A DNA stretch of 64,000 bases. Origin: an uncultured SAR116 cluster alpha proteobacterium. Lineage in GTDB: Bacteria; Pseudomonadota; Alphaproteobacteria; Puniceispirillales; Puniceispirillaceae. The stretch's first letter is position 1; each line of letters begins with the position of its first letter. Where the stretch lies: assembly GCA_902622515.1 (NCBI GenBank), contig CACNQE010000009.1, forward strand, positions 5,001 to 69,000. The letters run 5' to 3'. The notes under the pieces are model-generated. The model saw only the letters and a program-made list of their open reading frames with translations, had not been told where the DNA came from and made no database searches. A program made the position numbers and the translations under genes. This document shows, one piece after another, positions 1 through 64,000 of the stretch.

Positions 1-84
1 ATTTTAAACTTGTTAATTTAGTAATAATCTAAAATAGTGCAAATGCATTGAAAATAACATTTCATAATAAAAGCTCAAAAGCCA

Positions 85-1254
85 TTAGACTCGGTTAAAG
101 GCGGCTTCAAGTCTTGTCAAAGCCGAATCTAAAACTTTTTTTGGTGTGGCTATATTAAATCTTAGAAACCCTGCGCCTCCGTTGCCAAACATTTCACCAT
201 AACTAGCTGCAACCTTTGTTTCTGCCTCTATCTTGTGTTTGTATTCTGATAAACTCAAATTATATGCTTGATAATCTACCCAACACAAATAAGTAGCCTC
301 AAGTGGCATCGAAACTAATCCTCCGATTTGATTAATTCTTTTCTCAAAAAGTACCTTATTTTTTGATAGGTAAATTAAAAGCTGGTCAAGCCATTCTTCA
401 CCTCCGTTGTAAGCCGCTGTTGTCATTGCAACCCCAAAACTACTTGGAGAAATTGCTAAGGCTGAGAGTGTCTTTTTAAATTTAGCACGAAGTTTTTCGT
501 CTGAAATTATTACGTTTCCGGTATGCATGCCTGCTATATTAAACGTTTTTGTGGTTGAAGTTAGAGTTATCAAATATGATCGAGAAGACGGTACTGCTTT
601 CTCAAAAGGTAGATGTGTAAAATCACCATAAACTAAATCGTGATGTATTTCGTCAGAAATGATAACCAGATTATGTCTCTCTGAAAACTCAGCCAACTGC
701 TCTAATTCTTCACTACTCCAGACACGACCTCCTGGATTGTGCGGCGAACATAGAATAACCATCTTCTCATTTCCAGTTAACCTTTGAGAAGTTGCCTCTA
801 AATCCATCCTATATTTTCCTGTCTCATCAATAACAAGTGGCGACTCAATTAGTCTTCTTCCAGAAGCCTCAATTACTCGTGAAAAAGCGTGGTAAACGGG
901 AGAGAATATAATTATTCCATCTCCTGGTTTAGTATACGCCTGGATGGAAAGCGCAATTGCATTTACAATACCGTGAACAGAAAAAAGAGCATTAGGCTGA
1001 ACTTGCCATTTATGTCTTCGTGCCATCCAATTACAAATTGCTTGCCTGTAATTATCATCTTCACGAGCATATCCATAAATGCCTTTCTCTGCCATTCCAC
1101 GAATAGCTTTTGTTACCGCCTCTGGCGCCTGAAAATCCATATCTGCTACCCACATTGGGATGGCTTCACTTGGTTGCAAACCATAAAGAGATTGCAAAGA
1201 ATCCCATTTTTCTGAATTAGTACCAATGCGATTATGTATTATATCAAATTGCAT
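85..1254 (-). CDS. patB: PatB/MalY-type PLP-dependent C-S beta-lyase/aminotransferase
   Basis: A fold-type I PLP enzyme of 389 residues, the usual length for the MalY/PatB family, which cleaves cystathionine or cysteine-S-conjugates to a thiol, pyruvate and ammonia. Visible landmarks are the N-terminal PMWVADMDF block, CSPHNPGGRVW near residue 169, the cofactor aspartate in SDEIHHDL (about D201) and the Schiff-base lysine in TSTTKTFN (about K236). It is transcribed away from the SDR gene across a 181 bp gap. A TTTAAAC-GG-GTTTAAA palindrome lies 3-19 nt before its ATG and no strong Shine-Dalgarno is seen. The family is sure; the substrate (cystathionine or another C-S compound) is inferred. 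Confidence 0.88.
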   Translation of the reverse strand: MQFDIIHNRIGTNSEKWDSLQSLYGLQPSEAIPMWVADMDFQAPEAVTKAIRGMAEKGIYGYAREDDNYRQAICNWMARRHKWQVQPNALFSVHGIVNAIALSIQAYTKPGDGIIIFSPVYHAFSRVIEASGRRLIESPLVIDETGKYRMDLEATSQRLTGNEKMVILCSPHNPGGRVWSSEELEQLAEFSERHNLVIISDEIHHDLVYGDFTHLPFEKAVPSSRSYLITLTSTTKTFNIAGMHTGNVIISDEKLRAKFKKTLSALAISPSSFGVAMTTAAYNGGEEWLDQLLIYLSKNKVLFEKRINQIGGLVSMPLEATYLCWVDYQAYNLSLSEYKHKIEAETKVAASYGEMFGNGGAGFLRFNIATPKKVLDSALTRLEAAFNRV

Positions 1255-1257
1255 GAA

Positions 1258-1273
1258 TTTAAACCCGTTTAAA
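1258..1273. promoter_or_regulatory. Palindrome before the patB start
   Basis: Seven-base arms TTTAAAC and GTTTAAA face each other around two bases, just upstream of the patB ATG on the minus strand. The position would suit an operator or an RNA hairpin that hides the start. It is AT-rich and short, so chance is possible. No regulator gene is adjacent. Confidence 0.3.
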
Positions 1274-1435
1274 AAAGTACTTTTGTATTAAAAACCCACC
1301 CCAAAAGTTAGATTAATTGATTTCACCATATTACTATTCAAAAATTCTTCGTCAAACACACAAAAAAAGTGTAACACGGTTTTAATAATGTTCTTTCCTA
1401 TTTAAAAGTAAGTGAATACATATAGATAGACTAAG

Positions 1436-2269
1436 ATGAGACAGACCATTTTAATAACAGGCTGTTCGAGCGGCATAGGTTATAATTGCGCTTTAAAATT
1501 TCAGCAAAAAAATTGGCACGTTATTGCCTCTTGCAGAAATGTTGAAGATTGTGCGTTTCTGAAATCTCAATATGGACTTGATACGGTTCGCATCGACTAT
1601 GAAAAACCAAACACCATTAAAACAGGTTTTAATAAAGCTTTAAAATTGTCAGGGGGAAGACTGGATGTGCTTTTTAATAACGGTGCATACGCTATCCCTG
1701 CTGCTGTAGAAGATTTACCTACGAATGCCCTACGATCTATTTTTGAAGCAAATTTATTTGGCTGGCATACACTTACACGATTGGCGCTACCGATAATGTT
1801 TGAACAAAAATCTGGGCGCATTATTCAAAATTCATCTGTATTAGGATTTGCTGCAATGCAATTCAGAGGTGCATATGTTGCAACAAAATTTGCTCTTGAA
1901 GGATTAACGGATACAATGCGGCTGGAATTACGGGGAACTGGGATAGACGTTATTCTTATAGAACCTGGACCAATTCGAACAAAAATCCGTGAAAACGCAC
2001 TAATACAATTCGAAAAATGGATAGGTTGGGAAGAAGCTCGCCAAAAATCTACCTATGTGCATAAGTTAATTCCTCGTCTTTCAATAACGAACCCAGATAA
2101 AGACTTATTCGAATTATCAGCCTCTTCTGTTAGTGAGGCTGTATGGCGCGCATCAACAGCTAAAAAACCACGAGCTCGATATAGAGTAACGTGGGCAACA
2201 ACACTAATGATGGTAACGAAGAGACTGTTTCCTACATGGCTAATTGATAATATTTCAAGGCATTATTAA
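1436..2269 (+). CDS. Short-chain dehydrogenase/reductase (classical SDR)
   Basis: A 277-residue NAD(P)-dependent oxidoreductase. The Rossmann motif TGCSSGIG is at residues 8-15, NNG at 81-83, the catalytic serine in NSS near 133 and the YxxxK pair at Y147 and K151. The C-terminal tail, about 40 residues longer than minimal SDRs, resembles the SDR group that reduces lipid-like or retinol-like carbonyls. The gene stands alone, divergent from patB and convergent with the hydroxypyruvate isomerase gene 34 bp away. The substrate cannot be read from sequence. Confidence 0.85.
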   Translation: MRQTILITGCSSGIGYNCALKFQQKNWHVIASCRNVEDCAFLKSQYGLDTVRIDYEKPNTIKTGFNKALKLSGGRLDVLFNNGAYAIPAAVEDLPTNALRSIFEANLFGWHTLTRLALPIMFEQKSGRIIQNSSVLGFAAMQFRGAYVATKFALEGLTDTMRLELRGTGIDVILIEPGPIRTKIRENALIQFEKWIGWEEARQKSTYVHKLIPRLSITNPDKDLFELSASSVSEAVWRASTAKKPRARYRVTWATTLMMVTKRLFPTWLIDNISRHY

Positions 2270-2303
2270 TTGATAGGTATCAAAATTCTAGTTCTTTCTG
2301 AAC

Positions 2304-3086
2304 TTATACCTGAAAATCTCTCATCCATTCTAATGAATCTTCTGTGTGCCCTGTCGGCTGATATTCAGCTCCAAAATATCCAGAATAACCCTCTTCTTTA
2401 AAACTATTGAACAATAGGGGATATGAAAATGCATTTTTATTTGGCTCATTTCTATCTGGAAATGACGCAAACTGGATGTGAAAGATATCCTGTTTTAAAT
2501 ATTTAAATGCCTTAAAAAGAGCCTCTTTTGAACCTGTTATGTGTAACATATGAAAACAGTCGAACATAATACCCACCCTATCAGAATTAATTTTTTCGAT
2601 TACATCTCTTGCTCTTTGAACTGAAGACATAAAATAACCAGGAACAGAATATGAATTAATAGGTTCGATTATAATCTTTACGTCTGTGTCTTCTAACTTT
2701 TCTAGGGCATAATCAATATTCTGACATAAGGTGTCAAAAGCGGAAGAATCAGATGTTATGCCAGACATAATATGTATATACTGAACATTGATTTCTTTAG
2801 CATATTCAACAGCTCTATCTATTGCCTGCTTTGCTTGTGGTATAGCATCACGAAGTGCTGATAATCCAAATTGTCCTTGTTCACCTTTAGATGTGTTTAT
2901 AGCTAGCATTGGTATAGCCTCATCCTCACACACCCGCCTCAAATCATGTGGAGAACATGCATAAGGTCTCTGACATTCAACTGCCTGGAAACCTGCTTCA
3001 GATGAGCGAAGTATTGCTTCAATTAGTTCGTACTCGGTAAATAAATATCCTAGGTTTGCAGAAAGGGAATAGCTCTTCAATTGCAT
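2304..3086 (-). CDS. hyi: Hydroxypyruvate isomerase-like sugar isomerase (AP endonuclease 2/TIM barrel family)
   Basis: A 260-residue TIM-barrel protein of the Hyi/xylose-isomerase-like family, which interconverts hydroxypyruvate and tartronate semialdehyde. Metal-ligand regions fit the fold: IEPIN near residue 133, MFDCFHMLH near 177 and a late GAEYQP block. The ATG given here has GGAG only one base upstream. A TTG two codons later (3080) would have ideal 7-base spacing and may be the true start. No glyoxylate carboligase or tartronate reductase gene lies nearby, so the pathway role is inferred from family. Confidence 0.78.
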   Translation of the reverse strand: MQLKSYSLSANLGYLFTEYELIEAILRSSEAGFQAVECQRPYACSPHDLRRVCEDEAIPMLAINTSKGEQGQFGLSALRDAIPQAKQAIDRAVEYAKEINVQYIHIMSGITSDSSAFDTLCQNIDYALEKLEDTDVKIIIEPINSYSVPGYFMSSVQRARDVIEKINSDRVGIMFDCFHMLHITGSKEALFKAFKYLKQDIFHIQFASFPDRNEPNKNAFSYPLLFNSFKEEGYSGYFGAEYQPTGHTEDSLEWMRDFQV

Positions 3087-3251
3087 TCTCCTATTTTAAA
3101 TCTACACTCAACTTTATTTAACCAAAAAGTGATTTTATATTCTAACCTATGACAAGCTGACCAAAATCCATTGAATACAACACTGATTATAGATACACTA
3201 TTAGTCTTTTAAAATATTACAAGTACGAAAATATATCCAGGGGACTTATCT

Positions 3252-3692
3252 ATGCGCTATATTCATACGATGGTAAGAGTTAAAAATTTGGACACATCAC
3301 TTGATTTCTATTGCAAAAAGCTTGGTTTCATCGAATTAGGTAGATATGATTCTGAAAAAGGCCGATTTACTAATGTGTTTTTATGTGCTCCCAAAGATAA
3401 AAGCTTAGCAGAAGAATCAAGATCTCCCGAATTGGAATTAACTTATAATTGGGATCCAGAGGATTATACAAGTGGACGAAATTTTGGTCATCTTGCCTAC
3501 CGGGTAGATGATATTTATCAAATATGTAGGGACTTGATTGATAAGGGTGTGACTATAAATAGGCCTCCTCGTGATGGCTATATGGCATTTATTAAATCTC
3601 CAGATGGTATTTCTATTGAGCTACTGCAGGAAGGAGAAAGGCTGCCCATTCAGGAGCCATGGAACTCAATGCCTAATTCTGGAAGTTGGTAG
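3252..3692 (+). CDS. gloA: Lactoylglutathione lyase (glyoxalase I), VOC family
   Basis: This 146-residue enzyme converts the hemithioacetal of methylglyoxal and glutathione to S-lactoylglutathione. Two beta-alpha-beta-beta-beta VOC modules are present and the four metal ligands can be placed: H5 in YIHTMVRV, E62 in PELELTY, H80 in FGHLAYRV and E123 in ISIELLQEG. That is almost the spacing of the E. coli nickel enzyme. AGGGGA seven bases before the ATG supports the start. gloB follows after 5 bp, so both detoxification steps are in one transcript. Confidence 0.9.
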   Translation: MRYIHTMVRVKNLDTSLDFYCKKLGFIELGRYDSEKGRFTNVFLCAPKDKSLAEESRSPELELTYNWDPEDYTSGRNFGHLAYRVDDIYQICRDLIDKGVTINRPPRDGYMAFIKSPDGISIELLQEGERLPIQEPWNSMPNSGSW

Positions 3693-3697
3693 TAAAT

Positions 3698-4471
3698 ATG
3701 TCTAGGATCGAAATTATTCAATTTAAATATCTTTCGGATAATTATGGTGTTTTGCTTCATGACAAACACAATAAAAAAACTGTCGCAATTGATGCTGGTG
3801 ATGAAACTTCCTATAACACAGCCCTTGATGCCCAGGGATGGCAATTATCTGAGATATGGGTGACACATCATCATTGGGATCATACTGACGGTATACAAGG
3901 CTTATACGAGCGATGGCAATGTAAGGTAATTGGGCCAGCTAAAGACTCAACTGTGCCAATCGCGCATCTATCTCAAGGCATAACTGAGGGTAATAGCTTT
4001 TTGTTTGCTGACTCAACTGTTAAAGTTATTCATACACCAGGCCATACGCTTGATATGATAAATTTTTACCTTCCATCAGAAAATATATTATTTTCAGGTG
4101 ATACATTGTTTTCGCTAGGTTGTGGAAGAGTTTTTGAAGGCGATATGAATATGATGTACAACAGTATAAATAAAATTTCAGCTCTTCCTGATAAGACGAC
4201 AATTTACTGCAGCCATGAATACACTCAAGCTAATGGGAAATTCGCAATAAACGTTGAGGGCGACAACAACTCACTTATAGCTCGTATAAATCAAGTTGAG
4301 GAACTTATTGCTGCAAATAAACCTACTATCCCAACAATCTTAGAATTAGAAAAACAGACAAATCCATTTCTTCGAACCTCTTCAACATCAATAAGAAATA
4401 AATTAGGACTCAAAAATGCCAGTGAGGTTGAAGTTTTTTCTGCCCTGAGAACTGCGAAGGATAATTTTTAG
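3698..4471 (+). CDS. gloB: Hydroxyacylglutathione hydrolase (glyoxalase II)
   Basis: A metallo-beta-lactamase-fold hydrolase that splits S-lactoylglutathione into D-lactate and glutathione. The binuclear metal motif THHHWDH lies at residues 56-62 and HTPGHT follows near 110. GDTLFSLGCGRVFEG and the C-terminal NPFLR block are specific to GloB. The ATG at 3698 (protein starting MSRIEIIQF) is preferred over an in-frame TTG at 3686 that overlaps the gloA stop. The resulting 257 residues match the family. It is coupled to gloA. Confidence 0.92.
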   Translation: MSRIEIIQFKYLSDNYGVLLHDKHNKKTVAIDAGDETSYNTALDAQGWQLSEIWVTHHHWDHTDGIQGLYERWQCKVIGPAKDSTVPIAHLSQGITEGNSFLFADSTVKVIHTPGHTLDMINFYLPSENILFSGDTLFSLGCGRVFEGDMNMMYNSINKISALPDKTTIYCSHEYTQANGKFAINVEGDNNSLIARINQVEELIAANKPTIPTILELEKQTNPFLRTSSTSIRNKLGLKNASEVEVFSALRTAKDNF

Positions 4472-4492
4472 AAATCTAGACATTAGATGACA

Positions 4493-4720
4493 TTATACGC
4501 CTAAATCTATTTTATCTGCCTCACGTTGCGCGCGTTTTTTCTTTCGCATCTTTATGATTTGCTTTGCTTTACCTTGAGTGAGACAATCTGGACAAACGCA
4601 TTTTCCTGCCAGATCAAAATTCGTTCGTAGGTTGGGCAAATTATGACACCAGCATGTCTTTCCTTTGTTAGAACCACACTGGAATTTAGTACCACATTCG
4701 TCACATTCTAACCGTTGCAT
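4493..4720 (-). CDS. Cysteine-rich CWC-type small zinc protein
   Basis: A 75-residue protein with ECDECG near the N-terminus, a central CWCHNLP and a CVCPDCL pair, followed by a strongly basic tail (RKKKRAQR). This is the Cys_rich_CWC family pattern: about eight cysteines that probably bind zinc. The function of the family is unknown. The gene lies 77 bp upstream of typA's stop side and converges with gloB. Confidence 0.75.
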   Translation of the reverse strand: MQRLECDECGTKFQCGSNKGKTCWCHNLPNLRTNFDLAGKCVCPDCLTQGKAKQIIKMRKKKRAQREADKIDLGV

Positions 4721-4797
4721 ATTTTTCTACTTATAAGTTGCAGCCTTTTAAATTATGACATTATCCAAATGTTATTTTAAACAAAAATCAATCATCT

Positions 4798-6609
4798 CTA
4801 ATTCCTCGCCGCTTTCTTTCTTTCATGCGACAATAAATATTGTTTTCGTAGACGTAATTTAATTGGTGTTACTTCAAGCAACTCATCATGATTCAAATAT
4901 GCCATCATATCTTCTAGTGAGAGATTCCGAGGTGGTGACAAGGAAACAGCATCATCTGTTCCCGACGCACGCACATTTGTAAGTTTTTTTCCTTTTAAAA
5001 CATTTACTTCCAGATCATTATCACGGTTATGTTCTCCAACAATCATTCCCTGATACACAGGCGTCTGATGAGAAATAAACATTACCCCTCGATCTTGCAA
5101 ATTAAATAAAGCATAAGCAACAGCTTGGCCCGTATCATTAGAGATCAAGACACCATTTCTGCGCCCAGGAATATCTCCCTTATATTTTGCATAACTATGG
5201 AATAACCTATTAATAACACCTGTACCTCTTGTGTCCGTGAGAAACTTGCTTTGAAAGCCAATTAGCCCACGTGATGGAGCAAGAAACGTAAGTCTAGTTT
5301 TGCCTGCGCCGACCTCGCGCATATCCAACATTTCAGCCTTTCGGCGATTCAAAGAATCAATAACTGAACTTGAATATTCAGAATCCACATCAATAATCAC
5401 TTCTTCAATCGGCTCTAAACGCTGTCCCTCTTCTTGCTTATAGAGAACTCTTGGTCTTGACACAGTAAGTTCAAAACCCTCTCTTCTCATTGTTTCAATT
5501 AATACACCAAGTTGTAATTCACCCCTGCCACCGATTTCAAAAGAATCCTTGTTATCACTCTCTGAGAATGTAATTGCTACATTTGTCTCTGCTTCTGATA
5601 GCAATCGTTCGCGTATCATTGTTGAGGTAACCTTCTTACCCTCCTGGCCAGCAAATGGTGAATCATTCACAGTGATTGTAACTGACATAGTTGGAGGATC
5701 AATTGGCGTTGACTGAATGGGCTGCTTTTGTTCAGAGTTACAGATTGTGTCAGAAACAGAAGTTTTTGCTAAACCAGCGATGCATATTATATCACCAGCT
5801 TCAACCGTATCTACAGGCACTCTATTTGTTCCCTCAAAATGCATTAATTTAGTTAGCCTACCGTGTTCAATAATATTACCAGTAAGATCTAAAGAGCGGA
5901 CCTGCTCGTTCATTTTTGCAGTCCCTTGTACAACTTTTCCAGTAAGGCATCTTCCTAGAAACTGGTCTGAGTCAAGCAATGTCGCTAGCATTGCGAAAGG
6001 CGCTTTTAAATCTTGTTTTGGTGGGGGTACATGTTCCAAAATTAAATTCAACAATGGTTCTAATGAGGTGCGTTCATTTTCCAGGTCTGTTACACACCAT
6101 CCATTTCGACCTGATGCATACAAAATTGGAAACTCAAGCTGCTGCTCATTTGCTTCAAGAGCAACAAATAAGTCAAACACCTCGTCCACTACCTCTTCCG
6201 GGCGACCATCCGGTCTGTCTACTTTATTTATAATAACGATTGGCCTTAAGCCAAGAGCAAGTGCTTTTCCTAAAACAAATTTTGTCTGAGGCATTGGACC
6301 CTCAGCAGCATCAGTTAGTAATATAACCCCATCAGCCATATGTAAAACACGCTCAACTTCTCCGCCAAAATCAGCATGTCCTGGTGTGTCAATGATATTT
6401 ATTCTCACATTCTTCCAGCGTATAGATGTTGGCTTAGCGAGAATTGTAATGCCTCTCTCTTTTTCTAATTCACCTGAATCCATCAATCTTTCGCTAATTG
6501 ATTGGTTATCACGGAACATGCCAGATTGTTTCATAATTGAATCAATTAAAGTTGTTTTACCATGATCAACGTGGGCAATAATTGCAATATTGCGTAATTC
6601 TTGAGTCAT
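4798..6609 (-). CDS. typA: GTP-binding translational regulator TypA/BipA
   Basis: A 603-residue ribosome-associated GTPase of the EF-G/LepA superfamily that aids 50S assembly under stress. The G1 motif AHVDHGKTT is near residue 12, the switch motif RGITI near 54, G3 DTPGHADF near 74 and G4 NKVDRPDGRP near 127. The C-terminal BipA-specific domain (GARGTGVINRLF-like, here TDTRGTGVINRLFHSY) is present. Length and domain order are normal. It appears to be a single gene downstream of the CWC gene's promoter side. Confidence 0.96.
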   Translation of the reverse strand: MTQELRNIAIIAHVDHGKTTLIDSIMKQSGMFRDNQSISERLMDSGELEKERGITILAKPTSIRWKNVRINIIDTPGHADFGGEVERVLHMADGVILLTDAAEGPMPQTKFVLGKALALGLRPIVIINKVDRPDGRPEEVVDEVFDLFVALEANEQQLEFPILYASGRNGWCVTDLENERTSLEPLLNLILEHVPPPKQDLKAPFAMLATLLDSDQFLGRCLTGKVVQGTAKMNEQVRSLDLTGNIIEHGRLTKLMHFEGTNRVPVDTVEAGDIICIAGLAKTSVSDTICNSEQKQPIQSTPIDPPTMSVTITVNDSPFAGQEGKKVTSTMIRERLLSEAETNVAITFSESDNKDSFEIGGRGELQLGVLIETMRREGFELTVSRPRVLYKQEEGQRLEPIEEVIIDVDSEYSSSVIDSLNRRKAEMLDMREVGAGKTRLTFLAPSRGLIGFQSKFLTDTRGTGVINRLFHSYAKYKGDIPGRRNGVLISNDTGQAVAYALFNLQDRGVMFISHQTPVYQGMIVGEHNRDNDLEVNVLKGKKLTNVRASGTDDAVSLSPPRNLSLEDMMAYLNHDELLEVTPIKLRLRKQYLLSHERKKAARN

Positions 6610-6688
6610 TACTTTAACACCTTATTATGGGAGCTTGAAGGAGGTGTCCTACATCTTTCTTTACATAAAAGAAATCAAAATGTGTTTA

Positions 6689-7327
6689 TTAGGTGAATTT
6701 TTCTACCAGAATTATGCCAGCATTTTTCATTTTTGCTAATTGAAGAGCGAGTGAACCATCCAAGTCAATTGCTCTACAGGCAGAAAGGATAACAGTCACA
6801 GTAAAGCCAAGGCGTGCTGCATCAAGTGCCGAATAAGCAACACAATAATCAGTTGCAAGACCAGCCAGATATATGTTTTTAATTTGCTTATTGGCTAGCC
6901 ATCCTTCTAGGCCAGTAGGGGTGTTGCCGTCATTTTCAAAGAACGCTGAATAACTATCTATTTCATGGCGATATCCTTTACGTATTATTGTTTGTGCAGG
7001 AGCTGTATTCAATTCTGGGTGAAATGCTGCTCCAGGACTGTTTTGTATACAGTGGTCAGGCCACAAAGTTTGATCGCCGTAGGGCATTTTTACAGAAGAA
7101 AAAGGGTGTTTACCTTTATGCGAGCTTGCAAAACTGGAATGTGATGCTGGGTGCCAATCTTGGGTGAAGACCACATTACTAAATGAGCCAATTAATTTGT
7201 TTATCGGCTGCACAACCTGGTCTCCATGCATTACTGCCAAAGCTCCACCTGGACAGAAATCATTCTGAACATCAATCACCAGTAAACAGCTATTGCTTTC
7301 ATTTGAGCTAATATCTCTTAACTTCAT
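6689..7327 (-). CDS. pncA: Nicotinamidase (isochorismatase-like hydrolase)
   Basis: This 212-residue enzyme hydrolyses nicotinamide to nicotinate for NAD salvage. The catalytic triad is visible: D19 in VIDVQNDF, K117 in IRKGYRHE and C162 in LATDYCVAYSALDA. Metal ligands sit in TQDWHPASH near residues 56-63. The start overlaps the tdk stop by four bases (ATGA), so the two are co-translated. Pairing with thymidine kinase fits a salvage theme that continues across the next 10 kb. Confidence 0.92.
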   Translation of the reverse strand: MKLRDISSNESNSCLLVIDVQNDFCPGGALAVMHGDQVVQPINKLIGSFSNVVFTQDWHPASHSSFASSHKGKHPFSSVKMPYGDQTLWPDHCIQNSPGAAFHPELNTAPAQTIIRKGYRHEIDSYSAFFENDGNTPTGLEGWLANKQIKNIYLAGLATDYCVAYSALDAARLGFTVTVILSACRAIDLDGSLALQLAKMKNAGIILVEKFT

Positions 7328-7914
7328 GTTTTAATTTCCTCACCCATTGCTTCAGACCAATGACGTCTGCACAATGAGATATATTTATCGTTACCACCTA
7401 TTTCAATTTGTGCGCCGTCCTTCAATACTTTTCCATCTGCTGATTGTCTTACAACCATGGTAGCCTTTCTTCCACAATGACAAATCGTTCTAATTTCTCT
7501 GATATCATCAGCTATCGCAAGAAGCTCACCAGAGCCTTGAAACAACTTTCCCTGAAAATCAGTTCGTAGACCATAACACATAACAGGAAGGTCTAGCTGA
7601 TCCGCAACTCTAGCCAATTGCCACACTTGCTTTTTTGATAGGAATTGAGCTTCATCAACCAAAACACATGAACGCTTTTTCTCAAAATCAGACTTTTTAA
7701 TTAAAGAAAAAAGATCTGTATCTTCGCGAAATGTAAACGCATCTGCACTAAGCCCGATTCTAGATGCAATCACACCAGGGCCTGCTCGTGTATCTAATTT
7801 TGCTGTTAGAAGGAGTGTTTGCATACCTCTTTCCTGGTAGTTATGAGAAGCCTGCAACAATATCGTTGATTTTCCCGCATTCATCGCGGAATAAGAAAAG
7901 TACAATTTAGCCAA
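7324..7914 (-). CDS. tdk: Thymidine kinase (TK1-like)
   Basis: A 196-residue type II thymidine kinase that phosphorylates thymidine and deoxyuridine with ATP. The P-loop SAMNAGKST is at residues 9-17, the Walker B-like VLVDEAQF near 85, and the structural zinc is held by CHCG near 144 and CRRHW near 183. It is the first gene of a two-gene unit with pncA and divergent from upp. Its presence implies import of deoxynucleosides, which the neighbouring ABC system could supply. Confidence 0.94.
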   Translation of the reverse strand: MAKLYFSYSAMNAGKSTILLQASHNYQERGMQTLLLTAKLDTRAGPGVIASRIGLSADAFTFREDTDLFSLIKKSDFEKKRSCVLVDEAQFLSKKQVWQLARVADQLDLPVMCYGLRTDFQGKLFQGSGELLAIADDIREIRTICHCGRKATMVVRQSADGKVLKDGAQIEIGGNDKYISLCRRHWSEAMGEEIKT

Positions 7915-8086
7915 GATTGCTCTCTTTTCAGAAAATGAATTTGAATATAACAGATGTTAAATTGTCAAAATATGAAGATATAATCAACAACTGCTTTTTC
8001 TCCTCGTCTATTTTTTCTAATATAAAATATACGATAGGATAGTTTCATCTTGAAAATACCTACAAAAAAATAGATAACATTTATTT

Positions 8087-8716
8087 ATGGAGTCTTTAAC
8101 CGTTCTTGACCACCCTGTTTTGAGTCACAAACTTGCAATCTTGCGAGATGAGAATACACGTTCACCAGAATTTCGAAAAACATTGCTAGAAATCGGGCAT
8201 ATTATGAGTTGGCCTGTGTTTTCACACTTCTCAGTAGCAAAAACAGAAATAACGACACCTATGGAGAAGACAACTCAAAATGTTCTTACTTCTCCATATC
8301 CATGTATTGTATCTATCCTTCGAGCTGGAAATGGCATGGCAGATGCGCTATCGGCAACTCTCCCGGAGGCACCCATCGGTTATATTGGGATGCAACGAAA
8401 CACAAATACTCATTTGGCAGAACCATACTTTAAAAAACTTCCCGACCAAATTCAGAATAGAAAAATTATACTTGTTGACCCCATGCTAGCCTCAGGCAGT
8501 TCGGCAGAACAGGCCGCTGATTTTTTAAAAAGGGATGGAGCAAAAAATATTTTGTTTGTTTGCTTAGTAGCTGCACCAGAAGGAATTAAGTACTTTCACA
8601 AAAATCATCCTGATATCCCCATTATTACAGCTGCACTTGACCGTGAACTTGATGAAAATGCATATATTCTTCCTGGTCTAGGAGATGCTGGTGATAGAAT
8701 TTATGGTACTGAGTAA
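8087..8716 (+). CDS. upp: Uracil phosphoribosyltransferase
   Basis: This 209-residue type I phosphoribosyltransferase makes UMP from uracil and PRPP. The PRPP loop VDPMLASGSSA is near residue 131, and the uracil-binding C-terminal GLGDAGDRIYGT matches the family's invariant end. The gene is convergent with cdd, only 3 bp apart, with a small hairpin across both stop codons. It gives a fate to uracil released by the nucleoside hydrolase encoded nearby. Confidence 0.95.
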   Translation: MESLTVLDHPVLSHKLAILRDENTRSPEFRKTLLEIGHIMSWPVFSHFSVAKTEITTPMEKTTQNVLTSPYPCIVSILRAGNGMADALSATLPEAPIGYIGMQRNTNTHLAEPYFKKLPDQIQNRKIILVDPMLASGSSAEQAADFLKRDGAKNILFVCLVAAPEGIKYFHKNHPDIPIITAALDRELDENAYILPGLGDAGDRIYGTE

Positions 8717-8723
8717 AACTCAG
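8709..8723. terminator. Short hairpin across the upp/cdd convergent stops
   Basis: CTGAGT and ACTCAG form a six-base stem around AAA and contain both stop codons. It could act as a weak bidirectional terminator. It lacks a long T-tract on either side. Confidence 0.35.
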
Positions 8724-9124
8724 AATAAATTATCTGGACCGAAGGAAGCTGGTAGAAGTGATTCTAAAATGAATCGCTTTTGAAACATTTCTTCATTGCA
8801 AATTAAAACAGGTGTTTTGAGAGCTGCAAATTCACGTATTTTTTGTCTACATCCCCCACAGGGAGTGCATAATTCTAATCCACCACCGCTAACCGCTATC
8901 AATTTAATTTTTTTGCTACCTGAGGCAATCATAGAGGATATAGCACCTGCTTCTGCACAAGTTCCTTGTGGATAGGCAGCATTTTCTACGTTTACTCCTA
9001 AATGAATATTTTTCAATTCATCTAATATTGCCACACCAACTTTAAATTTTGAATAAGGTGCATATGCATTTTTTCTAATTGTAATAGCAGATTCACATAA
9101 TTGCTTTTCTACGTGTGTTAGCAA
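8720..9124 (-). CDS. cdd: Cytidine deaminase
   Basis: A 134-residue homotetrameric-type cytidine deaminase that converts cytidine and deoxycytidine to uridine and deoxyuridine. The zinc site is C56-A-E58 in GTCAEAGA plus C89 and C92 in CTPCGGC. The start is a TTG at 9124 with AAAGGTAG six bases upstream, overlapping the stop of the permease gene. No ATG is available. It is the last gene of the nucleoside operon. Confidence 0.92.
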   Translation of the reverse strand: MLTHVEKQLCESAITIRKNAYAPYSKFKVGVAILDELKNIHLGVNVENAAYPQGTCAEAGAISSMIASGSKKIKLIAVSGGGLELCTPCGGCRQKIREFAALKTPVLICNEEMFQKRFILESLLPASFGPDNLF

Positions 9125-9130
9125 ACAAGT

Positions 9131-10108
9131 CTACCTTTCTTTTATATACGGTTGTCCTATAGCACGTGGAGGTGTAACCCCACCAATAAATCCAGCCAAC
9201 AAAATTACTGTAAGCAGATAAGGAAGAGCAATAAGTAAATCCGATGATATCTCACCAATTAACATTATCTCAACTCCCTGAACACGCGCAGCAACAGCCT
9301 CTAAAAATCCAAAAAGTAAGCAAGCAAACAACGCAGGTACTGGTCTCCATTTGCCAAAAATCATCGCTGCTAGTGCAATATATCCTTTACCAGCTGTCAT
9401 TTCTTTTACAAATCCGGCACCTGTGGCGGTGGATAGATAAACCCCCGCTAAACCACATAAAATTCCTGCTATTATAATGGCCTGGAAGCGCATCCTTGTT
9501 ACAGATATTCCAGCGGAATCTATTGCTTCAGGTTTCTCACCTACCGCCCTAAGTCTGAGACCAAAAGTTGTCTTAAATAATATATAAAAAGTTACACCAA
9601 CGCTTGCTAATGCAGCCCATACCAATATGTTATGATCAGATAAGAGCTCTTTATAAATAATTCCAAAAATTGGAACATTTTGTTCCATAAAATCCACAAA
9701 TGGTAATTCTAAGGAATTAAACCTTGAGGTCCTTGGTAGTGTTGGAGTTTGTCCTCCCTGTCTGAATAAAGCAATACCAATAATAACAGTAAGACCTGAA
9801 GCCAAAATGTTTATAGCAAGTCCAGATATTACTTGATTCCCTCTGTGGATTATACATGCAAAACCATGAATGAGGCTCGCTAAAATAGAAACGATAATAG
9901 CCGCTATTGCGCCAATCCAGGGCGAGCCTGTCGCATAAGCTGTTGCTGCAGCAACAAATGCGGCCATAAGCATCTTCCCTTCTAGGGATATATCAATTAT
10001 TCCTGACCTCTCTGAAAAAATTCCTGCCATTGCACAAAAAATTAGAGGGGTAGCCACACGTAAAGTTGAGTCCAAAGCGAGCAAGAACTGAAACCAAAAA
10101 TCAGTCAT
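9131..10108 (-). CDS. nupC: Nucleoside ABC transporter permease (BmpA-linked, second permease)
   Basis: A 325-residue inner-membrane permease of the branched-chain/ribose-type family with about eight to ten hydrophobic segments. The block GIIDISLEGKMLMAA near residues 35-49 and the cytoplasmic loop LRAVGEKPEAIDSAGIS near 180 are typical of nucleoside permeases paired with BMP-type binding proteins. It overlaps the upstream permease gene by 8 bp. With the partner permease and the duplicated ATPase it should form the translocation pore. Guanosine-, uridine- or deoxynucleoside-specific use cannot be told apart. Confidence 0.88.
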   Translation of the reverse strand: MTDFWFQFLLALDSTLRVATPLIFCAMAGIFSERSGIIDISLEGKMLMAAFVAAATAYATGSPWIGAIAAIIVSILASLIHGFACIIHRGNQVISGLAINILASGLTVIIGIALFRQGGQTPTLPRTSRFNSLELPFVDFMEQNVPIFGIIYKELLSDHNILVWAALASVGVTFYILFKTTFGLRLRAVGEKPEAIDSAGISVTRMRFQAIIIAGILCGLAGVYLSTATGAGFVKEMTAGKGYIALAAMIFGKWRPVPALFACLLFGFLEAVAARVQGVEIMLIGEISSDLLIALPYLLTVILLAGFIGGVTPPRAIGQPYIKER

Positions 10109-11216
10109 TATTTGGCTCCTTTAAACGCTCCTCATTTAGAAATAATTTTTCCAGCATTGGATTAAACATATATGCTAATGCACCAGAAAATAGAATAATA
10201 AGACCTTGTATCATTACCACCATATCTCTAGTAATCGTCTGAAATTCAAAATCAAGTTCAGCTCCACCTTGAAAGAGAGCACCAAATAATAAACTCGCAA
10301 ATATTATCCCAAGTGGATGATTACGGCCCATAAGAGCAACTGCTATACCCGTAAAGCCATATCCTGATGTGAAATTTAAAATAACCCTATGTTGTACACC
10401 AAGAATTTCATTAACTGCCATCATGCCTGCTAGCGCACCTGAGATAGCCATGGTTATGATGATAATAGTTTCTGGTTGATACCCTGCATATGTTGAGGCC
10501 TTTGGACTGAAGCCGGTGGCTCTAATTCGATATCCCAAATGAGTTCGCCATATCAACAGCCATACTAAAAAACAACATATTAAAGCCAAAACAAAAGATA
10601 AATTTAAAGGCGATCTGCCTATATCAAATCCTAATCTGTTCAAAATATCATGGAATTGCCATAGCATTACACCATTCTGAAAAGAAATGGTTTCTGGTGA
10701 CATTTGATTGGGAGCCATGAGCATGCCAGCGAGCAACCACACCATTATTGCAGAAGCAATAAAATTAAACATAATCGTCGTAATGACAATATGACTGCCT
10801 CGCTTAGCTTGCAAATATCCTGGTATAAAACCCCAAATAGCTCCGAATAAAGCAGACCCTAAGATTGCAAGAGCAATCACAACTAGAACTGGAAGAATTC
10901 CTCCAAGACTAAGTGCAACCAATCCAATGCCTAATCCTCCCATTGCTGCCTGACCTTCTCCACCTATGTTGAACAACATTGCATGAAAAGCAACAGCAAC
11001 CGCTAAACCAGTAAAAATAAAGTTAGTTGTATAGAACAACGTATACCCAAGTCCACCCTTGTATACAAAAGCACCCTTTAACATAACAGATAATGCTGTA
11101 AATGGGTTTTCACCAATTATTGCTATGATAATTCCTGCGACAAATAACGCTGTTAAAAGATTCAAAATTGGTATGACACATATATCCACATATCTTGGCA
11201 ATCTTGACGCTTGCAT
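10101..11216 (-). CDS. nupB: Nucleoside ABC transporter permease (BmpA-linked, first permease)
   Basis: A 371-residue permease with hydrophobic segments throughout and the family signatures FNIGGEGQAAMGGLG near residue 86 and the loop GYRIRATGFSPKASTYAGY near 230. Its ATG overlaps the stop of the ATPase gene (TAATG), which suggests tight translational coupling and balanced subunit amounts. It pairs with the permease gene downstream. Confidence 0.88.
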   Translation of the reverse strand: MQASRLPRYVDICVIPILNLLTALFVAGIIIAIIGENPFTALSVMLKGAFVYKGGLGYTLFYTTNFIFTGLAVAVAFHAMLFNIGGEGQAAMGGLGIGLVALSLGGILPVLVVIALAILGSALFGAIWGFIPGYLQAKRGSHIVITTIMFNFIASAIMVWLLAGMLMAPNQMSPETISFQNGVMLWQFHDILNRLGFDIGRSPLNLSFVLALICCFLVWLLIWRTHLGYRIRATGFSPKASTYAGYQPETIIIITMAISGALAGMMAVNEILGVQHRVILNFTSGYGFTGIAVALMGRNHPLGIIFASLLFGALFQGGAELDFEFQTITRDMVVMIQGLIILFSGALAYMFNPMLEKLFLNEERLKEPNND

Positions 11217-12799
11217 TAATTTTTTTCCTCTATAGCCTTTTCTAACGGAATACCCGCCATCATTTTCCCTAGCATTGCTTTTGTGGTATTTGCCTTGGAT
11301 ACAATCCCCATTATTTCACCAGAATTCATAACTAAAATCCTATCTGATAGACTCAAAATTTCCTCTAATTCAACTGAAACTAAAAGAATTGCACATCCAC
11401 TATCGCGCATTTTTATAAGAGTTTTATGAATGAATTCTATAGCCCCAATGTCAACTCCACGTGTTGGCTGTCCAACTAAAAGAATTTTTGGAGCAGATGA
11501 AATTTCTCGTGAAAGAACTAGTTTTTGCTGATTCCCCCCCGAAAACTGGCTACTTATTAATGTTGGATTTTGCGGACGAACATCAAAGGAATCCTGCAAC
11601 CGAGCGCAATGTGCTTGAATTTGTTCTGGTTTGGTAAAAAAACCAGTTCCGAAGCTCGGATTTTTCTCATAACCAAGAATAACTGACTCAAAAGCTTGAA
11701 ATGGCAAAACTAATCCCTCCGCGTGCCTGTCCTCAGGAACATGCGATAACCCTAATTCTCTCATTAATCCGGGACTGCAGTGATTTTTACTATCAAAGAT
11801 TTTATCGTTGATTCTAAAATTTCCCCTACTTGGAGGAGTTATTCCAGAGAGAACAGATAATAACTCAGACTGTCCGTTACCCGCTATTCCAGCAATACCC
11901 AAAATTTCCCCAGAACGAAGTTCAAAAGTCGCATTCTTGAGACTATCAAACCCTCTTTTATCAGTAACCCCTATTCCATCTGCTGATAGCGCTACGCTAC
12001 CTACCTTACCTGACTCGTACTTGGTATTTACAAGAACAGACCTTCCTACCATTTGCTCAGCTAGCCATTCTGGAGAAGTTTTTTTGGTGAGTGTGTTTGC
12101 GACCATTTTACCCTGCCGCATTACAGAAACTTCATCTGTGATTGCCATTATCTCATGAAGTTTGTGTGTGATTAACAATATCGTAACGCCCTCTGACTTC
12201 AAAGCTAACAATATTTCAAAAAGTTGATCGGTTTCCTGAGGTGTCAGTACGCCGGTGGGTTCATCAAGTATTAATACTCTTGCGCCCCTGTAAAGGGCTT
12301 TTAATATTTCTATTCTTTGCTGAATTCCTACTGGCAAATCTTCAGTAACGTTGTCCAGATCCACCTCTAACCCATAAGTCGATTTTAATTCTTCAAGCTT
12401 TAACTTGGCATTTTGGAGGCCATTTTTAAGGCCCATTTTACCCTCTGACCCAAGTATGATATTTTCCAATGCTGTGAAATTAGGAACCAACATAAAATGC
12501 TGATGAACCATTCCAATCCCAAGCCTTATTGCATCTGATGGTTGTTTGAAAATAGCTGCCTTACCATCAACTTGAATATCGCCGCTGTCAGGCTGATAAA
12601 ACCCGTATAGAATTGACATTAATGTAGATTTTCCTGCCCCGTTTTCACCTATAATTCCGTGAATAGTTCCGGATGAAACATTGAGGCATATCTCATCGTT
12701 AGCCCTAACTGGGCCGAATGACTTACAAATACTTTTTAATGAAACAGCAAACGGCGACTTTTGGCCGCCGTTTTTCTGTTCTAAAATTTTTTTCTTCAA
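11216..12799 (-). CDS. nupA: Nucleoside ABC transporter ATP-binding protein (duplicated ATPase)
   Basis: This 527-residue protein holds two ABC ATPase domains in one chain, as in the ribose and nucleoside importers. The first domain has Walker [10 protein letters not shown] (about residues 53-61), an unusual signature region and Walker [11 protein letters not shown]. The second has a degenerate Walker A (GIAGNGQSE) but a clear [14 protein letters not shown] signature, the common asymmetry in this family. The start is the only ATG available; the next codons contain a GC-rich hairpin (12749-12773). It belongs to the pyrE-to-cdd unit. Confidence 0.92.
12749..12773 (-). other. GC-rich stem-loop inside the first codons of the ATPase gene
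   Basis: AAACGGCG and CGCCGTTT form an eight-base stem with a nine-base loop, within codons 9-18 of the ATPase gene and about 55 nt after the binding-protein gene stop. In mRNA it could protect the upstream binding-protein message from 3' decay or slow downstream expression. On the opposite strand it is followed by five T residues. It is a conspicuous GC island in AT-rich sequence. Confidence 0.45.
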
Positions 12800-12826
12800 A
12801 GTAACAAACTCAGCTGACGATTGATC

Positions 12827-13858
12827 TTAGTAAGGACAGTTATTATCCGCTAAATAATCGTGCACTGCTACATCGCCAGATAGTATGGCCTCTCTTGCCG
12901 AGGCAACCGCCTTTTTGATATCATCTGTGATTAAGTTTTCGTTATTTTCATCTAAAGCCCAATCTACTCCGCCTTCAGCTAAACCCAACACTTGAACTCC
13001 AGAAGTAAATTGCCCTTTGCTAGCATCCATAAACGTATTATACGCGGCCACATCAACTCTTTTTAACATTGATGTTAATACTGACCCAGGCGCAAGACCA
13101 TTTTGATTTGAGTCCACACCTATCGCTAATTTTCCAGCATCCGCTGCAGCTTGAATTACACCAACACCAGTTCCGCCAGCTGCATGGTATACAACATCGG
13201 CACCACGATCGATTTGGCTTCTTGTTAATTCAGCACCTTTAGCTGGATCATTCCAAGCTGATGGTGTTGAACCTGTCATATTCTGGTAGATCTCTGCATT
13301 TGCTGAAACTGATTTGACTCCACCTACATATCCACACGCAAATCTGCTAATTAATGGGATGTCCATTCCACCGACAAATCCTACTTTGTTTGTTTGTGAC
13401 GCTTTAGCAGCAGCTACACCCACAAGATAAGAACCCTCATGTTCTTTAAATGCATATTGACGAAGGTTAGGAGAATCCAGCCAACTCACATCAATGATTG
13501 AAAATTGTACATCTGGGTTGTCAGCTGCAACTGCAGCTATGGCATCAGCCTGCGCAAATCCAACACCTAAAACTATTGTTGCGCCACGCTCAACCATTCG
13601 TCGCATTGCCTGTTCACGCTGAGTTTCATTGGTAACCTCAAACTCCATCACCTCTATACCGGTTTCTTCTGTAAATTTCTTTACACCATTCCACACACCT
13701 TCATTGAAGGACTTGTCAAACTTACCACCCATATCGTATATCACAGCTGGTTTCATAGCATGTGATCCTGCAAAACCTGTTGTAACAACTGAGAACATCG
13801 CCAAACATGACACCATTATTGTCCTGACAATAGTCAATATATTTATTTGATTATTCAT
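12827..13858 (-). CDS. bmpA: BMP-family nucleoside-binding periplasmic protein
   Basis: A 343-residue periplasmic substrate-binding protein of the basic membrane protein (BMP/PnrA/Med) family, which binds purine or pyrimidine nucleosides. An N-terminal signal segment runs to about residue 31 (TTGFAGSHA). There is no lipobox cysteine, so it should be soluble in the periplasm. The family blocks YDMGGKFDKSFNEG near 40, GFVGGMDIPLI near 161 and GVDSNQNGLAPG near 250 are clear. It sits between the oxygenase gene and the ATPase gene. Specificity within nucleosides is inferred from context. Confidence 0.9.
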   Translation of the reverse strand: MNNQINILTIVRTIMVSCLAMFSVVTTGFAGSHAMKPAVIYDMGGKFDKSFNEGVWNGVKKFTEETGIEVMEFEVTNETQREQAMRRMVERGATIVLGVGFAQADAIAAVAADNPDVQFSIIDVSWLDSPNLRQYAFKEHEGSYLVGVAAAKASQTNKVGFVGGMDIPLISRFACGYVGGVKSVSANAEIYQNMTGSTPSAWNDPAKGAELTRSQIDRGADVVYHAAGGTGVGVIQAAADAGKLAIGVDSNQNGLAPGSVLTSMLKRVDVAAYNTFMDASKGQFTSGVQVLGLAEGGVDWALDENNENLITDDIKKAVASAREAILSGDVAVHDYLADNNCPY

Positions 13859-13874
13859 ATTTTTTTCCCTTCAC

Positions 13875-14708
13875 CTATTTTAATCCAATTTCTTTAAGTC
13901 TATTTTGCAGATAACTCTCTGCTGAAAGCACGTTACTCAACATAACCTCTGGTCTTGGATGAAGAAACATTGGAATAGAATAACGTGAATTATTTTTTTT
14001 CCCTTCAGGGTTTATTACACGATGTGGTGTAGATGGAAAGAAATTTTCACTAGCCATCGCAAGCATGTCGCCATTATTAATGGTAATCATTCCAGGGTCG
14101 CTAGAAATATCATGCCATTTTCCAGTTTTATCTTGTGCTTGCAAACCAGGTTCTGACCCCGCAACAAGCAACGTAATTAAATTAATATCCTCATGAGCCG
14201 CAGCTCTAATAGCACCTGGCTCAATATCCTCTTGTATTGGTGGATAGTGCAAAATTCGAAGTAAACTTTGCTCACTACCTTGCATCATTTTCTCAAGTGA
14301 TTCTGAAAGTGTGTTTTGTACATTAGAAGGTAAACAATTATCAAGCCATTTCAAAAGGGTCAAACCGAGAGAAAATAAGTCATTATATAATTTTCTGGTT
14401 TCTGTCTCTAATTCAGGAGGAACGCGCCCCCAAGGAAATACATGATAGAATTCTTTTAGATCTTTTATCTGAACACCTTTCGCATTCTCGGACCTGAATG
14501 GAAAGTAGCCATCATGTTTTTCAATATCACGAATAAAGTCATGCTTGGTATCACTTGCAAAAAATTTGCCCCAGTTATCATAAATTGATGTTACTTGCTT
14601 CTCACCGATTGGGTGGTTTGCCAACACTGCAAATCCGGTTTCATGCAAAGAGCGCGTCAATATCTCTGGTGCATCAATTGCATTGTAATCTACTATTTGA
14701 ACTTGCAT
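13875..14708 (-). CDS. Fe(II)/2-oxoglutarate-dependent oxygenase, isopenicillin N synthase-like
   Basis: A 277-residue double-stranded beta-helix dioxygenase. The iron ligands are H172 and D174 in AAHEDINLITLL and H229 in TPHRVINP. R242 and S244 in SRYS provide the 2-oxoglutarate-binding RxS motif. The N-terminal DIOX_N-like half (GFAVLANHPI near residue 25) is also present. The gene lies inside the nucleoside uptake operon, 12 bp after the nucleoside hydrolase gene and 16 bp before the binding-protein gene. Relatives in fungi hydroxylate thymine or the 2' position of pyrimidine deoxynucleosides, so a nucleoside or base is the likely substrate. That is inference. Confidence 0.85.
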   Translation of the reverse strand: MQVQIVDYNAIDAPEILTRSLHETGFAVLANHPIGEKQVTSIYDNWGKFFASDTKHDFIRDIEKHDGYFPFRSENAKGVQIKDLKEFYHVFPWGRVPPELETETRKLYNDLFSLGLTLLKWLDNCLPSNVQNTLSESLEKMMQGSEQSLLRILHYPPIQEDIEPGAIRAAAHEDINLITLLVAGSEPGLQAQDKTGKWHDISSDPGMITINNGDMLAMASENFFPSTPHRVINPEGKKNNSRYSIPMFLHPRPEVMLSNVLSAESYLQNRLKEIGLK

Positions 14709-14720
14709 ATTCTCTATTTC

Positions 14721-15674
14721 CTAGCTGTTGATACGCTTATTGAGAGCTGCGTCGGCTTTTGAAAATATGGATTTAAACCGCTTCTGAGCAACTTTAACAT
14801 CCACATTTATAGCCACATTTACAGACCGTCTCTCCAAATTTTTACAAACAAAAACATTACCTACTTTCTCCCCTTCCACTATGACAGATAGTGGTACTTT
14901 TTGGAAAGTAAAAATATCAGGATCAGTTATTGCCATGATAGCCGCAGGATCGTGCATTAAACAGACAGTTTTTCCAACAATCCCTTCATAAAATTTTATA
15001 TAAAACTCAGAAATATTTAAGATGAAACCTCCTATTATAGGTGACTTCTCGCTTCCCTCCAAAAATACATTAGGAGGGAATTGTATTGTTGATGTTACAT
15101 CAAGACCTATCAAATCTATTTCCCAATCTGCTGCAAGCACCTTTTCCGCAGCATGGGGATCATTCCAGAAATTGGCCTCTGCAAAAGATGTTACGTTTCC
15201 TCGAACATAAACAGCACCGCCCATTATAACTACTTTTTTTACATGGTTAACGATATCTGGATCATAATCAAGTAAGTTTGCAATGTTACTCAAAGGGCCA
15301 ATAGGACATAAAATAATATCATTAGAATTTGCTCTAATTGTTTCAGATAAAAAGACATGTGCTGGTCTTGGGTCTGCTTTTCCAATCGGATTAATATCGA
15401 CAAAATTTCCAAAACCCTGCGCTCCATGAACATGAAAAGAAGGAGTGTTCATTTTCTGAAGAATTGGTTTTGCTGCACCCTCAGAAACAGCGCATTTATA
15501 GGCGCCTTGCTCTGCTAACCATAACGCATTTCGCGTTGCTTGGTTCACATATACGTTACCAAAAATTGTGGTTAATCCAATTACTTCTAATCTAGTGTCT
15601 GCAAAGGCTTGATGGATTGCCATTGCATCGTCTATTCCAGGATCTGTATCTATGATAATCTTTTGGGCTGCCAT
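14721..15674 (-). CDS. Inosine/uridine-preferring nucleoside hydrolase
   Basis: This 317-residue enzyme hydrolyses the N-glycosidic bond of ribonucleosides to base and ribose. The calcium-binding DTDPGIDDA motif is near residues 9-17, HVHGAQGFG near 80, VIMGGAVYVRGN near 150 and the last metal aspartate is in LMHDPAA near 242. The ATG at 15674 is chosen over a TTG one codon earlier; AGGA lies about ten bases upstream. Ribose released here would feed the ribokinase encoded 12 bp upstream. Base preference cannot be read. Confidence 0.9.
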   Translation of the reverse strand: MAAQKIIIDTDPGIDDAMAIHQAFADTRLEVIGLTTIFGNVYVNQATRNALWLAEQGAYKCAVSEGAAKPILQKMNTPSFHVHGAQGFGNFVDINPIGKADPRPAHVFLSETIRANSNDIILCPIGPLSNIANLLDYDPDIVNHVKKVVIMGGAVYVRGNVTSFAEANFWNDPHAAEKVLAADWEIDLIGLDVTSTIQFPPNVFLEGSEKSPIIGGFILNISEFYIKFYEGIVGKTVCLMHDPAAIMAITDPDIFTFQKVPLSVIVEGEKVGNVFVCKNLERRSVNVAINVDVKVAQKRFKSIFSKADAALNKRINS

Positions 15675-15685
15675 CAACGCTGTTC

Positions 15686-16564
15686 CTATGAATTTTCTCC
15701 GATAAAGGTCTCAACTTCCTGCAATGATGGAATAGCTGCTAACGCACCTTGTTTTGTGATTTGCAAAGATGCTGCTGCAGAGCCATAGCTCATTGCCTGT
15801 TCCATAGACATACCCTTACTTAAAGAAGCGAGTAAGTATCCAAGAAAGGTGTCTCCTGCTCCCGTTGTATCTACAGGACTTACCTCAAATGGCGAGATGA
15901 AAAAGTCTCCCTCTTCACCAATATAACGCGCCCCTTTTGACCCAAGAGTAATTACCAGATGTGGTAAGCCAAGTTCTAATACATCTTTATTTATAAATTT
16001 TATTAATGCATTAGCTTCTCCTTCATTAACCACCAGCAAATCGGTGAAGGGTAGTAGAGAGGCCGTTTGTTTAGCAACAAATGGTGCAGCGCTGTAGCAT
16101 ATTTTTAGGCCTTTTTCCTTGGCAGAAACCAGAAATTCATGAACTAACGATGTTTCATTTTGTGCCAAAGCCCAATCAGTGGTTTTTGCATTTGAAAGTG
16201 CAGACTCTATCTGTTTTTTTGATATCTTATTATTAGCGGAGCCAGAGAGGACAATCTGATTCTCCCCAGTTTCATTATCTACCATAACAACAGCGTGGCC
16301 AGACTCTGTTTCCAATAAAGCAATGTTATTGAGATTTACCCCAGCCTCTCTCATTTCTCTCAAATAATGCTCGTCTCTTTTTCCAAATGCACCAATATGG
16401 AAAACATCAGCGCCCGCTTTTGCAAGCGCTACAGACTGATTTGCACCTTTTCCACCGAGGAAAATATCGTACCCTACTGCCGCGAGCGTCTCACCAGCAG
16501 ACACAAGATGTGGTAATCTATAAAAATAGTCCAGATTTATAGAACCAAGATTAAATATAGCCAT
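15686..16564 (-). CDS. rbsK: Ribokinase (PfkB family)
   Basis: A 292-residue PfkB-family sugar kinase, most like ribokinase, making ribose 5-phosphate. It shows GGKGANQSVALAKAG (first signature, near residue 38) and DTTGAGDTFLG (second signature with the catalytic aspartate, near 246). The ATG at 16564 has AGGTGAT eight bases upstream and is preferred to a GTG four codons earlier. It stands between pyrE and the nucleoside hydrolase gene, which suggests ribose from nucleosides as its substrate. Confidence 0.86.
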   Translation of the reverse strand: MAIFNLGSINLDYFYRLPHLVSAGETLAAVGYDIFLGGKGANQSVALAKAGADVFHIGAFGKRDEHYLREMREAGVNLNNIALLETESGHAVVMVDNETGENQIVLSGSANNKISKKQIESALSNAKTTDWALAQNETSLVHEFLVSAKEKGLKICYSAAPFVAKQTASLLPFTDLLVVNEGEANALIKFINKDVLELGLPHLVITLGSKGARYIGEEGDFFISPFEVSPVDTTGAGDTFLGYLLASLSKGMSMEQAMSYGSAAASLQITKQGALAAIPSLQEVETFIGENS

Positions 16565-16576
16565 TAGAGTTATCAC

Positions 16577-17269
16577 CTATTTTAAGGAATATTTATCAAT
16601 GTTTGTATCTGACCACCCATCCGGGTCATTCAAAAATGCCTCAACTGTTAAAACTGTTTTTTCATCAAATCTATCCAAAGATTTCAATTCAGTTAAAATA
16701 TCCCACCAAGTTGCTAAATAATGAAGATTAAGCCCATGTTCCGTCAGTTTTTTTTGGGCATCAGCAAATAGATCATAATAAAAAATTACTAAAATATGGT
16801 CACAGTTTGCCCCCGCATTGCGCAATGCATCTGCAAACATAAACTTACTTCCTCCGTCAGTCGCTAAATCCTCTACTAATAAAACTTTTGAGCCAGATTC
16901 AAGGTGACCTTCTATCTGCGCATTTCTTCCAAATCCTTTTGCTTTTTTGCGAACATACAGCATTGGTAGAGCTAGCCGCTCACTTAAAAAGGCTGCAAAT
17001 GGAATGCCTGCCGTCTCGCCTCCCGCCACGGCTTCAAAATATTCAATACCAACGGCCTCAGCTAACAAAGAAACAGAATAGCCCATTAAAGCAGCTCTTA
17101 TTCTTGGAAAAGATATTAATTTTCTGCAGTCAATATAAACAGGGCTAATTGAACCAGAGGTGAGGACAAAAGGTTTAACTGCATTAACGTGAACCGCCCC
17201 AATATCTAGCAACATTCTCGCTGTAGACTGCGCAATTACTTTTCTTGGTGTATGGTTATAGTTAATCAT
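16577..17269 (-). CDS. pyrE: Orotate phosphoribosyltransferase
   Basis: A 230-residue OPRTase that makes orotidine 5'-phosphate from orotate and PRPP. The PRPP-binding motif VEDLATDGGSK is near residue 131, with the catalytic loop KKAKGFGRNAQIEG near 107. Length and motifs match the alphaproteobacterial PyrE form. It opens the nine-gene nucleoside unit after a 105 bp gap following potI, so a promoter for the unit should lie in 17270-17374. I see no convincing consensus there. Confidence 0.9.
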   Translation of the reverse strand: MINYNHTPRKVIAQSTARMLLDIGAVHVNAVKPFVLTSGSISPVYIDCRKLISFPRIRAALMGYSVSLLAEAVGIEYFEAVAGGETAGIPFAAFLSERLALPMLYVRKKAKGFGRNAQIEGHLESGSKVLLVEDLATDGGSKFMFADALRNAGANCDHILVIFYYDLFADAQKKLTEHGLNLHYLATWWDILTELKSLDRFDEKTVLTVEAFLNDPDGWSDTNIDKYSLK

Positions 17270-17374
17270 TAAATTTAATAGCTTTTTTAATCTTAGCAGG
17301 TCTACCCTAATTTATTAGAAGTTAAAAGAATTAATGATTATTTTTCTAAAACCATTTTTTCAATTGTGTTAAAT

Positions 17375-18181
17375 TCATTTTTTATCTTCTCGCTTTAAAA
17401 TTAGGATACTGCCAAATAAAACCAGTATAGAAATAGTAAGTATCATTAAAGTTGCAATAGCATTAATCTCCGGTGACACTCCAAGACGAATTTTTGAAAA
17501 AATTACTATCGGAAGTGTTGAACTACCAGGGCCACTTACAAAACTGGCGATCACTAAATCATCAAAACTTAGTGTAAATGATAACAACCACGCAGCTATA
17601 ATTGAGGGAAGAATAAGTGGCAAAGTAATAGATAAGAAAACAAAAGGTTGCCTTCCCCCTAAATCTCTTGCTGCTTCCTCAAGATATTTATCCATATCAC
17701 GGAGTCTTGTTTGGATTACAACAGCAGCAAAACACATCCCGAAAGTGGCATGGGCGATCATGATGGTGTCCACACCACGACCAGACGGCCAACCAAAACT
17801 TATTTCCATTGCAATAAATAATAATAACATTGATAAACCAGTAACTGCCTCTGGCATTACTAGAGGCGCGCTGGCAACAAGGCTTAAAATTAATCTGCCC
17901 TTAAAAACTGAGAATCTTACAAAGGCAATTGCAATCAATAATCCGAATACCGTTGAAATTGTTGCCGAGCTTACACCAATGAGGAGTGACTTATACAGAG
18001 CTGTAAGCAAAATATCATCTGTCCAAAGTTCTTTATACCATTTAGTTGAAAAGCCTGCCCAAACAGCAACAAGTTTACTGCTATTAAAGCTATAAATAAT
18101 CATTATCATAACGGGAATATATAAAATACCAAATCCTGCGATACCCAATGCCTTAATTAATAATGGAACATCCCGACGCAT
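17375..18181 (-). CDS. potI: Putrescine/spermidine ABC transporter permease (PotC/PotI type)
   Basis: A 268-residue inner-membrane permease with about six transmembrane helices. The ATPase-contact EAA loop reads EEAARDLGGRQPFVF near residues 155-169. Its ATG overlaps the stop of potH (TGATG). It completes the four-gene polyamine importer at its 3' end. No clear terminator follows. Confidence 0.9.
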   Translation of the reverse strand: MRRDVPLLIKALGIAGFGILYIPVMIMIIYSFNSSKLVAVWAGFSTKWYKELWTDDILLTALYKSLLIGVSSATISTVFGLLIAIAFVRFSVFKGRLILSLVASAPLVMPEAVTGLSMLLLFIAMEISFGWPSGRGVDTIMIAHATFGMCFAAVVIQTRLRDMDKYLEEAARDLGGRQPFVFLSITLPLILPSIIAAWLLSFTLSFDDLVIASFVSGPGSSTLPIVIFSKIRLGVSPEINAIATLMILTISILVLFGSILILKREDKK

Positions 18182-19071
18182 CAGCTTATACGCTCCCTAT
18201 CCTGATACCTTGCATAAACAATAGGCAGTATAATAATTGCAATTAATATTATTGCTATTGCTGCAGCGACAGGCCAATCCCTATTCCTAAAAAATTCGGT
18301 CCAAATTACTTTCCCAAGCATTAATTGCTCCGGTCCTCCAAGTAATGCTGGTATCACAAATTCTCCAACAGCGGGAATGAATACTAGAAGACTTCCTGCT
18401 ACAATTCCAGGAATACTTAGTGGCAAAACTATTGTTCTGAATATATCCCATTTCTTTGCCCCGAGGTCTGCTGCTGCCTCAATTATAGAAACATCTAGCC
18501 GCACAAGAGAAGCATAAAGTGGTAAGATCATTAACGGTAAATAAGTAAGTATCATGCCAGAATAAATAGAAAAATCAGTTTGCATCATTTGAATAGGAGT
18601 TACAGTAATACCTGCCCATATTAAAACATCATTAATAAATCCATTTGGGTTCAACAGGCCAATTAATGCATACATTCTTAAAAGTGAAGAAGTCCAAAAA
18701 GGCATTAATACTAATATAAGTAAAATATGCTGAATCGATTTATTTGACCGGGCTATCCACCAAGCCATCGGGTAAGCAAATAAAAGACAATACAAAGTTG
18801 AAAAAAATGCTAACCTTATACTATTAATTGCAGGCCATAAGTAATCTTCCCAATATTCGTAAATTAAAAGATAGTTGTCCAAAACTGGCCTAAAAGAAAA
18901 ACCTTCAGAACCAATTTGAAAAGCAGGAATATAAGGCGGTACTGCTCGCCTCGCTTCTGAAAAGGAAACATTGATCATTTCTACTAATGGGAGCATGAAG
19001 AATAATAAAAGCCATCCCAGCGGTAGCCAAATAACTAGAATTCGCCCAAATTTTTGAAAAAAATAGTTCAT
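18181..19071 (-). CDS. potH: Putrescine/spermidine ABC transporter permease (PotB/PotH type)
   Basis: A 296-residue permease with about six hydrophobic helices and an EAA loop EAAADLGAKKWDIFRT near residue 200. The large first periplasmic loop (residues 35-75) is typical of PotB/PotH. It lies 4 bp after potG and overlaps potI by one base, so the complex is translated together. Confidence 0.9.
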   Translation of the reverse strand: MNYFFQKFGRILVIWLPLGWLLLFFMLPLVEMINVSFSEARRAVPPYIPAFQIGSEGFSFRPVLDNYLLIYEYWEDYLWPAINSIRLAFFSTLYCLLFAYPMAWWIARSNKSIQHILLILVLMPFWTSSLLRMYALIGLLNPNGFINDVLIWAGITVTPIQMMQTDFSIYSGMILTYLPLMILPLYASLVRLDVSIIEAAADLGAKKWDIFRTIVLPLSIPGIVAGSLLVFIPAVGEFVIPALLGGPEQLMLGKVIWTEFFRNRDWPVAAAIAIILIAIIILPIVYARYQDRERIS

Positions 19072-19075
19072 TTAT

Positions 19076-20149
19076 TTATCTTTCAAGAATTATGATTGAA
19101 TCTGGTGAAAAATTAATAAAGCCTGTTTCTGGTTGTCGAGCATTCGATTTGCTTGGAAGGTTATGCGACTCATATAGCTTTAAATTTATACCTCCTGGCC
19201 CAACAACCCTATATTGGGTTCCAGCTCCATAAAAAGCCCAATCTGTAATTTCTACTGGAAATTCGTTGATTTTTCCTGTTGGTTTTGAGGTGAGTGAAAT
19301 TTTTTCTGGTCTAAGAGCAAGATTAACTTTTTGATTTATTCTAAATTTTGCTCCGGTCGATACATGAATCGGAACCGCACCTTGCATCAACCAATAAGGC
19401 TCTTTTTGCTCTTTTACTGTTACTTCAATAAAACTGATTTCCCCTACAAAATCTGCAACAAATGTAGTTTGTGGTTGCTCATATATTTCATTAGGTGTTC
19501 CAACTTGGACTAATTTTCCGTTGTTCATGACACCAATTCTTGTTGATAACGTCATTGCTTCTTCTTGGTCATGCGTCACTACAACAAAAGTCGTGCCAAG
19601 CTGTTCTTGAATTTTACAAAGTTCAAATTGTGTTTCAGACCTTAGCTTTTTATCTAAAGCAGCGAGTGGTTCATCTAATAATAGTAGTTTAGGGCGCCTT
19701 GCAAGGGCCCTCGCTAGCGCAACACGCTGTCTTTGTCCACCGGAAAGGGTGGATGGCTTTCGTTCACCCATTCCATTAAGATGTACAAGCTCTAGTAATT
19801 CACTAACACGACTTTTTATTTCATTGTCAGGAAGGGAGGCCCGTTTTAAACCATAACCAATATTATTTGAAACACTCATATGTGGGAAAAGAGCATAATT
19901 TTGAAACATAATATTTACAGGCCTATCCGCTGGGTCGACATCTACCATATCTTGACCATCGATCTCAACATAACCTTCGGTAGTTAACTCAAAACCAGCT
20001 AATATTCTTAATAATGTAGTCTTACCACAACCTGAAGGACCCAGCAGACTAAACAGCTCTCCCTTTTCTAAATCAAATGATACATTATCTACCGCTAATA
20101 ATTTACCATATTTTTTTGAGATATTCTGAATTCTAATGAAAGGGGCCAT
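19076..20149 (-). CDS. potG: Putrescine/spermidine ABC transporter ATP-binding protein
   Basis: This ATPase of about 357 residues has Walker A GPSGCGKTT near residue 38, signature LSGGQRQRVALARAL near 135, Walker B LLLLDEPLAALD and the switch histidine in VVTHDQEE. A C-terminal TOBE domain (NLALRPEKISL) follows. I prefer the ATG at 20149 (MAPFIRIQN) over an in-frame TTG ten codons upstream; neither has a strong Shine-Dalgarno. A stem-loop separates it from potF. Confidence 0.9.
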   Translation of the reverse strand: MAPFIRIQNISKKYGKLLAVDNVSFDLEKGELFSLLGPSGCGKTTLLRILAGFELTTEGYVEIDGQDMVDVDPADRPVNIMFQNYALFPHMSVSNNIGYGLKRASLPDNEIKSRVSELLELVHLNGMGERKPSTLSGGQRQRVALARALARRPKLLLLDEPLAALDKKLRSETQFELCKIQEQLGTTFVVVTHDQEEAMTLSTRIGVMNNGKLVQVGTPNEIYEQPQTTFVADFVGEISFIEVTVKEQKEPYWLMQGAVPIHVSTGAKFRINQKVNLALRPEKISLTSKPTGKINEFPVEITDWAFYGAGTQYRVVGPGGINLKLYESHNLPSKSNARQPETGFINFSPDSIIILER

Positions 20150-20184
20150 GTGACAATGCCGTTCTTCATGTATTGTCAATAAAT

Positions 20185-20220
20185 GAAAGCCACTTTCCCT
20201 TTATATTGAAGGTGGCTTCC
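20185..20220 (-). other. Intercistronic stem-loop between potF and potG
   Basis: On the minus strand GGAAGCCAC pairs with GTGGCTTTC (nine pairs with one G-T), and the stem can extend toward the loop. It begins 35 nt after the potF stop and has no T-tract. Such elements commonly stabilise the binding-protein mRNA and lower readthrough into the membrane and ATPase genes. Confidence 0.6.
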
Positions 20221-20254
20221 ATTGCTAATTACTTGTTCTATATTCAGCTAAATT

Positions 20255-21388
20255 CTAATTGCCAGCAGAAAACCTATTCCAGACACGAGTAACAATTCTG
20301 TCAGTTTGAGCATCATAGACAGGTGTGACAAAGAGCTTTTCCTTAGCTTTTTCGGTAGGATAAATTCCTGGATGAGATAAAATTTCTGGATCAATGTCTG
20401 GTCTAGCCGCTTCATTGCCGCTTGCATACCAAACATAATTCACATTCGCTGCTGCCACGTCAGCACGCATCATATAATCTACAAATTTATAAGCGTTATC
20501 AACATTTTTTGCATCAGCCGGAATTGCCATCACATCAAACCAAAGATTTGTTCCCTCATTTGGAATATAATAATCAATCACATGCCCATTTTCTGCTTCC
20601 TCGGCTCTGTAAGCTGCTTGAAATGCGTCTCCAGACCACATGATTGCTGCACAGATATCCCCATTTGCAATGTCATTTATTGACTGACTTGAATTGATGT
20701 ATCTTAAATAAGGCCGGATGGCAGAAAGTGCATCACCAGCAGCTTCAAAATGGGATTTCTCCATCGATGTCCCAGGGTATCCAAGATATGTCATCACATT
20801 AGGCAAAACATCTGTTGGTGCATCTAAAATGGCAATACCGCAATCCTCCAATTTTGCTGCATTTGCTGGGTCCAGAATAAGCGACCAGCTATCCGTGGGA
20901 GCATCATCACCGAGTCTCTCAGCGACCATATCTTCATTATAAGCAATTCCTGTTGATCCCCACATATAGACTAAACCTGCTGAATTTGATCCAACCATTC
21001 TATCTGCTTGAGCTTGAATCTCAGGATCCTGGTTAGAGGCATTTTGAATTCTTGACAAATCCATATCCTGATAGGCCCCCGCTTCTCGACCACGAGCGAG
21101 AAAATCGGCGGTGGGTACAACAAGATCATAACCTGACGAGCCCGCTAACATCTTGGCTTCTAAAACCTCATTGGAATCATACATATCATAAGTGACGATT
21201 ATGCCGGTCTCAGCCTCAAAATTTGAAATTGTATCCTCTGCAATATAGTCGGACCAATTATAAATTTTTAACTCCCCCCCTGCTTCAGAAAGCTGACTAG
21301 TTTTTATGTTGGATGAGTCAAAATTCAAAAATATAACAACAGCAGCTGCTATAACACCTATCAACAAAAAAAGATTGGATCTTTTCAT
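20255..21388 (-). CDS. potF: Putrescine/spermidine-binding periplasmic protein
   Basis: A 377-residue PotD/PotF-family binding protein. A hydrophobic N-terminal segment (residues 5-24) serves as signal or anchor, with no lipobox. The mature part begins GGELKIYNWSDYI, the family hallmark, followed by GYDLVVPTADF near 106 and W-rich polyamine-site residues. AAGGAGTGAT six bases before the ATG is the strongest Shine-Dalgarno seen here, fitting high expression. A candidate promoter lies just upstream (21431-21459). Confidence 0.92.
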   Translation of the reverse strand: MKRSNLFLLIGVIAAAVVIFLNFDSSNIKTSQLSEAGGELKIYNWSDYIAEDTISNFEAETGIIVTYDMYDSNEVLEAKMLAGSSGYDLVVPTADFLARGREAGAYQDMDLSRIQNASNQDPEIQAQADRMVGSNSAGLVYMWGSTGIAYNEDMVAERLGDDAPTDSWSLILDPANAAKLEDCGIAILDAPTDVLPNVMTYLGYPGTSMEKSHFEAAGDALSAIRPYLRYINSSQSINDIANGDICAAIMWSGDAFQAAYRAEEAENGHVIDYYIPNEGTNLWFDVMAIPADAKNVDNAYKFVDYMMRADVAAANVNYVWYASGNEAARPDIDPEILSHPGIYPTEKAKEKLFVTPVYDAQTDRIVTRVWNRFSAGN

Positions 21389-21430
21389 AATTCATCACTC
21401 CTTATTACGGTTGAGAGATACCATTACTGA

Positions 21431-21459
21431 TTTATAAGCATTTTACTGACGCCCAACAA
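21431..21459 (-). promoter_or_regulatory. Candidate sigma-70-type promoter for potFGHI
   Basis: On the minus strand TTGTTG, a 17-base spacer and TATAAA lie in the 88 bp between pyrC and potF. This would let the transporter be expressed apart from dadA-pyrC. It is based on consensus match only. Confidence 0.4.
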
Positions 21460-21476
21460 GTAAAATAATCAAAGTG

Positions 21477-22529
21477 CTATTTCACGATCTGCCAGTAAAC
21501 TTCCATAAATGGATCAAAAATCGTAATTTTTCCTTCTTTAGTCTCAAGATTTTCGGGCATTTGAAGAGGTATATCTGTTTTTTTCAAAGTTAACCTTTCC
21601 TTATTATGTGGCATCCCATAAAATTCAGCGCCATGCAGACTTAAGAATCCCTCTAATCTATTCAGCGCTCCTAAATTATCAAATAATTGAGCTAAGATCT
21701 CAACTGCAAAAGGCGCATTAAAAATGCCAGCACACCCGCAAACATCAATTTTTGTGTTGTCTAAATGAGGGGCACTGTCAGTACCAAGAAAAAATCGTTT
21801 ATCACCATTGGTCGCTGCTCTTATCAAAGCCAATCGGTGAGACTCCCTCTTTAACACCGGCAAACAATAATAATGGGGTTTAATACCCCCAGAAAGCATA
21901 ACGTTTCGGTTTACAACCAAATGATGAGGGGTGATCGTTGCAGCTAAATTTTTTTCTTCATTAAGAACATAGGAAACTGCTTGCTCAGTTGTAATATGCT
22001 CCATTACTATCTTAAGATCTGGAAACTCATTTCGTAAAGGCACTAAAATTTTTTCAATAAAAACTGCCTCTCGGTCAAATATATCTATCTGCGGATCAGT
22101 AACCTCACCATGAATTAATAAAGGTATACCCTGCTCCGACATTGCCCCTAGAACTGAATATACACCGTTAATATTTTTAACGCCATTAGATGAATTTGTC
22201 GTCGCACCTGCAGGGTACAATTTAACAGCTTTAATAATTTTTTTCCTATAGGCTGAGACGACATCGTCTGCTTCTGTTTCTTCAGTTAAATAAAGGGTCA
22301 GCAATGGCTCAAATTTTATATCTTTATCTAAACAGGCCTTTATTCTGTTGGCATATAGGCGAGCATCTTCCCCTGTTATTATAGGAGGAACGAGATTTGG
22401 CATTATAATAGCTCTTGAGGCCCAGCGATAACTTTCAGGCAATACGGCCTTCATTATCTCCTCATCCCTAACATGTAAATGCCAATCATCAGGTTTTGTA
22501 ATAACAAGCTGGTTTGGAGATATTTTCAT
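21477..22529 (-). CDS. pyrC: Dihydroorotase (class II, PyrC)
   Basis: A 350-residue amidohydrolase that cyclises carbamoyl-aspartate to dihydroorotate in de novo pyrimidine synthesis. The zinc motif DDWHLHVRD is near residues 14-22, the carbamylated lysine in AVKLYPAGATTN near 103, and later histidines in LIHGEV, VMEHITT and TPHHL. The aspartate in LGTDSAPH near 250 completes the site. It lies 49 bp downstream of dadA on the same strand, so it may share the glycine-riboswitch transcript. Confidence 0.95.
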   Translation of the reverse strand: MKISPNQLVITKPDDWHLHVRDEEIMKAVLPESYRWASRAIIMPNLVPPIITGEDARLYANRIKACLDKDIKFEPLLTLYLTEETEADDVVSAYRKKIIKAVKLYPAGATTNSSNGVKNINGVYSVLGAMSEQGIPLLIHGEVTDPQIDIFDREAVFIEKILVPLRNEFPDLKIVMEHITTEQAVSYVLNEEKNLAATITPHHLVVNRNVMLSGGIKPHYYCLPVLKRESHRLALIRAATNGDKRFFLGTDSAPHLDNTKIDVCGCAGIFNAPFAVEILAQLFDNLGALNRLEGFLSLHGAEFYGMPHNKERLTLKKTDIPLQMPENLETKEGKITIFDPFMEVYWQIVK

Positions 22530-22578
22530 GAGACAATCATTGTTTTTTTCTATCTTCTAAAAAAATCCAGAACAACGT

Positions 22579-23802
22579 TTATGTTTCAAAACCAATAATC
22601 AAATCGCCTACCATGTTTGCCGTATAACATGCAAGAGTCCATCCTAAATGTCCATGACCGGTGTTATAAAAAATATTTGGTTCTTTGCCTTGCGAGACAA
22701 GGGGCATCATATTTGGCCTCATTGGTCTCAATCCAGCCCAAGGTTGGGCATCCTTAGTCGAAACTTCAGGAAAATTTGTTTCCACCCAGTTTTTAAGAGG
22801 TTTGATACGAGCGTCCAAAATATCCAAATTATGCCCGACTATTTCCGCAGTACCAGCAACCCTAAATCTATTCTTCCCCAACCTTGAGGTAACTATTTTT
22901 GCTTCATCATCAAGTAAACTTACATTAGGAGCCTTTTTCTGAGAAATTAAGTCAGTTAATGGGACTGTAATCGAATAACCTTTAACTGGATAAATATTTA
23001 CCCTATCCCCAAGCATTTTTGCAAACTTGTGACTGGCAACACCTGCACAAATCACACACATGTCGAAAGTTTCTATTTGGTCTTGAAAATCCTTGTGGTT
23101 GAATTCTATTTTTACTTCTGAACCCAATACTTTGATCGATTTTACATCTGCATTTTGTTGAAAATTGACACCACGATCCATTGCAACTCTTGCTAAATGA
23201 GATGTAAATTTATGGATATCACCTGTGGAGTCTGTTTTGGTGTAATATCCACCTACAAATTTTTTTTCTAAATTAGGCTCTATCGTTAAAATTTCATTCT
23301 CTGTCAATCTGCGACGCTCTAATCCTCCTAATGCTAAAAGTTCATTTACTCTATGAGCATGCTCAAATTCTCGGTGACTTTTATAAATGTGTAAAATACC
23401 ACAATTTGATTTATCAAATTCTATTCCAGCATCATCAACAATTTTCTGCATATATTTGCGAGACTCAATTGCCATCTTAACAGTCTGTATAGTATTTTTT
23501 TTATAGTTTTTGGTTTGAAGCAAAAATTCGGCTAGCCAACTTAGTTTATGCCAATTAGGCCAAAAATTTATTTTGAGTGGAGCATCTTTTTTCAATAACC
23601 AAGTTACCGCTTTTAGAATGGTCCCAAAGTGATTCCAAACTTCTGCATTGCTAGCTGAAAGTTGCCCCCCATTAGCATAAGAAGTCACAATAGAGGGATA
23701 TCTATGTTTTTCAAAAACAGTCACTTTATATCCTAGTTCACTCAATACAAATGCTGTGGTTACCCCAGTAACACCAGCTCCAATAACTGCAATTGTTTTC
23801 AT
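22579..23802 (-). CDS. dadA: D-amino acid dehydrogenase-like FAD oxidoreductase (DAO/DadA family)
   Basis: A 407-residue FAD-dependent amino acid dehydrogenase or oxidase. The dinucleotide-binding GAGVTGVTTA is at about residues 8-17, and the DadA-like ANGGQLSAS block near 43 and C-terminal GLRPMRPNMMPL and GHGHLGWTLA blocks bind FAD and substrate. The ATG at 23802 has GGAG nine bases upstream; an in-frame TTG at 23817 overlaps that site and is rejected. A tandem glycine riboswitch precedes the gene, so glycine or a related small amino acid is a plausible substrate. The enzyme is membrane-associated in relatives. Confidence 0.87.
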   Translation of the reverse strand: MKTIAVIGAGVTGVTTAFVLSELGYKVTVFEKHRYPSIVTSYANGGQLSASNAEVWNHFGTILKAVTWLLKKDAPLKINFWPNWHKLSWLAEFLLQTKNYKKNTIQTVKMAIESRKYMQKIVDDAGIEFDKSNCGILHIYKSHREFEHAHRVNELLALGGLERRRLTENEILTIEPNLEKKFVGGYYTKTDSTGDIHKFTSHLARVAMDRGVNFQQNADVKSIKVLGSEVKIEFNHKDFQDQIETFDMCVICAGVASHKFAKMLGDRVNIYPVKGYSITVPLTDLISQKKAPNVSLLDDEAKIVTSRLGKNRFRVAGTAEIVGHNLDILDARIKPLKNWVETNFPEVSTKDAQPWAGLRPMRPNMMPLVSQGKEPNIFYNTGHGHLGWTLACYTANMVGDLIIGFET

Positions 23803-23851
23803 TTCTAAAGACTCCAAGATGTACGTATGCCATCAATTGACATTCAAAATA

Positions 23852-24060
23852 CACCTCGCCTGTCTCTGTACCTGAGAGTTTCCCATAAGAAAATTTCTTT
23901 TCTACACAGTTTCCCCGTCGGTGGACTTTTTTCAGTCACTTTCCAGACTGTTCACACTGATTGACCCTTTTGCCTGAGAGATTATGAGGCTTGTGCTCCT
24001 TCGGCGCTGTATATAAATCCTAAAACCTTAAGTTTATTAACAGACTCTCCCAATCAGCGT
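23852..24060 (-). promoter_or_regulatory. Tandem glycine riboswitch upstream of dadA
   Basis: Two glycine aptamers are visible on the minus strand. The first (about 24058 to 23958) is closed by a nine-pair P1, CGCTGATTG with CAATCAGTG (one G-T), and contains GCGCCGAAGGAGCA and CTCTCAGGCAAAAGG. The second (about 23955 to 23853) contains CACCGACGGGGAAAC and AACTCTCAGGTACAGAGACAGGCG. These are the conserved glycine-aptamer cores. No Rho-independent terminator is seen before dadA, so control may act on translation or on an alternative fold near the GGAG site. Tandem glycine aptamers usually turn on glycine catabolism. Confidence 0.93.
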
Positions 24061-24192
24061 TTCAAACGTCATCATGTTATCATAGGGCTGATTTAAATAC
24101 AATTGCCTTTAATTTTAGATGAAAAATATAAAAGTGTAACAATAGAATAAGGGTTTATACTTTACAGGATAAAACTTTAACATTATAACCTA

Positions 24193-24225
24193 GCACGCTC
24201 GGCCTAACTGCTTTTAGGCTGTGTG
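24193..24225 (+). promoter_or_regulatory. Leader hairpin upstream of hppA
   Basis: GGCCTAA pairs with TTAGGCT, with an outer CAC/GTG, and is followed by ACTTTTCTTT, about 40 bp before the hppA ATG. It could be a leader attenuator or just a UTR structure. The rest of 24061-24192 shows nothing I can name. Confidence 0.3.
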
Positions 24226-24264
24226 ACTTTTCTTTAAAATCACTTTATAAGAGGTAATTTAATC

Positions 24265-26271
24265 ATGACCAGCGCGTTTATTCCTGTTGCTCTTGGGGCG
24301 TTTGGCTTATTAGTCGCTTTTTTTGTTTATCAGTGGATCAAAAAATCACCCGTTGGCAGTGGGCCAGAAAAAGATATTGCTGATGAAATACACCTTGGCG
24401 CCATGGTATTTATGGCGAGCGAGTATAAGCGACTTGCAGTCTTTTGTTTAATTTGTATCATTGCACTTTATGCTAGTTTAGGGGAAGGTACCGCTATAGC
24501 ATTCGCGCTGGGAGCATTGTGTTCTGGTACAGCTGGTTACATTGGAATGTACACTGCTACAAAAGCAAATGTTAGAACTGCTGTTGCCGCTAAAACTAAA
24601 GGAGCTTCTGATGCATTAAATGTTGCATTTTTTGGAGGCTCAATTATGGGTCTCACCGTAGCATCCATGGGTTTGTTGGGAATTGGCGTGCTATACGGAT
24701 TTATGGGAGGTAGCTTACACGGCATTGAATCTATTGAAGGTTTCGCAATGGGAGGTTCTTCTGTAGCTCTATTTAGTCGTGTTGGTGGAGGTATATTCAC
24801 TAAATCAGCAGATGTCGGAGCAGACCTGGTGGGCAAAGTTGAGGCCGGAATACCAGAGGATGACCCTCGTAATCCAGCCGTCATTGCTGATAACGTTGGT
24901 GACAACGTTGGTGATGTAGCAGGCATGGGGTCTGATATTTTTGAATCATACTGTGGCGCTATGATTGCATCTATGGCCCTAGCTGCATCAATGTCTATGG
25001 CTTCTTTAGAAGGTTTAGGGGGGGACAGAGCAGTATTGCAATTTATGCCCCTTGCTCTTGCATCCACTGGTCTTGTGTGTTCGCTACTTGGTATTTTGTC
25101 AGTTCGTTTGTTCTCAAACAAAAGTGCTGATGTCGCCTTACGATTTGGTACTATTGGTTCAGCAGTAGTTTTTATTGCTGCGGCTTACTTTGTTATAACC
25201 AGCATGGGCGCATCCGTTGGCGTCTGGAATGCCGTGCTCGTCGGAGCAATTGGTGGTATTATCGTTGGTTTAGTGACTGAATATTACACTGGGGGAGCAC
25301 CTGTAAGAAAAATTGCTAAGGACGGTGAAACTGGTCCTGCAACCGTTATGATTTCAGGACTGGCGATAGGAATGCAATCTGTGGCAATTCCTGTTCTAAC
25401 TATCGCAGCAATTATATTCTTCGCAAATCTCTCGGCTGGACTTTATGGTGTTGGAATGGCTGCTGTCGGAATGTTAGCCACTGTTGGAATAACTATGGCA
25501 ATTGATGCTTATGGTCCTGTAGCAGACAATGCCGGTGGCATCGCCGAAATGGCTGAAATGGGCTCAGAAACACGAGAAATAACTGATTCACTTGATGAGG
25601 TTGGTAATAGCACTGCTGCTATCGGAAAAGGGTTTGCAATTAGTGCTGCTGCTCTAGCTGCACTAGCTTTGATAAGTGCTTACATTGTAAAAGTTAGTAA
25701 CGGAGACCCCGATTTTGTTCTAGCAATTAATGACCCCATCGTTTTAGTTGGTATGTTTATAGGAGGTATTTTTCCTTTTATTGTTAGCTCTATCACAATG
25801 ACTGCTGTTGGTGACGCTGCTTTCGAGATGATTATTGAAGTTCGTCGTCAATTCAAAGAAATTCCTGGCCTTATGGAAGGAAAAGCAAAACCGGATACAG
25901 CAAGATGTGTTGATATCGCCACACGTGCTGCATTACGTCGAATGATCCTCCCAGGTTCACTTGCTGTGCTTGCACCGGTTATTATTGGTTTTGGCCTTGG
26001 ACCAAAAGCTCTCGGTGGTACATTAGGAGGAGCATTGATATGTTGTGTAATGATGGCACTTATGATGGCAAATGCTGGTGGAGCATGGGATAATGCAAAA
26101 AAACACGTAGAGAAGGGAAATTTTGGCGGTAAAGGCTCTGATGTGCATAAGGCAGCCGTGGTTGGAGATACCGTTGGAGATCCCCTTAAAGATACCTCTG
26201 GTCCTTCTATGAACATTTTAATCAATGTTATGGCCATTGTTAGTTTGGTAATTGCTCCACTTCTTATTTGA
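24265..26271 (+). CDS. hppA: Membrane-bound proton-translocating pyrophosphatase
   Basis: A 668-residue integral membrane enzyme with about 15-16 helices that couples pyrophosphate hydrolysis to ion pumping. The active-site motifs are intact: [15 protein letters not shown] and [16 protein letters not shown] near residues 185-230, and [14 protein letters not shown] near the C-terminus. Alanine at about residue 451 ([10 protein letters not shown]) marks the potassium-dependent class; potassium-independent enzymes have lysine there. AGAGGT eight bases upstream supports the start. A strong terminator follows. Proton rather than sodium pumping is the default guess. Confidence 0.95.
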
Positions 26272-26310
26272 TGAACATGTTGCATTTCTAAAATACTTTA
26301 TTATGTTCGA

Positions 26311-26338
26311 AAAGGTCGGCTTACAGTCGGCCTTTTTT
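26311..26338 (+). terminator. Rho-independent terminator of hppA
   Basis: AAAGGTCGGC and GTCGGCCTTT form a ten-pair stem (two G-T pairs) around TTACA and run into a T-tract, 40 bp after the hppA stop. It is the clearest intrinsic terminator in the window. Confidence 0.88.
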
Positions 26339-26361
26339 AACTTCTACATAAAATTAAAAAA

Positions 26362-27477
26362 ATGAGCGAAGAAATTATAATCATTGGTAATAGTTTTAGT
26401 GGTCTTGGAGCGGCCATTGCCTTCGCGAAATATGGGCATAAAATCAAAGTCATAGCACCCAATAACAAGCCTCAACTTTTTGGTGGATTACAAATTGCAC
26501 CAAACGGCTTAGCTGCCTTATCCAGTTTAGATTTAAAAGATGAAATATTAGATAAGGCGACTAGGCTTTTAGCGGTGGAAATAAAATCTTTAGATTTGGC
26601 ATCGACCCTTGCAAAAATATCGCTATCAGAAAACAAAACTACATACGTATCAATTGCACGCCAGGACCTTCATCAGACCTTATTAAGAATATGTTTAAAA
26701 AACCCCCTTATCAAATTTATTGATGCTAAAGTATTAGCCATTTCCCAAAAATTTAATAATACAACTTTAATTCTAGATAACTCCGATATTATCACCGCCC
26801 CCTTTATAGTGGGTGCGGATGGCTGGGAAGGTAAGACAAGACAATTTGTAAATCCAACAGCCAGCCAAGTAAATTCTGGATATGCTATTTATAGAGGTAT
26901 ATTTCCTTCAAAAGACATTCCACCGGGTTTTTCTTTTCCAAATGTGCAATTATGGCTCGGTAATTCATGCCATTTAGTGTCCTACCCAATCCAAAATGGC
27001 AAAGATGTCAATTTTGTATTTTCATTTTCTGAAAGCGCATTTTCTAAAAAGTCCATCCAATCTATTTTATCCTGTCATCCAATTTTATCACTACTTGAAA
27101 AAAGAATGAAGGACTGGCAAATAATATCTGTAAAAACTAGTGAACCCTTATTCAACTGGCGCAGAGGTTCAGCAACATTAATAGGTGACGCAGCCCATCC
27201 TATGCCACCTCATTTAGCTCAGGGTGCTGGTCAATCGTTTATGGATATTGCATGTATTGAGACTCTTCTAGCAAAGGGATTTCGTGTTTCCGATACGTTA
27301 AATGAAATGATAAAAATACGTATGCCAGAAGCTCATTCTGTTGCTAGGAAAAGTCAAATATCTGGAGATATTTTTCGCGCTAACAGACCTGTTGCAAACT
27401 TACGAAACCAGATAATTGGGTTAGCTGGGGAAAAAATTATAAATGAGTTTCTAAATGATTTATGGCAATTAGCCTAA
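26362..27477 (+). CDS. FAD-dependent aromatic monooxygenase (UbiH/salicylate hydroxylase-like)
   Basis: A 371-residue class A flavoprotein monooxygenase. The GxGxxG-like fingerprint is relaxed (IIIGNSFSGLGAA, residues 5-17), the DG motif reads VGADGWEGKTRQ near 152, and the GD motif LIGDAAHPMPPHLAQGAG near 275. These bind FAD and NAD(P)H in enzymes hydroxylating phenols or ubiquinone precursors. The gene stands alone after the hppA terminator. The substrate is unknown; an ubiquinone role is possible but not shown by context. Confidence 0.82.
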   Translation: MSEEIIIIGNSFSGLGAAIAFAKYGHKIKVIAPNNKPQLFGGLQIAPNGLAALSSLDLKDEILDKATRLLAVEIKSLDLASTLAKISLSENKTTYVSIARQDLHQTLLRICLKNPLIKFIDAKVLAISQKFNNTTLILDNSDIITAPFIVGADGWEGKTRQFVNPTASQVNSGYAIYRGIFPSKDIPPGFSFPNVQLWLGNSCHLVSYPIQNGKDVNFVFSFSESAFSKKSIQSILSCHPILSLLEKRMKDWQIISVKTSEPLFNWRRGSATLIGDAAHPMPPHLAQGAGQSFMDIACIETLLAKGFRVSDTLNEMIKIRMPEAHSVARKSQISGDIFRANRPVANLRNQIIGLAGEKIINEFLNDLWQLA

Positions 27478-27591
27478 AATATAGATATTTTTTAATTTAA
27501 TTTCTGATACTTTCCTAGCCATTACTTGTTTTTGAGACGAATTACACCATGTCTTTATTTCATGTAATAAAAACATTAGTGAAGGTAATTT

Positions 27592-28155
27592 ATGAATATT
27601 AAGCATTTAAACTGGTTCCTTCTTATAATAGCCACGATAAATTTAGGTATGTCATCTATGGCAAATGCTAAATCTGCATATGATTTTTATTTTGACTCAA
27701 TTGAAGGAGGTATTATACCTCTATCTGATTTTACAGGTAATGTAATACTTCTTGTTAATACTGCCTCTAAATGCGGGTTTACCAACCAGTATGAAGGGTT
27801 GCAGTCACTGTGGGACGAATTTAAATCAGATGGATTAGTAGTAATAGGCGTACCAAGCAACGATTTTGGGGGACAAGAACCAGGTACAAATGTCCAGATT
27901 AAAAACTTTTGCGAGGTAAATTTTAACATAAACTTTCCAATGACTGCCAAAGCCATCGTTAAAGGAAACGGGGCGCACCCTTTCTATAAATGGGCTAATG
28001 ACGAACTTGGTTGGAGAGCTCGTCCTAAATGGAATTTTCATAAATATCTTATCGGTAGAGATGGTTCTTTACAGGGTTCTTTTTCATCTATGGTCAGCAC
28101 GGAGTCATCAAAACTCCGAAATAAAATTACACAATTACTAAAAAATAAAATCTAA
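27592..28155 (+). CDS. Glutathione peroxidase family protein with signal peptide
   Basis: A 187-residue thiol peroxidase with cysteine, not selenocysteine, at the active site: C61 in NTASKCGFTNQYEGL. The catalytic glutamine in DFGGQEPG and the WNF motif (KWNFHKYLIG) are present. The first 26 residues form a signal peptide ending ANA, so the enzyme should work in the periplasm, whereas most bacterial homologues (BtuE) are cytoplasmic or lack a clear leader. AAGGT five bases upstream supports the start. Reductant there is more likely a thioredoxin-like protein than glutathione. Confidence 0.88.
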   Translation: MNIKHLNWFLLIIATINLGMSSMANAKSAYDFYFDSIEGGIIPLSDFTGNVILLVNTASKCGFTNQYEGLQSLWDEFKSDGLVVIGVPSNDFGGQEPGTNVQIKNFCEVNFNINFPMTAKAIVKGNGAHPFYKWANDELGWRARPKWNFHKYLIGRDGSLQGSFSSMVSTESSKLRNKITQLLKNKI

Positions 28156-28172
28156 AAACTACTAAATATTTT

Positions 28173-29330
28173 TTAACGAGCTTCCAAAAGTACCCCAGTC
28201 CTCTCGGATAGGGCTGTCTTTCCTGCTATCTTTGCTATAGGTTGACCTCTCCAAATATATTTTTGAAGCATCATAGAAAAAACAATACCACTAGTTCCTG
28301 CATATATTGGAACCTTAACACGATAAGCTTCTGGTCCATCTAATAAAAGTATGTTTGCAATTAATTCTCCTTCTGTTACATCTTGACCAAGCTGGACTTC
28401 ATAACAAACCAATCCAGTTACCTCTGATTTGATAATCTGGGTCGCATTAAATGGCAAAGCTGGTGGCATGGGAGAACATGTATTATCAGTTATTGAGTTA
28501 ACAAATCCACGCGAACTAAAAAACCCCATTAAATTTTCTGCATCTTTTCTATTTAAAGATATTTCAACATCAACCAATCCTCGATATTCCAGCGTTGCGG
28601 ATAGTACTGGCTTTGGAATGGGTTTATCTGGACAACGCCTTTGCATATCTATCCATAACCTTGGCCAAATTTCATCGAAAGAACCCCCACCTGAATTTTC
28701 AGCCGTTAAAGTTACATAGGAACCCATCCAGTCAGCTAGGTCTTGGTATTCGGGCATTAATTGCGGAACAATATAAATATGGTTTAATGCTTGAACGTCG
28801 CAATGCAAATCCAAAACTACATCGCAACCCATTGCTATTTTTATTATTTCAAGCCGGAGTCTTTCTAAAGCGGTTATCGGTTTCTGGTTTGATATCCATT
28901 TTTCTACCGCTGATAAAACTTTATTTTTGTTTTCTTCAACATCTTGCGTTAAATTTTTAATTATTTCTCCATCTTCACTAATGATGCATTCTGCAAGGTC
29001 TGGCCAATTACGATTAAAGTTTACTCCAGTGGAAAAATCGAACCTACCACAATGACGGTGATTATAAATCTGTGCCATTCCGATTGGGTTTACCATGGGA
29101 AAAACAAAAAATTCAGCATTAAGTTTTCCCGACTTATCTGCCGTCTCCAACATCTCTAGTAAATAGTGCAAAATGAGCGTTCCTGGCTGCTCATCTGCAT
29201 GTAGGCCTGCCTGTAAAAATATCTTAGGAACATTACTTTTCCCATCCGGGGCAAAATGATAATAAGATAAATTATAAAAAGAGCCTGCTGTATCAGCCTG
29301 TAGTTGAATCTTTAGATGCTCAACGCTTAT
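28173..29330 (-). CDS. M14 succinylglutamate desuccinylase/aspartoacylase-like hydrolase, probable ATA start
   Basis: A zinc amidohydrolase of the AstE/ASPA family. The zinc ligands are H44 and E47 in QAGLHADEQPG and a later histidine in LDLHCDVQ. The catalytic glutamate is in SATLEYRG. The only canonical start in frame is a TTG at 29171, which would delete the HxxE zinc motif, so the gene must begin earlier. The open frame extends to a TAA stop just upstream, and an ATA at 29330 lies five bases after GGGAGGT. That makes a 385-residue protein. ATA may be a real start or a base error for ATG. It is the last gene of a basic amino acid ABC operon; its substrate may be an N-acylated amino acid. 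Confidence 0.82.
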   Translation of the reverse strand: MSVEHLKIQLQADTAGSFYNLSYYHFAPDGKSNVPKIFLQAGLHADEQPGTLILHYLLEMLETADKSGKLNAEFFVFPMVNPIGMAQIYNHRHCGRFDFSTGVNFNRNWPDLAECIISEDGEIIKNLTQDVEENKNKVLSAVEKWISNQKPITALERLRLEIIKIAMGCDVVLDLHCDVQALNHIYIVPQLMPEYQDLADWMGSYVTLTAENSGGGSFDEIWPRLWIDMQRRCPDKPIPKPVLSATLEYRGLVDVEISLNRKDAENLMGFFSSRGFVNSITDNTCSPMPPALPFNATQIIKSEVTGLVCYEVQLGQDVTEGELIANILLLDGPEAYRVKVPIYAGTSGIVFSMMLQKYIWRGQPIAKIAGKTALSERTGVLLEAR

Positions 29331-29366
29331 TTTTACCTCCCGATCTTATGAAAGTGAACGTTTTAA

Positions 29367-30209
29367 TTACCTCAATATATTTATTGATATTTGGATTTTT
29401 GCTCTCTGCTCAACATCAAGGTGTCTGTTTAGATACTTATTAGCAACCCCAAAAATAGAAATTATGACCAACGTTAATAATATAAAATACATCGCCGCTA
29501 TTGGATAAGGCAGAAACGGATTAAATGTCTTATCTGCAAAATAATTAGCGTAATATAATGCGTCACCAGACTGCCTCCAGGCTGGAAAGCCAGAGAAAAA
29601 AATTAGTGATGTAGCATGAAATAGAAAAATAGCTTCATTAGTATATGAGGGCCAAGCCAGACGTAACATAGAGGGCCAGATAATACGCCAGAATTTACTC
29701 CATCCAGTTATACCATATGCCTCCGCTGCTTCCAATTCACCGGAGGAAACAGAGCGAATTGCACCGTAAAATATTTCTGCTGAATATGCGGCAGTATTGA
29801 AAAAAAGTACGATTAACCCGCCAAGCCAAGCTCTTGTGAGCCAGCGCGTTTCAGCAGATAATGTTATGAATCCTAAATCAAATTCAATGCCGACTTTAGG
29901 TAGAAGTACAAAAAACTCATAAGCAAAGAAAAATTGAATAAAAAGGGGAGACCCTCTAAACACAAAGATGATACTTTCAGATGGTATTCTAAAAAGTGCA
30001 AGCTTATGGTTTTTACCTACAGCAAGAATTATTGAAAACCAAAAACCAAAAAAAACAGCAATTATTCCGAAATAAATATTCCAAATTAACCCAGAGCCAA
30101 TTAATACAACCTGTTCACATATCGTAATATCAATTTTTGGCAAGATACGTTCACCAATCCCAATTGAACGCAGACCATAATCCTGTAATGTTGCCCAACA
30201 AGAGCTCAT
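29367..30209 (-). CDS. Basic amino acid ABC transporter permease (HisM/ArtM type)
   Basis: A 280-residue permease of the histidine/arginine/octopine class with about five or six helices. The EAA loop reads EAAEAYGITGWSKFWRIIWP near residues 156-175. It begins 2 bp after the partner permease gene and is followed, 36 bp later, by the M14 hydrolase gene. Substrate is inferred from family only. Confidence 0.87.
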   Translation of the reverse strand: MSSCWATLQDYGLRSIGIGERILPKIDITICEQVVLIGSGLIWNIYFGIIAVFFGFWFSIILAVGKNHKLALFRIPSESIIFVFRGSPLFIQFFFAYEFFVLLPKVGIEFDLGFITLSAETRWLTRAWLGGLIVLFFNTAAYSAEIFYGAIRSVSSGELEAAEAYGITGWSKFWRIIWPSMLRLAWPSYTNEAIFLFHATSLIFFSGFPAWRQSGDALYYANYFADKTFNPFLPYPIAAMYFILLTLVIISIFGVANKYLNRHLDVEQRAKIQISINILR

Positions 30210-30211
30210 CC

Positions 30212-31093
30212 TTAATATCCTTGTAGCTCTTTGCCAGCCATTGTTGCCTGACCTTTGCTCAATTTTATTTGAAGCCGTTTTAGCACCTTACTACTTGCCC
30301 ATGTCATTAATAAATAAAACACCAATAACCCAGCAAAATAATAGACCCTCCAATCTGGATGGGGATAAGCATACATGGAGGTCTTAGAACCACCAAGCTC
30401 TCGTGCCCAATACACTATATCCTCAACTCCCAATAAAAATAATAGAGGCGTTGCTTTAATTAATATCATCCATAAATTTGATAAACCAGGAATTGCATAT
30501 ATCCACATTTGGGGAACTAAAATTCGCCAAAAAGTTTGTTTTTGCGTAAATCCAAATGCAGCACCGGTTTCTGTTTGCGTCTTGGGAACTGCTCTCATAG
30601 CCCCACTTAAAACATTGCCCGCAAAAGCACCAAAAACAATTGCAAAAGCAATTAATGCTAATGTAAATGCGTAAAGCTGATGTACCCACAATTCTGCTGT
30701 TGATAAAGGTAGTTTAGCTGACTTACAAACAACGAAATCTGTACCCTGCCATATTGGTTCCACTACATCAAAGCATATTATTTTATGACGAATAAATTCA
30801 AAAAACTGGTCAAGTGCTAAAGGCACAAACAAAAAGAACACTACATCTGGTATACCCCTAACCATATTAATATAGCTCTTCGAAAATATTTGAATAATCC
30901 AGTTAGATGAGCGCGTGCCGATTGCAGCAATAAATCCAAACAACAGGGATAGGGGAGCAGCAATTGCCAACAACATTAAAACGACTAAAAATGATACGTA
31001 AAACGCAAAATGTTTAGCGGTAGTTAAATAACATATTACCCAGAAAAACTCTGTTAATGTCGATGGATCTGCACAAACATTAAACATTGGCAA
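30212..31093 (-). CDS. Basic amino acid ABC transporter permease (HisQ/ArtQ type)
   Basis: A 293-residue permease, slightly long because of an inserted periplasmic stretch near residues 95-135. The EAA-type loop is TGAAFGFTQKQTFWRI near 182, and NMVRGIPDVVFFLFVPLA near 76 is the conserved region of polar amino acid permeases. It follows the binding-protein gene after an 89 bp gap that holds a strong stem-loop. Confidence 0.87.
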   Translation of the reverse strand: MPMFNVCADPSTLTEFFWVICYLTTAKHFAFYVSFLVVLMLLAIAAPLSLLFGFIAAIGTRSSNWIIQIFSKSYINMVRGIPDVVFFLFVPLALDQFFEFIRHKIICFDVVEPIWQGTDFVVCKSAKLPLSTAELWVHQLYAFTLALIAFAIVFGAFAGNVLSGAMRAVPKTQTETGAAFGFTQKQTFWRILVPQMWIYAIPGLSNLWMILIKATPLLFLLGVEDIVYWARELGGSKTSMYAYPHPDWRVYYFAGLLVFYLLMTWASSKVLKRLQIKLSKGQATMAGKELQGY

Positions 31094-31139
31094 TCCTTTT
31101 ATCTGGGAATTAACTAATATTGACTAAAACTAATAGTTG

Positions 31140-31175
31140 GGTAAGACGTAGACCAGCATAAATCTACGTCCTACC
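31140..31175 (-). other. Strong intercistronic stem-loop after the amino acid binding-protein gene
   Basis: GGTAGGACGTAGA pairs with TCTACGTCTTACC over thirteen positions (one G-T) around a ten-base loop, starting 8 nt after the stop codon. A-rich sequence precedes it and no T-tract follows on the coding strand. It should shield the binding-protein message from 3' exonucleases and reduce downstream expression. In plus orientation the same stem is followed by a T-run. Confidence 0.7.
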
Positions 31176-31182
31176 TCCTTTT

Positions 31183-31914
31183 TTATTTGCAATCGGGAAA
31201 AGTTTCACTGATTTCCCATTCAGTAATTAGAGAATTCAATGAACCATCATCGCACATTGAGTTAATTGCTGAATTAAATTTATCTTTCAAAGAAGAATCT
31301 GATTTACGAATACCCATTCCAACGCCTCCACCAATAAAAACGCTGTCACCCGCAAAACTCAACTCACCACCTGATTCTTCTACAAAAGGTTTTAAAAATG
31401 CATCATCAGCAAGAACAGCATCTGCTTCGCCATTTCTAACGGCGGCGATTGTTTCATCTGGTGTAGCAAATTCTACCAAGGTAGCTCCAGAATCAACTAT
31501 ATAACTTGCCTGTATTGTTCCAGTTTGAGCTGCTATCACACCGGATTTTAAATCAACAGACCCTCCTGATAATGTAACGTATGTTGATGGGTCTGGCATA
31601 GTATAAGGCCTGGTAAAATCGATTTCTTTCATACGCTCTTCTGTGATAGACATACCGGCTATTATAGTGTCATAATTTCCCCCTTTTAAGTTTGGAATAA
31701 TTGAGTCCCAATCATTCTTTACCCAAGCGCAGTCAAGATTTGCTCGCTTACATAATTCGTTTCCAAGGTCAATTTCAAATCCTATAAATTGGCCATTATC
31801 ATCAATGCCGTTATAAGGCATATAGGCACCTTCTGTACCCATTCGAACGGTATCTGCATAGACTGTGCTTATTGCAAAACTTGCAAAAACAGCTGCAATT
31901 AGAATTTTTTTCAT
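31183..31914 (-). CDS. Lysine/arginine/ornithine/histidine-type periplasmic binding protein
   Basis: A 243-residue family 3 solute-binding protein. A signal peptide ends at VYA near residue 20. The mature protein opens RMGTEGAYMPYN and continues with GFEIDLGNELCKR and the substrate-site block GGNYDTIIAGMSITEERM. Two cysteine pairs may form disulfides. It lies between the ATPase gene and the permease genes. Closest in style to cationic amino acid and octopine-type receptors. Confidence 0.9.
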   Translation of the reverse strand: MKKILIAAVFASFAISTVYADTVRMGTEGAYMPYNGIDDNGQFIGFEIDLGNELCKRANLDCAWVKNDWDSIIPNLKGGNYDTIIAGMSITEERMKEIDFTRPYTMPDPSTYVTLSGGSVDLKSGVIAAQTGTIQASYIVDSGATLVEFATPDETIAAVRNGEADAVLADDAFLKPFVEESGGELSFAGDSVFIGGGVGMGIRKSDSSLKDKFNSAINSMCDDGSLNSLITEWEISETFPDCK

Positions 31915-31952
31915 ATCATTTCTCCTATCTAAACATTTAAGTGCATTTCAAT

Positions 31953-32732
31953 TTAACTCGCAGCTGCACTTAAAAACTGCTTTAGCCGTTGAGATTTGGG
32001 TTTTCCAAACAAATTGTCCGGATGACCTTCTTCTTCGACAATTCCCTGATGCAGGAAATACACTCGATCTGATAAATCACGTGCTAGCTGCATATCATGA
32101 GTCACTAAAAGCATGGTACGCCCCTCTAATGCAAGATCTTTTATAACTTTCACCACCTCTTGTTCAAGCTCTGGGTCAAGAGCAGAAGTAGGCTCGTCAA
32201 ATAATAAAGCATCGGGTTCCATTGCAAGTGCTCTTGCGATAGCCGCCCTTTGTTGTTGACCACCTGATAATTGAGCTGGCCAAGCATCTGCTTTATCTGC
32301 GATACCAACTTTTTCGAGAAGAGAATAAGCTACATCTCGCATAATATGTCTATCTTTTCTAAGAACGGTGACTGGCGCTTCAATCACGTTATCCAAAATC
32401 GACAAATGAGACCATAAATTAAATGATTGGAAAACCATTGATAAATTGGTTCTAAACTTAATAATCTGCTTTTTATCAGATAACTGCCTGGAATCTGTCT
32501 TATCAGTCCAAGATACAGCCTCTCCCTTGAAAATTATTTCACCAGCCTGCGGAATCTCTAACAGATTACAACATCGCAATAATGTTGATTTTCCAGACCC
32601 AGAGGAGCCAATAAAACTAATTACGGACCCTGCATATGCTGAAAAACTTATGTCTTTTAAAACTGAAAGTTTGTCATAATTTTTCTTGAGGTTACGCACC
32701 TCCAAAATTGGGCTATTTTCAATTATATCCAA
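31953..32732 (-). CDS. Polar amino acid ABC transporter ATP-binding protein (HisP/ArtP type)
   Basis: A 259-residue ATPase with Walker A GSSGSGKST near residue 42, signature LSGGQQQRAAIARAL near 160 and Walker B ALLFDEPTSALDPE near 180, followed by VTHDM. It is the first gene of a five-gene unit (ATPase, binding protein, two permeases, M14 hydrolase). It is divergent from trhO across 246 bp, where the operon promoter should lie. Confidence 0.92.
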   Translation of the reverse strand: MDIIENSPILEVRNLKKNYDKLSVLKDISFSAYAGSVISFIGSSGSGKSTLLRCCNLLEIPQAGEIIFKGEAVSWTDKTDSRQLSDKKQIIKFRTNLSMVFQSFNLWSHLSILDNVIEAPVTVLRKDRHIMRDVAYSLLEKVGIADKADAWPAQLSGGQQQRAAIARALAMEPDALLFDEPTSALDPELEQEVVKVIKDLALEGRTMLLVTHDMQLARDLSDRVYFLHQGIVEEEGHPDNLFGKPKSQRLKQFLSAAAS

Positions 32733-32978
32733 AACGAATCTATCCTGATAAAATTTTAACTATATATAATTTTCCTAAGCGAAACCAATATGATTCTTTT
32801 TACCATAGCGTCTTATTGTAATATTATAAAGAAATCAAAAAACAAAAATTACTCATTTTAATTTTTAAACATCAAACCACAACTATACTTGCGGATAAAT
32901 TAGGTTAGATGCTATATCCATCTACACGCTTATTGGGCTTTAGATTAAATTTGAATTTCTGCTTAGCAATATTTTAAT

Positions 32979-33947
32979 ATGACAAAAAAAGCACAAGAAA
33001 TGATTAAAAGATCCGAGGAAATGCCCTTTTTGATCGCAGCTCTGTATCATTTTGTTAGCCTGAATAAAATAGATGAGTGGCAAACAAAAATAAAAAACTA
33101 CTGTGATGAGCAATCTCTGTTTGGAACTATTCTTATTGCTCCAGAAGGGATAAATGGAACAGTTGCAGGAAGCCATAAAGGCATAAATAATTTTGTTTAC
33201 TGGTTATGTAATCAACCTCAATTTAAAGAATTGGAAATAAAATATTCCCAAAATGAAAGTTGTCCTTTTCACCGCATGAAAGTAAGACTAAAAAAAGAAA
33301 TAGTAACTATGGGAAAACCTGATATCAACCCGTCGAAATCTAGAGGTGTTTACATAAAACCCCAAGATTGGAACAATTTAATTTTATCTCCAGATGTACT
33401 GGTTGTTGATACTCGGAATGATTACGAAATAGCTATTGGGCAATTTAAAGACGCTATAAACCCTAATACAACATCGTTTCGTGATTTTCCAAATTGGGCA
33501 GACAATTTTGCCTCTCAGAGAAGAAATGTTAAACCAACTAAAATTGCTATGTATTGTACTGGGGGAATTAGATGTGAAAAATCAACAGCCTATATGAAAA
33601 GGCTTGGGTTTGATGAAGTTTATCATCTACAAGGCGGCATCCTTAAATATTTTGAAGAAGTTCCTTCTAATGATTCACTTTGGCAAGGGGAATGTTTTGT
33701 GTTTGATGATCGGGTTAGCGTTAACCATACATTAGAAAAAGGAGCCTACACATTGTGTAATGCCTGCAGACAACCCTTATCTGAGGCTGACCTAGAAACA
33801 AGCAGCTATCAACCTGGAATTAGTTGTCCCAAGTGTATTTCAAAAACAAGCCCTAAACAAAAAGAGCGTTTTAAAGAGAGGCAAAAACAAGTTAAATTAG
33901 CCCAGAGACGAGGTCAGAAACATATAGGTACTTCGATCAAAAAGTAA
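32979..33947 (+). CDS. trhO: tRNA uridine(34) hydroxylase (rhodanese family)
   Basis: This 322-residue enzyme (formerly YceA) uses oxygen to make 5-hydroxyuridine at position 34 of tRNAs. An N-terminal ferredoxin-like domain (FLIAALYHFVSL, IAPEGINGTVAG) precedes a rhodanese domain (VVDTRNDYE) with active-site C193 in YCTGGIRCEKS. A C-terminal cysteine cluster (CNACRQPL, ISCPKCI) follows. The family usually starts near residue 15 here, so internal ATGs at codons 8 or 15 are possible starts; no Shine-Dalgarno decides. Confidence 0.92.
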   Translation: MTKKAQEMIKRSEEMPFLIAALYHFVSLNKIDEWQTKIKNYCDEQSLFGTILIAPEGINGTVAGSHKGINNFVYWLCNQPQFKELEIKYSQNESCPFHRMKVRLKKEIVTMGKPDINPSKSRGVYIKPQDWNNLILSPDVLVVDTRNDYEIAIGQFKDAINPNTTSFRDFPNWADNFASQRRNVKPTKIAMYCTGGIRCEKSTAYMKRLGFDEVYHLQGGILKYFEEVPSNDSLWQGECFVFDDRVSVNHTLEKGAYTLCNACRQPLSEADLETSSYQPGISCPKCISKTSPKQKERFKERQKQVKLAQRRGQKHIGTSIKK

Positions 33948-33964
33948 AAAGTATAAAACTTTTT
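33946..33964. terminator. A/T hairpin between convergent trhO and rpe
   Basis: AAAAAGT and ACTTTTT form a seven-pair stem around ATAAA, overlapping the trhO stop and followed by AT-rich sequence. It is a plausible weak bidirectional terminator. Confidence 0.45.
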
Positions 33965-33979
33965 ATTAATAATAATATT

Positions 33980-34636
33980 TTAGTTACCTCTCATTGATTT
34001 TATTCGAGACTCGTATTGCTCTTGGCTTGCACCAAAAATAGCTGAACCAGCAACAAGATTGTTTGCGCCAGCTGCAACTGCTAAGGCGGCCGTTTGAGCG
34101 GTGATACCACCATCTACTTGTAATTGAATTGGCCTATCGCCAATTAGTTTCCTAGCTAGTTGTATTTTATCTAACATTGTTGAAATGAATTTTTGACCAC
34201 CAAAACCTGGATTTACTGTCATAATTAGAATTAATCCAATTTTATCTAAAACTTGTGAGAGATTTTCAACACCAGTGTGAGGATTTAACGCAACTCCGGC
34301 ACAACAATCATGATCATTAATAACTGACAAAACTCTATCAAGATGATTACACGCTTCATAATGTACTGTAATACCGTTGCATCCAGCCTGTTTCATATCT
34401 GTAATTAATAGTTCCGGGTTACTCACCATTAGATGTGCATCAAAATAACTTGATGAGCTTTTCCGAAGGGCAGAGATAACAGGAGCCCCAAAGCTTATGT
34501 TTGGAACAAAATTACCGTCCATTACATCAAGATGAATCCAATCCGCCCCAGCTTCTTCAACTTTGTTAACTTCAGCTGAAAGATCTCCAAAATCAGCAGC
34601 TAAAATAGAAGGAGCAATTATAATACCGGAGTTCAT
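33980..34636 (-). CDS. rpe: Ribulose-phosphate 3-epimerase
   Basis: A 218-residue TIM-barrel epimerase interconverting ribulose 5-phosphate and xylulose 5-phosphate. IAPSILAADFGDL opens the protein, HLDVMDGNFVPNISFG near 34 carries metal ligands, MTVNPGFGGQKF near 138 is the phosphate loop, and VDGGI near 174 holds the catalytic aspartate. Its ATG overlaps the upstream helicase stop by four bases (ATGA), so it is coupled to an apparently unrelated gene. Confidence 0.95.
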   Translation of the reverse strand: MNSGIIIAPSILAADFGDLSAEVNKVEEAGADWIHLDVMDGNFVPNISFGAPVISALRKSSSSYFDAHLMVSNPELLITDMKQAGCNGITVHYEACNHLDRVLSVINDHDCCAGVALNPHTGVENLSQVLDKIGLILIMTVNPGFGGQKFISTMLDKIQLARKLIGDRPIQLQVDGGITAQTAALAVAAGANNLVAGSAIFGASQEQYESRIKSMRGN

Positions 34637-36459
34637 AGTACTACCACATTCTTTGCCTTGAAATAGGGCAAGTTATCCTGACTTGAACAACCCATAACTG
34701 TAATTCTCTCAATTATTTGCAACGCACGTTGATATTTTCGCTCTAGTTCTTCTTCCTCTAAAGCTTCAAACTGCTGTCCACACAATAATATGCCATGATT
34801 AGATTGCAATGCTCTTATTCTTTTACCATGCATTAAACCATCTACTAATATAGCGTGATTAAATTCCTCCTGTTTGACAATTTGAATTTTATTTTCGACA
34901 AGAAATTTTCGTAAAGCTGCTTCACCATCCAATGTAATTTTCCAGAATTCGGAATCAGAATTTGACGGTGGACCATCTACAAGTTCAAAAGCCTTGCAAA
35001 AAGCAAGGAATATAAGTTCCTGTTTTTCAGCTCCAGTCCATGCTGTGCTCCCAAGTGTGCGCCATATATTATGATTCATTTCTTCATATACTTGTGGAAT
35101 ACGTTCAAAGAACAGACGATGCAACCCAATATCGTTCACAGAACTATCCATTTTCTGCTCTTTATGTATGTCAATAGCTGAAAACGAACCACACACAGGA
35201 CACCCTGAGTCCGAAAATTTGTCCTTTCTATAAATATGAGAACATCTCAGACCGGAAGTTAATTTATTATCACACAGATAATAACTTGTTTGCTCATCCA
35301 CCGGCTGCTGAGCTATCCATTCAAATCTATTTTTAAATTTTAAATAAGAACCTCTATGAGACCAAAGAGTCCATTGCAATTTTTCTACAGGTCCAAAAGT
35401 TGACCAATTAGAAGAAACATCTATTACTATACAAGTATCCTTATTAACCGCTGCACGCAACCCACGACCGACTGACTGACCCCACAAGACCTTTGATAAA
35501 GTTGGCCGCATATGCACAATAATATTACAATGCGGATTGTCCCATCCCTCAGCTAGAACACCGACAGAAACAACAGACTCTACTTTACCCTCTGCATGAT
35601 CTGTTAACATCTGCATCCGCTCTTTAATTGGGGTGCTAGCTGTAATTAGAGAAACACTAACACCTAATTCTTCAATCGCTTCCACAGTGGTTTCAGCAAC
35701 CGTAACATCTGGGCAAAACCAAGCTGAAATTGGAATTGGTTTTGCATTTTTCCGCTCTTCTAGGTAGATAGAGCATGCATGGCTTATCATAGATGACTTA
35801 ATAATTGCTGGTGCCAGTTTTGCTACTGGAAAATCACCACTACTGATATCAATATCTCCAAGGTCCAAGTCATGAATAAAGTGAGGCCTATATTGTGGTT
35901 TTACCAGAATACCCTCATCAAACAGCTTATCCATATTAGCACCATCAATAATAGCATCAAATGCTAAGCTTAACTGGTCTTTTTGGTCTGCTGTTCTTCT
36001 TTCTGGCGAGGCGGTCAGTCCTAACATATGAGCATCATCTCTTCCATTTTCTAAAAAACAATCCAAGATCCGTTTGTACCCGGTTCCGTTTGGAGAAACA
36101 CGATGTGCCTCATCTATAATAACAAGCTTTGCTTGTTCGATGGCGTCATCTAATATGTCTCTCGCACGAGTGCTAGTTGATAGCAGGACATCATAATCAG
36201 AGAAGGCGGCCTCCGTATGATTGAGACCCAACTTCCTAACTCTATGCTCTTTAGCCAAAGCCTTTTCAAGCTGCTCAAGCAATACCAACCTATGACACAA
36301 AACAATAACTTTTTCACCAGAATAAAATTGTTTTATAATTTCACTAGCAAGCACCGTTTTACCGGCGCCAGTTGGGGCTTTAATAATAAAGCGACGATGA
36401 GAATCTAAAATAGACTGAAAATCATCAATAATTTCTTTTTGCCAACGCCTAAGTTGCAT
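34633..36459 (-). CDS. DEAD/DEAH-box superfamily 2 helicase with C-terminal zinc-finger
   Basis: A 608-residue SF2 ATPase of the SSL2/RecQ-like COG1061 type. A Q-motif-like RRWQ is at residues 4-7, Walker A TGAGKT at 30-35, DEAH at 116-119, LGLTASPERR follows and the C-terminal motif VI reads QSVGRGLRAA near 330. A CSHI...CPVCG zinc finger lies around residue 405, followed by about 200 residues I cannot assign. Family members unwind DNA or RNA; no nuclease is fused. Coupled to rpe and downstream of xdhC. Confidence 0.85.
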   Translation of the reverse strand: MQLRRWQKEIIDDFQSILDSHRRFIIKAPTGAGKTVLASEIIKQFYSGEKVIVLCHRLVLLEQLEKALAKEHRVRKLGLNHTEAAFSDYDVLLSTSTRARDILDDAIEQAKLVIIDEAHRVSPNGTGYKRILDCFLENGRDDAHMLGLTASPERRTADQKDQLSLAFDAIIDGANMDKLFDEGILVKPQYRPHFIHDLDLGDIDISSGDFPVAKLAPAIIKSSMISHACSIYLEERKNAKPIPISAWFCPDVTVAETTVEAIEELGVSVSLITASTPIKERMQMLTDHAEGKVESVVSVGVLAEGWDNPHCNIIVHMRPTLSKVLWGQSVGRGLRAAVNKDTCIVIDVSSNWSTFGPVEKLQWTLWSHRGSYLKFKNRFEWIAQQPVDEQTSYYLCDNKLTSGLRCSHIYRKDKFSDSGCPVCGSFSAIDIHKEQKMDSSVNDIGLHRLFFERIPQVYEEMNHNIWRTLGSTAWTGAEKQELIFLAFCKAFELVDGPPSNSDSEFWKITLDGEAALRKFLVENKIQIVKQEEFNHAILVDGLMHGKRIRALQSNHGILLCGQQFEALEEEELERKYQRALQIIERITVMGCSSQDNLPYFKAKNVVVL

Positions 36460-36543
36460 GATTAGTTTGCCTAATGTTCAATGTTAAAATTAAAAATAAA
36501 TTTTTACCGGCCAATTCTAAACATGTTTTTTTAAAATTGGGAT

Positions 36544-36559
36544 AAAAAGTTTCTTTTTT
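36544..36559 (-). terminator. Possible A/T hairpin after the XdhC gene
   Basis: On the minus strand AAAAAG and CTTTTT pair around AAA shortly after the XdhC stop. The stem has only one G-C pair, so it is weak evidence for termination. Confidence 0.3.
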
Positions 36560-36586
36560 GTTACACTTAATATATCTAATGGCTTT

Positions 36587-37564
36587 TTAAACGTCCGTCT
36601 TATGATAAATTGATATTAGTTCTGCTAAAATTGATAAAGCTATTTCAGACGCCGCCCTCCCCCCGAGCTGTATACCGGCTGGTCCGTGAAGTCTAGAGAG
36701 AGAATGCTCCGTAACACCAACTTTTTTTAATCGGTCTAATCTTGATCTATGTGTTTTAGTGCTCCCTAAACAACCTATGTAATAGGCATTTGTTTTTAAA
36801 GAATACAGCAAAGCAGGGTCATCAATCTTTGGATCATGAGTAAGTGTTACGATCGCTGTTTGCTCGTCAACATGTAATTCAGGCAAAATATCCTGCGGCC
36901 AACCTAATCTTGTTGCAACATTGGGAAATCTCTTTTCACTCAAAAAAATAGACCTTGGGTCTATAACTGTAACATTTAAATCCATCGTAACTGAGAGATT
37001 ACTTAACACTTGGCTAATATGCCCAGCTCCGATTATGATGAGCTGGTTACAAGGCCTAATTCGCAATGTAAATTTTTGCTCTTTATGCTCGAAAGTGCTT
37101 TTATGAACAAAATTCATTGCTACAGAGGGTTTTTTGGTTTCAATATATAATTTTTGTAAGTCTGAAAGAGTAAATATAATGTCCAATGGCTGTCTTTTAT
37201 TTTCAGCTGCTGATGCTTTTTTCAAAACAGATAATGGCATTCCACTATCTTTAACAGGTAAAATTAAAACAGATATACTTCCACCACAAGACAATCCAAC
37301 ATCCCAAGCCGTTTCATCAGCAATACCAAAATTTTCTATACGAGCCTTGCCATCCTCCATAGCAACCTGACTTAAACGAATAACCTCACCTTCAACACAA
37401 CCGCCAGAGACCGAACCTTCGATGTGCAAATCATCTCTTACCAGCATCAGAGCACCTGGTTGTCTAGGAGCAGAGCCCCAAGTTGAGATTACAATAACTA
37501 AACATGCGGAATGATTGTTTTGTATCCAACTTGTTAGCAACGGTAAAAAAGAATTCTGTCTCAT
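36587..37564 (-). CDS. XdhC/CoxI family molybdenum-hydroxylase maturation protein
   Basis: A 325-residue protein with an N-terminal XdhC_CoxI domain (STWGSAPRQPGALMLV, then SVSGGCVEGEV near residue 52) and a C-terminal Rossmann domain (IIGAGHISQVL near 178; GPAGIQLGGRAASEIALSI at the end). Family members bind molybdenum cofactor and insert a sulfido ligand in xanthine dehydrogenase or CO dehydrogenase-like enzymes. No such target enzyme is encoded in this window, so its client lies elsewhere. Confidence 0.88.
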   Translation of the reverse strand: MRQNSFLPLLTSWIQNNHSACLVIVISTWGSAPRQPGALMLVRDDLHIEGSVSGGCVEGEVIRLSQVAMEDGKARIENFGIADETAWDVGLSCGGSISVLILPVKDSGMPLSVLKKASAAENKRQPLDIIFTLSDLQKLYIETKKPSVAMNFVHKSTFEHKEQKFTLRIRPCNQLIIIGAGHISQVLSNLSVTMDLNVTVIDPRSIFLSEKRFPNVATRLGWPQDILPELHVDEQTAIVTLTHDPKIDDPALLYSLKTNAYYIGCLGSTKTHRSRLDRLKKVGVTEHSLSRLHGPAGIQLGGRAASEIALSILAELISIYHKTDV

Positions 37565-37708
37565 TGATTTACATTTACATTCATAAAAATCATTGGTTAA
37601 GCAAAAATAGTTAATAATACAGAATAAAATAGTATTTAAGTGAAAACAATCCAGTAATCATTTTTCAGTAAAGTGAAGCCTGACATTTTTAAGAAATCAA
37701 GGAAACGC

Positions 37709-38917
37709 TCATCGTAAGTTTGATAAGCGAACAAACATCAAAATAATTATAGTTATCGTTATAGTAAAGCCACCAAGAATAAGAAACGTAAAAGAAATGC
37801 CCAGAATTTCAGATATTGCCCCTAGCAATAATGCCCCAATTGCTGCGCCACCCATTGCAATCATAGTCCATAAACTCATCACCCTACCTCTAAATTCATC
37901 GGTAAGTTGAAGTTGGGCTGCAGATTGCATAGTAGTTGCAAAAAACGTTGTTGCAAATCCAAGTAATGCAACAAGGCACGCAGTAATCAAAATATCACGC
38001 GACAATCCTATGAGGATAATAGAAGTAGGCACAATTATTGAGGACAATACACCAAAAGTGCCTACCACACCCACTTGCTGTGGTTTTCCAGCAGCCTTCG
38101 CAAAAGATGCTAATATTGCACCAGCACCAGCACACGCAGTTAAAAACCCTAATTCATTTGGACCAGTTTTAAATAGCCCTTGAGCAATAATAGGCAGCGT
38201 TTCTAACAAACCGCGACCTATTATTGTTACACATATTGTTAAACTAAAAATATATAATATAAACGGATCTTTTCTGGTGTACGAAAACCCTTCAATAAGT
38301 GCCTTAAAGAAGTTTTGTTTGTTGCTTTCAATAAAGTCCCTAGGTCTAATAGCAATCTTGCGAACCAAAAAAATCATCGGTAAAAAACCAATACTCGTTA
38401 CCCACAATGTCTCTGTTGGCCCAACTAAAGCCAGCAAAACGCCCCCTATAGCTGGCCCGACTAGTCTAGATATATTAAAGTTAAGGGCTGTTATTGCAAT
38501 GATTGAGGAAAGCTGTTCTTTGCTTCCTAGTCGTGCAGCAAACGCCATTCTAAACGGATGATTGGCGGATGCGGTAATACCAATGGCTGTTGCAAATAGC
38601 ACCACCGTAAATTCATTTATACCAATTAGATAGGCCGACAAAATAAAAGTAACTGAAATTACTAGCATCACAATATAATTAGCAAAAACAGCATTTCTGA
38701 TCTCAATACGGTCTGCTAAAACACCAAAAAAAGGGCCCGTTATCATTGTTGGCGCAAAGCTTAAAAAAGCTGTAAAGCCCACAAATGCGGGTGAACTAGA
38801 TACATCCCATGCCAGCCAGGCTACTACCAGTCTTTGCACCCACATGCCATGCAGTGCTATGGAAACACATGCTAAATAATGCCGGAATGGCTTTGATTGA
38901 AATGCCGATAAATTCAT
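37709..38917 (-). CDS. Major facilitator superfamily exporter (MFS_3/EntS-like)
   Basis: A 402-residue membrane protein with about twelve helices. Loop motif GVLADRIEIRNAV near residue 62 matches the MFS loop 2-3 signature, and GGVLLALVG near 159 and the SAAQLQLTDEFRGRVMSL block near 333 are typical of EntS-like exporters. It is divergent from a glycosyltransferase gene. The cargo is unknown; drug or siderophore-like export is only a family-level guess. Confidence 0.82.
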   Translation of the reverse strand: MNLSAFQSKPFRHYLACVSIALHGMWVQRLVVAWLAWDVSSSPAFVGFTAFLSFAPTMITGPFFGVLADRIEIRNAVFANYIVMLVISVTFILSAYLIGINEFTVVLFATAIGITASANHPFRMAFAARLGSKEQLSSIIAITALNFNISRLVGPAIGGVLLALVGPTETLWVTSIGFLPMIFLVRKIAIRPRDFIESNKQNFFKALIEGFSYTRKDPFILYIFSLTICVTIIGRGLLETLPIIAQGLFKTGPNELGFLTACAGAGAILASFAKAAGKPQQVGVVGTFGVLSSIIVPTSIILIGLSRDILITACLVALLGFATTFFATTMQSAAQLQLTDEFRGRVMSLWTMIAMGGAAIGALLLGAISEILGISFTFLILGGFTITITIIILMFVRLSNLR

Positions 38918-38975
38918 TCAAGTCCTCAATTAAAAGCGATTTTAGGTTGCTAAGCACCTTCCTGTAGAAGTCAAA

Positions 38976-38991
38976 TTAAACTAAAGTTTAA
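38976..38991. promoter_or_regulatory. Palindrome in the MFS/glycosyltransferase divergent gap
   Basis: TTAAACT and AGTTTAA face each other around AA, midway between the two divergent genes. It may be an operator serving both promoters, but it is AT-only apart from two pairs. Confidence 0.28.
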
Positions 38992-39105
38992 AAAGAGATA
39001 AAAAACGACTAAAAAATAAAAAAAGGTATCACGCTTGCTATTAAACTAGCCAAGGATTATCCCTAATGAAAGGCTCGCTTTTAAATTAAAAATTTGGAGT
39101 AATTT

Positions 39106-40218
39106 TTGCTTAAAGAACCTTATATAGATATTTTGCTCCCCTTCAAAGAGCTTTTTACTCCCTGTAATGCCGGGGCAGTTTCAACAGTGGTTAGTGATTT
39201 CGCTTACCATACAACCCTAGAATATGAAATGTATATTTATGGCAGAAATGTGCCTTCTAATACGTTTTCAAATCTATCATATATTCCTCTAAAACCAAAT
39301 TTTCCTTTACTTTTTGGTAATAATATTGGATTAGCCCATAGCTACATTGCGCATCTAAAAAGAAGAGATTATTTGCCCTCCTTAATTGAAGTTCATGGCA
39401 GATGCAAAGTTGCTAGAACTATTGCCAAGAAATGCAAAAAACTTAAGGTTGCTTTATTTTTGCATAATGACCCTCGTGAAATGATAGGTGGCAGAACCTT
39501 GTCAGAACGACTTTGGCTTGCAAAAAACCTATCTGGTATTTTTGCAAATTCTGCGTATATAAAAGACTGTTTTCTTGATGGATTCAATGCTCAGCAAATA
39601 TCACAAACACCGATATTTTTAACTCCGATTGGAGCGCAGAGAAATTTAACTAAAAAACCACTTAAAAAGAAAACCATAATAATCGCATCACGCATTGTAC
39701 CCGAAAAAGGTATTTTGGAAGCTGCAATTGCACTAAAGAAAACATTACCAGATTTTCCTGAGTGGAAAGCGAAAATTATAGGTGCGAAACAATTTAAAAA
39801 TGGCAAACTTTCTGATTATGAAAAAGCCGTAAGATCAGCTGTTGCGCCATTAAAAAAACAAGTTGAAATAACTGGGTTTTTGCCACTGCCCCAGGTAAAT
39901 AAAGAACTAGCGAAAGCCTCAATAGCCCTTGTGCCCTCAGTCTGGCAAGAGCCAGCCTCAAGAGCTGTGCTTGAGGCACTTTCTAACGGATGTGCTCTTA
40001 TAACTACCAGGATGGGTGGCATTCCAGAACGTGCGGAAGGCAGAGCATTGCTAGTAGATAAACCAGATAGTGTAAATTTTGCTCGCGCCATCAAAAGTTT
40101 ACTCTCAAAACCAAATAAACTTAAAAAATTACACGACATTGCATGGAATGATTATCCATTCGATTGTGCAAGCATGACACTAGAAATTGATGCTGCAAGA
40201 AAAAAAATTTCCTCCTAA
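39106..40218 (+). CDS. GT4-type glycosyltransferase, TTG start
   Basis: A 370-residue GT-B glycosyltransferase. The donor-binding half shows ASRIVPEKGILEA near residue 193 and the EX7E motif in WQEPASRAVLEAL near 283, as in GT4 retaining enzymes that use nucleotide sugars. The start is TTG, supported by GGAG six bases upstream and the lack of an in-frame ATG. A terminator follows the stop. It probably builds a surface polysaccharide or glycolipid, but no other polysaccharide genes are adjacent. Confidence 0.84.
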   Translation: MLKEPYIDILLPFKELFTPCNAGAVSTVVSDFAYHTTLEYEMYIYGRNVPSNTFSNLSYIPLKPNFPLLFGNNIGLAHSYIAHLKRRDYLPSLIEVHGRCKVARTIAKKCKKLKVALFLHNDPREMIGGRTLSERLWLAKNLSGIFANSAYIKDCFLDGFNAQQISQTPIFLTPIGAQRNLTKKPLKKKTIIIASRIVPEKGILEAAIALKKTLPDFPEWKAKIIGAKQFKNGKLSDYEKAVRSAVAPLKKQVEITGFLPLPQVNKELAKASIALVPSVWQEPASRAVLEALSNGCALITTRMGGIPERAEGRALLVDKPDSVNFARAIKSLLSKPNKLKKLHDIAWNDYPFDCASMTLEIDAARKKISS

Positions 40219-40236
40219 AAACCATTTTAGGATTTT
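40213..40236 (+). terminator. Rho-independent terminator of the glycosyltransferase gene
   Basis: TCCTAAAA and TTTTAGGA form an eight-pair stem around ACCA, overlapping the stop codon and followed by TTTTATT. It can work in both directions and also lies just after the fbpB-like stop on the other strand. Confidence 0.75.
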
Positions 40237-40237
40237 A

Positions 40238-41920
40238 TTACTTTCTAGCTATTTTTGACAATGCTTTATTTGCTATTATTACAGGTATTAAACCGGATAG
40301 AACGATGCATAGTGCTGGATAGGCAGCCTGTTCTAACATCTCGTCCTTTGCAAGCTGATATGTGATGGTTGAAAAAGTATCAAAATTTAACGGACGTAAT
40401 AATAATGTTAGCGGCAATTCTTTCATGATGTCTACGAATAGTAAAAGCCCCCCAGCTAGGATAGAGGGCCAAAGATTTGGTATTATAATAGACCAAACTG
40501 ATCCAAAAAAACGCCTTCCTAATAGCTGACTTGCAGACATCAACTCTCTAGGAATTTGCTCAAGCCCAGCTGTAACTGACCCGAAGCCAACAGCATTAAA
40601 TCTTGTAAGATAGGCTATAATCAAAACAAATATAGTGCCACTTACTATCACCTCATTGGAGTATGGGATAATGCCTGACATAAATAATTGGGCCGTTGAT
40701 TCTATCTGAGCTAAAAAATGCAGAATACCAATTGCTAATATTGTTCCTGGAAAAGCATAACCTGTTGCAGAAAGGCCAACAAAAAATCGGGTGGATTTAT
40801 TTAATCTATAAAAACTAACAATTGATAGAAATGAAGATATGATAATTATAATTATGGCGCTGACGAGTGAAATTAAAATCGTATTATAAAAAGTCTCATA
40901 TAAGTATTGAATAGAATTTATCTCATTTGATTTTATAACAAAAGATATCAAAATCATGACTGGTAAAATAAATCCTATTAGTACTGGTAAACCACAAATT
41001 AAAAAGCAGACTAATTGTAGCTTAGGCTCCAGTTTTATTCTTGGCATACCTTTATTTCCTTGAGATTTATTGGAAAAAAGACGGTTTGAGCGCGCATAAC
41101 GCTCAACAGCCAGTAATACCAAAATAAGAGAAAATGCGAAAATAGAAATCTGGGCAGCTGCAACTATATTATTCATGCCAAGCCATACGTTAAAAATACC
41201 AAGCGTAAGTGTCTCAATTCCAAAATAATCAACTGTGCCAAAATCGGATACAACTTCCATTATCACAAGTGACAAACTTGCAATTATTGCAGGCCTAGCT
41301 ATGGGAATAGCAACGCCAGTAAATAAAGATTTTCCAGAAAGCTCAGCGGCTTCAAATAATGTTCGAGAAATTCTCTGAAATGTTGTTCTTACAAAAATAT
41401 AAATGTATGGGTATAAAACGGATGCCATCATTAAAATAGCACCGAAGTGTGTTCTAACGTCAGGAAACCAATAATCATCTGGTTCATTCCAGCCAAAAAG
41501 AAAACGCAAGTTTGTTTGAACTGGTCCTGCATATTCTAAAAAATCAGTATAAGTATATGCGATCAAATAAGCGGGGATAGCTGCTGGAAGAACTAACATC
41601 CAGCTAAGGGTTTTTCTTCCCCAAAAATTATACCTCGAAATTATCCAACCTGAAGAAACTCCAAAAATCGTTGCTAATATACCAACACCAAATATTAGAA
41701 TTATTGTGTTAAAAAAATACCTCGGAAGTACAGTTTCAATAAGGTGTGATAATAAATCCTTATTATCGCCTAGTGATACAAAAATAATATTGAATATTGG
41801 CGCTAGAATAAACAAGACAACTATCAAAGCGGGTACCTGAAAAATTAGGGCTGCTAAAATTTTCTTTCTGTGTGATAAAATGTCAATGTTATACATCTGG
41901 TTGCCATATAGTTTAGTCAT
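40238..41920 (-). CDS. Iron(III)-type ABC transporter double permease (FbpB family)
   Basis: A 560-residue fused permease with two binding-protein-dependent transport domains and about twelve helices. EAA-like loops are FEAAELSGKSLFTGVAIP near residue 190 and REL-type SASQLLGRRFFGSVWSIIIP near 470. This matches FbpB/AfuB ferric iron permeases. The usual binding protein (FbpA) and ATPase (FbpC) genes are not next to it, so it is an orphan here. Thiamine or other substrates are possible for this fused class. Confidence 0.84.
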   Translation of the reverse strand: MTKLYGNQMYNIDILSHRKKILAALIFQVPALIVVLFILAPIFNIIFVSLGDNKDLLSHLIETVLPRYFFNTIILIFGVGILATIFGVSSGWIISRYNFWGRKTLSWMLVLPAAIPAYLIAYTYTDFLEYAGPVQTNLRFLFGWNEPDDYWFPDVRTHFGAILMMASVLYPYIYIFVRTTFQRISRTLFEAAELSGKSLFTGVAIPIARPAIIASLSLVIMEVVSDFGTVDYFGIETLTLGIFNVWLGMNNIVAAAQISIFAFSLILVLLAVERYARSNRLFSNKSQGNKGMPRIKLEPKLQLVCFLICGLPVLIGFILPVMILISFVIKSNEINSIQYLYETFYNTILISLVSAIIIIIISSFLSIVSFYRLNKSTRFFVGLSATGYAFPGTILAIGILHFLAQIESTAQLFMSGIIPYSNEVIVSGTIFVLIIAYLTRFNAVGFGSVTAGLEQIPRELMSASQLLGRRFFGSVWSIIIPNLWPSILAGGLLLFVDIMKELPLTLLLRPLNFDTFSTITYQLAKDEMLEQAAYPALCIVLSGLIPVIIANKALSKIARK

Positions 41921-42320
41921 ATCTATTTACTTTTAAAAATACTTACAAAAGTTGGAGAAATAAAAAACACCATTGCGAACCAATTGTTAAAATTATATCT
42001 TCTTTATACTGTTACTTCTGAATGCAATCACAAAGCAGAACAAGTTATATTTGTTTCCGGATATATAATTCTCGCGATTTAAAGCAAAACACTTTTAGTA
42101 CACTCACTTGAATGGGAAATTATCCATGCCATAGCTAAAAATGATTTTCAATATTAATTGTTAAAGGTTTTTTTTATTTAGTTCTACTGCTGCAAAACAC
42201 TAAAACAAAAATTGTTTCTTGATTAAGTCAAAAACTAGAATATTGAGCGACCTAAATAAAAGACCAACAAATCGTCATAATTTTTTAATAATTTCTTCTT
42301 TAATTTAAAACAGGATTTTT
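41921..42320. other. 400 bp divergent intergenic region between fbpB-like and ppk1
   Basis: An AT-rich gap between divergent genes that must hold both promoters. I looked for Pho boxes, Fur boxes, long hairpins and small genes and found none I can support. The longest-looking small frame is seven codons. Confidence 0.5.
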
Positions 42321-44429
42321 ATGAGTAATATACCGCCAACAAATCCACTTCTTGAACCCGGTGACGAAAAGGAATCTTTCTTTAACCGTGAACTCAGCTG
42401 GCTGGCATTTAATGAGAGAGTCTTGGCCAATTCCTTTGACAGCAGTATACCGTTAGCGGAACGAATGCGCTTCGTAACAATCGCTGCAAATAATCTAGAT
42501 GAATTTTTTATGGTGCGTCTTGCTGGACTGTATCAGCTCAGGATACGAGGATTTACAGCACTTCCTGAACAGGACACATCTATTGATTATCTAATTTCCA
42601 AAATCACAGAGCGGGCAAAACAACTGGAAGATAGACAACTTAAACAACTTAATTCAATTTTAGATGATTGTTCTAATGAGGGGATATTCTTAACTCAAGA
42701 AGAAGATTTATCTTCTCAAGATATTAAATGGCTTAAAAACTGGTATGAGATAAATATACTTCCGCTTTTGGCTCCTACAACTCTTGACCCGTCTCACCCA
42801 TTTCCTTTTATTCAGAACGGGGGAAAAGGAGTGTTTTTTGAATTATATTCTGCAACTAGTGATACTATAAACTCAGTTATTTTAATTCCAGAGAACGTTC
42901 AGCGTTTTATTAAACTACCGGATAACGGTATTCGAGTTCTTTGTATCGAAACAGTAATAAAAATGTTCATTAATATCATTTATCCAAAACATAAGATAAA
43001 AAGTTATGGAATGTTTAGACTGCTCCGTGACTCAGAAATTGAAATAGATGACGAAGCAGACGACCTAATTCTCCAATTTGAAACCGCTTTGCGCGCGCGA
43101 AGACGCGGAAATGCGGTTAACTTAACAATTTCGGATAGTTTATCAAAGGAAGTTATAGTATTTTTTAGCAGCCAATTGCACTTGAAAAGCACTCAGATAA
43201 CTATCTCATCAGGTTATATAGGTATTGCCGATTTTTCTGCTTTTCTTAATTTTCTTAAACAATCTATGTTTTTTACCCCATATCGAGCGCGTTTTCCCCA
43301 ACGGATTGTGGATTTTAAAGGAGACTACTTTGCTGCTATAAGAAATAAAGATATCATCATTCACCATCCATATGAAAGTTTTGATGTTGTTTTACGATTT
43401 TTGGAGCAGGCGGCAGCAGACCCAAAAGTGCTTACAATTCGCCAAACTTTATACAGAACATCTATTGACTCACCTATTGTAAAAGCGCTAGTTAATGCCG
43501 CTGAAAACGGGAAAACTGTATCAGCTCTAATAGAAATTAAAGCAAGATTTGATGAGGAAAATAACATTCAACTCGCTAGAGTTTTAGAGAGAGCTGGAGT
43601 ACAGATTGCCTATGGTTTAGTAAATAAGAAAATCCATGCAAAATTGTCACTAATAACACGGCGAGAAGCTGGACAATTAATGTCTTATGCACATTATGGA
43701 ACTGGTAATTATCATCCTGTTACCGCAAAAAGCTATACTGATTTATCTTATTTTACTGCTAATCCAGAAATTTGCCGGGATGCGTGGCGTATTTTTAATT
43801 ATCTTACAAGCCACATAGAACCAGAAAAATTTGAAAAAGTTATTCTATCGCCCTTCTCCTCTGCTAAATGGTTTCTTGAACATATTGAGTCCGAAATTAA
43901 AGCAGCAAAAGAGGGGCGTCCATCTGGAATATGGATGAAAACAAATGCGATTGTAGATAAAAATATAATTGATAAATTATATGAAGCCTCTCAAGCTGGT
44001 GTAAAAATTCAGCTTATTGTGCGCGGCATTTGTTGCCTTAGGCCAAAGGTAAAGGGGCTATCTGATAATATTACTGTCAAATCAATAATTGGAAGGTTTT
44101 TAGAACATTCTAGGATCTATGTTTTTGCAAATGGGGGTAAATTTTTATCTGATAAAAATATCGTTATTATGGCATCTGGTGATTTAATGCCACGTAATCT
44201 ATACCAACGTGTAGAGACTTTTATACCACTTGAGAATGAGACTGTTCGTGCACAAGTTTTAGAACAGGTAATATTAGCCTTACTAAAAGATACGAGCAAT
44301 TGTTGGGAACTTCAGTCCAACGGGACATATATAAAACACGAGTATTCTGAGACTAACTTTTCTTCACATATTTATTTCATGAATAACCCAAGTTTGTCTG
44401 GACTAGGTAGTCTAGCAGTACCAAATTAA
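42321..44429 (+). CDS. ppk1: Polyphosphate kinase 1
   Basis: This 702-residue enzyme polymerises the gamma-phosphate of ATP into polyphosphate at the inner membrane. The N-terminal ELSWLAFNERVL block opens the protein, and the two catalytic histidines are H439 in NKKIHAKLSL and H596 in FLEHSRIYVF. IEIKARFDEENNIQ and MSYAHYGTGNYH surround the active site. Length is normal. AGGA lies six bases upstream of the ATG. ppx follows after 17 bp, so synthesis and breakdown are co-expressed. Confidence 0.96.
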   Translation: MSNIPPTNPLLEPGDEKESFFNRELSWLAFNERVLANSFDSSIPLAERMRFVTIAANNLDEFFMVRLAGLYQLRIRGFTALPEQDTSIDYLISKITERAKQLEDRQLKQLNSILDDCSNEGIFLTQEEDLSSQDIKWLKNWYEINILPLLAPTTLDPSHPFPFIQNGGKGVFFELYSATSDTINSVILIPENVQRFIKLPDNGIRVLCIETVIKMFINIIYPKHKIKSYGMFRLLRDSEIEIDDEADDLILQFETALRARRRGNAVNLTISDSLSKEVIVFFSSQLHLKSTQITISSGYIGIADFSAFLNFLKQSMFFTPYRARFPQRIVDFKGDYFAAIRNKDIIIHHPYESFDVVLRFLEQAAADPKVLTIRQTLYRTSIDSPIVKALVNAAENGKTVSALIEIKARFDEENNIQLARVLERAGVQIAYGLVNKKIHAKLSLITRREAGQLMSYAHYGTGNYHPVTAKSYTDLSYFTANPEICRDAWRIFNYLTSHIEPEKFEKVILSPFSSAKWFLEHIESEIKAAKEGRPSGIWMKTNAIVDKNIIDKLYEASQAGVKIQLIVRGICCLRPKVKGLSDNITVKSIIGRFLEHSRIYVFANGGKFLSDKNIVIMASGDLMPRNLYQRVETFIPLENETVRAQVLEQVILALLKDTSNCWELQSNGTYIKHEYSETNFSSHIYFMNNPSLSGLGSLAVPN

Positions 44430-44446
44430 AGAACTGAAATTTTTAA

Positions 44447-45943
44447 ATGGTTAAACTAACTCAAAAATATAATAGCCCGTCAAATCATATTGCTGTAATT
44501 GATATCGGTTCAAACTCTATACGGTTAGTAATTTTTAAAACTATGGGACGCTTTCCGTTCCCCTTATTCAACGAACGTGTAACTTGCCGCTTAGGAGAAG
44601 GCCTGGAACCAGATAATAATCTCCAACCAGAAAAAATTAAAATTGCATTAGAAACATTAGGCAGATTTTCTTCTATTCTGCAGTCTATTCCCAATTTGTC
44701 AGTTAGAATTGTTGCAACTGCTGCAACAAGGCGAGCCAAAAATGCAAATGATTTTCTCGTTCCTGCACAGGAAATACTTAATCATAAAATTAAAGTATTG
44801 AAAAAAGAACAAGAGGCACGGCTAGTGTCAATTGGACTTTTATCTAACTTTGCCATAAATGATGGACTTATTGTTGATCTAGGTGGAGGTAGCCTCGAAT
44901 TGGTGCAAGTAAAAAACGGAAAGCCTCTTTATTTCAAAAGCCTAAACGTTGGACATTTAAGTATAAAACCGCAACATGCAATATATGATATGATAAAAAA
45001 AGTTGAATGGCTCTCTAACATGAAGGGGTTAAATTTATATGGAGTAGGTGGTAGTTTTAGAGCTTTAGGTGCTGCATATATTCATAAAACTAAATATCCT
45101 CTCGGCATGTTGCATGCACTCACAATGTCAAAAATCGCAGCAAATTCTATATTAAATCAAATATTAGATGAGGAAACTGACCTAGAGGGAATTCCTGAGG
45201 GACGTCGTTTTTCAATGCCCAAAGCATCAGAAATTATAGCCTGTTTATTATCTATTTCTAATGTGGACAAATTAGTTATAAGTGGAACAAGTATTCGTGA
45301 CGGATTAATTGCAAAAGAAATTTCAAACCATCCAAAATCAGCCCATTATAAAGAGAAAGACCCCTTACATATTGCATGCGCAGAAATTGCAGCACATAGG
45401 TTACGTTTTTCTTCTATAAACGAAAATTTATTTAATTTTATTAAACCTTGCATAAAAATAGGTTTGAAAAATATGAATAATCTCAATACTGGACGTTTGG
45501 TAAAAGCATCATGTTTGTTGTCTGAAATTTGTTGGGATGAAGAACCATCTATGCGTGCTAATATTGCGTTTGAAAAAATAAATGCACTACCAATTTACAG
45601 TCTAACACACCCTGAACGTTTGTGGATTTCTCTTACCCTATTTCATCGATATAATGGTATAAAGCTCATTCAAAAACAACCAAGGTCATCTGAATTTATT
45701 TTAACTAATGAGCAACAGCAATATGCGCTTTTTATTGGCCTTGGAATAAGACTCGGATTAAATTTTAGCGCTGGAGTAAATACAAACCTAAATTTAATTA
45801 GATTGAATATTAGGAAAAAAACTCTTGTATGTGAGATAGCAAAATCTGCATCAAATCTTTTTACAACCCAAAATCAAAAACGTTTAGAAAGCTTTGCTAA
45901 TACCCTATCTCTTGGTACCAAAATTACTTATGCAGAAAAATAA
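44447..45943 (+). CDS. ppx: Exopolyphosphatase/guanosine pentaphosphate phosphohydrolase
   Basis: A 498-residue member of the actin-fold Ppx/GppA family that releases phosphate from polyphosphate ends. AVIDIGSNSIRLVIF at residues 17-31 and IVDLGGGSLEL near 144 form the phosphate-binding loops, and GTSIRDGLI near 283 closes the catalytic domain. A C-terminal HD-like helical domain follows. It sits directly behind ppk1. Confidence 0.92.
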   Translation: MVKLTQKYNSPSNHIAVIDIGSNSIRLVIFKTMGRFPFPLFNERVTCRLGEGLEPDNNLQPEKIKIALETLGRFSSILQSIPNLSVRIVATAATRRAKNANDFLVPAQEILNHKIKVLKKEQEARLVSIGLLSNFAINDGLIVDLGGGSLELVQVKNGKPLYFKSLNVGHLSIKPQHAIYDMIKKVEWLSNMKGLNLYGVGGSFRALGAAYIHKTKYPLGMLHALTMSKIAANSILNQILDEETDLEGIPEGRRFSMPKASEIIACLLSISNVDKLVISGTSIRDGLIAKEISNHPKSAHYKEKDPLHIACAEIAAHRLRFSSINENLFNFIKPCIKIGLKNMNNLNTGRLVKASCLLSEICWDEEPSMRANIAFEKINALPIYSLTHPERLWISLTLFHRYNGIKLIQKQPRSSEFILTNEQQQYALFIGLGIRLGLNFSAGVNTNLNLIRLNIRKKTLVCEIAKSASNLFTTQNQKRLESFANTLSLGTKITYAEK

Positions 45944-45960
45944 AAGTTAACTAAAAAAAC

Positions 45961-46959
45961 TTACTGTTTGATTTGAACTTGCTGTTCAAGAAACAAGCGT
46001 GTTGCTTCTAACCATGAATATTTCAAAGCTTGGTCTCTAACAACATTACGAGGGATTTTTAAAGCTCCCTTTACAGCCTCGTTAAGATCCTCAGAAAGAT
46101 AACCAGCTTTAGAATCACCAATAACATCAATTGGACCAGGGGCTGGAAAGGCAGCAACTGGAACCCCACATGCCATTGCTTCCAATAATACAAGGCCGAA
46201 AGTATCTGTGCGGCTTGGAAAAACAAAAACATCTGCTTTATTATATATTTCAGGCAACTCGTTTTTACTTTTTTTTCCTAAAAAGTTTACATCAGGGTAT
46301 GCTGACTCTAACTTTGATAATAAAGGACCATCTCCAACAACAATTTTTCTTCCTTTTAATTTTAAAGACAAAAATGCCTCTATATTTTTCTCTACTGCGA
46401 TCCTTCCAACATATAAATATACTAAATCTTTATTAGATTTACGATTAGCAAAAGGTTTAAAAATATCTGTTTCAACCCCCCTAGGCCAATAAACTGGCGA
46501 TCCTATTTGGTGGTAGTTTAACTCCTCAATAATTGAATTAGTGGGCGCCAGCGTAGCGTTTGAATATTTATGAAACCATCGTAAAAAACGATAGCTGAAT
46601 GAAATAGGAAGCCCTATTCGAGCTTTTATGTAATCAGGAAATTTGGTATGAAAGGCTGTTGTAAATTTTAACTTATTTTTTATTGCATATTGTCTGGTTG
46701 CGATGCCAAGTGGCCCTTCTGTCGCAATATGAATTACATCAACTTTGTGATTTTGGAGGAATTTTTTAACACCTCTTTTAGGAAAAACAGATAAGCGAAT
46801 TTCTGGGTACGAAGGACAAGGAATTGTTCTGAACTTATCAGGTGTTAACATTATCACTTCATGGCCAAGCTCCTTAAGGCAAGCATTTGTGCATAAAATA
46901 GAATTAACTACACCATTGGTTTGTGGATACCAAGCATCTGAAACAATTAGAATTTTCAT
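45961..46959 (-). CDS. GT4 glycosyltransferase, MgtA/SqdX-like
   Basis: A 332-residue retaining glycosyltransferase. DAWYPQTNGVVNS near residue 8 and HTKFPDYI near 103 are typical of the MgtA/SqdX/alpha-mannosyltransferase group acting on lipid acceptors. The EX7E motif appears in TDTFGLVLLEAMACGVP near 252. A shorter C-terminus than usual is present. A lipid-glycosylation role, for example glycolipids that replace phospholipids under phosphate limitation, is inferred and would suit the ppk1-ppx neighbours. Confidence 0.84.
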   Translation of the reverse strand: MKILIVSDAWYPQTNGVVNSILCTNACLKELGHEVIMLTPDKFRTIPCPSYPEIRLSVFPKRGVKKFLQNHKVDVIHIATEGPLGIATRQYAIKNKLKFTTAFHTKFPDYIKARIGLPISFSYRFLRWFHKYSNATLAPTNSIIEELNYHQIGSPVYWPRGVETDIFKPFANRKSNKDLVYLYVGRIAVEKNIEAFLSLKLKGRKIVVGDGPLLSKLESAYPDVNFLGKKSKNELPEIYNKADVFVFPSRTDTFGLVLLEAMACGVPVAAFPAPGPIDVIGDSKAGYLSEDLNEAVKGALKIPRNVVRDQALKYSWLEATRLFLEQQVQIKQ

Positions 46960-47034
46960 ATACTCTTTCCAATATGTGTTTTGCTTAGATAAAGTTTTAT
47001 TTCTTGAAACAATTATTCTGTATACCCAACGCGT

Positions 47035-47064
47035 ATTTAGGTGACCATACTGCCTAACCTAAAT
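47035..47064 (-). terminator. Inverted repeat after the EamA transporter gene
   Basis: ATTTAGGT and ACCTAAAT form eight-base arms with a 14-base loop, starting 5 nt after the stop on the minus strand. No T-tract follows, so it may be an mRNA-end structure rather than a true terminator. Confidence 0.35.
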
Positions 47065-47068
47065 TGTA

Positions 47069-48016
47069 TCAAGAGATAACGCGGGCCGACCGAGTTATTA
47101 TGATAGCACCAGCAACAATTATAAACGTAATGCCAATAACTTCGCTTAAACCAAGAACGGTTGACCATAATACCCAACCCCATAGTGCTGCAAAAACTAA
47201 AAACCCATACTCATAAACAGCCAATATACTAGTGTCTGTCATTTGATAGGCCTTTGTCATAAGAGCGAGAGCAACTATTGTAAGAATTGCTTGAAGGGTA
47301 ATCCACACTAAAAATTTAATACTTACCGGTCGCCATCCTTCCAAGAAATAAGACATATCTGAAGGATTTTTCTGTATTGTAGGAAAAAGCGAAAAGGTTG
47401 TAGCAACAATGGCACCAATTATTCCAATTACCAAAAGATATGCCAACGTTAAACCAATCGCTGACTCTTCACTACAAAAATAACGCGTGCTAAGGACAGC
47501 CATCGCGTAAAATATTCCTCCAAGCACAGGAATGATTTGTAACAAATTAAATTCAGAGAAATCTGGCTTTAGTAAAACATATACACCTATACTGCCCAAT
47601 ATAACAGCCAAAATTCTAAAAATCCCTATATGTATTTTGAATATAATAACGGAAAATATTAAGACAAATATAGGGGATGAAAAAAGCCCTGCACCTGCCT
47701 CAGCAACTGAAAGGAAAGACAGACTGCCAAAATAACAAATCATTGCAGCACTAAGAAATATAGAACGCAACAAAACATATAGCGGTTTTTTGGGTCGTAT
47801 ATCATATCTAAAAATGATTAGTAAACCAATAATCAATAAGGTCGTTATAAAACTTCGTATTGCATGGAACTGCCAGATTCCCGTTTCGTCATTAACAAAC
47901 AAAACAAGATTATCAGATAAGCCAAGCAAAAAAACCCCGATTAATACAAAGGTGCCTGCTCTTAAAGAGACAGGCAATTGATTTAACTGGCCTTTAAATA
48001 CGGATAATGAGCTCAA
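47069..48016 (-). CDS. EamA/DMT-family transporter, probable TTG start coupled to the DUF4864 gene
   Basis: A ten-helix drug/metabolite transporter with two EamA repeats, about 315 residues from the TTG at 48016. The longest frame begins at an ATG at 48064, but this lies inside the upstream gene's coding end; the TTG overlaps that gene's stop as TTGA, the usual coupling geometry. Family members export amino acids, metabolites or nucleotide derivatives. The second repeat ends in a normal GVITFIIVAGAIIITR-like helix. The substrate is unknown. Confidence 0.78.
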   Translation of the reverse strand: MSSLSVFKGQLNQLPVSLRAGTFVLIGVFLLGLSDNLVLFVNDETGIWQFHAIRSFITTLLIIGLLIIFRYDIRPKKPLYVLLRSIFLSAAMICYFGSLSFLSVAEAGAGLFSSPIFVLIFSVIIFKIHIGIFRILAVILGSIGVYVLLKPDFSEFNLLQIIPVLGGIFYAMAVLSTRYFCSEESAIGLTLAYLLVIGIIGAIVATTFSLFPTIQKNPSDMSYFLEGWRPVSIKFLVWITLQAILTIVALALMTKAYQMTDTSILAVYEYGFLVFAALWGWVLWSTVLGLSEVIGITFIIVAGAIIITRSARVIS

Positions 48017-48486
48017 CTGGCACGACTCAATTGACGTGGAGATGACACCATTGTTGTCATCCAAAAACCTACTTGGTCTCCTGTAAGCACTTTTTCAACT
48101 GCCCAAAAATAATCATAAGAAATCCCATTATCTGTAATTATGGACACAACAAACTGGCTCTCAATGTCTGTTGCATTAACCAACTTGATTGAATAGCTTT
48201 GAAGATTAAGAAGTGGCGAATAGGAGGGTGTTTCAAACAGCATCCTAAAGCGTGTTAGAGGCCCAGTAGCCCGCTTATTATTTGGGTGTGCAAACAACCA
48301 CACCTGTTCAATTCCTCGGCCAGAAGCACCTGATTGCAAACCTAATAATTGTATCTCAACAACTTCCTGAGCGCTGTAGCCCTCATTAGGTTCTATAAGG
48401 TTTTCTGAAAAAGATTGTTTTGCTAATGTCATAGTAATAAGAAAAAATACTGCCCCAAAAAAAATTCTCTTAATATTGTTCATCAT
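48013..48486 (-). CDS. DUF4864 exported protein
   Basis: A 157-residue protein with an N-terminal signal segment (about residues 8-27). The body opens YSAQEVVEIQLLGLQ, then VWLFAHPNNKRATGPLTRFR near 63 and YSPLLN, which is the DUF4864 pattern common in Alphaproteobacteria. The function is unknown; it should be periplasmic or membrane-anchored. It is coupled to a following EamA transporter and preceded by another one. Confidence 0.72.
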   Translation of the reverse strand: MMNNIKRIFFGAVFFLITMTLAKQSFSENLIEPNEGYSAQEVVEIQLLGLQSGASGRGIEQVWLFAHPNNKRATGPLTRFRMLFETPSYSPLLNLQSYSIKLVNATDIESQFVVSIITDNGISYDYFWAVEKVLTGDQVGFWMTTMVSSPRQLSRAS

Positions 48487-48528
48487 TAAATTATCTCACT
48501 AAAAAATACATTCTATACAATTTAATAT

Positions 48529-49422
48529 TTATTTTTCTTTTTTGGTAAGACCCAGCCTTAAACCACATACCACTAAAACAAAACCAATAACATGATAGTT
48601 TTGCAATGGCTCTCCCAATATTAATATAGCTAGTATAACTGAAGCAATTGGCAACCAATAAAAAAATAAACCTGTGCGTGTTACCCCAAGCGTAACAACA
48701 GCGGAAGTATAAAATTTATACGCAAGTAAAGCAGGACAGATCACGATATAACTCAACCCGAGAATAGGACCTATAGATAAGTTCATCCGATAACCCGCTT
48801 GATATTCTAAAAATTGCAATGGAAACAACTCAATCGCACCGATAATGAATAGAACCCATAAGAAAGACCAGTGATTAACCCCTTTAGGGGAAAAGCGCAG
48901 GAGAAGTGAAAATAAACCATATATAATAATAGCGATAACCATTATTAAATCGCCAGAATTAAAAGTTAGATTTCGTACATTCCCCAAATCTGCCTTAATC
49001 AAAACAACAGAAACTCCTATGGTAGCTAACATCATACCAAGCATTTGAATTTTAGTTATTCTTTCCCTAAAAAAGAGCCATTCAAAAAAACACAATATTA
49101 TTGGAAGAGTGGTTTGTAATAACCCAACATTGCTTACAGTGGTAAAATTTAATGCCCAATACATAAGAGTATTGTATGCCCCTATTCCAGTTGTAGCGAT
49201 CCAAAATACAGGCCATCTCTTTGACCAAATTAAAGGAAAATCTTTCTTGAGGGGAGGCCTAAAAATTATCAAAATTAAAATAGAGGCAAAAACCCATCTC
49301 CAGAATGCGTGTTGCAAAGGTGGCAAATCATCTGCAAACATTCGTGCAGTAATAGAATTGCCTGCCCAAAATGTCATGGTGAGTAATAAATAAATATAAG
49401 CAGTTTTATATGATACGTGCAT
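48529..49422 (-). CDS. EamA/DMT-family transporter (second)
   Basis: A 297-residue ten-helix transporter. MTFWAGNSITARMFADDLPP near the N-terminus and FFRERITKIQMLGMMLATIG near residue 115 are typical EamA features, repeated in the second half as ILGEPLQNYHVIGFVLV. It begins 11 bp after the third EamA gene. No substrate clue is visible. Confidence 0.85.
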   Translation of the reverse strand: MHVSYKTAYIYLLLTMTFWAGNSITARMFADDLPPLQHAFWRWVFASILILIIFRPPLKKDFPLIWSKRWPVFWIATTGIGAYNTLMYWALNFTTVSNVGLLQTTLPIILCFFEWLFFRERITKIQMLGMMLATIGVSVVLIKADLGNVRNLTFNSGDLIMVIAIIIYGLFSLLLRFSPKGVNHWSFLWVLFIIGAIELFPLQFLEYQAGYRMNLSIGPILGLSYIVICPALLAYKFYTSAVVTLGVTRTGLFFYWLPIASVILAILILGEPLQNYHVIGFVLVVCGLRLGLTKKEK

Positions 49423-49433
49423 TTTCTATTTCT

Positions 49434-50324
49434 TCACAAAATAATTATCCACGAACTAAAAACAACTAAAATAGCACCTAACCATGCTCCTAGAGCTGGC
49501 ATTTTTTTTGTTTGAAACCAAATAAACGGTAGCATTAAGACAGGACTCATCGCCACTAACATAGAAACCTTTGCTACCTGACCTGTTTCTAACGCTTTTA
49601 AAAATAAAGCTAGTCCAAAACTTAGACCAAAAAAACCATTTGCAATAACATGCCAACTCACAATTGGTGGAGGAATTTTCCATATCTTTGGTTTGTCCTT
49701 TTCAAACATTAACATTGCCCATAAAAACGCTCCGGCTGCAACAACCCGTATCAGACTAGTTTGCAATGGGTCTGCCCCCTGCTCCATGACTGGACGTAAA
49801 AATAGCACGCCAGCTGCCTGTCCAAGTGCTGCGAGCAAACCCGCAGAAACACCTAACCAGAGGGGTGGCTTTGTAACTTCCCAGTCATGAATATTCGTTT
49901 TTGGACTTCCATAGACTACTGCTAAAGCGATTCCTAAAAATCCTATGACAATGGCAAATATAATCAAAAAAGTTAATTCCTCATTTAGTGTTAGCCAAGC
50001 AAGGAACGCGGCAAATGGAGCGTTTATAGCGAATAATACTCCTGTTCTCCGTGGTCCAAGTCTTTCCATAGCGATAAATAAAAAGAGGTCTCCGAGACCA
50101 ATCCCAACAATGCCCGATATTATAATCCATTTCCATTCACTAGGTGCTAGTTCCCAACTATTTCCATTGAGCATTATCATTACAACTAACAAGAAAGAAG
50201 CAACAATCATTCTCAATCTATTGAAATGAAGGGACCCATAATATAAGGCTGGTTTATGTCCAAATAATTGTGATAAGACCCAACTGAAAGATGCAGCTAA
50301 AGCAAAAAATGCTGCGCTATCCAT
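49434..50324 (-). CDS. EamA/DMT-family transporter (third)
   Basis: A 296-residue transporter with two EamA domains (LTLNEELTFLIIFAIVIGFLG in the first, WFQTKKMPALGAWLGAILV in the second). It is the first of the cluster reading to the left and follows the regA terminator, so its promoter should lie in 50325-50479. It may form a heterologous set with the two neighbours, although DMT proteins usually act as dimers. Confidence 0.85.
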   Translation of the reverse strand: MDSAAFFALAASFSWVLSQLFGHKPALYYGSLHFNRLRMIVASFLLVVMIMLNGNSWELAPSEWKWIIISGIVGIGLGDLFLFIAMERLGPRRTGVLFAINAPFAAFLAWLTLNEELTFLIIFAIVIGFLGIALAVVYGSPKTNIHDWEVTKPPLWLGVSAGLLAALGQAAGVLFLRPVMEQGADPLQTSLIRVVAAGAFLWAMLMFEKDKPKIWKIPPPIVSWHVIANGFFGLSFGLALFLKALETGQVAKVSMLVAMSPVLMLPFIWFQTKKMPALGAWLGAILVVFSSWIIIL

Positions 50325-50479
50325 AATAAAAATACATAACCGTAACTTTGTATATTTTCTTTGACCTATTCATCTTTTATATTCACGTTGCTCAACTGTT
50401 AAAAGATTTGTTACGAAGAACTATGTGCGCTTTATACTCGTAAGACAAAACATTATTTATTCTTTTATCTAGAAAAAAA

Positions 50480-50492
50480 AGATTTTAAATCT
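50480..50492 (-). terminator. Rho-independent terminator of regBA
   Basis: On the minus strand AGATT and AATCT pair around TAA and are followed by a run of eight T residues (50472-50479), 17 bp after the regA stop. The stem is short and AT-rich but the T-tract is long. Confidence 0.6.
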
Positions 50493-50508
50493 CATTATTT
50501 TAAGCGTT

Positions 50509-51039
50509 CTAATTTCTTGGAGCATGTTTTGCTAGAATGCGTTGTAATGTGCGACGATGCATTTTGAGTCGTCTCGCTGTTTCGGATACATTTCTATTAC
50601 ATTGCTCAAAAACGCGTTGAATGTGCTCCCATTTCACCCTGTCTGCTGACATAGGGTCATCGGGTGGTGGTGGTAGAGGTTTATCATAATCCACAAGTGC
50701 ATTTTTAATTTGCTCAGCACTCGCCGGTTTCGGAAGATAGTCAATCGCCCCGACTTTCATAGCCGCTACCGCTGTTGCAATGTTCCCAAATCCAGTAAGC
50801 ATTATCGCCCTGCATTTGGGGTTGCTAGATGCGAGTTTTTTTACAATAGAAAGCCCACTTCCATCTGCTAATTTTAAATCAAGAACAGCGGTATCAAAGA
50901 TGATTTTTTCAATTATTTCTTCTGCTTCTTCTATTGATGATACAGCTGTTACCTCAAATCCAAAAGACTCCATAGATTTTGATAGTCTTCTTAAAAGAAT
51001 TTCATCATCGTCTAAGATTAGTAATTTACCTAAGTTCAT
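50509..51039 (-). CDS. regA: Redox response regulator RegA/ActR/PrrA
   Basis: A 176-residue response regulator. The receiver has an acidic pocket LDDDE at 9-13, phosphoacceptor D54 in AVLDLKLADG and lysine in LPKPAS. A proline-rich linker (KPLPPPPDDP) leads to a Fis-type DNA-binding helix-turn-helix near the end (RNVSETARRLKMHRRTLQRIL), nearly invariant in alphaproteobacterial RegA. It controls photosynthesis, respiration, carbon and nitrogen genes in relatives. It follows regB by 5 bp. Confidence 0.95.
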   Translation of the reverse strand: MNLGKLLILDDDEILLRRLSKSMESFGFEVTAVSSIEEAEEIIEKIIFDTAVLDLKLADGSGLSIVKKLASSNPKCRAIMLTGFGNIATAVAAMKVGAIDYLPKPASAEQIKNALVDYDKPLPPPPDDPMSADRVKWEHIQRVFEQCNRNVSETARRLKMHRRTLQRILAKHAPRN

Positions 51040-51044
51040 TTTTA

Positions 51045-52327
51045 TTACACTAAACTTTCAATAGGGATTTTAATTTCTACAGATGCACCATTTGGCTTTC
51101 TATTTTGGAAAATAGTTGTCCCATTTAATTGTCTTATAAATGACTGAACCAAAAATAATCCAAGTCCCCTATGACCCTCTTGCCCTAAACGAGAGCTATT
51201 TTCTGGTTGCCCTATATTGGACAAAATGGAAGGAGAATATCCCATTCCATCATCTATCACATTTATATAAATTGATTCATGGTCCCATGAAATAACCAAA
51301 GTGATTTTTGTTTCTGCAAAATCATTTGCATTTTCAAGTATTGCCTCTAATGCATAACTTAGCTCAGGTATCTGAGCAATTTCTGGCTGATTTTTATCTG
51401 AACTATTTTCTACCTTCCATTCAATTTGAACCTTAAAAGAGGAGATTGTATTAGCAACCATTTTTTGAATAGCCAGTCCTAAAGGCATTAAAATATTAAG
51501 CTCTCTACTGGTTTTCATCGCGTCGGAGTCAAGCTCTGACAAAATAATCTGACATCTTTCAACTTCTGTTTTTAACAGCAATAAATCCTCTTTCTGAATG
51601 GAGTTTAATTTTAGCTGTGTCATTAAATCATCACTGATCAGCCTAATTGTTGTTAATGGTGAGCCAAGCTTGTGAGCTGCTGCTGTTGCTAAAGATCCTA
51701 ATGCAATAACTTGTCTCTCTGAAGCGAGCATCAACTTAGTTTGCCCAAGCATTTCAGATGTTCTTTTGCTTTTTTGTGCTAACCAAAAGACATAATAAGC
51801 CATAAAAATGGTAGATATTACTAATGCAATCCATAATCCAAATTGGTATAAGGGTGGAATCACGAATCCTTCATAAGTCCATGGTAATGGCAAATGATAA
51901 ATGCTAAGAATACTAGCGCAAACTGTTACAATGATTACAAGGGTAATAGTCGAAAAAACGTCTAAAATTGCTGCAGATACAGCAACAGGTGCAAGAAATA
52001 ATATTGAAAATGGATTTAGAAGCCCACCAGCAAAATATAACAGAGCCGCAAGTTGAGTAACATCAAATATTAAAACAAAAAGGACAGATAGTCGTGATAA
52101 TTGTACTGCATTTTTATTTAGCCATGACTGCCACAGATTTAAAATTATGCCAATTGCAATAATGGTCAAAAGAGGAACTAACGGAAGCAAAAACCCTAAC
52201 GCAAAGTGAACTATGAGTACAGTTGTTAATTGTCCTGAAAGAGCTATCCAGCGAATGAAAATACTAACCCTTGGGTCAATAAGACTATATTCAGTTTCAA
52301 AAGCTGGTAGAAAATGACGATCAGTCA

Positions 52328-52328
<1 letters not shown>
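51045..52328 (-). CDS. regB: Redox sensor histidine kinase RegB/ActS/PrrB
   Basis: A 427-residue membrane kinase. About six helices span residues 25-185 and carry the ubiquinone-sensing GGLLNPF heptad at 101-107. H219 in TAAAHKLGSPLTTI is the phosphorylated histidine, and C259 in VERCQIIL matches the redox-active cysteine of RegB. N- and G-box ATP motifs follow (DDGMGYS, GLGLFLVQS). The ATG overlaps the gyrB stop as TAATG, so it is coupled to the replication block. SenC, often between regB and regA, is absent here. Confidence 0.95.
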
Positions 52329-54787
<2,459 letters not shown>

Positions 54788-54790
54788 TCA

Positions 54791-55969
54791 CTAATAACAT
54801 ATAATACCATCATTCACATAAAAATACTGTGCTTTTGATTTTAGAGAATCAAAACTCTTTTCATCACTGCCACTATACCAAACCTGCCCCGAAAACATTT
54901 TACATGCGTCAAATAAAGCATCTCTTCTCCATGGATCTAATAGTGCCGCTACATCGTCCAATAATAACAACGGTGGTTTTTCTAATCTAGTAGATTGCAA
55001 GTGTGCATGTGCTAAAATAAAAGTTATAAGAAGAGCTTTCTGTTCTCCTGTTGACGCTTCATTTGCAAACTGTTTCTTTTCACTGTGAGTTACAAGCAAA
55101 TCTGTAGTATGCGGCCCCATAATTGAACTATTATTTGCTTCTCGATTTTTCTTTGCATTTTGCTTTATTATATCCTCTATTTCAGAGGCTGGAATCCTAT
55201 TAAATAATTCAGTACCTCCTCCAACTAATTGAGCTGAGAATTTTGGAAATTCTGTTTGCATATTTTGAACAGTACGATTTATATCCTCAATGAGGGCTTT
55301 ACGAGTGGCCATAATAGCAACACCTGTCTCCGCTAATTGAGTTTCATTTAAACTATACCAAATGGGATCCTTAACCTCATTTGCTAACATTCGGTTTCGT
55401 TCACGATACGATTTTAAAAATCGCAATAACCTACCAGAATGGGCTGGATCAAAAGAAATTGCTAACCTATCAATGAAAAGTCGTCTTGTTTTTGGACTAT
55501 CTAAAAACAGTCCATCCATTTGAGGTGTGAGCCAGGAAATTGAGCAGATTTTAGCCAGCATTTCTTGTGTTTCAGTCTCTTGATTAATTTTAACTATCCT
55601 ACGATTACTCTCCTCAGATATTCCGGTGCCAATCTGCCAACACTTATCATTTGTAATTAAATCCGCATAAAGCGCCCATTTCCTTTGATTTCGCGTGGGC
55701 TTAGTTAAATCTTTGTATGAAAAATCATCCGCATTCGCACGCCTTAATCCTCGGCCCGGTGCTAGTAAAGAAATAGCCTCCATTAAGTTTGTCTTACCAG
55801 TGCCATTCTTGCCTGTAAGAACAACTGGTTCATTTTGAATTTCAAAATCAACTTCTCTATAATTACGAAAATTTAACAAGCGAATTTTTCTAAGCCAGTG
55901 ACTAATCCCTTTATCAATCATCTTTGAATTGGATACTGAAACACTGTACGCATTGGATGTTAAAGCCAT
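54791..55969 (-). CDS. recF: DNA replication and repair protein RecF
   Basis: A 392-residue SMC-like ATPase that loads RecA at gaps. The Walker A loop GKNGTGKTNLMEAISLL lies near residue 53, the signature region STGEQKALLITFIL near 308 and Walker B PPLLLLDDVAALLD near 333. About 20 N-terminal residues extend beyond the usual start; an internal ATG at codon 17 (MIDKGISHW) is a possible alternative. dnaN precedes it by 11 bp. Confidence 0.95.
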   Translation of the reverse strand: MALTSNAYSVSVSNSKMIDKGISHWLRKIRLLNFRNYREVDFEIQNEPVVLTGKNGTGKTNLMEAISLLAPGRGLRRANADDFSYKDLTKPTRNQRKWALYADLITNDKCWQIGTGISEESNRRIVKINQETETQEMLAKICSISWLTPQMDGLFLDSPKTRRLFIDRLAISFDPAHSGRLLRFLKSYRERNRMLANEVKDPIWYSLNETQLAETGVAIMATRKALIEDINRTVQNMQTEFPKFSAQLVGGGTELFNRIPASEIEDIIKQNAKKNREANNSSIMGPHTTDLLVTHSEKKQFANEASTGEQKALLITFILAHAHLQSTRLEKPPLLLLDDVAALLDPWRRDALFDACKMFSGQVWYSGSDEKSFDSLKSKAQYFYVNDGIICY

Positions 55970-55980
55970 AAAAATAGTTA

Positions 55981-57084
55981 CTACACTCTCATAGGCATCA
56001 AAACAAAAATGTTTGCTTCATCTTCAGGGTCACGAAGTAGACTCGGAGACCCTGAGTCTATAAGCTCTATTGCTATGGTTTCCCCCTTTATCTGAGTTAA
56101 AATGTCCATCAGATATTTAGCATTAAAACCAATATCGATGGAGTCTCCATCATAACTTATTTCAAGAATCTCGGTAGCGCTTGAAGCATCTGGGTTAGTT
56201 GCGGATAATACCAGCTGATTATTTTCTATGTTTAATTTTATAGCGCGTGACTTATCAGAGGCTATCGTTGACACACGATCCACAGCTCCACTCAATAAAT
56301 TTACACTAACGGATATTATTTTATCATTACCTTTCGGAATAACTCGCTTATACTCTGGGAAAGTTCCGTCAATCAATTTTGTTGTAAGCTTTACATCTCC
56401 AACGTTAAATTCAGCTCTAGTTTCTGATAATTTCACTTCTACTTCTTGTGGCTCATCATCCAAAAGTTTTCTTAGTTCTAAAACCGCTTTACGCGGTATT
56501 ATTATCGCGGGCATACTTTCTGAACCAGAGGGTGGCTTCATTTGGGATAATGCGAGCCTGTGACCGTCTGTTGCTACAGCGGTTAAATTTGTTGTGTCCG
56601 AAAAATGAAGGTAAATTCCATTAAGATAATATCTAGTTTCTTCCATAGATACCGCAAACTTGGTTGTATCAATAAGATTTCTTAAATCTGGTGTTGTGAT
56701 TGAAAAACTTACTGGCATATCTGAGCTGTTTATTGCCGGAAAATCTTCTATTGGTAATGTAGGCAAATTAAAACTTGACCTACCCGCGCTTATATGCGCG
56801 TGACCATCGGCCACATGAAACTGAACCTCTGCACCTTCTGGTAATTTTTTTACAATCTCAAATAATAGATGAGCAGGTATTGTTGTCGCGCCCTCACTCA
56901 AAATCGAACATGGAGTTGTAGTGATTATATCCATATCCATATCAGTCGCTGTAAGCGACAGTTTTTCAGATGCTGCTTGCAAAACAACATTAGATAAAAT
57001 AGGAATTGTATTCCGACGTTCAACCACAGAATTGATGTGACTTAATGGTCGCAATAAATTCATTCGATCGATTGCTAATTTCAT
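55981..57084 (-). CDS. dnaN: DNA polymerase III subunit beta (sliding clamp)
   Basis: A 367-residue processivity clamp with three repeated domains. The start is the ATG at 57084 (MKLAIDRMNLLRPL), marked by GGAGGT four bases upstream; an earlier in-frame start at 57168 would add 28 residues foreign to the family. NTIPILSNVVLQ near residue 24 and the C-terminal PMRV end, which forms part of the peptide-binding cleft, are conserved. A hairpin lies between it and dnaA. Confidence 0.97.
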   Translation of the reverse strand: MKLAIDRMNLLRPLSHINSVVERRNTIPILSNVVLQAASEKLSLTATDMDMDIITTTPCSILSEGATTIPAHLLFEIVKKLPEGAEVQFHVADGHAHISAGRSSFNLPTLPIEDFPAINSSDMPVSFSITTPDLRNLIDTTKFAVSMEETRYYLNGIYLHFSDTTNLTAVATDGHRLALSQMKPPSGSESMPAIIIPRKAVLELRKLLDDEPQEVEVKLSETRAEFNVGDVKLTTKLIDGTFPEYKRVIPKGNDKIISVSVNLLSGAVDRVSTIASDKSRAIKLNIENNQLVLSATNPDASSATEILEISYDGDSIDIGFNAKYLMDILTQIKGETIAIELIDSGSPSLLRDPEDEANIFVLMPMRV

Positions 57085-57125
57085 TTTTACCTCCACCAAA
57101 AGGAACAGGTGATTTTTCCTATTCT

Positions 57126-57147
57126 GACATACAAAATGTTGTATGCC
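57126..57147 (-). other. Stem-loop in the dnaA-dnaN gap
   Basis: GGCATACAA and TTGTATGTC form a nine-pair stem (one G-T) around CATT, upstream of the dnaN Shine-Dalgarno. It may affect processing or attenuation between dnaA and dnaN. No T-tract follows. Confidence 0.4.
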
Positions 57148-57201
57148 AATCCTTTTAAGCAACAACATGTCGCAACTTTTTCGAAGATCAATAGCACCTA
57201 A

Positions 57202-58623
57202 TTAATTGTCAGATAATAACGAACGCAATAGTTCAACATCATCACTCATTTCACTGTCATGAATGAGTAACTCTTCTACCTTTTTAACAGCATGCATAAT
57301 GGTTGTATGGTCTCTTCCACCAAACTTTCTGCCAATTTCGGGATATGATGATGTTGTTAAATTTTTTGCCAGATACATCGCAATTTGGCGGGGTCTTGCA
57401 ATAGACCTGGCTCGCCTTGCTGAAAACATATCAGAGGTCCGAATAGAAAAATGCTTTGATACCTGTTTTTGTATATCGTCAATCGTTACACGGCGACTGG
57501 AGGCTCTAATAAGGTCAGACAATGTTTCACGTGCCATTTCAACTGTGATTGTCCTCCCGACAAGGCTTGCGTGAGCAACAATCCTATTGAAGGCTCCTTC
57601 TAATTCACGGATATTACTAGTAATTTTATGCGCCAAAAATTCAAGAACAGCATCTGGCACACTTACAGCAACAGTATCTCTTTTAGAAATTAGAATCCCT
57701 AAACGAAGCTCATAAGTGGTTGCATGAATATCAGCTACCATTCCCCATCCCAACCTACTTCGAAGACGTTCTTCCATACCTGATAAATCTGTTGGTGACT
57801 TATCAGCAGACAATACCACTTGTTTCCCGTCATCTACTAATGCATTAAATGTGTGAAAAAATTCTTCCTGTGTAGATTCTTTGCCAGAAATAAATTGCAC
57901 GTCATCTATCATCAATACGTCCACAGAGCGAAATTGTTCTTTAAAAGTCATTGTATCCTTGTGTCTTAGTGCCTGAATAAACCGATACATAAATTTTTCA
58001 GCTGAAAGATACATCACTTTTCGGTTTGGCTGACGGGAATTAATCTCCCAGGCTATTGCGTGCATTAAATGTGTCTTACCAAGGCCCACACCACTATATA
58101 AGAACAAAGGGTTAAAAGCGGCGGTTGCACTTTCAACAACTCGTCTAGCAGCGGCGAAAGCTAATTCATTTGGCTTTCCGACGAAAAAATTTGAAAATGT
58201 AAAACGAGGATCTAAACCATGTGTGGAAAATACCGCTTTCCTATTTAGCTCTTTATCTTTCATTTCCGTAATTCGTGGGGCCTTACCCGATGGAGTATCA
58301 CTTAAATTCATCAAATTTGAAAGTTCATTCCAATTTATTTCGAGAGCTGAAACGGGTAACGACAGGCTTTTAGCGATAAGCCTTAATTTGTCTGAATAGT
58401 GCGATTTCACTCTGTCGCGCACCAGCTTACTAGATGCACTAATATGGATTACTCCATCTTTCAATTCCCTAAATTCGAGAGGTTTAATCCAGCTCCGCCA
58501 TGCTGTTTCACCAATATCCTTTCGGATTTGCGAACTTATTACGTTCCAAACCTCATCTTTTTTTTCAGATTCATTTTCTTCGTCAGTTTGAGATATGTCT
58601 TCGTTATGAGATTCTTTTTCCAA
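57202..58623 (-). CDS. dnaA: Chromosomal replication initiator protein DnaA
   Basis: A 473-residue AAA+ initiator. After a charged N-terminal tail, domain I (WRSWIKPLEF) and a linker, the AAA+ core carries Walker A GVGLGKTHLMHA near residue 178 and Walker B VLMIDDVQFISGK near 237. Domain IV ends with the DnaA signature GGRDHTTIMHAVKKVEEL near 440, which recognises DnaA boxes. It is followed by dnaN; a 314 bp gap upstream may hold its promoter. Confidence 0.98.
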   Translation of the reverse strand: MEKESHNEDISQTDEENESEKKDEVWNVISSQIRKDIGETAWRSWIKPLEFRELKDGVIHISASSKLVRDRVKSHYSDKLRLIAKSLSLPVSALEINWNELSNLMNLSDTPSGKAPRITEMKDKELNRKAVFSTHGLDPRFTFSNFFVGKPNELAFAAARRVVESATAAFNPLFLYSGVGLGKTHLMHAIAWEINSRQPNRKVMYLSAEKFMYRFIQALRHKDTMTFKEQFRSVDVLMIDDVQFISGKESTQEEFFHTFNALVDDGKQVVLSADKSPTDLSGMEERLRSRLGWGMVADIHATTYELRLGILISKRDTVAVSVPDAVLEFLAHKITSNIRELEGAFNRIVAHASLVGRTITVEMARETLSDLIRASSRRVTIDDIQKQVSKHFSIRTSDMFSARRARSIARPRQIAMYLAKNLTTSSYPEIGRKFGGRDHTTIMHAVKKVEELLIHDSEMSDDVELLRSLLSDN

Positions 58624-58688
58624 GGGATATTCCTGACAAGATATTTGATGTAATAGTTATGAGACAAACCCAACCACCAGATTAGAGA

Positions 58689-58718
58689 AGAATACCCATT
58701 TTACGAACTTTTGATCAA
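58689..58718 (-). promoter_or_regulatory. Candidate dnaA promoter
   Basis: On the minus strand TTGATC, an 18-base spacer and TATTCT lie about 70 bp upstream of the dnaA ATG. It is a four-of-six match at each box and no more than a candidate. Confidence 0.33.
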
Positions 58719-58872
58719 GCTAGATTCTTAAACAAAAAGGCAAATTAATCAATAAAAATTAAAATAAACAGCTTGACATTTATTTACACATTTTTTGGGA
58801 AAATTTTGGTTTTTTAAAAGATTCAATCTGTTAGAAAATCGAATCAGTTTTAAAATCAAAAGGAAGGTTTAA

Positions 58873-58898
58873 AAATAGAGAATTTACAACCTCTATTT
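58873..58898 (-). terminator. Hairpin downstream of rpsT
   Basis: AAATAGAG and CTCTATTT pair perfectly over eight bases around a ten-base loop, 40 nt after the rpsT stop, and run into a short T-stretch. It is probably the rpsT terminator. Confidence 0.6.
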
Positions 58899-58937
58899 AT
58901 AAATACAAATAAGATTTATTTTATTGGTAAACTGCTT

Positions 58938-59213
58938 TTAGGCGGCGCTAGCCGAGAGTTTTTTAACACTGGCGGCGAGTCGTGATATTTTTCTTGATGC
59001 TGTCTTCTTATGCAAGACGCCTTTGCTTACTCCCCGCATTATTTCTGGTTGAGCTAACCTTAGTGCGTCTTTAGCACCATCGGAATCTCCAACTTCGACC
59101 GCAGCTTCAACTTTTTTTATGAAGGTCCGGATACGACTTATTCTTGCCCTATTTATTTCGGCTCTAGCTAAATTTCGTCGAATTCTTTTCTTTGCCGACT
59201 GGTGGTTTGCCAT
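58938..59213 (-). CDS. rpsT: 30S ribosomal protein S20
   Basis: A 91-residue, lysine/arginine-rich helical ribosomal protein that binds 16S r[17 protein letters not shown] at the start and [16 protein letters not shown] near residue 65 are the family marks. It lies upstream of dnaA, as in many Alphaproteobacteria, with its own terminator. Confidence 0.97.
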
Positions 59214-59310
59214 ATTTTACCCTTAAAACCCATAAAATTAAAATGGTGTATACGGCTGAAATATTAGTTTAGTCAAGCTGTAATTACCTTTTTCCTAATA
59301 ATTTTTAAAT

Positions 59311-59709
59311 TTATGGGATTGTTAAAGGAGTAATGCTTAATCTCCAGATTAAACCATTCAGATTGTTAGAGGATATGAACTGAAATTTTTCTTCTCCCCT
59401 ATGATATTGTTTTCCATATATTCTCCATCCGAGTTGTGGCATAACCTCACTATAAAATTCCTCGATTGATTCTCTACTATCACTCGATGTAGCTATTACG
59501 ATAATTATACGACCTGATGGAGAGTCAAAACCAAAACTTAATTCGGGTTCTATTTTCATTGACTCCATTACTGGGATATCGTCTATAAAGTTTAGTCTAA
59601 CATTTTCATCACATAACGAACTTTTTGCGCAAACAATCAATAGTGACATCGCAACAATGATAGCTTCATGTCTAAAAGAAAGTATCTTACTGTATTTCGA
59701 GTAATTCAT
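59311..59709 (-). CDS. Unknown exported protein between mutM and rpsT
   Basis: A 132-residue protein I cannot name. A hydrophobic segment (about residues 15-30, MSLLIVCAKSSL) suggests a signal peptide or anchor; the cysteines there do not form a proper lipobox. The mature part has DDIPVMESM, FGFDSPSGRIIIV near residue 62 and IEEFYSEVMPQLGW near 82. This has the look of a small alphaproteobacterial periplasmic domain in which a peptide-like tail says 'FY...LPQLGW'. Spacing of 40 bp after mutM suggests co-transcription. Confidence 0.7.
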   Translation of the reverse strand: MNYSKYSKILSFRHEAIIVAMSLLIVCAKSSLCDENVRLNFIDDIPVMESMKIEPELSFGFDSPSGRIIIVIATSSDSRESIEEFYSEVMPQLGWRIYGKQYHRGEEKFQFISSNNLNGLIWRLSITPLTIP

Positions 59710-59749
59710 TTCTAACGTCCTAATTTGAAAAAAATTATGGTAACACGAA

Positions 59750-60571
59750 TTAACGTTGGCATAAACTACAATAAAATGTTGTTCGCCCTGATTGTTTTAA
59801 CTCCTTTATGATCGAGCCACAATCAAGGCAAGGTTCTCCAGACCTTCCGTAAACCTGCAATGATTGGATAAAATAACCTATTTCGCCACCTGGTTGAATG
59901 TAATCACGAAGGCTAGTTCCCCCTGCATCAATAGCTTTAAGGAGTATAACTTTAATAGAGTCTACAAGTTTTTCTGCTCTTTTCTTTTTTAAAGTTCTAG
60001 CCTGGCGTTTTGGAGAGATTCCTGCCCTAAATAAGGCTTCCGATGCATAAATGTTCCCAATTCCTGCAATATTTCTTTGATCCAATAAGAACGTTTTTAT
60101 TGAACAAGTTTTACTGGCCGTCTTGGTGATTATATAATCAGGTGTAAATTCTTGGCTCAATGGTTCGGGGCCAAGGTTTTTTAAAAGCCAATGTGATAAG
60201 ACATATTCTTCTTTAAATAAGTCAACGCAACCAAACCTTCTAGGATCCGAAAATACCAGCCATTCCTCACTTTCAAAACCAATCGCAATATGGTCATGTT
60301 TTTGAAAGTTCGGTCGACTTTTATAGATTCGAAAAGCACCTGACATACCAAGGTGTATTAAAAGAATTTGCTTTGTAGAAAGGGGAATTAAAATATATTT
60401 TCCTCGTCTTTGTGGCTGCTTACAAATTACACCCTTAAGGGTTTTATTCAAAGATGTTGGAATAGGCCAACGCAAATTTTTTCTACCTACAAAAATGTCA
60501 GTGATCTTTTTTCCACTAGCAATTGAAGCAATGGCGCGTTTAACTGTTTCAACTTCTGGTAACTCTGGCAA
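59750..60571 (-). CDS. mutM: Formamidopyrimidine-DNA glycosylase
   Basis: A 273-residue base-excision glycosylase/AP lyase for 8-oxoguanine. The catalytic N-terminus PELPEVETVKR is processed after the initiator methionine (P2, E3). A helix-two-turn-helix motif (GIGNIYASEALF near residue 168) and a C-terminal zinc finger CLDCG...CSLCQR complete the enzyme. It is divergent from ubiE across 129 bp that hold two palindromes. Confidence 0.97.
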   Translation of the reverse strand: MPELPEVETVKRAIASIASGKKITDIFVGRKNLRWPIPTSLNKTLKGVICKQPQRRGKYILIPLSTKQILLIHLGMSGAFRIYKSRPNFQKHDHIAIGFESEEWLVFSDPRRFGCVDLFKEEYVLSHWLLKNLGPEPLSQEFTPDYIITKTASKTCSIKTFLLDQRNIAGIGNIYASEALFRAGISPKRQARTLKKKRAEKLVDSIKVILLKAIDAGGTSLRDYIQPGGEIGYFIQSLQVYGRSGEPCLDCGSIIKELKQSGRTTFYCSLCQR

Positions 60572-60635
60572 TCTTGCATTTCCTCTTTTTACTTTATCCT
60601 GTTATAACAAGTCCACAAATTGAAGCTTGGTATTT

Positions 60636-60666
60636 GATGAACTGGTTTCATCAACCTATATAGGTT
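60636..60666. promoter_or_regulatory. Two adjacent palindromes between mutM and ubiE
   Basis: GATGAA and TTCATC face each other around five bases (60636-60652). The perfect 14-base palindrome AACCTATATAGGTT (60653-60666) follows directly, 35 bp before the ubiE ATG. It is the most regular operator-like signal in a divergent gap in this window; the binding protein is unknown. Confidence 0.45.
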
Positions 60667-60700
60667 AAAAATATATGTTTATTTACAGGAAACTCAACAA

Positions 60701-61477
60701 ATGAGTAAAAGTGCAGAGAACACACAAATTCCGACGGGTAATTACCAAGTAGATTTTGGTTATCGAAAAGTTTCACTTACTCAAAAGCAAGATTTGGTGA
60801 ATGATGTTTTCAATTCTGTTGCACCTTCTTATGATATTATGAATGACTTAATGAGCATGGGTGTTCATAGACTTTGGAAGGAAACACTGCTTGACTGGAT
60901 GGCACCGCGCCCTAATCAAGTGCTAGCAGATTTGGCGGGTGGAACGGGAGATATTGCACTTCGCTTTGTTCAAAGAGGTGGTCAATTCGCATATATTATA
61001 GATATAAATCAGCAAATGCTAGCCTCAGGCCAAAAGAGAAAAGTAATGGAAAATTATAAAAATAAGCTTAACTGGCTACCTGGCGATGTGCAAGCTATAC
61101 CTTTAGCAGATAATAGTGTGGATAGAGTGACTATCGCCTTTGGACTTAGAAATGTTCCAGATCGAACCAAGGCATTAAAACAAATAGCTCGTATTCTTAA
61201 ACCCGGCGGGAGATTTTGTTGTCTTGAATTTTCACATGTAAAAAACCAATTATTATCTTTTATATACGATAAATGGTCTTTTGATGTGCTTCCCAGGCTC
61301 GGTCACCTCATAGCTGGCGATAGTCAATCTTATCAATATTTAGTAGAATCTATTCGCCAATTTCCATCCCAAACAGAGCTTAGTTTAATGATGGCAGATG
61401 CAGGAATGTCACAAATTAAAGTTAAAACACTTTCTGGCGGAATCGCAGCGATCCATTCAGGGTGGAAACTAGATTAA
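60701..61477 (+). CDS. ubiE: Ubiquinone/menaquinone biosynthesis C-methyltransferase
   Basis: A 258-residue SAM-dependent methyltransferase of the ubiquinone pathway. FNSVAPSYDIMNDLMSMGVH near residue 38 and the SAM loop DLAGGTGDIALRF near 85 are clear, as are AFGLRNVPDRTKAL near 147 and the C-terminal GGIAAIHSGWK. Its stop overlaps the ubiB start as TAATG. Confidence 0.97.
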   Translation: MSKSAENTQIPTGNYQVDFGYRKVSLTQKQDLVNDVFNSVAPSYDIMNDLMSMGVHRLWKETLLDWMAPRPNQVLADLAGGTGDIALRFVQRGGQFAYIIDINQQMLASGQKRKVMENYKNKLNWLPGDVQAIPLADNSVDRVTIAFGLRNVPDRTKALKQIARILKPGGRFCCLEFSHVKNQLLSFIYDKWSFDVLPRLGHLIAGDSQSYQYLVESIRQFPSQTELSLMMADAGMSQIKVKTLSGGIAAIHSGWKLD

Positions 61478-62997
61478 TGTCTTACCTGATAGCTATATTT
61501 AGACTTCCTTATATCGGACTTATACTTGGAAGGGCAGGAGTTTTAGGCCATATTAGTAGATTTGCACCATTACCTGCATGGCAAAAATCACTCTTCAGAT
61601 TCGTTAACTTTCTTGTAGCTGGTCAAAATAGCCAGAAAAATGCGGGTGAAACACTTTGTCTTGCTTTGCAAAAACTAGGTCCCGTATTCATAAAATTTGG
61701 ACAGGCGTTATCCACTCGTTCGGATTTACTTGGCCCAGATATTGCTCGCGGATTAGTAATGCTTCAAGATAGTATTCCTCCATTTTCATCACAAATTGCC
61801 AAGAAAATAATTGAACGTGAAACAGGAAAAAAAATTGAGGAAATCTTTGTTTTTTTTAAAGATCAACCTGTAGCTGCCGCTTCAGTTGCGCAAGTACACA
61901 GAGCAAAACTTACTGATGGACGTGACGTAGCGATAAAAATACTTCGTCCAAACATTCACAAACGTATGGCAAAAGATATAACTTTTTTTTATTCTCTTGC
62001 CAAAATAATGGAATTTCTTGCTCCGCAACTTAAAAGATTACGTTTAGTTATAGCTGTAGAACAGTTTAAACAATTAACTGAGCTCGAACTGGATATGCGG
62101 ATGGAAGCCGCTGCAGGTGGCAAATTACGAGATAATTTGGCATCTGATAAAGGTGTTCGAATTCCTTGGATAGAACATGGGCTTACAAGTAAAAATATTC
62201 TTGTTTGTGAATGGATTACAGGACATAGAATTGATGACGTAAAAGGCCTTGTTGCCTCGGGTCATACAATTGATGATATCACTAATAAAGCAGCAACGAG
62301 CTTTTTTAACCAAGTATTTAGAGATGGATATTTTCATGCAGATATGCATCCAGGAAATATATTTGTGACATCTGATGGAACGTTAGTGCCAATTGATTTT
62401 GGTATTATGGGGAGTCTTTTGCCGGAAGACAGATTTTTTTTAGGAAGTTTGCTTATAGCTCTACTGGAGAGAGATTATGATAAAGTTGCAAGACTACATT
62501 ATGATGCAGGTATGCTTCCAGAGGGGGCCTCTCTTTCATTATTTGCACAAAATTTGAGAGCGCTCGTTGACCCTGTAATGGATAAACCTTTAGATGAGAT
62601 AGAACTAAGTGAAGCCCTTGGTCAAATATTACAAATATCAGCTAGATTTAATATTTGCGTGCAGCCCCAGTTCAATCTACTTCAAAAAACAATGGTGATG
62701 GCTGAGGGTGTAGCACGCAGCCTCAATCCCAAAGCAAATATGTGGCATCTTGCAAAACCGCTTGCGTCTGAATGGATTCAGTCTCAGACAGGTTTTGCAT
62801 TGAAACTACAGGGATACTTCTCAGATATTGAACGGGTTGTTCGCACCCTCCCAAAGATTATAGATAAATATGAAAAGAGTTTAATAAAGCAAAATGCTGA
62901 AAGAAATGAAAACAAAAAATCTGTCTTTATGTCTAACTTAGGTTGGTTTTTTAGCGGCATAGCAATAAGTGTTGCTTTTTTTCTTTTTTACAGCTAA
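61477..62997 (+). CDS. ubiB: Ubiquinone biosynthesis regulatory kinase-like protein UbiB
   Basis: A 506-residue ABC1/ADCK-like atypical kinase needed for ubiquinone synthesis. KFGQALSTRSDLLGPDIARG near residue 77 (KxGQ motif), the alanine-rich loop AAASVAQVHRAKL near 134 and the catalytic DMHPGNIFV and PIDFGIMG motifs near 290-310 are intact. It ends in one transmembrane helix. The ATG overlapping the ubiE stop is preferred to an in-frame GTG five codons upstream. Confidence 0.95.
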   Translation: MSYLIAIFRLPYIGLILGRAGVLGHISRFAPLPAWQKSLFRFVNFLVAGQNSQKNAGETLCLALQKLGPVFIKFGQALSTRSDLLGPDIARGLVMLQDSIPPFSSQIAKKIIERETGKKIEEIFVFFKDQPVAAASVAQVHRAKLTDGRDVAIKILRPNIHKRMAKDITFFYSLAKIMEFLAPQLKRLRLVIAVEQFKQLTELELDMRMEAAAGGKLRDNLASDKGVRIPWIEHGLTSKNILVCEWITGHRIDDVKGLVASGHTIDDITNKAATSFFNQVFRDGYFHADMHPGNIFVTSDGTLVPIDFGIMGSLLPEDRFFLGSLLIALLERDYDKVARLHYDAGMLPEGASLSLFAQNLRALVDPVMDKPLDEIELSEALGQILQISARFNICVQPQFNLLQKTMVMAEGVARSLNPKANMWHLAKPLASEWIQSQTGFALKLQGYFSDIERVVRTLPKIIDKYEKSLIKQNAERNENKKSVFMSNLGWFFSGIAISVAFFLFYS

Positions 62998-63007
62998 CTT
63001 CAATTAT

Positions 63008-63033
63008 GTGAAAATTTCACCAAATTGTGAAAA
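63008..63033 (+). promoter_or_regulatory. GTGAAA half-site cluster before the HTH-coaBC start
   Basis: A perfect-armed palindrome GTGAAA-A-TTTCAC (63008-63020) is followed by a third GTGAAA at 63027, immediately before the ATG at 63034. The cluster fills the 36 bp gap after ubiB. An operator bound by the encoded helix-turn-helix domain is the natural guess. Confidence 0.5.
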
Positions 63034-64000
63034 ATGAGTTATCAAGATAAATTAAACTATTTGATTAATGCTTTTGGAGGCGCTGATAATTTTCAAAAAC
63101 TACTTGGCGTGGGTCCTAGTGCTTTAAGTAATTATAAAAGCCGAAAACATTTACCTTTGAACCAAGCAAAGAGATTATCTAAAATAGCCCCTCAGTTTGG
63201 TTTTAATTTAGACCCACATAGCCTGCAAATTAGGACTAGTGATAAAAATCAAAAAACGGAAATATTGCTTATTATAACTGGTGGTATTGCTGCATATAAA
63301 GCTCTTGAACTTATTAGACGATTACGAGATTTTGAATTCTCCATCACGGTGGTGATGACAGAGGCAGCCAAAAATTTTATAACACCGCTATCGGTATCTG
63401 CACTTACTGGAAATAAAGTTTACTCAAATTTATTTGATTTAACTGATGAGCAAGAAATGGGACATATACAACTTGCTCGCAAGGCGGAATTAATTTTAAT
63501 TGCTCCAGCAACAGCTAATTTTATTGGAAAAATGGCCCATGGGCTTGCTGATGATCTTGCAAGCACTATTTGTCTAGTAACAGACGCTCCTATTTTTGTT
63601 GCGCCCGCAATGAATCCACACATGTGGTCAAATATTGCAACTCAGGAAAACTGTACTACCCTGTTGAATAGAGCTGTTCGCTTCTTAGGTCCAGACAATG
63701 GCAATACCGCATGTGGGGAAATAGGCTCTGGTAGATTTGCCGATATCTCGTTCATTGTTTCTGAGATACAAAAAACATTACACATTAAGCTAAACGAAAA
63801 AATAAGAATTGGTAATAAAAGTCAGCAAAAACCATTGGACGGAATAAGAATTCTTATAACTGCAGGACCTACTTATGAGCCTGTTGACCCTGTGAGATTT
63901 ATTGGAAATAGATCATCTGGAAAGCAGGGATTTGCAATTGCAAATGCCTGCGCTGCTGCTGGCGCGTCAGTGTGTCTCATTTCAGGACCAGTTAATTTAG
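63034..64000 (+). CDS. coaBC: CoaBC (phosphopantothenoylcysteine decarboxylase/phosphopantothenate-cysteine ligase) with N-terminal HTH domain, partial
   Basis: The gene runs off the window, and 322 codons are visible. Residues 1 to about 60 form a small helix-turn-helix domain (helix NFQKLLGV, turn GPS, recognition helix ALSNYKSRK) in the same frame as a standard CoaBC. CoaC begins at [13 protein letters not shown] near 80. Its active-site histidine is in [16 protein letters not shown] follows, and the catalytic cysteine is in [10 protein letters not shown]. The CoaB nucleotide fold opens [20 protein letters not shown] near 285. There is no stop, and only a TTG without a Shine-Dalgarno between the parts, so they are one protein. 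It makes 4'-phosphopantetheine in coenzyme A synthesis. Confidence 0.88.

Follow-up and report, generated by a model that had tools for sequence, protein, structure and literature searches.

A Cro-type helix-turn-helix domain fused to the coenzyme A enzyme CoaBC in SAR116 bacteria, with a candidate operator in front of its own gene

Introduction

SAR116 is an abundant group of ocean bacteria. In the window analyzed here (the whole stretch of 64,000 nucleotides from an uncultured member of this group), the gene of CoaBC, an enzyme essential to coenzyme A synthesis, carries an N-terminal helix-turn-helix (HTH) domain of the phage Cro type in the same reading frame, and a conserved array of candidate half-sites lies directly in front of the gene. 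Based on the comparative analysis described below, we consider it quite likely that this HTH-CoaBC is, like BirA or PutA, an enzyme and its own transcription factor in one chain, which would bind and repress its own promoter.

Results and discussion

One reading frame joins the HTH domain to a complete CoaBC

Read in the whole contig, the gene starting at ATG 63034 on the forward strand encodes a protein of 489 amino acids, the start of which is held by the window (63034–64000). The preliminary description of this DNA had claimed a single frame from this ATG through the HTH into CoaC, with no stop and no good internal start, and both parts of the claim hold: the end of the window is reached without any stop, and the next methionine appears only at residue 108, within CoaC. 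Since a TGA sits one codon 5′ of it, ATG 63034 is the first in-frame ATG; the open frame counts 490 codons with a leading Lys.

The protein is organized as a Cro-type HTH (about residues 3–55), a linker and a complete CoaBC. All features lie on the forward strand. The HTH domain (residues 1–62; 63034–63219), defined by profiles, a structural model and order-wide conservation, has its recognition helix at about residues 28–36, with the codon of Arg37 (63142–63144) next to the helix end. The linker to CoaC (63220–63252), which spans roughly 10 to 60 residues in relatives, is followed by the CoaC flavoprotein domain (PPC decarboxylase, residues 74–248; 63253–63777; profile matches) and by the start of the CoaB domain (PPC synthetase, residue 269 onward; 63838–64000), which continues beyond the window to residue 489. 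The feature end given earlier, 63300, falls just beyond HTH and linker.

In a profile search, TIGR00521 (CoaBC) spans residues 74–476 with 413 bits against a cut-off of 219.7, a full-length match above the curated cut-off that places the protein in the CoaBC family. The residues H144, N194 and C227, which we take to be the catalytic His, Asn (of the PxMN motif) and Cys of CoaC, are invariant across 29 aligned rows. Enzymatic activity is expected because the genome holding the window has a single CoaBC match.

Upstream, a UbiB-like open reading frame (61462–62997, forward strand) is separated from coaBC by a gap of 36 bp; downstream, the coaBC stop overlaps the start of a dut-like (dUTPase-like) gene, followed by a moeB-like (MoeB/HesA-like) gene, all three names being read off the sequences. 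A terminator-like stem-loop with a T run (62953–62976; expected 0.1 times in shuffles) falls within the last part of the UbiB-like gene, immediately ahead of the region upstream of coaBC.

Profile and fold evidence for a Cro-type domain

As a single sequence, the HTH of the window stays below the curated cut-offs for a P22-Cro-type or carph-isopro domain. Residues 9–56 match NCBIfam NF046037 (carph-isopro) with E 8e-6 and 26 bits, under the 38-bit cut-off, and three Pfam HTH models match, each under its cut-off (P22_Cro 13.8 versus 30.2). Together with relatives the assignment becomes clear: NF046037 is matched by 29/29 family members at E 0.1 or better, and at E 0.1 the Pfam models YdaS and P22_Cro are matched by 23/29 and 22/29 members. 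The Pfam check suggested at the outset thus turned out weak for the single sequence and clear with its relatives. A profile of the 29 rows finds the solved phage Cro 3bd1 at E 1.2e-10, which indicates homology to Cro, and further P22 Cro 1rzs (E 0.011) and Pfl 6 Cro 2pij (E 0.04). The TAL-like BurrH proteins (4cja, 4cj9) in the profile listing were set aside, as they consist of many short repeats, none of which passes alone.

The AlphaFold model of residues 1–77 (pLDDT 84.3) predicts helices at residues 3–13, 17–24, 28–36 and 42–55, and its best fold match is 3bd1 (Z 6.7, 2.2 Å over 59 residues). Foldseek also ranks 3bd1 first for this model, with probability 1.00 at an E of only 0.093 and no match at E 0.001. 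With this Foldseek E value and with HTH-bearing enzymes nearly tied, the model argues with moderate strength for a Cro-like fold. Family profile and predicted fold together confirm the initial description of the N-terminus as an HTH resembling Cro and phage repressors. A model of residues 1–260 (pLDDT 87.9, pTM 0.73) places a short pair of strands and then the CoaC fold after the HTH. The dN/dS ratio of codons 1–60 amounts to 0.03–0.11 in eight genus-level pairs, with dS saturated in some of them (the pair L007–L008 was left out, being out of register); judged by its codons, the HTH is translated and under purifying selection.

The fusion is conserved across SAR116

SAR116 is described in PMC8547437 as the GTDB order Puniceispirillales with four families, and the family codes seen in this analysis (f1–f4) are equal in number. 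Among 61 genomes searched, including that of the window, 57 contain a CoaBC match. HTH and CoaC share one frame in 55/57, among them G027 and G032, where the contig begins inside the HTH; in the other two, G058 and G060, the gene runs off the contig end. A separate HTH and CoaC, which had been named beforehand as a result speaking against the fusion, was not seen in these relatives. Across the order, the HTH profile matches in 110/136 genomes (two of these, G444 and G506, as short frames of 43 and 35 codons) and in 42/43 of the good ones, defined by completeness of 90% or more and contamination of 5% or less. The HTH frame runs on into CoaC in all 106 genes used for the site counts below (91 by motif, 15 by sequence). 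In a tree of 61 CoaC domains, a single clade of all fused proteins was not rejected (p-AU 0.725), the constrained tree being the more likely one. Most simply, the HTH would have joined CoaBC once, in the SAR116 ancestor.

Eight of the best 80 of 580 loci from named genomes carry the HTH. From the 72 HTH-less loci, L140 (unparsed) and L146 (motif irregular and no HTH on inspection) were excluded; the 70 parsed ones show no significant HTH match and have a start codon no more than some 20 residues away from the CoaC GGI motif. These 70 alphaproteobacterial genes begin at CoaC and agree with the earlier statement that ordinary CoaBC starts straight at the decarboxylase, and the proposed survey of CoaBC architecture across Alphaproteobacteria finds the fusion in SAR116 and HTH-less CoaBC in these 70 loci. 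No HTH-CoaBC was seen outside SAR116 in the 25 loci opened from the class sample, the eight rows of the phylum sample or the best 80 of the 580 named-genome loci. In the class sample, the HTH profile matches in 75/385 genomes; of its 30 best loci, five belong to the SAR116 order, and the other 25 comprise seven HisZ, three crotonyl-CoA carboxylase/reductase, one free HTH, one short frame and 13 other genes. The phylum sample yielded matches at E 1e-5 in 6/398 genomes, all of the same class, and among the eight rows only that of the window is CoaBC, while L300 is CarA.

Two CoaBC sequences without HTH carry a SAR116 label: L059, the second CoaBC of G009 (contig C79; a genome of the window's genus with 7% contamination), and L155, from a record titled SAR116. 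Both are likely mislabelled or contaminant, because they fall among the HTH-less Alphaproteobacteria in the tree.

A half-site array precedes the fused genes

The candidate operator of the window, GTGAA-N3-TTCAC-N6-GTGAA (GTGAAAATTTCACCAAATTGTGAA; 63008–63031, forward strand), consists of three half-sites without mismatch (63008–63012, 63016–63020 and 63027–63031). It occupies part of the 36 bp that separate coaBC from the UbiB-like gene, ending two bases before the ATG. The array was first noticed by eye and afterwards tested. Its position is the only place with fewer than two mismatches in the genome and with fewer than three in the window.

Within 48 upstream regions of 100 bp, 109 exact half-sites were counted versus 10.0 in dinucleotide shuffles, with L015 and L021 scoring 0 (start choice) and a few loci unparsed. 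This count is superseded by a start-independent one over 170 bp upstream of the HTH, with one gene per genome and a few first codons included in some regions; the site counts exclude L016 and L023 (no upstream DNA) and the second loci of one genome. Here, TTCAC/GTGAA is present at least once in 65/65 and at least twice in 57/65 of the HTH-CoaBC genes of f1–f3, and, across the 54 loci with enough flank, the mean is 2.70 half-sites versus 0.24 in other parts of these loci (Wilcoxon p 1.6e-10, exaggerated by relatedness). The 70 HTH-less coaBC genes have a mean of 0.37 against a background of 0.21, with at least one half-site in 23/70 and at least two in 2/70. An unbiased count of all 5-mers in f1–f3 ranks GTGAA/TTCAC first (174 versus 15.4, in 65/65 genes). 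Because the genomes are related, all these counts and p-values make the genes look more independent than they are.

Two Cro-type HTHs acting as a pair are expected to require facing half-sites separated by roughly one turn of DNA. The observed spacing is stereotyped: in f1, a distance of 11 bp separates facing half-sites (22 times) and one of 8 bp those placed back to back (18 times); in f2 and f3, the facing distance is 10 bp (10 and 3 times). Among the matches listed, the exact array GTGAA-N3-TTCAC-N6-GTGAA occurs at no fewer than 17 places in at least 15 of 61 genomes, all of f1 and each just before coaBC; in those 15 genomes, for which all matches were listed, it was found nowhere else. 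At two mismatches the three-half-site pattern loses its specificity, being hardly commoner than the control in many genomes. A single exact half-site is present in some f1 genes (L040, L041, L255 and L256).

A wider regulon was looked for in the genome of the window using TTCAC-N6-GTGAA. The exact pattern occurs at three places, and the two other than the array lie inside open frames; with one mismatch it occurs 71 times, as does the control (71), and thus nothing in this genome points to a CoA regulon.

Recognition helix and half-site change together

At the end of the recognition helix (S-N-Y-x-x-R), the genes of f1–f3 encode Arg (61 genes) or Lys (four genes) as residue 37. In the 41 genes of f4, Trp takes the place of Tyr34, and position 37 is occupied by Leu (25), Asn (8), Lys (4), Val (2), Ile (1) or Gln (1). 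The half-site differs as well: TTCAC/GTGAA falls to a mean of 0.15 in f4, and TTCAT/ATGAA reaches 3.8 versus 0.94. Genus g14 accounts for 30 of the f4 genes, and in the last 100 bp before these TTCAT/ATGAA ranks first among 5-mers (30/30); in the 11 f4 genes outside g14, no clear site was found upstream. With 200 bp of upstream DNA, other words, probably coding, top the unbiased count in f4. The TTGAAATATTTCAA stretch, recurrent in f4 genomes beyond g14, was not called an operator, as it seems to lie in upstream coding sequence.

Overall, Arg (rarely Lys) goes with the TTCAC lineages and mostly other residues with TTCAT. Residue 37 alone is no complete code, because Lys37 occurs with both half-sites: with TTCAC in four genes of f1–f3, in four genes of f4, and with TTCAT in 15 genes for HisZ bearing the same HTH (see below). 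The simplest reading, a hypothesis with support from these sequences, is that an Arg–guanine contact would have been lost along with the guanine. The half-site switch in f4 counts as one evolutionary event and HisZ as one more.

The same HTH heads other alphaproteobacterial enzymes

Two other alphaproteobacterial families also carry the HTH, with profile matches in 24/28 and 15/18 genomes. The frame continues into a HisZ motif in 38/39 genes used (loci L074–L078, L080, L081 and L222–L253); the 39th, L229, is cut by the contig end, and HisZ is seen only at its start. The profiled HTH-HisZ example is the ATP phosphoribosyltransferase regulatory subunit. In the 300 bp upstream of these 39 genes, TTCAT/ATGAA reaches 5.8 versus 1.1, although by rank TATGA is the top 5-mer and ATGAA the second. 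A facing TTCAT/ATGAA pair was found in 33/39 genes, with exactly TTCAT-N5-ATGAA in 30. We conclude from these sequences that HTH-HisZ is probably self-regulating. A candidate target DNA for HTH-HisZ is TTCATATTATATGAA.

In a third family, the HTH is fused to crotonyl-CoA carboxylase/reductase at 22/23 loci (L083–L085 and L304–L322; L303, a 126-aa frame that is not the reductase, and L323, a 50-aa frame, were dropped). Upstream of the reductase genes, AACAC/GTGTT is enriched (68 versus 4.4, in 22/22), a 5-mer that ranks fourth by ratio and was picked after looking; a GTCAA...TTGAC palindrome also stands upstream of many of these genes. In locus L300 (genome G314), positions 1200–3018 encode the HTH and CarA, the small subunit of carbamoyl-phosphate synthase, in one frame (CarA 406.7 bits; carph-isopro 51.6 versus 38). 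By eye, GGGAA/TTCCC repeats lie around 1374–1456 of L300, just upstream of HTH-CarA. At the level of sequence, at least three enzymes combine a fused Cro-type HTH with repeated half-sites before their own genes.

The HTH also precedes longer alphaproteobacterial proteins (L086–L098). One of them, L091, is mitofilin-like (PF09731), an odd partner for a Cro-type HTH, with carph-isopro at residues 49–100. Locus L079 (G241) encodes an HTH of this family as a separate protein of 68 aa, which may show what the domain looked like before it was fused.

Predicted autoregulation and its alternatives

The idea that the HTH is a DNA-binding part which couples CoA synthesis to the expression of its own gene, put forward in the preliminary description, gains support from comparative genomics: the predicted self-binding is supported because half-site arrays are conserved before the fused genes and change with the recognition helix. 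In terms of a trigger enzyme, enzyme and DNA-binding-type domain are found in one chain, and an operator at the own gene is indicated by conservation. HTH-CoaBC thus probably controls its own production. DNA binding, repression rather than activation and, as pure inference, control by a ligand of the CoA pathway are predicted.

Mechanistically, a Cro-type (P22/Xfaso-1-like) HTH would have joined the N-terminus of CoaBC, and its recognition helix would read the GTGAA/TTCAC half-site, with the two to five half-sites present before coaBC in most genes as its targets. The bound protein would block transcription of coaBC and, in the genome of the window, of the overlapping dut-like and the moeB-like gene. 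In this way the enzyme might signal how much of it is present, and perhaps whether substrate or product occupies it, as BirA or PutA do.

Alternatively, HTH-CoaBC could bind the upstream DNA but act as an activator, or merely tether the enzyme to DNA. The sequence does not reveal the sign of regulation, and the sites differ in position, those of genus g1 ending at the start codon and those of four g10 genes ending 14–32 bp before the start. On the other hand, the sites of the window and of an f2 locus lie on or behind promoter-like hexamers, where repressor sites are usually found, and we regard activation or tethering as improbable. In the window, the weak sigma-70-like promoter TTTACA-17-GAAAAT (62987–63015, forward strand; 9/12 matches) overlaps the candidate operator with its −10 element, a match no better than chance (three promoter-like sites in the stretch versus 1.4 in shuffles); in the f2 locus L051, inspected by eye, half-sites lie between and just after the hexamers.

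The main rival to DNA binding, which we rate as slightly less probable still, is an HTH serving as a structural or substrate-gating add-on that does not bind DNA, with the upstream sites belonging to another regulator. The phosphonate enzymes HppE, HEPD and MPnS carry HTH-like domains as such non-DNA-binding add-ons, and the fold matches of our model include 6b9s (MPnS; Z 6.6, practically tied with the 6.7 of 3bd1), 6b9t (MPnS), 6b9r (HEPD) and 1zz9 (HppE). An extra assembly domain is also conceivable because CoaBC is an oligomer (6tgv is a solved full-length CoaBC). However, the half-sites accompany HTH-bearing coaBC and hardly HTH-less coaBC, they differ where the recognition helix differs, and they recur with HisZ bearing the same HTH. 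Moreover, at E 0.001 a single HTH of this family is present in 109 of the 110 matching genomes of the order (G512 has two), which leaves no free-standing paralogue to account for the upstream sites.

Finally, we give practically no weight to the possibility that an error of assembly or base calling removed a stop and so linked an upstream HTH gene to coaBC: the window's genome is a draft of 39 contigs, but the same stop-free fusion appears in independent records of four families, compatible with one origin (p-AU 0.725), and this intact fusion in relatives together with the dN/dS values rules out a frameshift or missing stop.

Comparison with known systems

Beyond the autoregulatory CoaBC proposed here, the finding of the same HTH on HisZ, crotonyl-CoA carboxylase/reductase and CarA points to a general path along which repressors of phages turn into feedback elements built into metabolic enzymes. 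We lean slightly towards the view that a phage-Cro-type repressor has repeatedly been fixed on alphaproteobacterial enzymes (CoaBC, HisZ, crotonyl-CoA carboxylase/reductase and CarA), each reading its own half-site array, so that level, oligomer state or occupancy would feed back on transcription. On this view, an oligomeric SAR116 CoaBC would offer many HTHs to the half-site array, giving a one-gene feedback loop for CoA synthesis. The natural half-site variants are ready for work on protein–DNA specificity, and the question of self-binding is directly testable with one purified protein and 36 bp of DNA.

Enzymes repressing their own genes are already known, and the HTH is catalogued as carph-isopro. 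In the open-access literature searched, we found no paper on a DNA-binding CoaBC and none containing the term carph-isopro. This label (NF046037) is listed as a domain without function, and its name may, as a guess, come from enzyme fusions (carbamoyl phosphate, isopropyl-). It is matched weakly or better by 29/29 rows of our family, with the window sequence alone under its cut-off, and in profiled examples it also heads HisZ, crotonyl-CoA carboxylase/reductase, the mitofilin-like protein and CarA.

HTH-CoaBC shares a complete CoaC and CoaB, and the status as single CoaBC of its genome, with ordinary CoaBC (Dfp), but the latter starts at CoaC in the 70 HTH-less loci parsed. With the P22-family Cro proteins (Xfaso 1 Cro 3bd1 of a Xylella prophage, P22 Cro 1rzs and Pfl 6 Cro 2pij) it shares the sequence profile and a predicted fold nearest to 3bd1; unlike these small, free-standing phage repressors, its HTH is fused to a housekeeping enzyme. 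The DNA-binding domain of BirA is a winged helix and that of PutA a ribbon-helix-helix. Both BirA (biotin ligase) and PutA (proline dehydrogenase) are described in PMC6978683 as trigger enzymes, in which one chain is enzyme and repressor of its own pathway genes, and HTH-CoaBC resembles them, as characterized there, in combining a metabolic enzyme and a putative repressor in one chain. It differs from both in being an enzyme of the CoA pathway, in its HTH of the phage Cro type and in a predicted target that is essentially its own gene.
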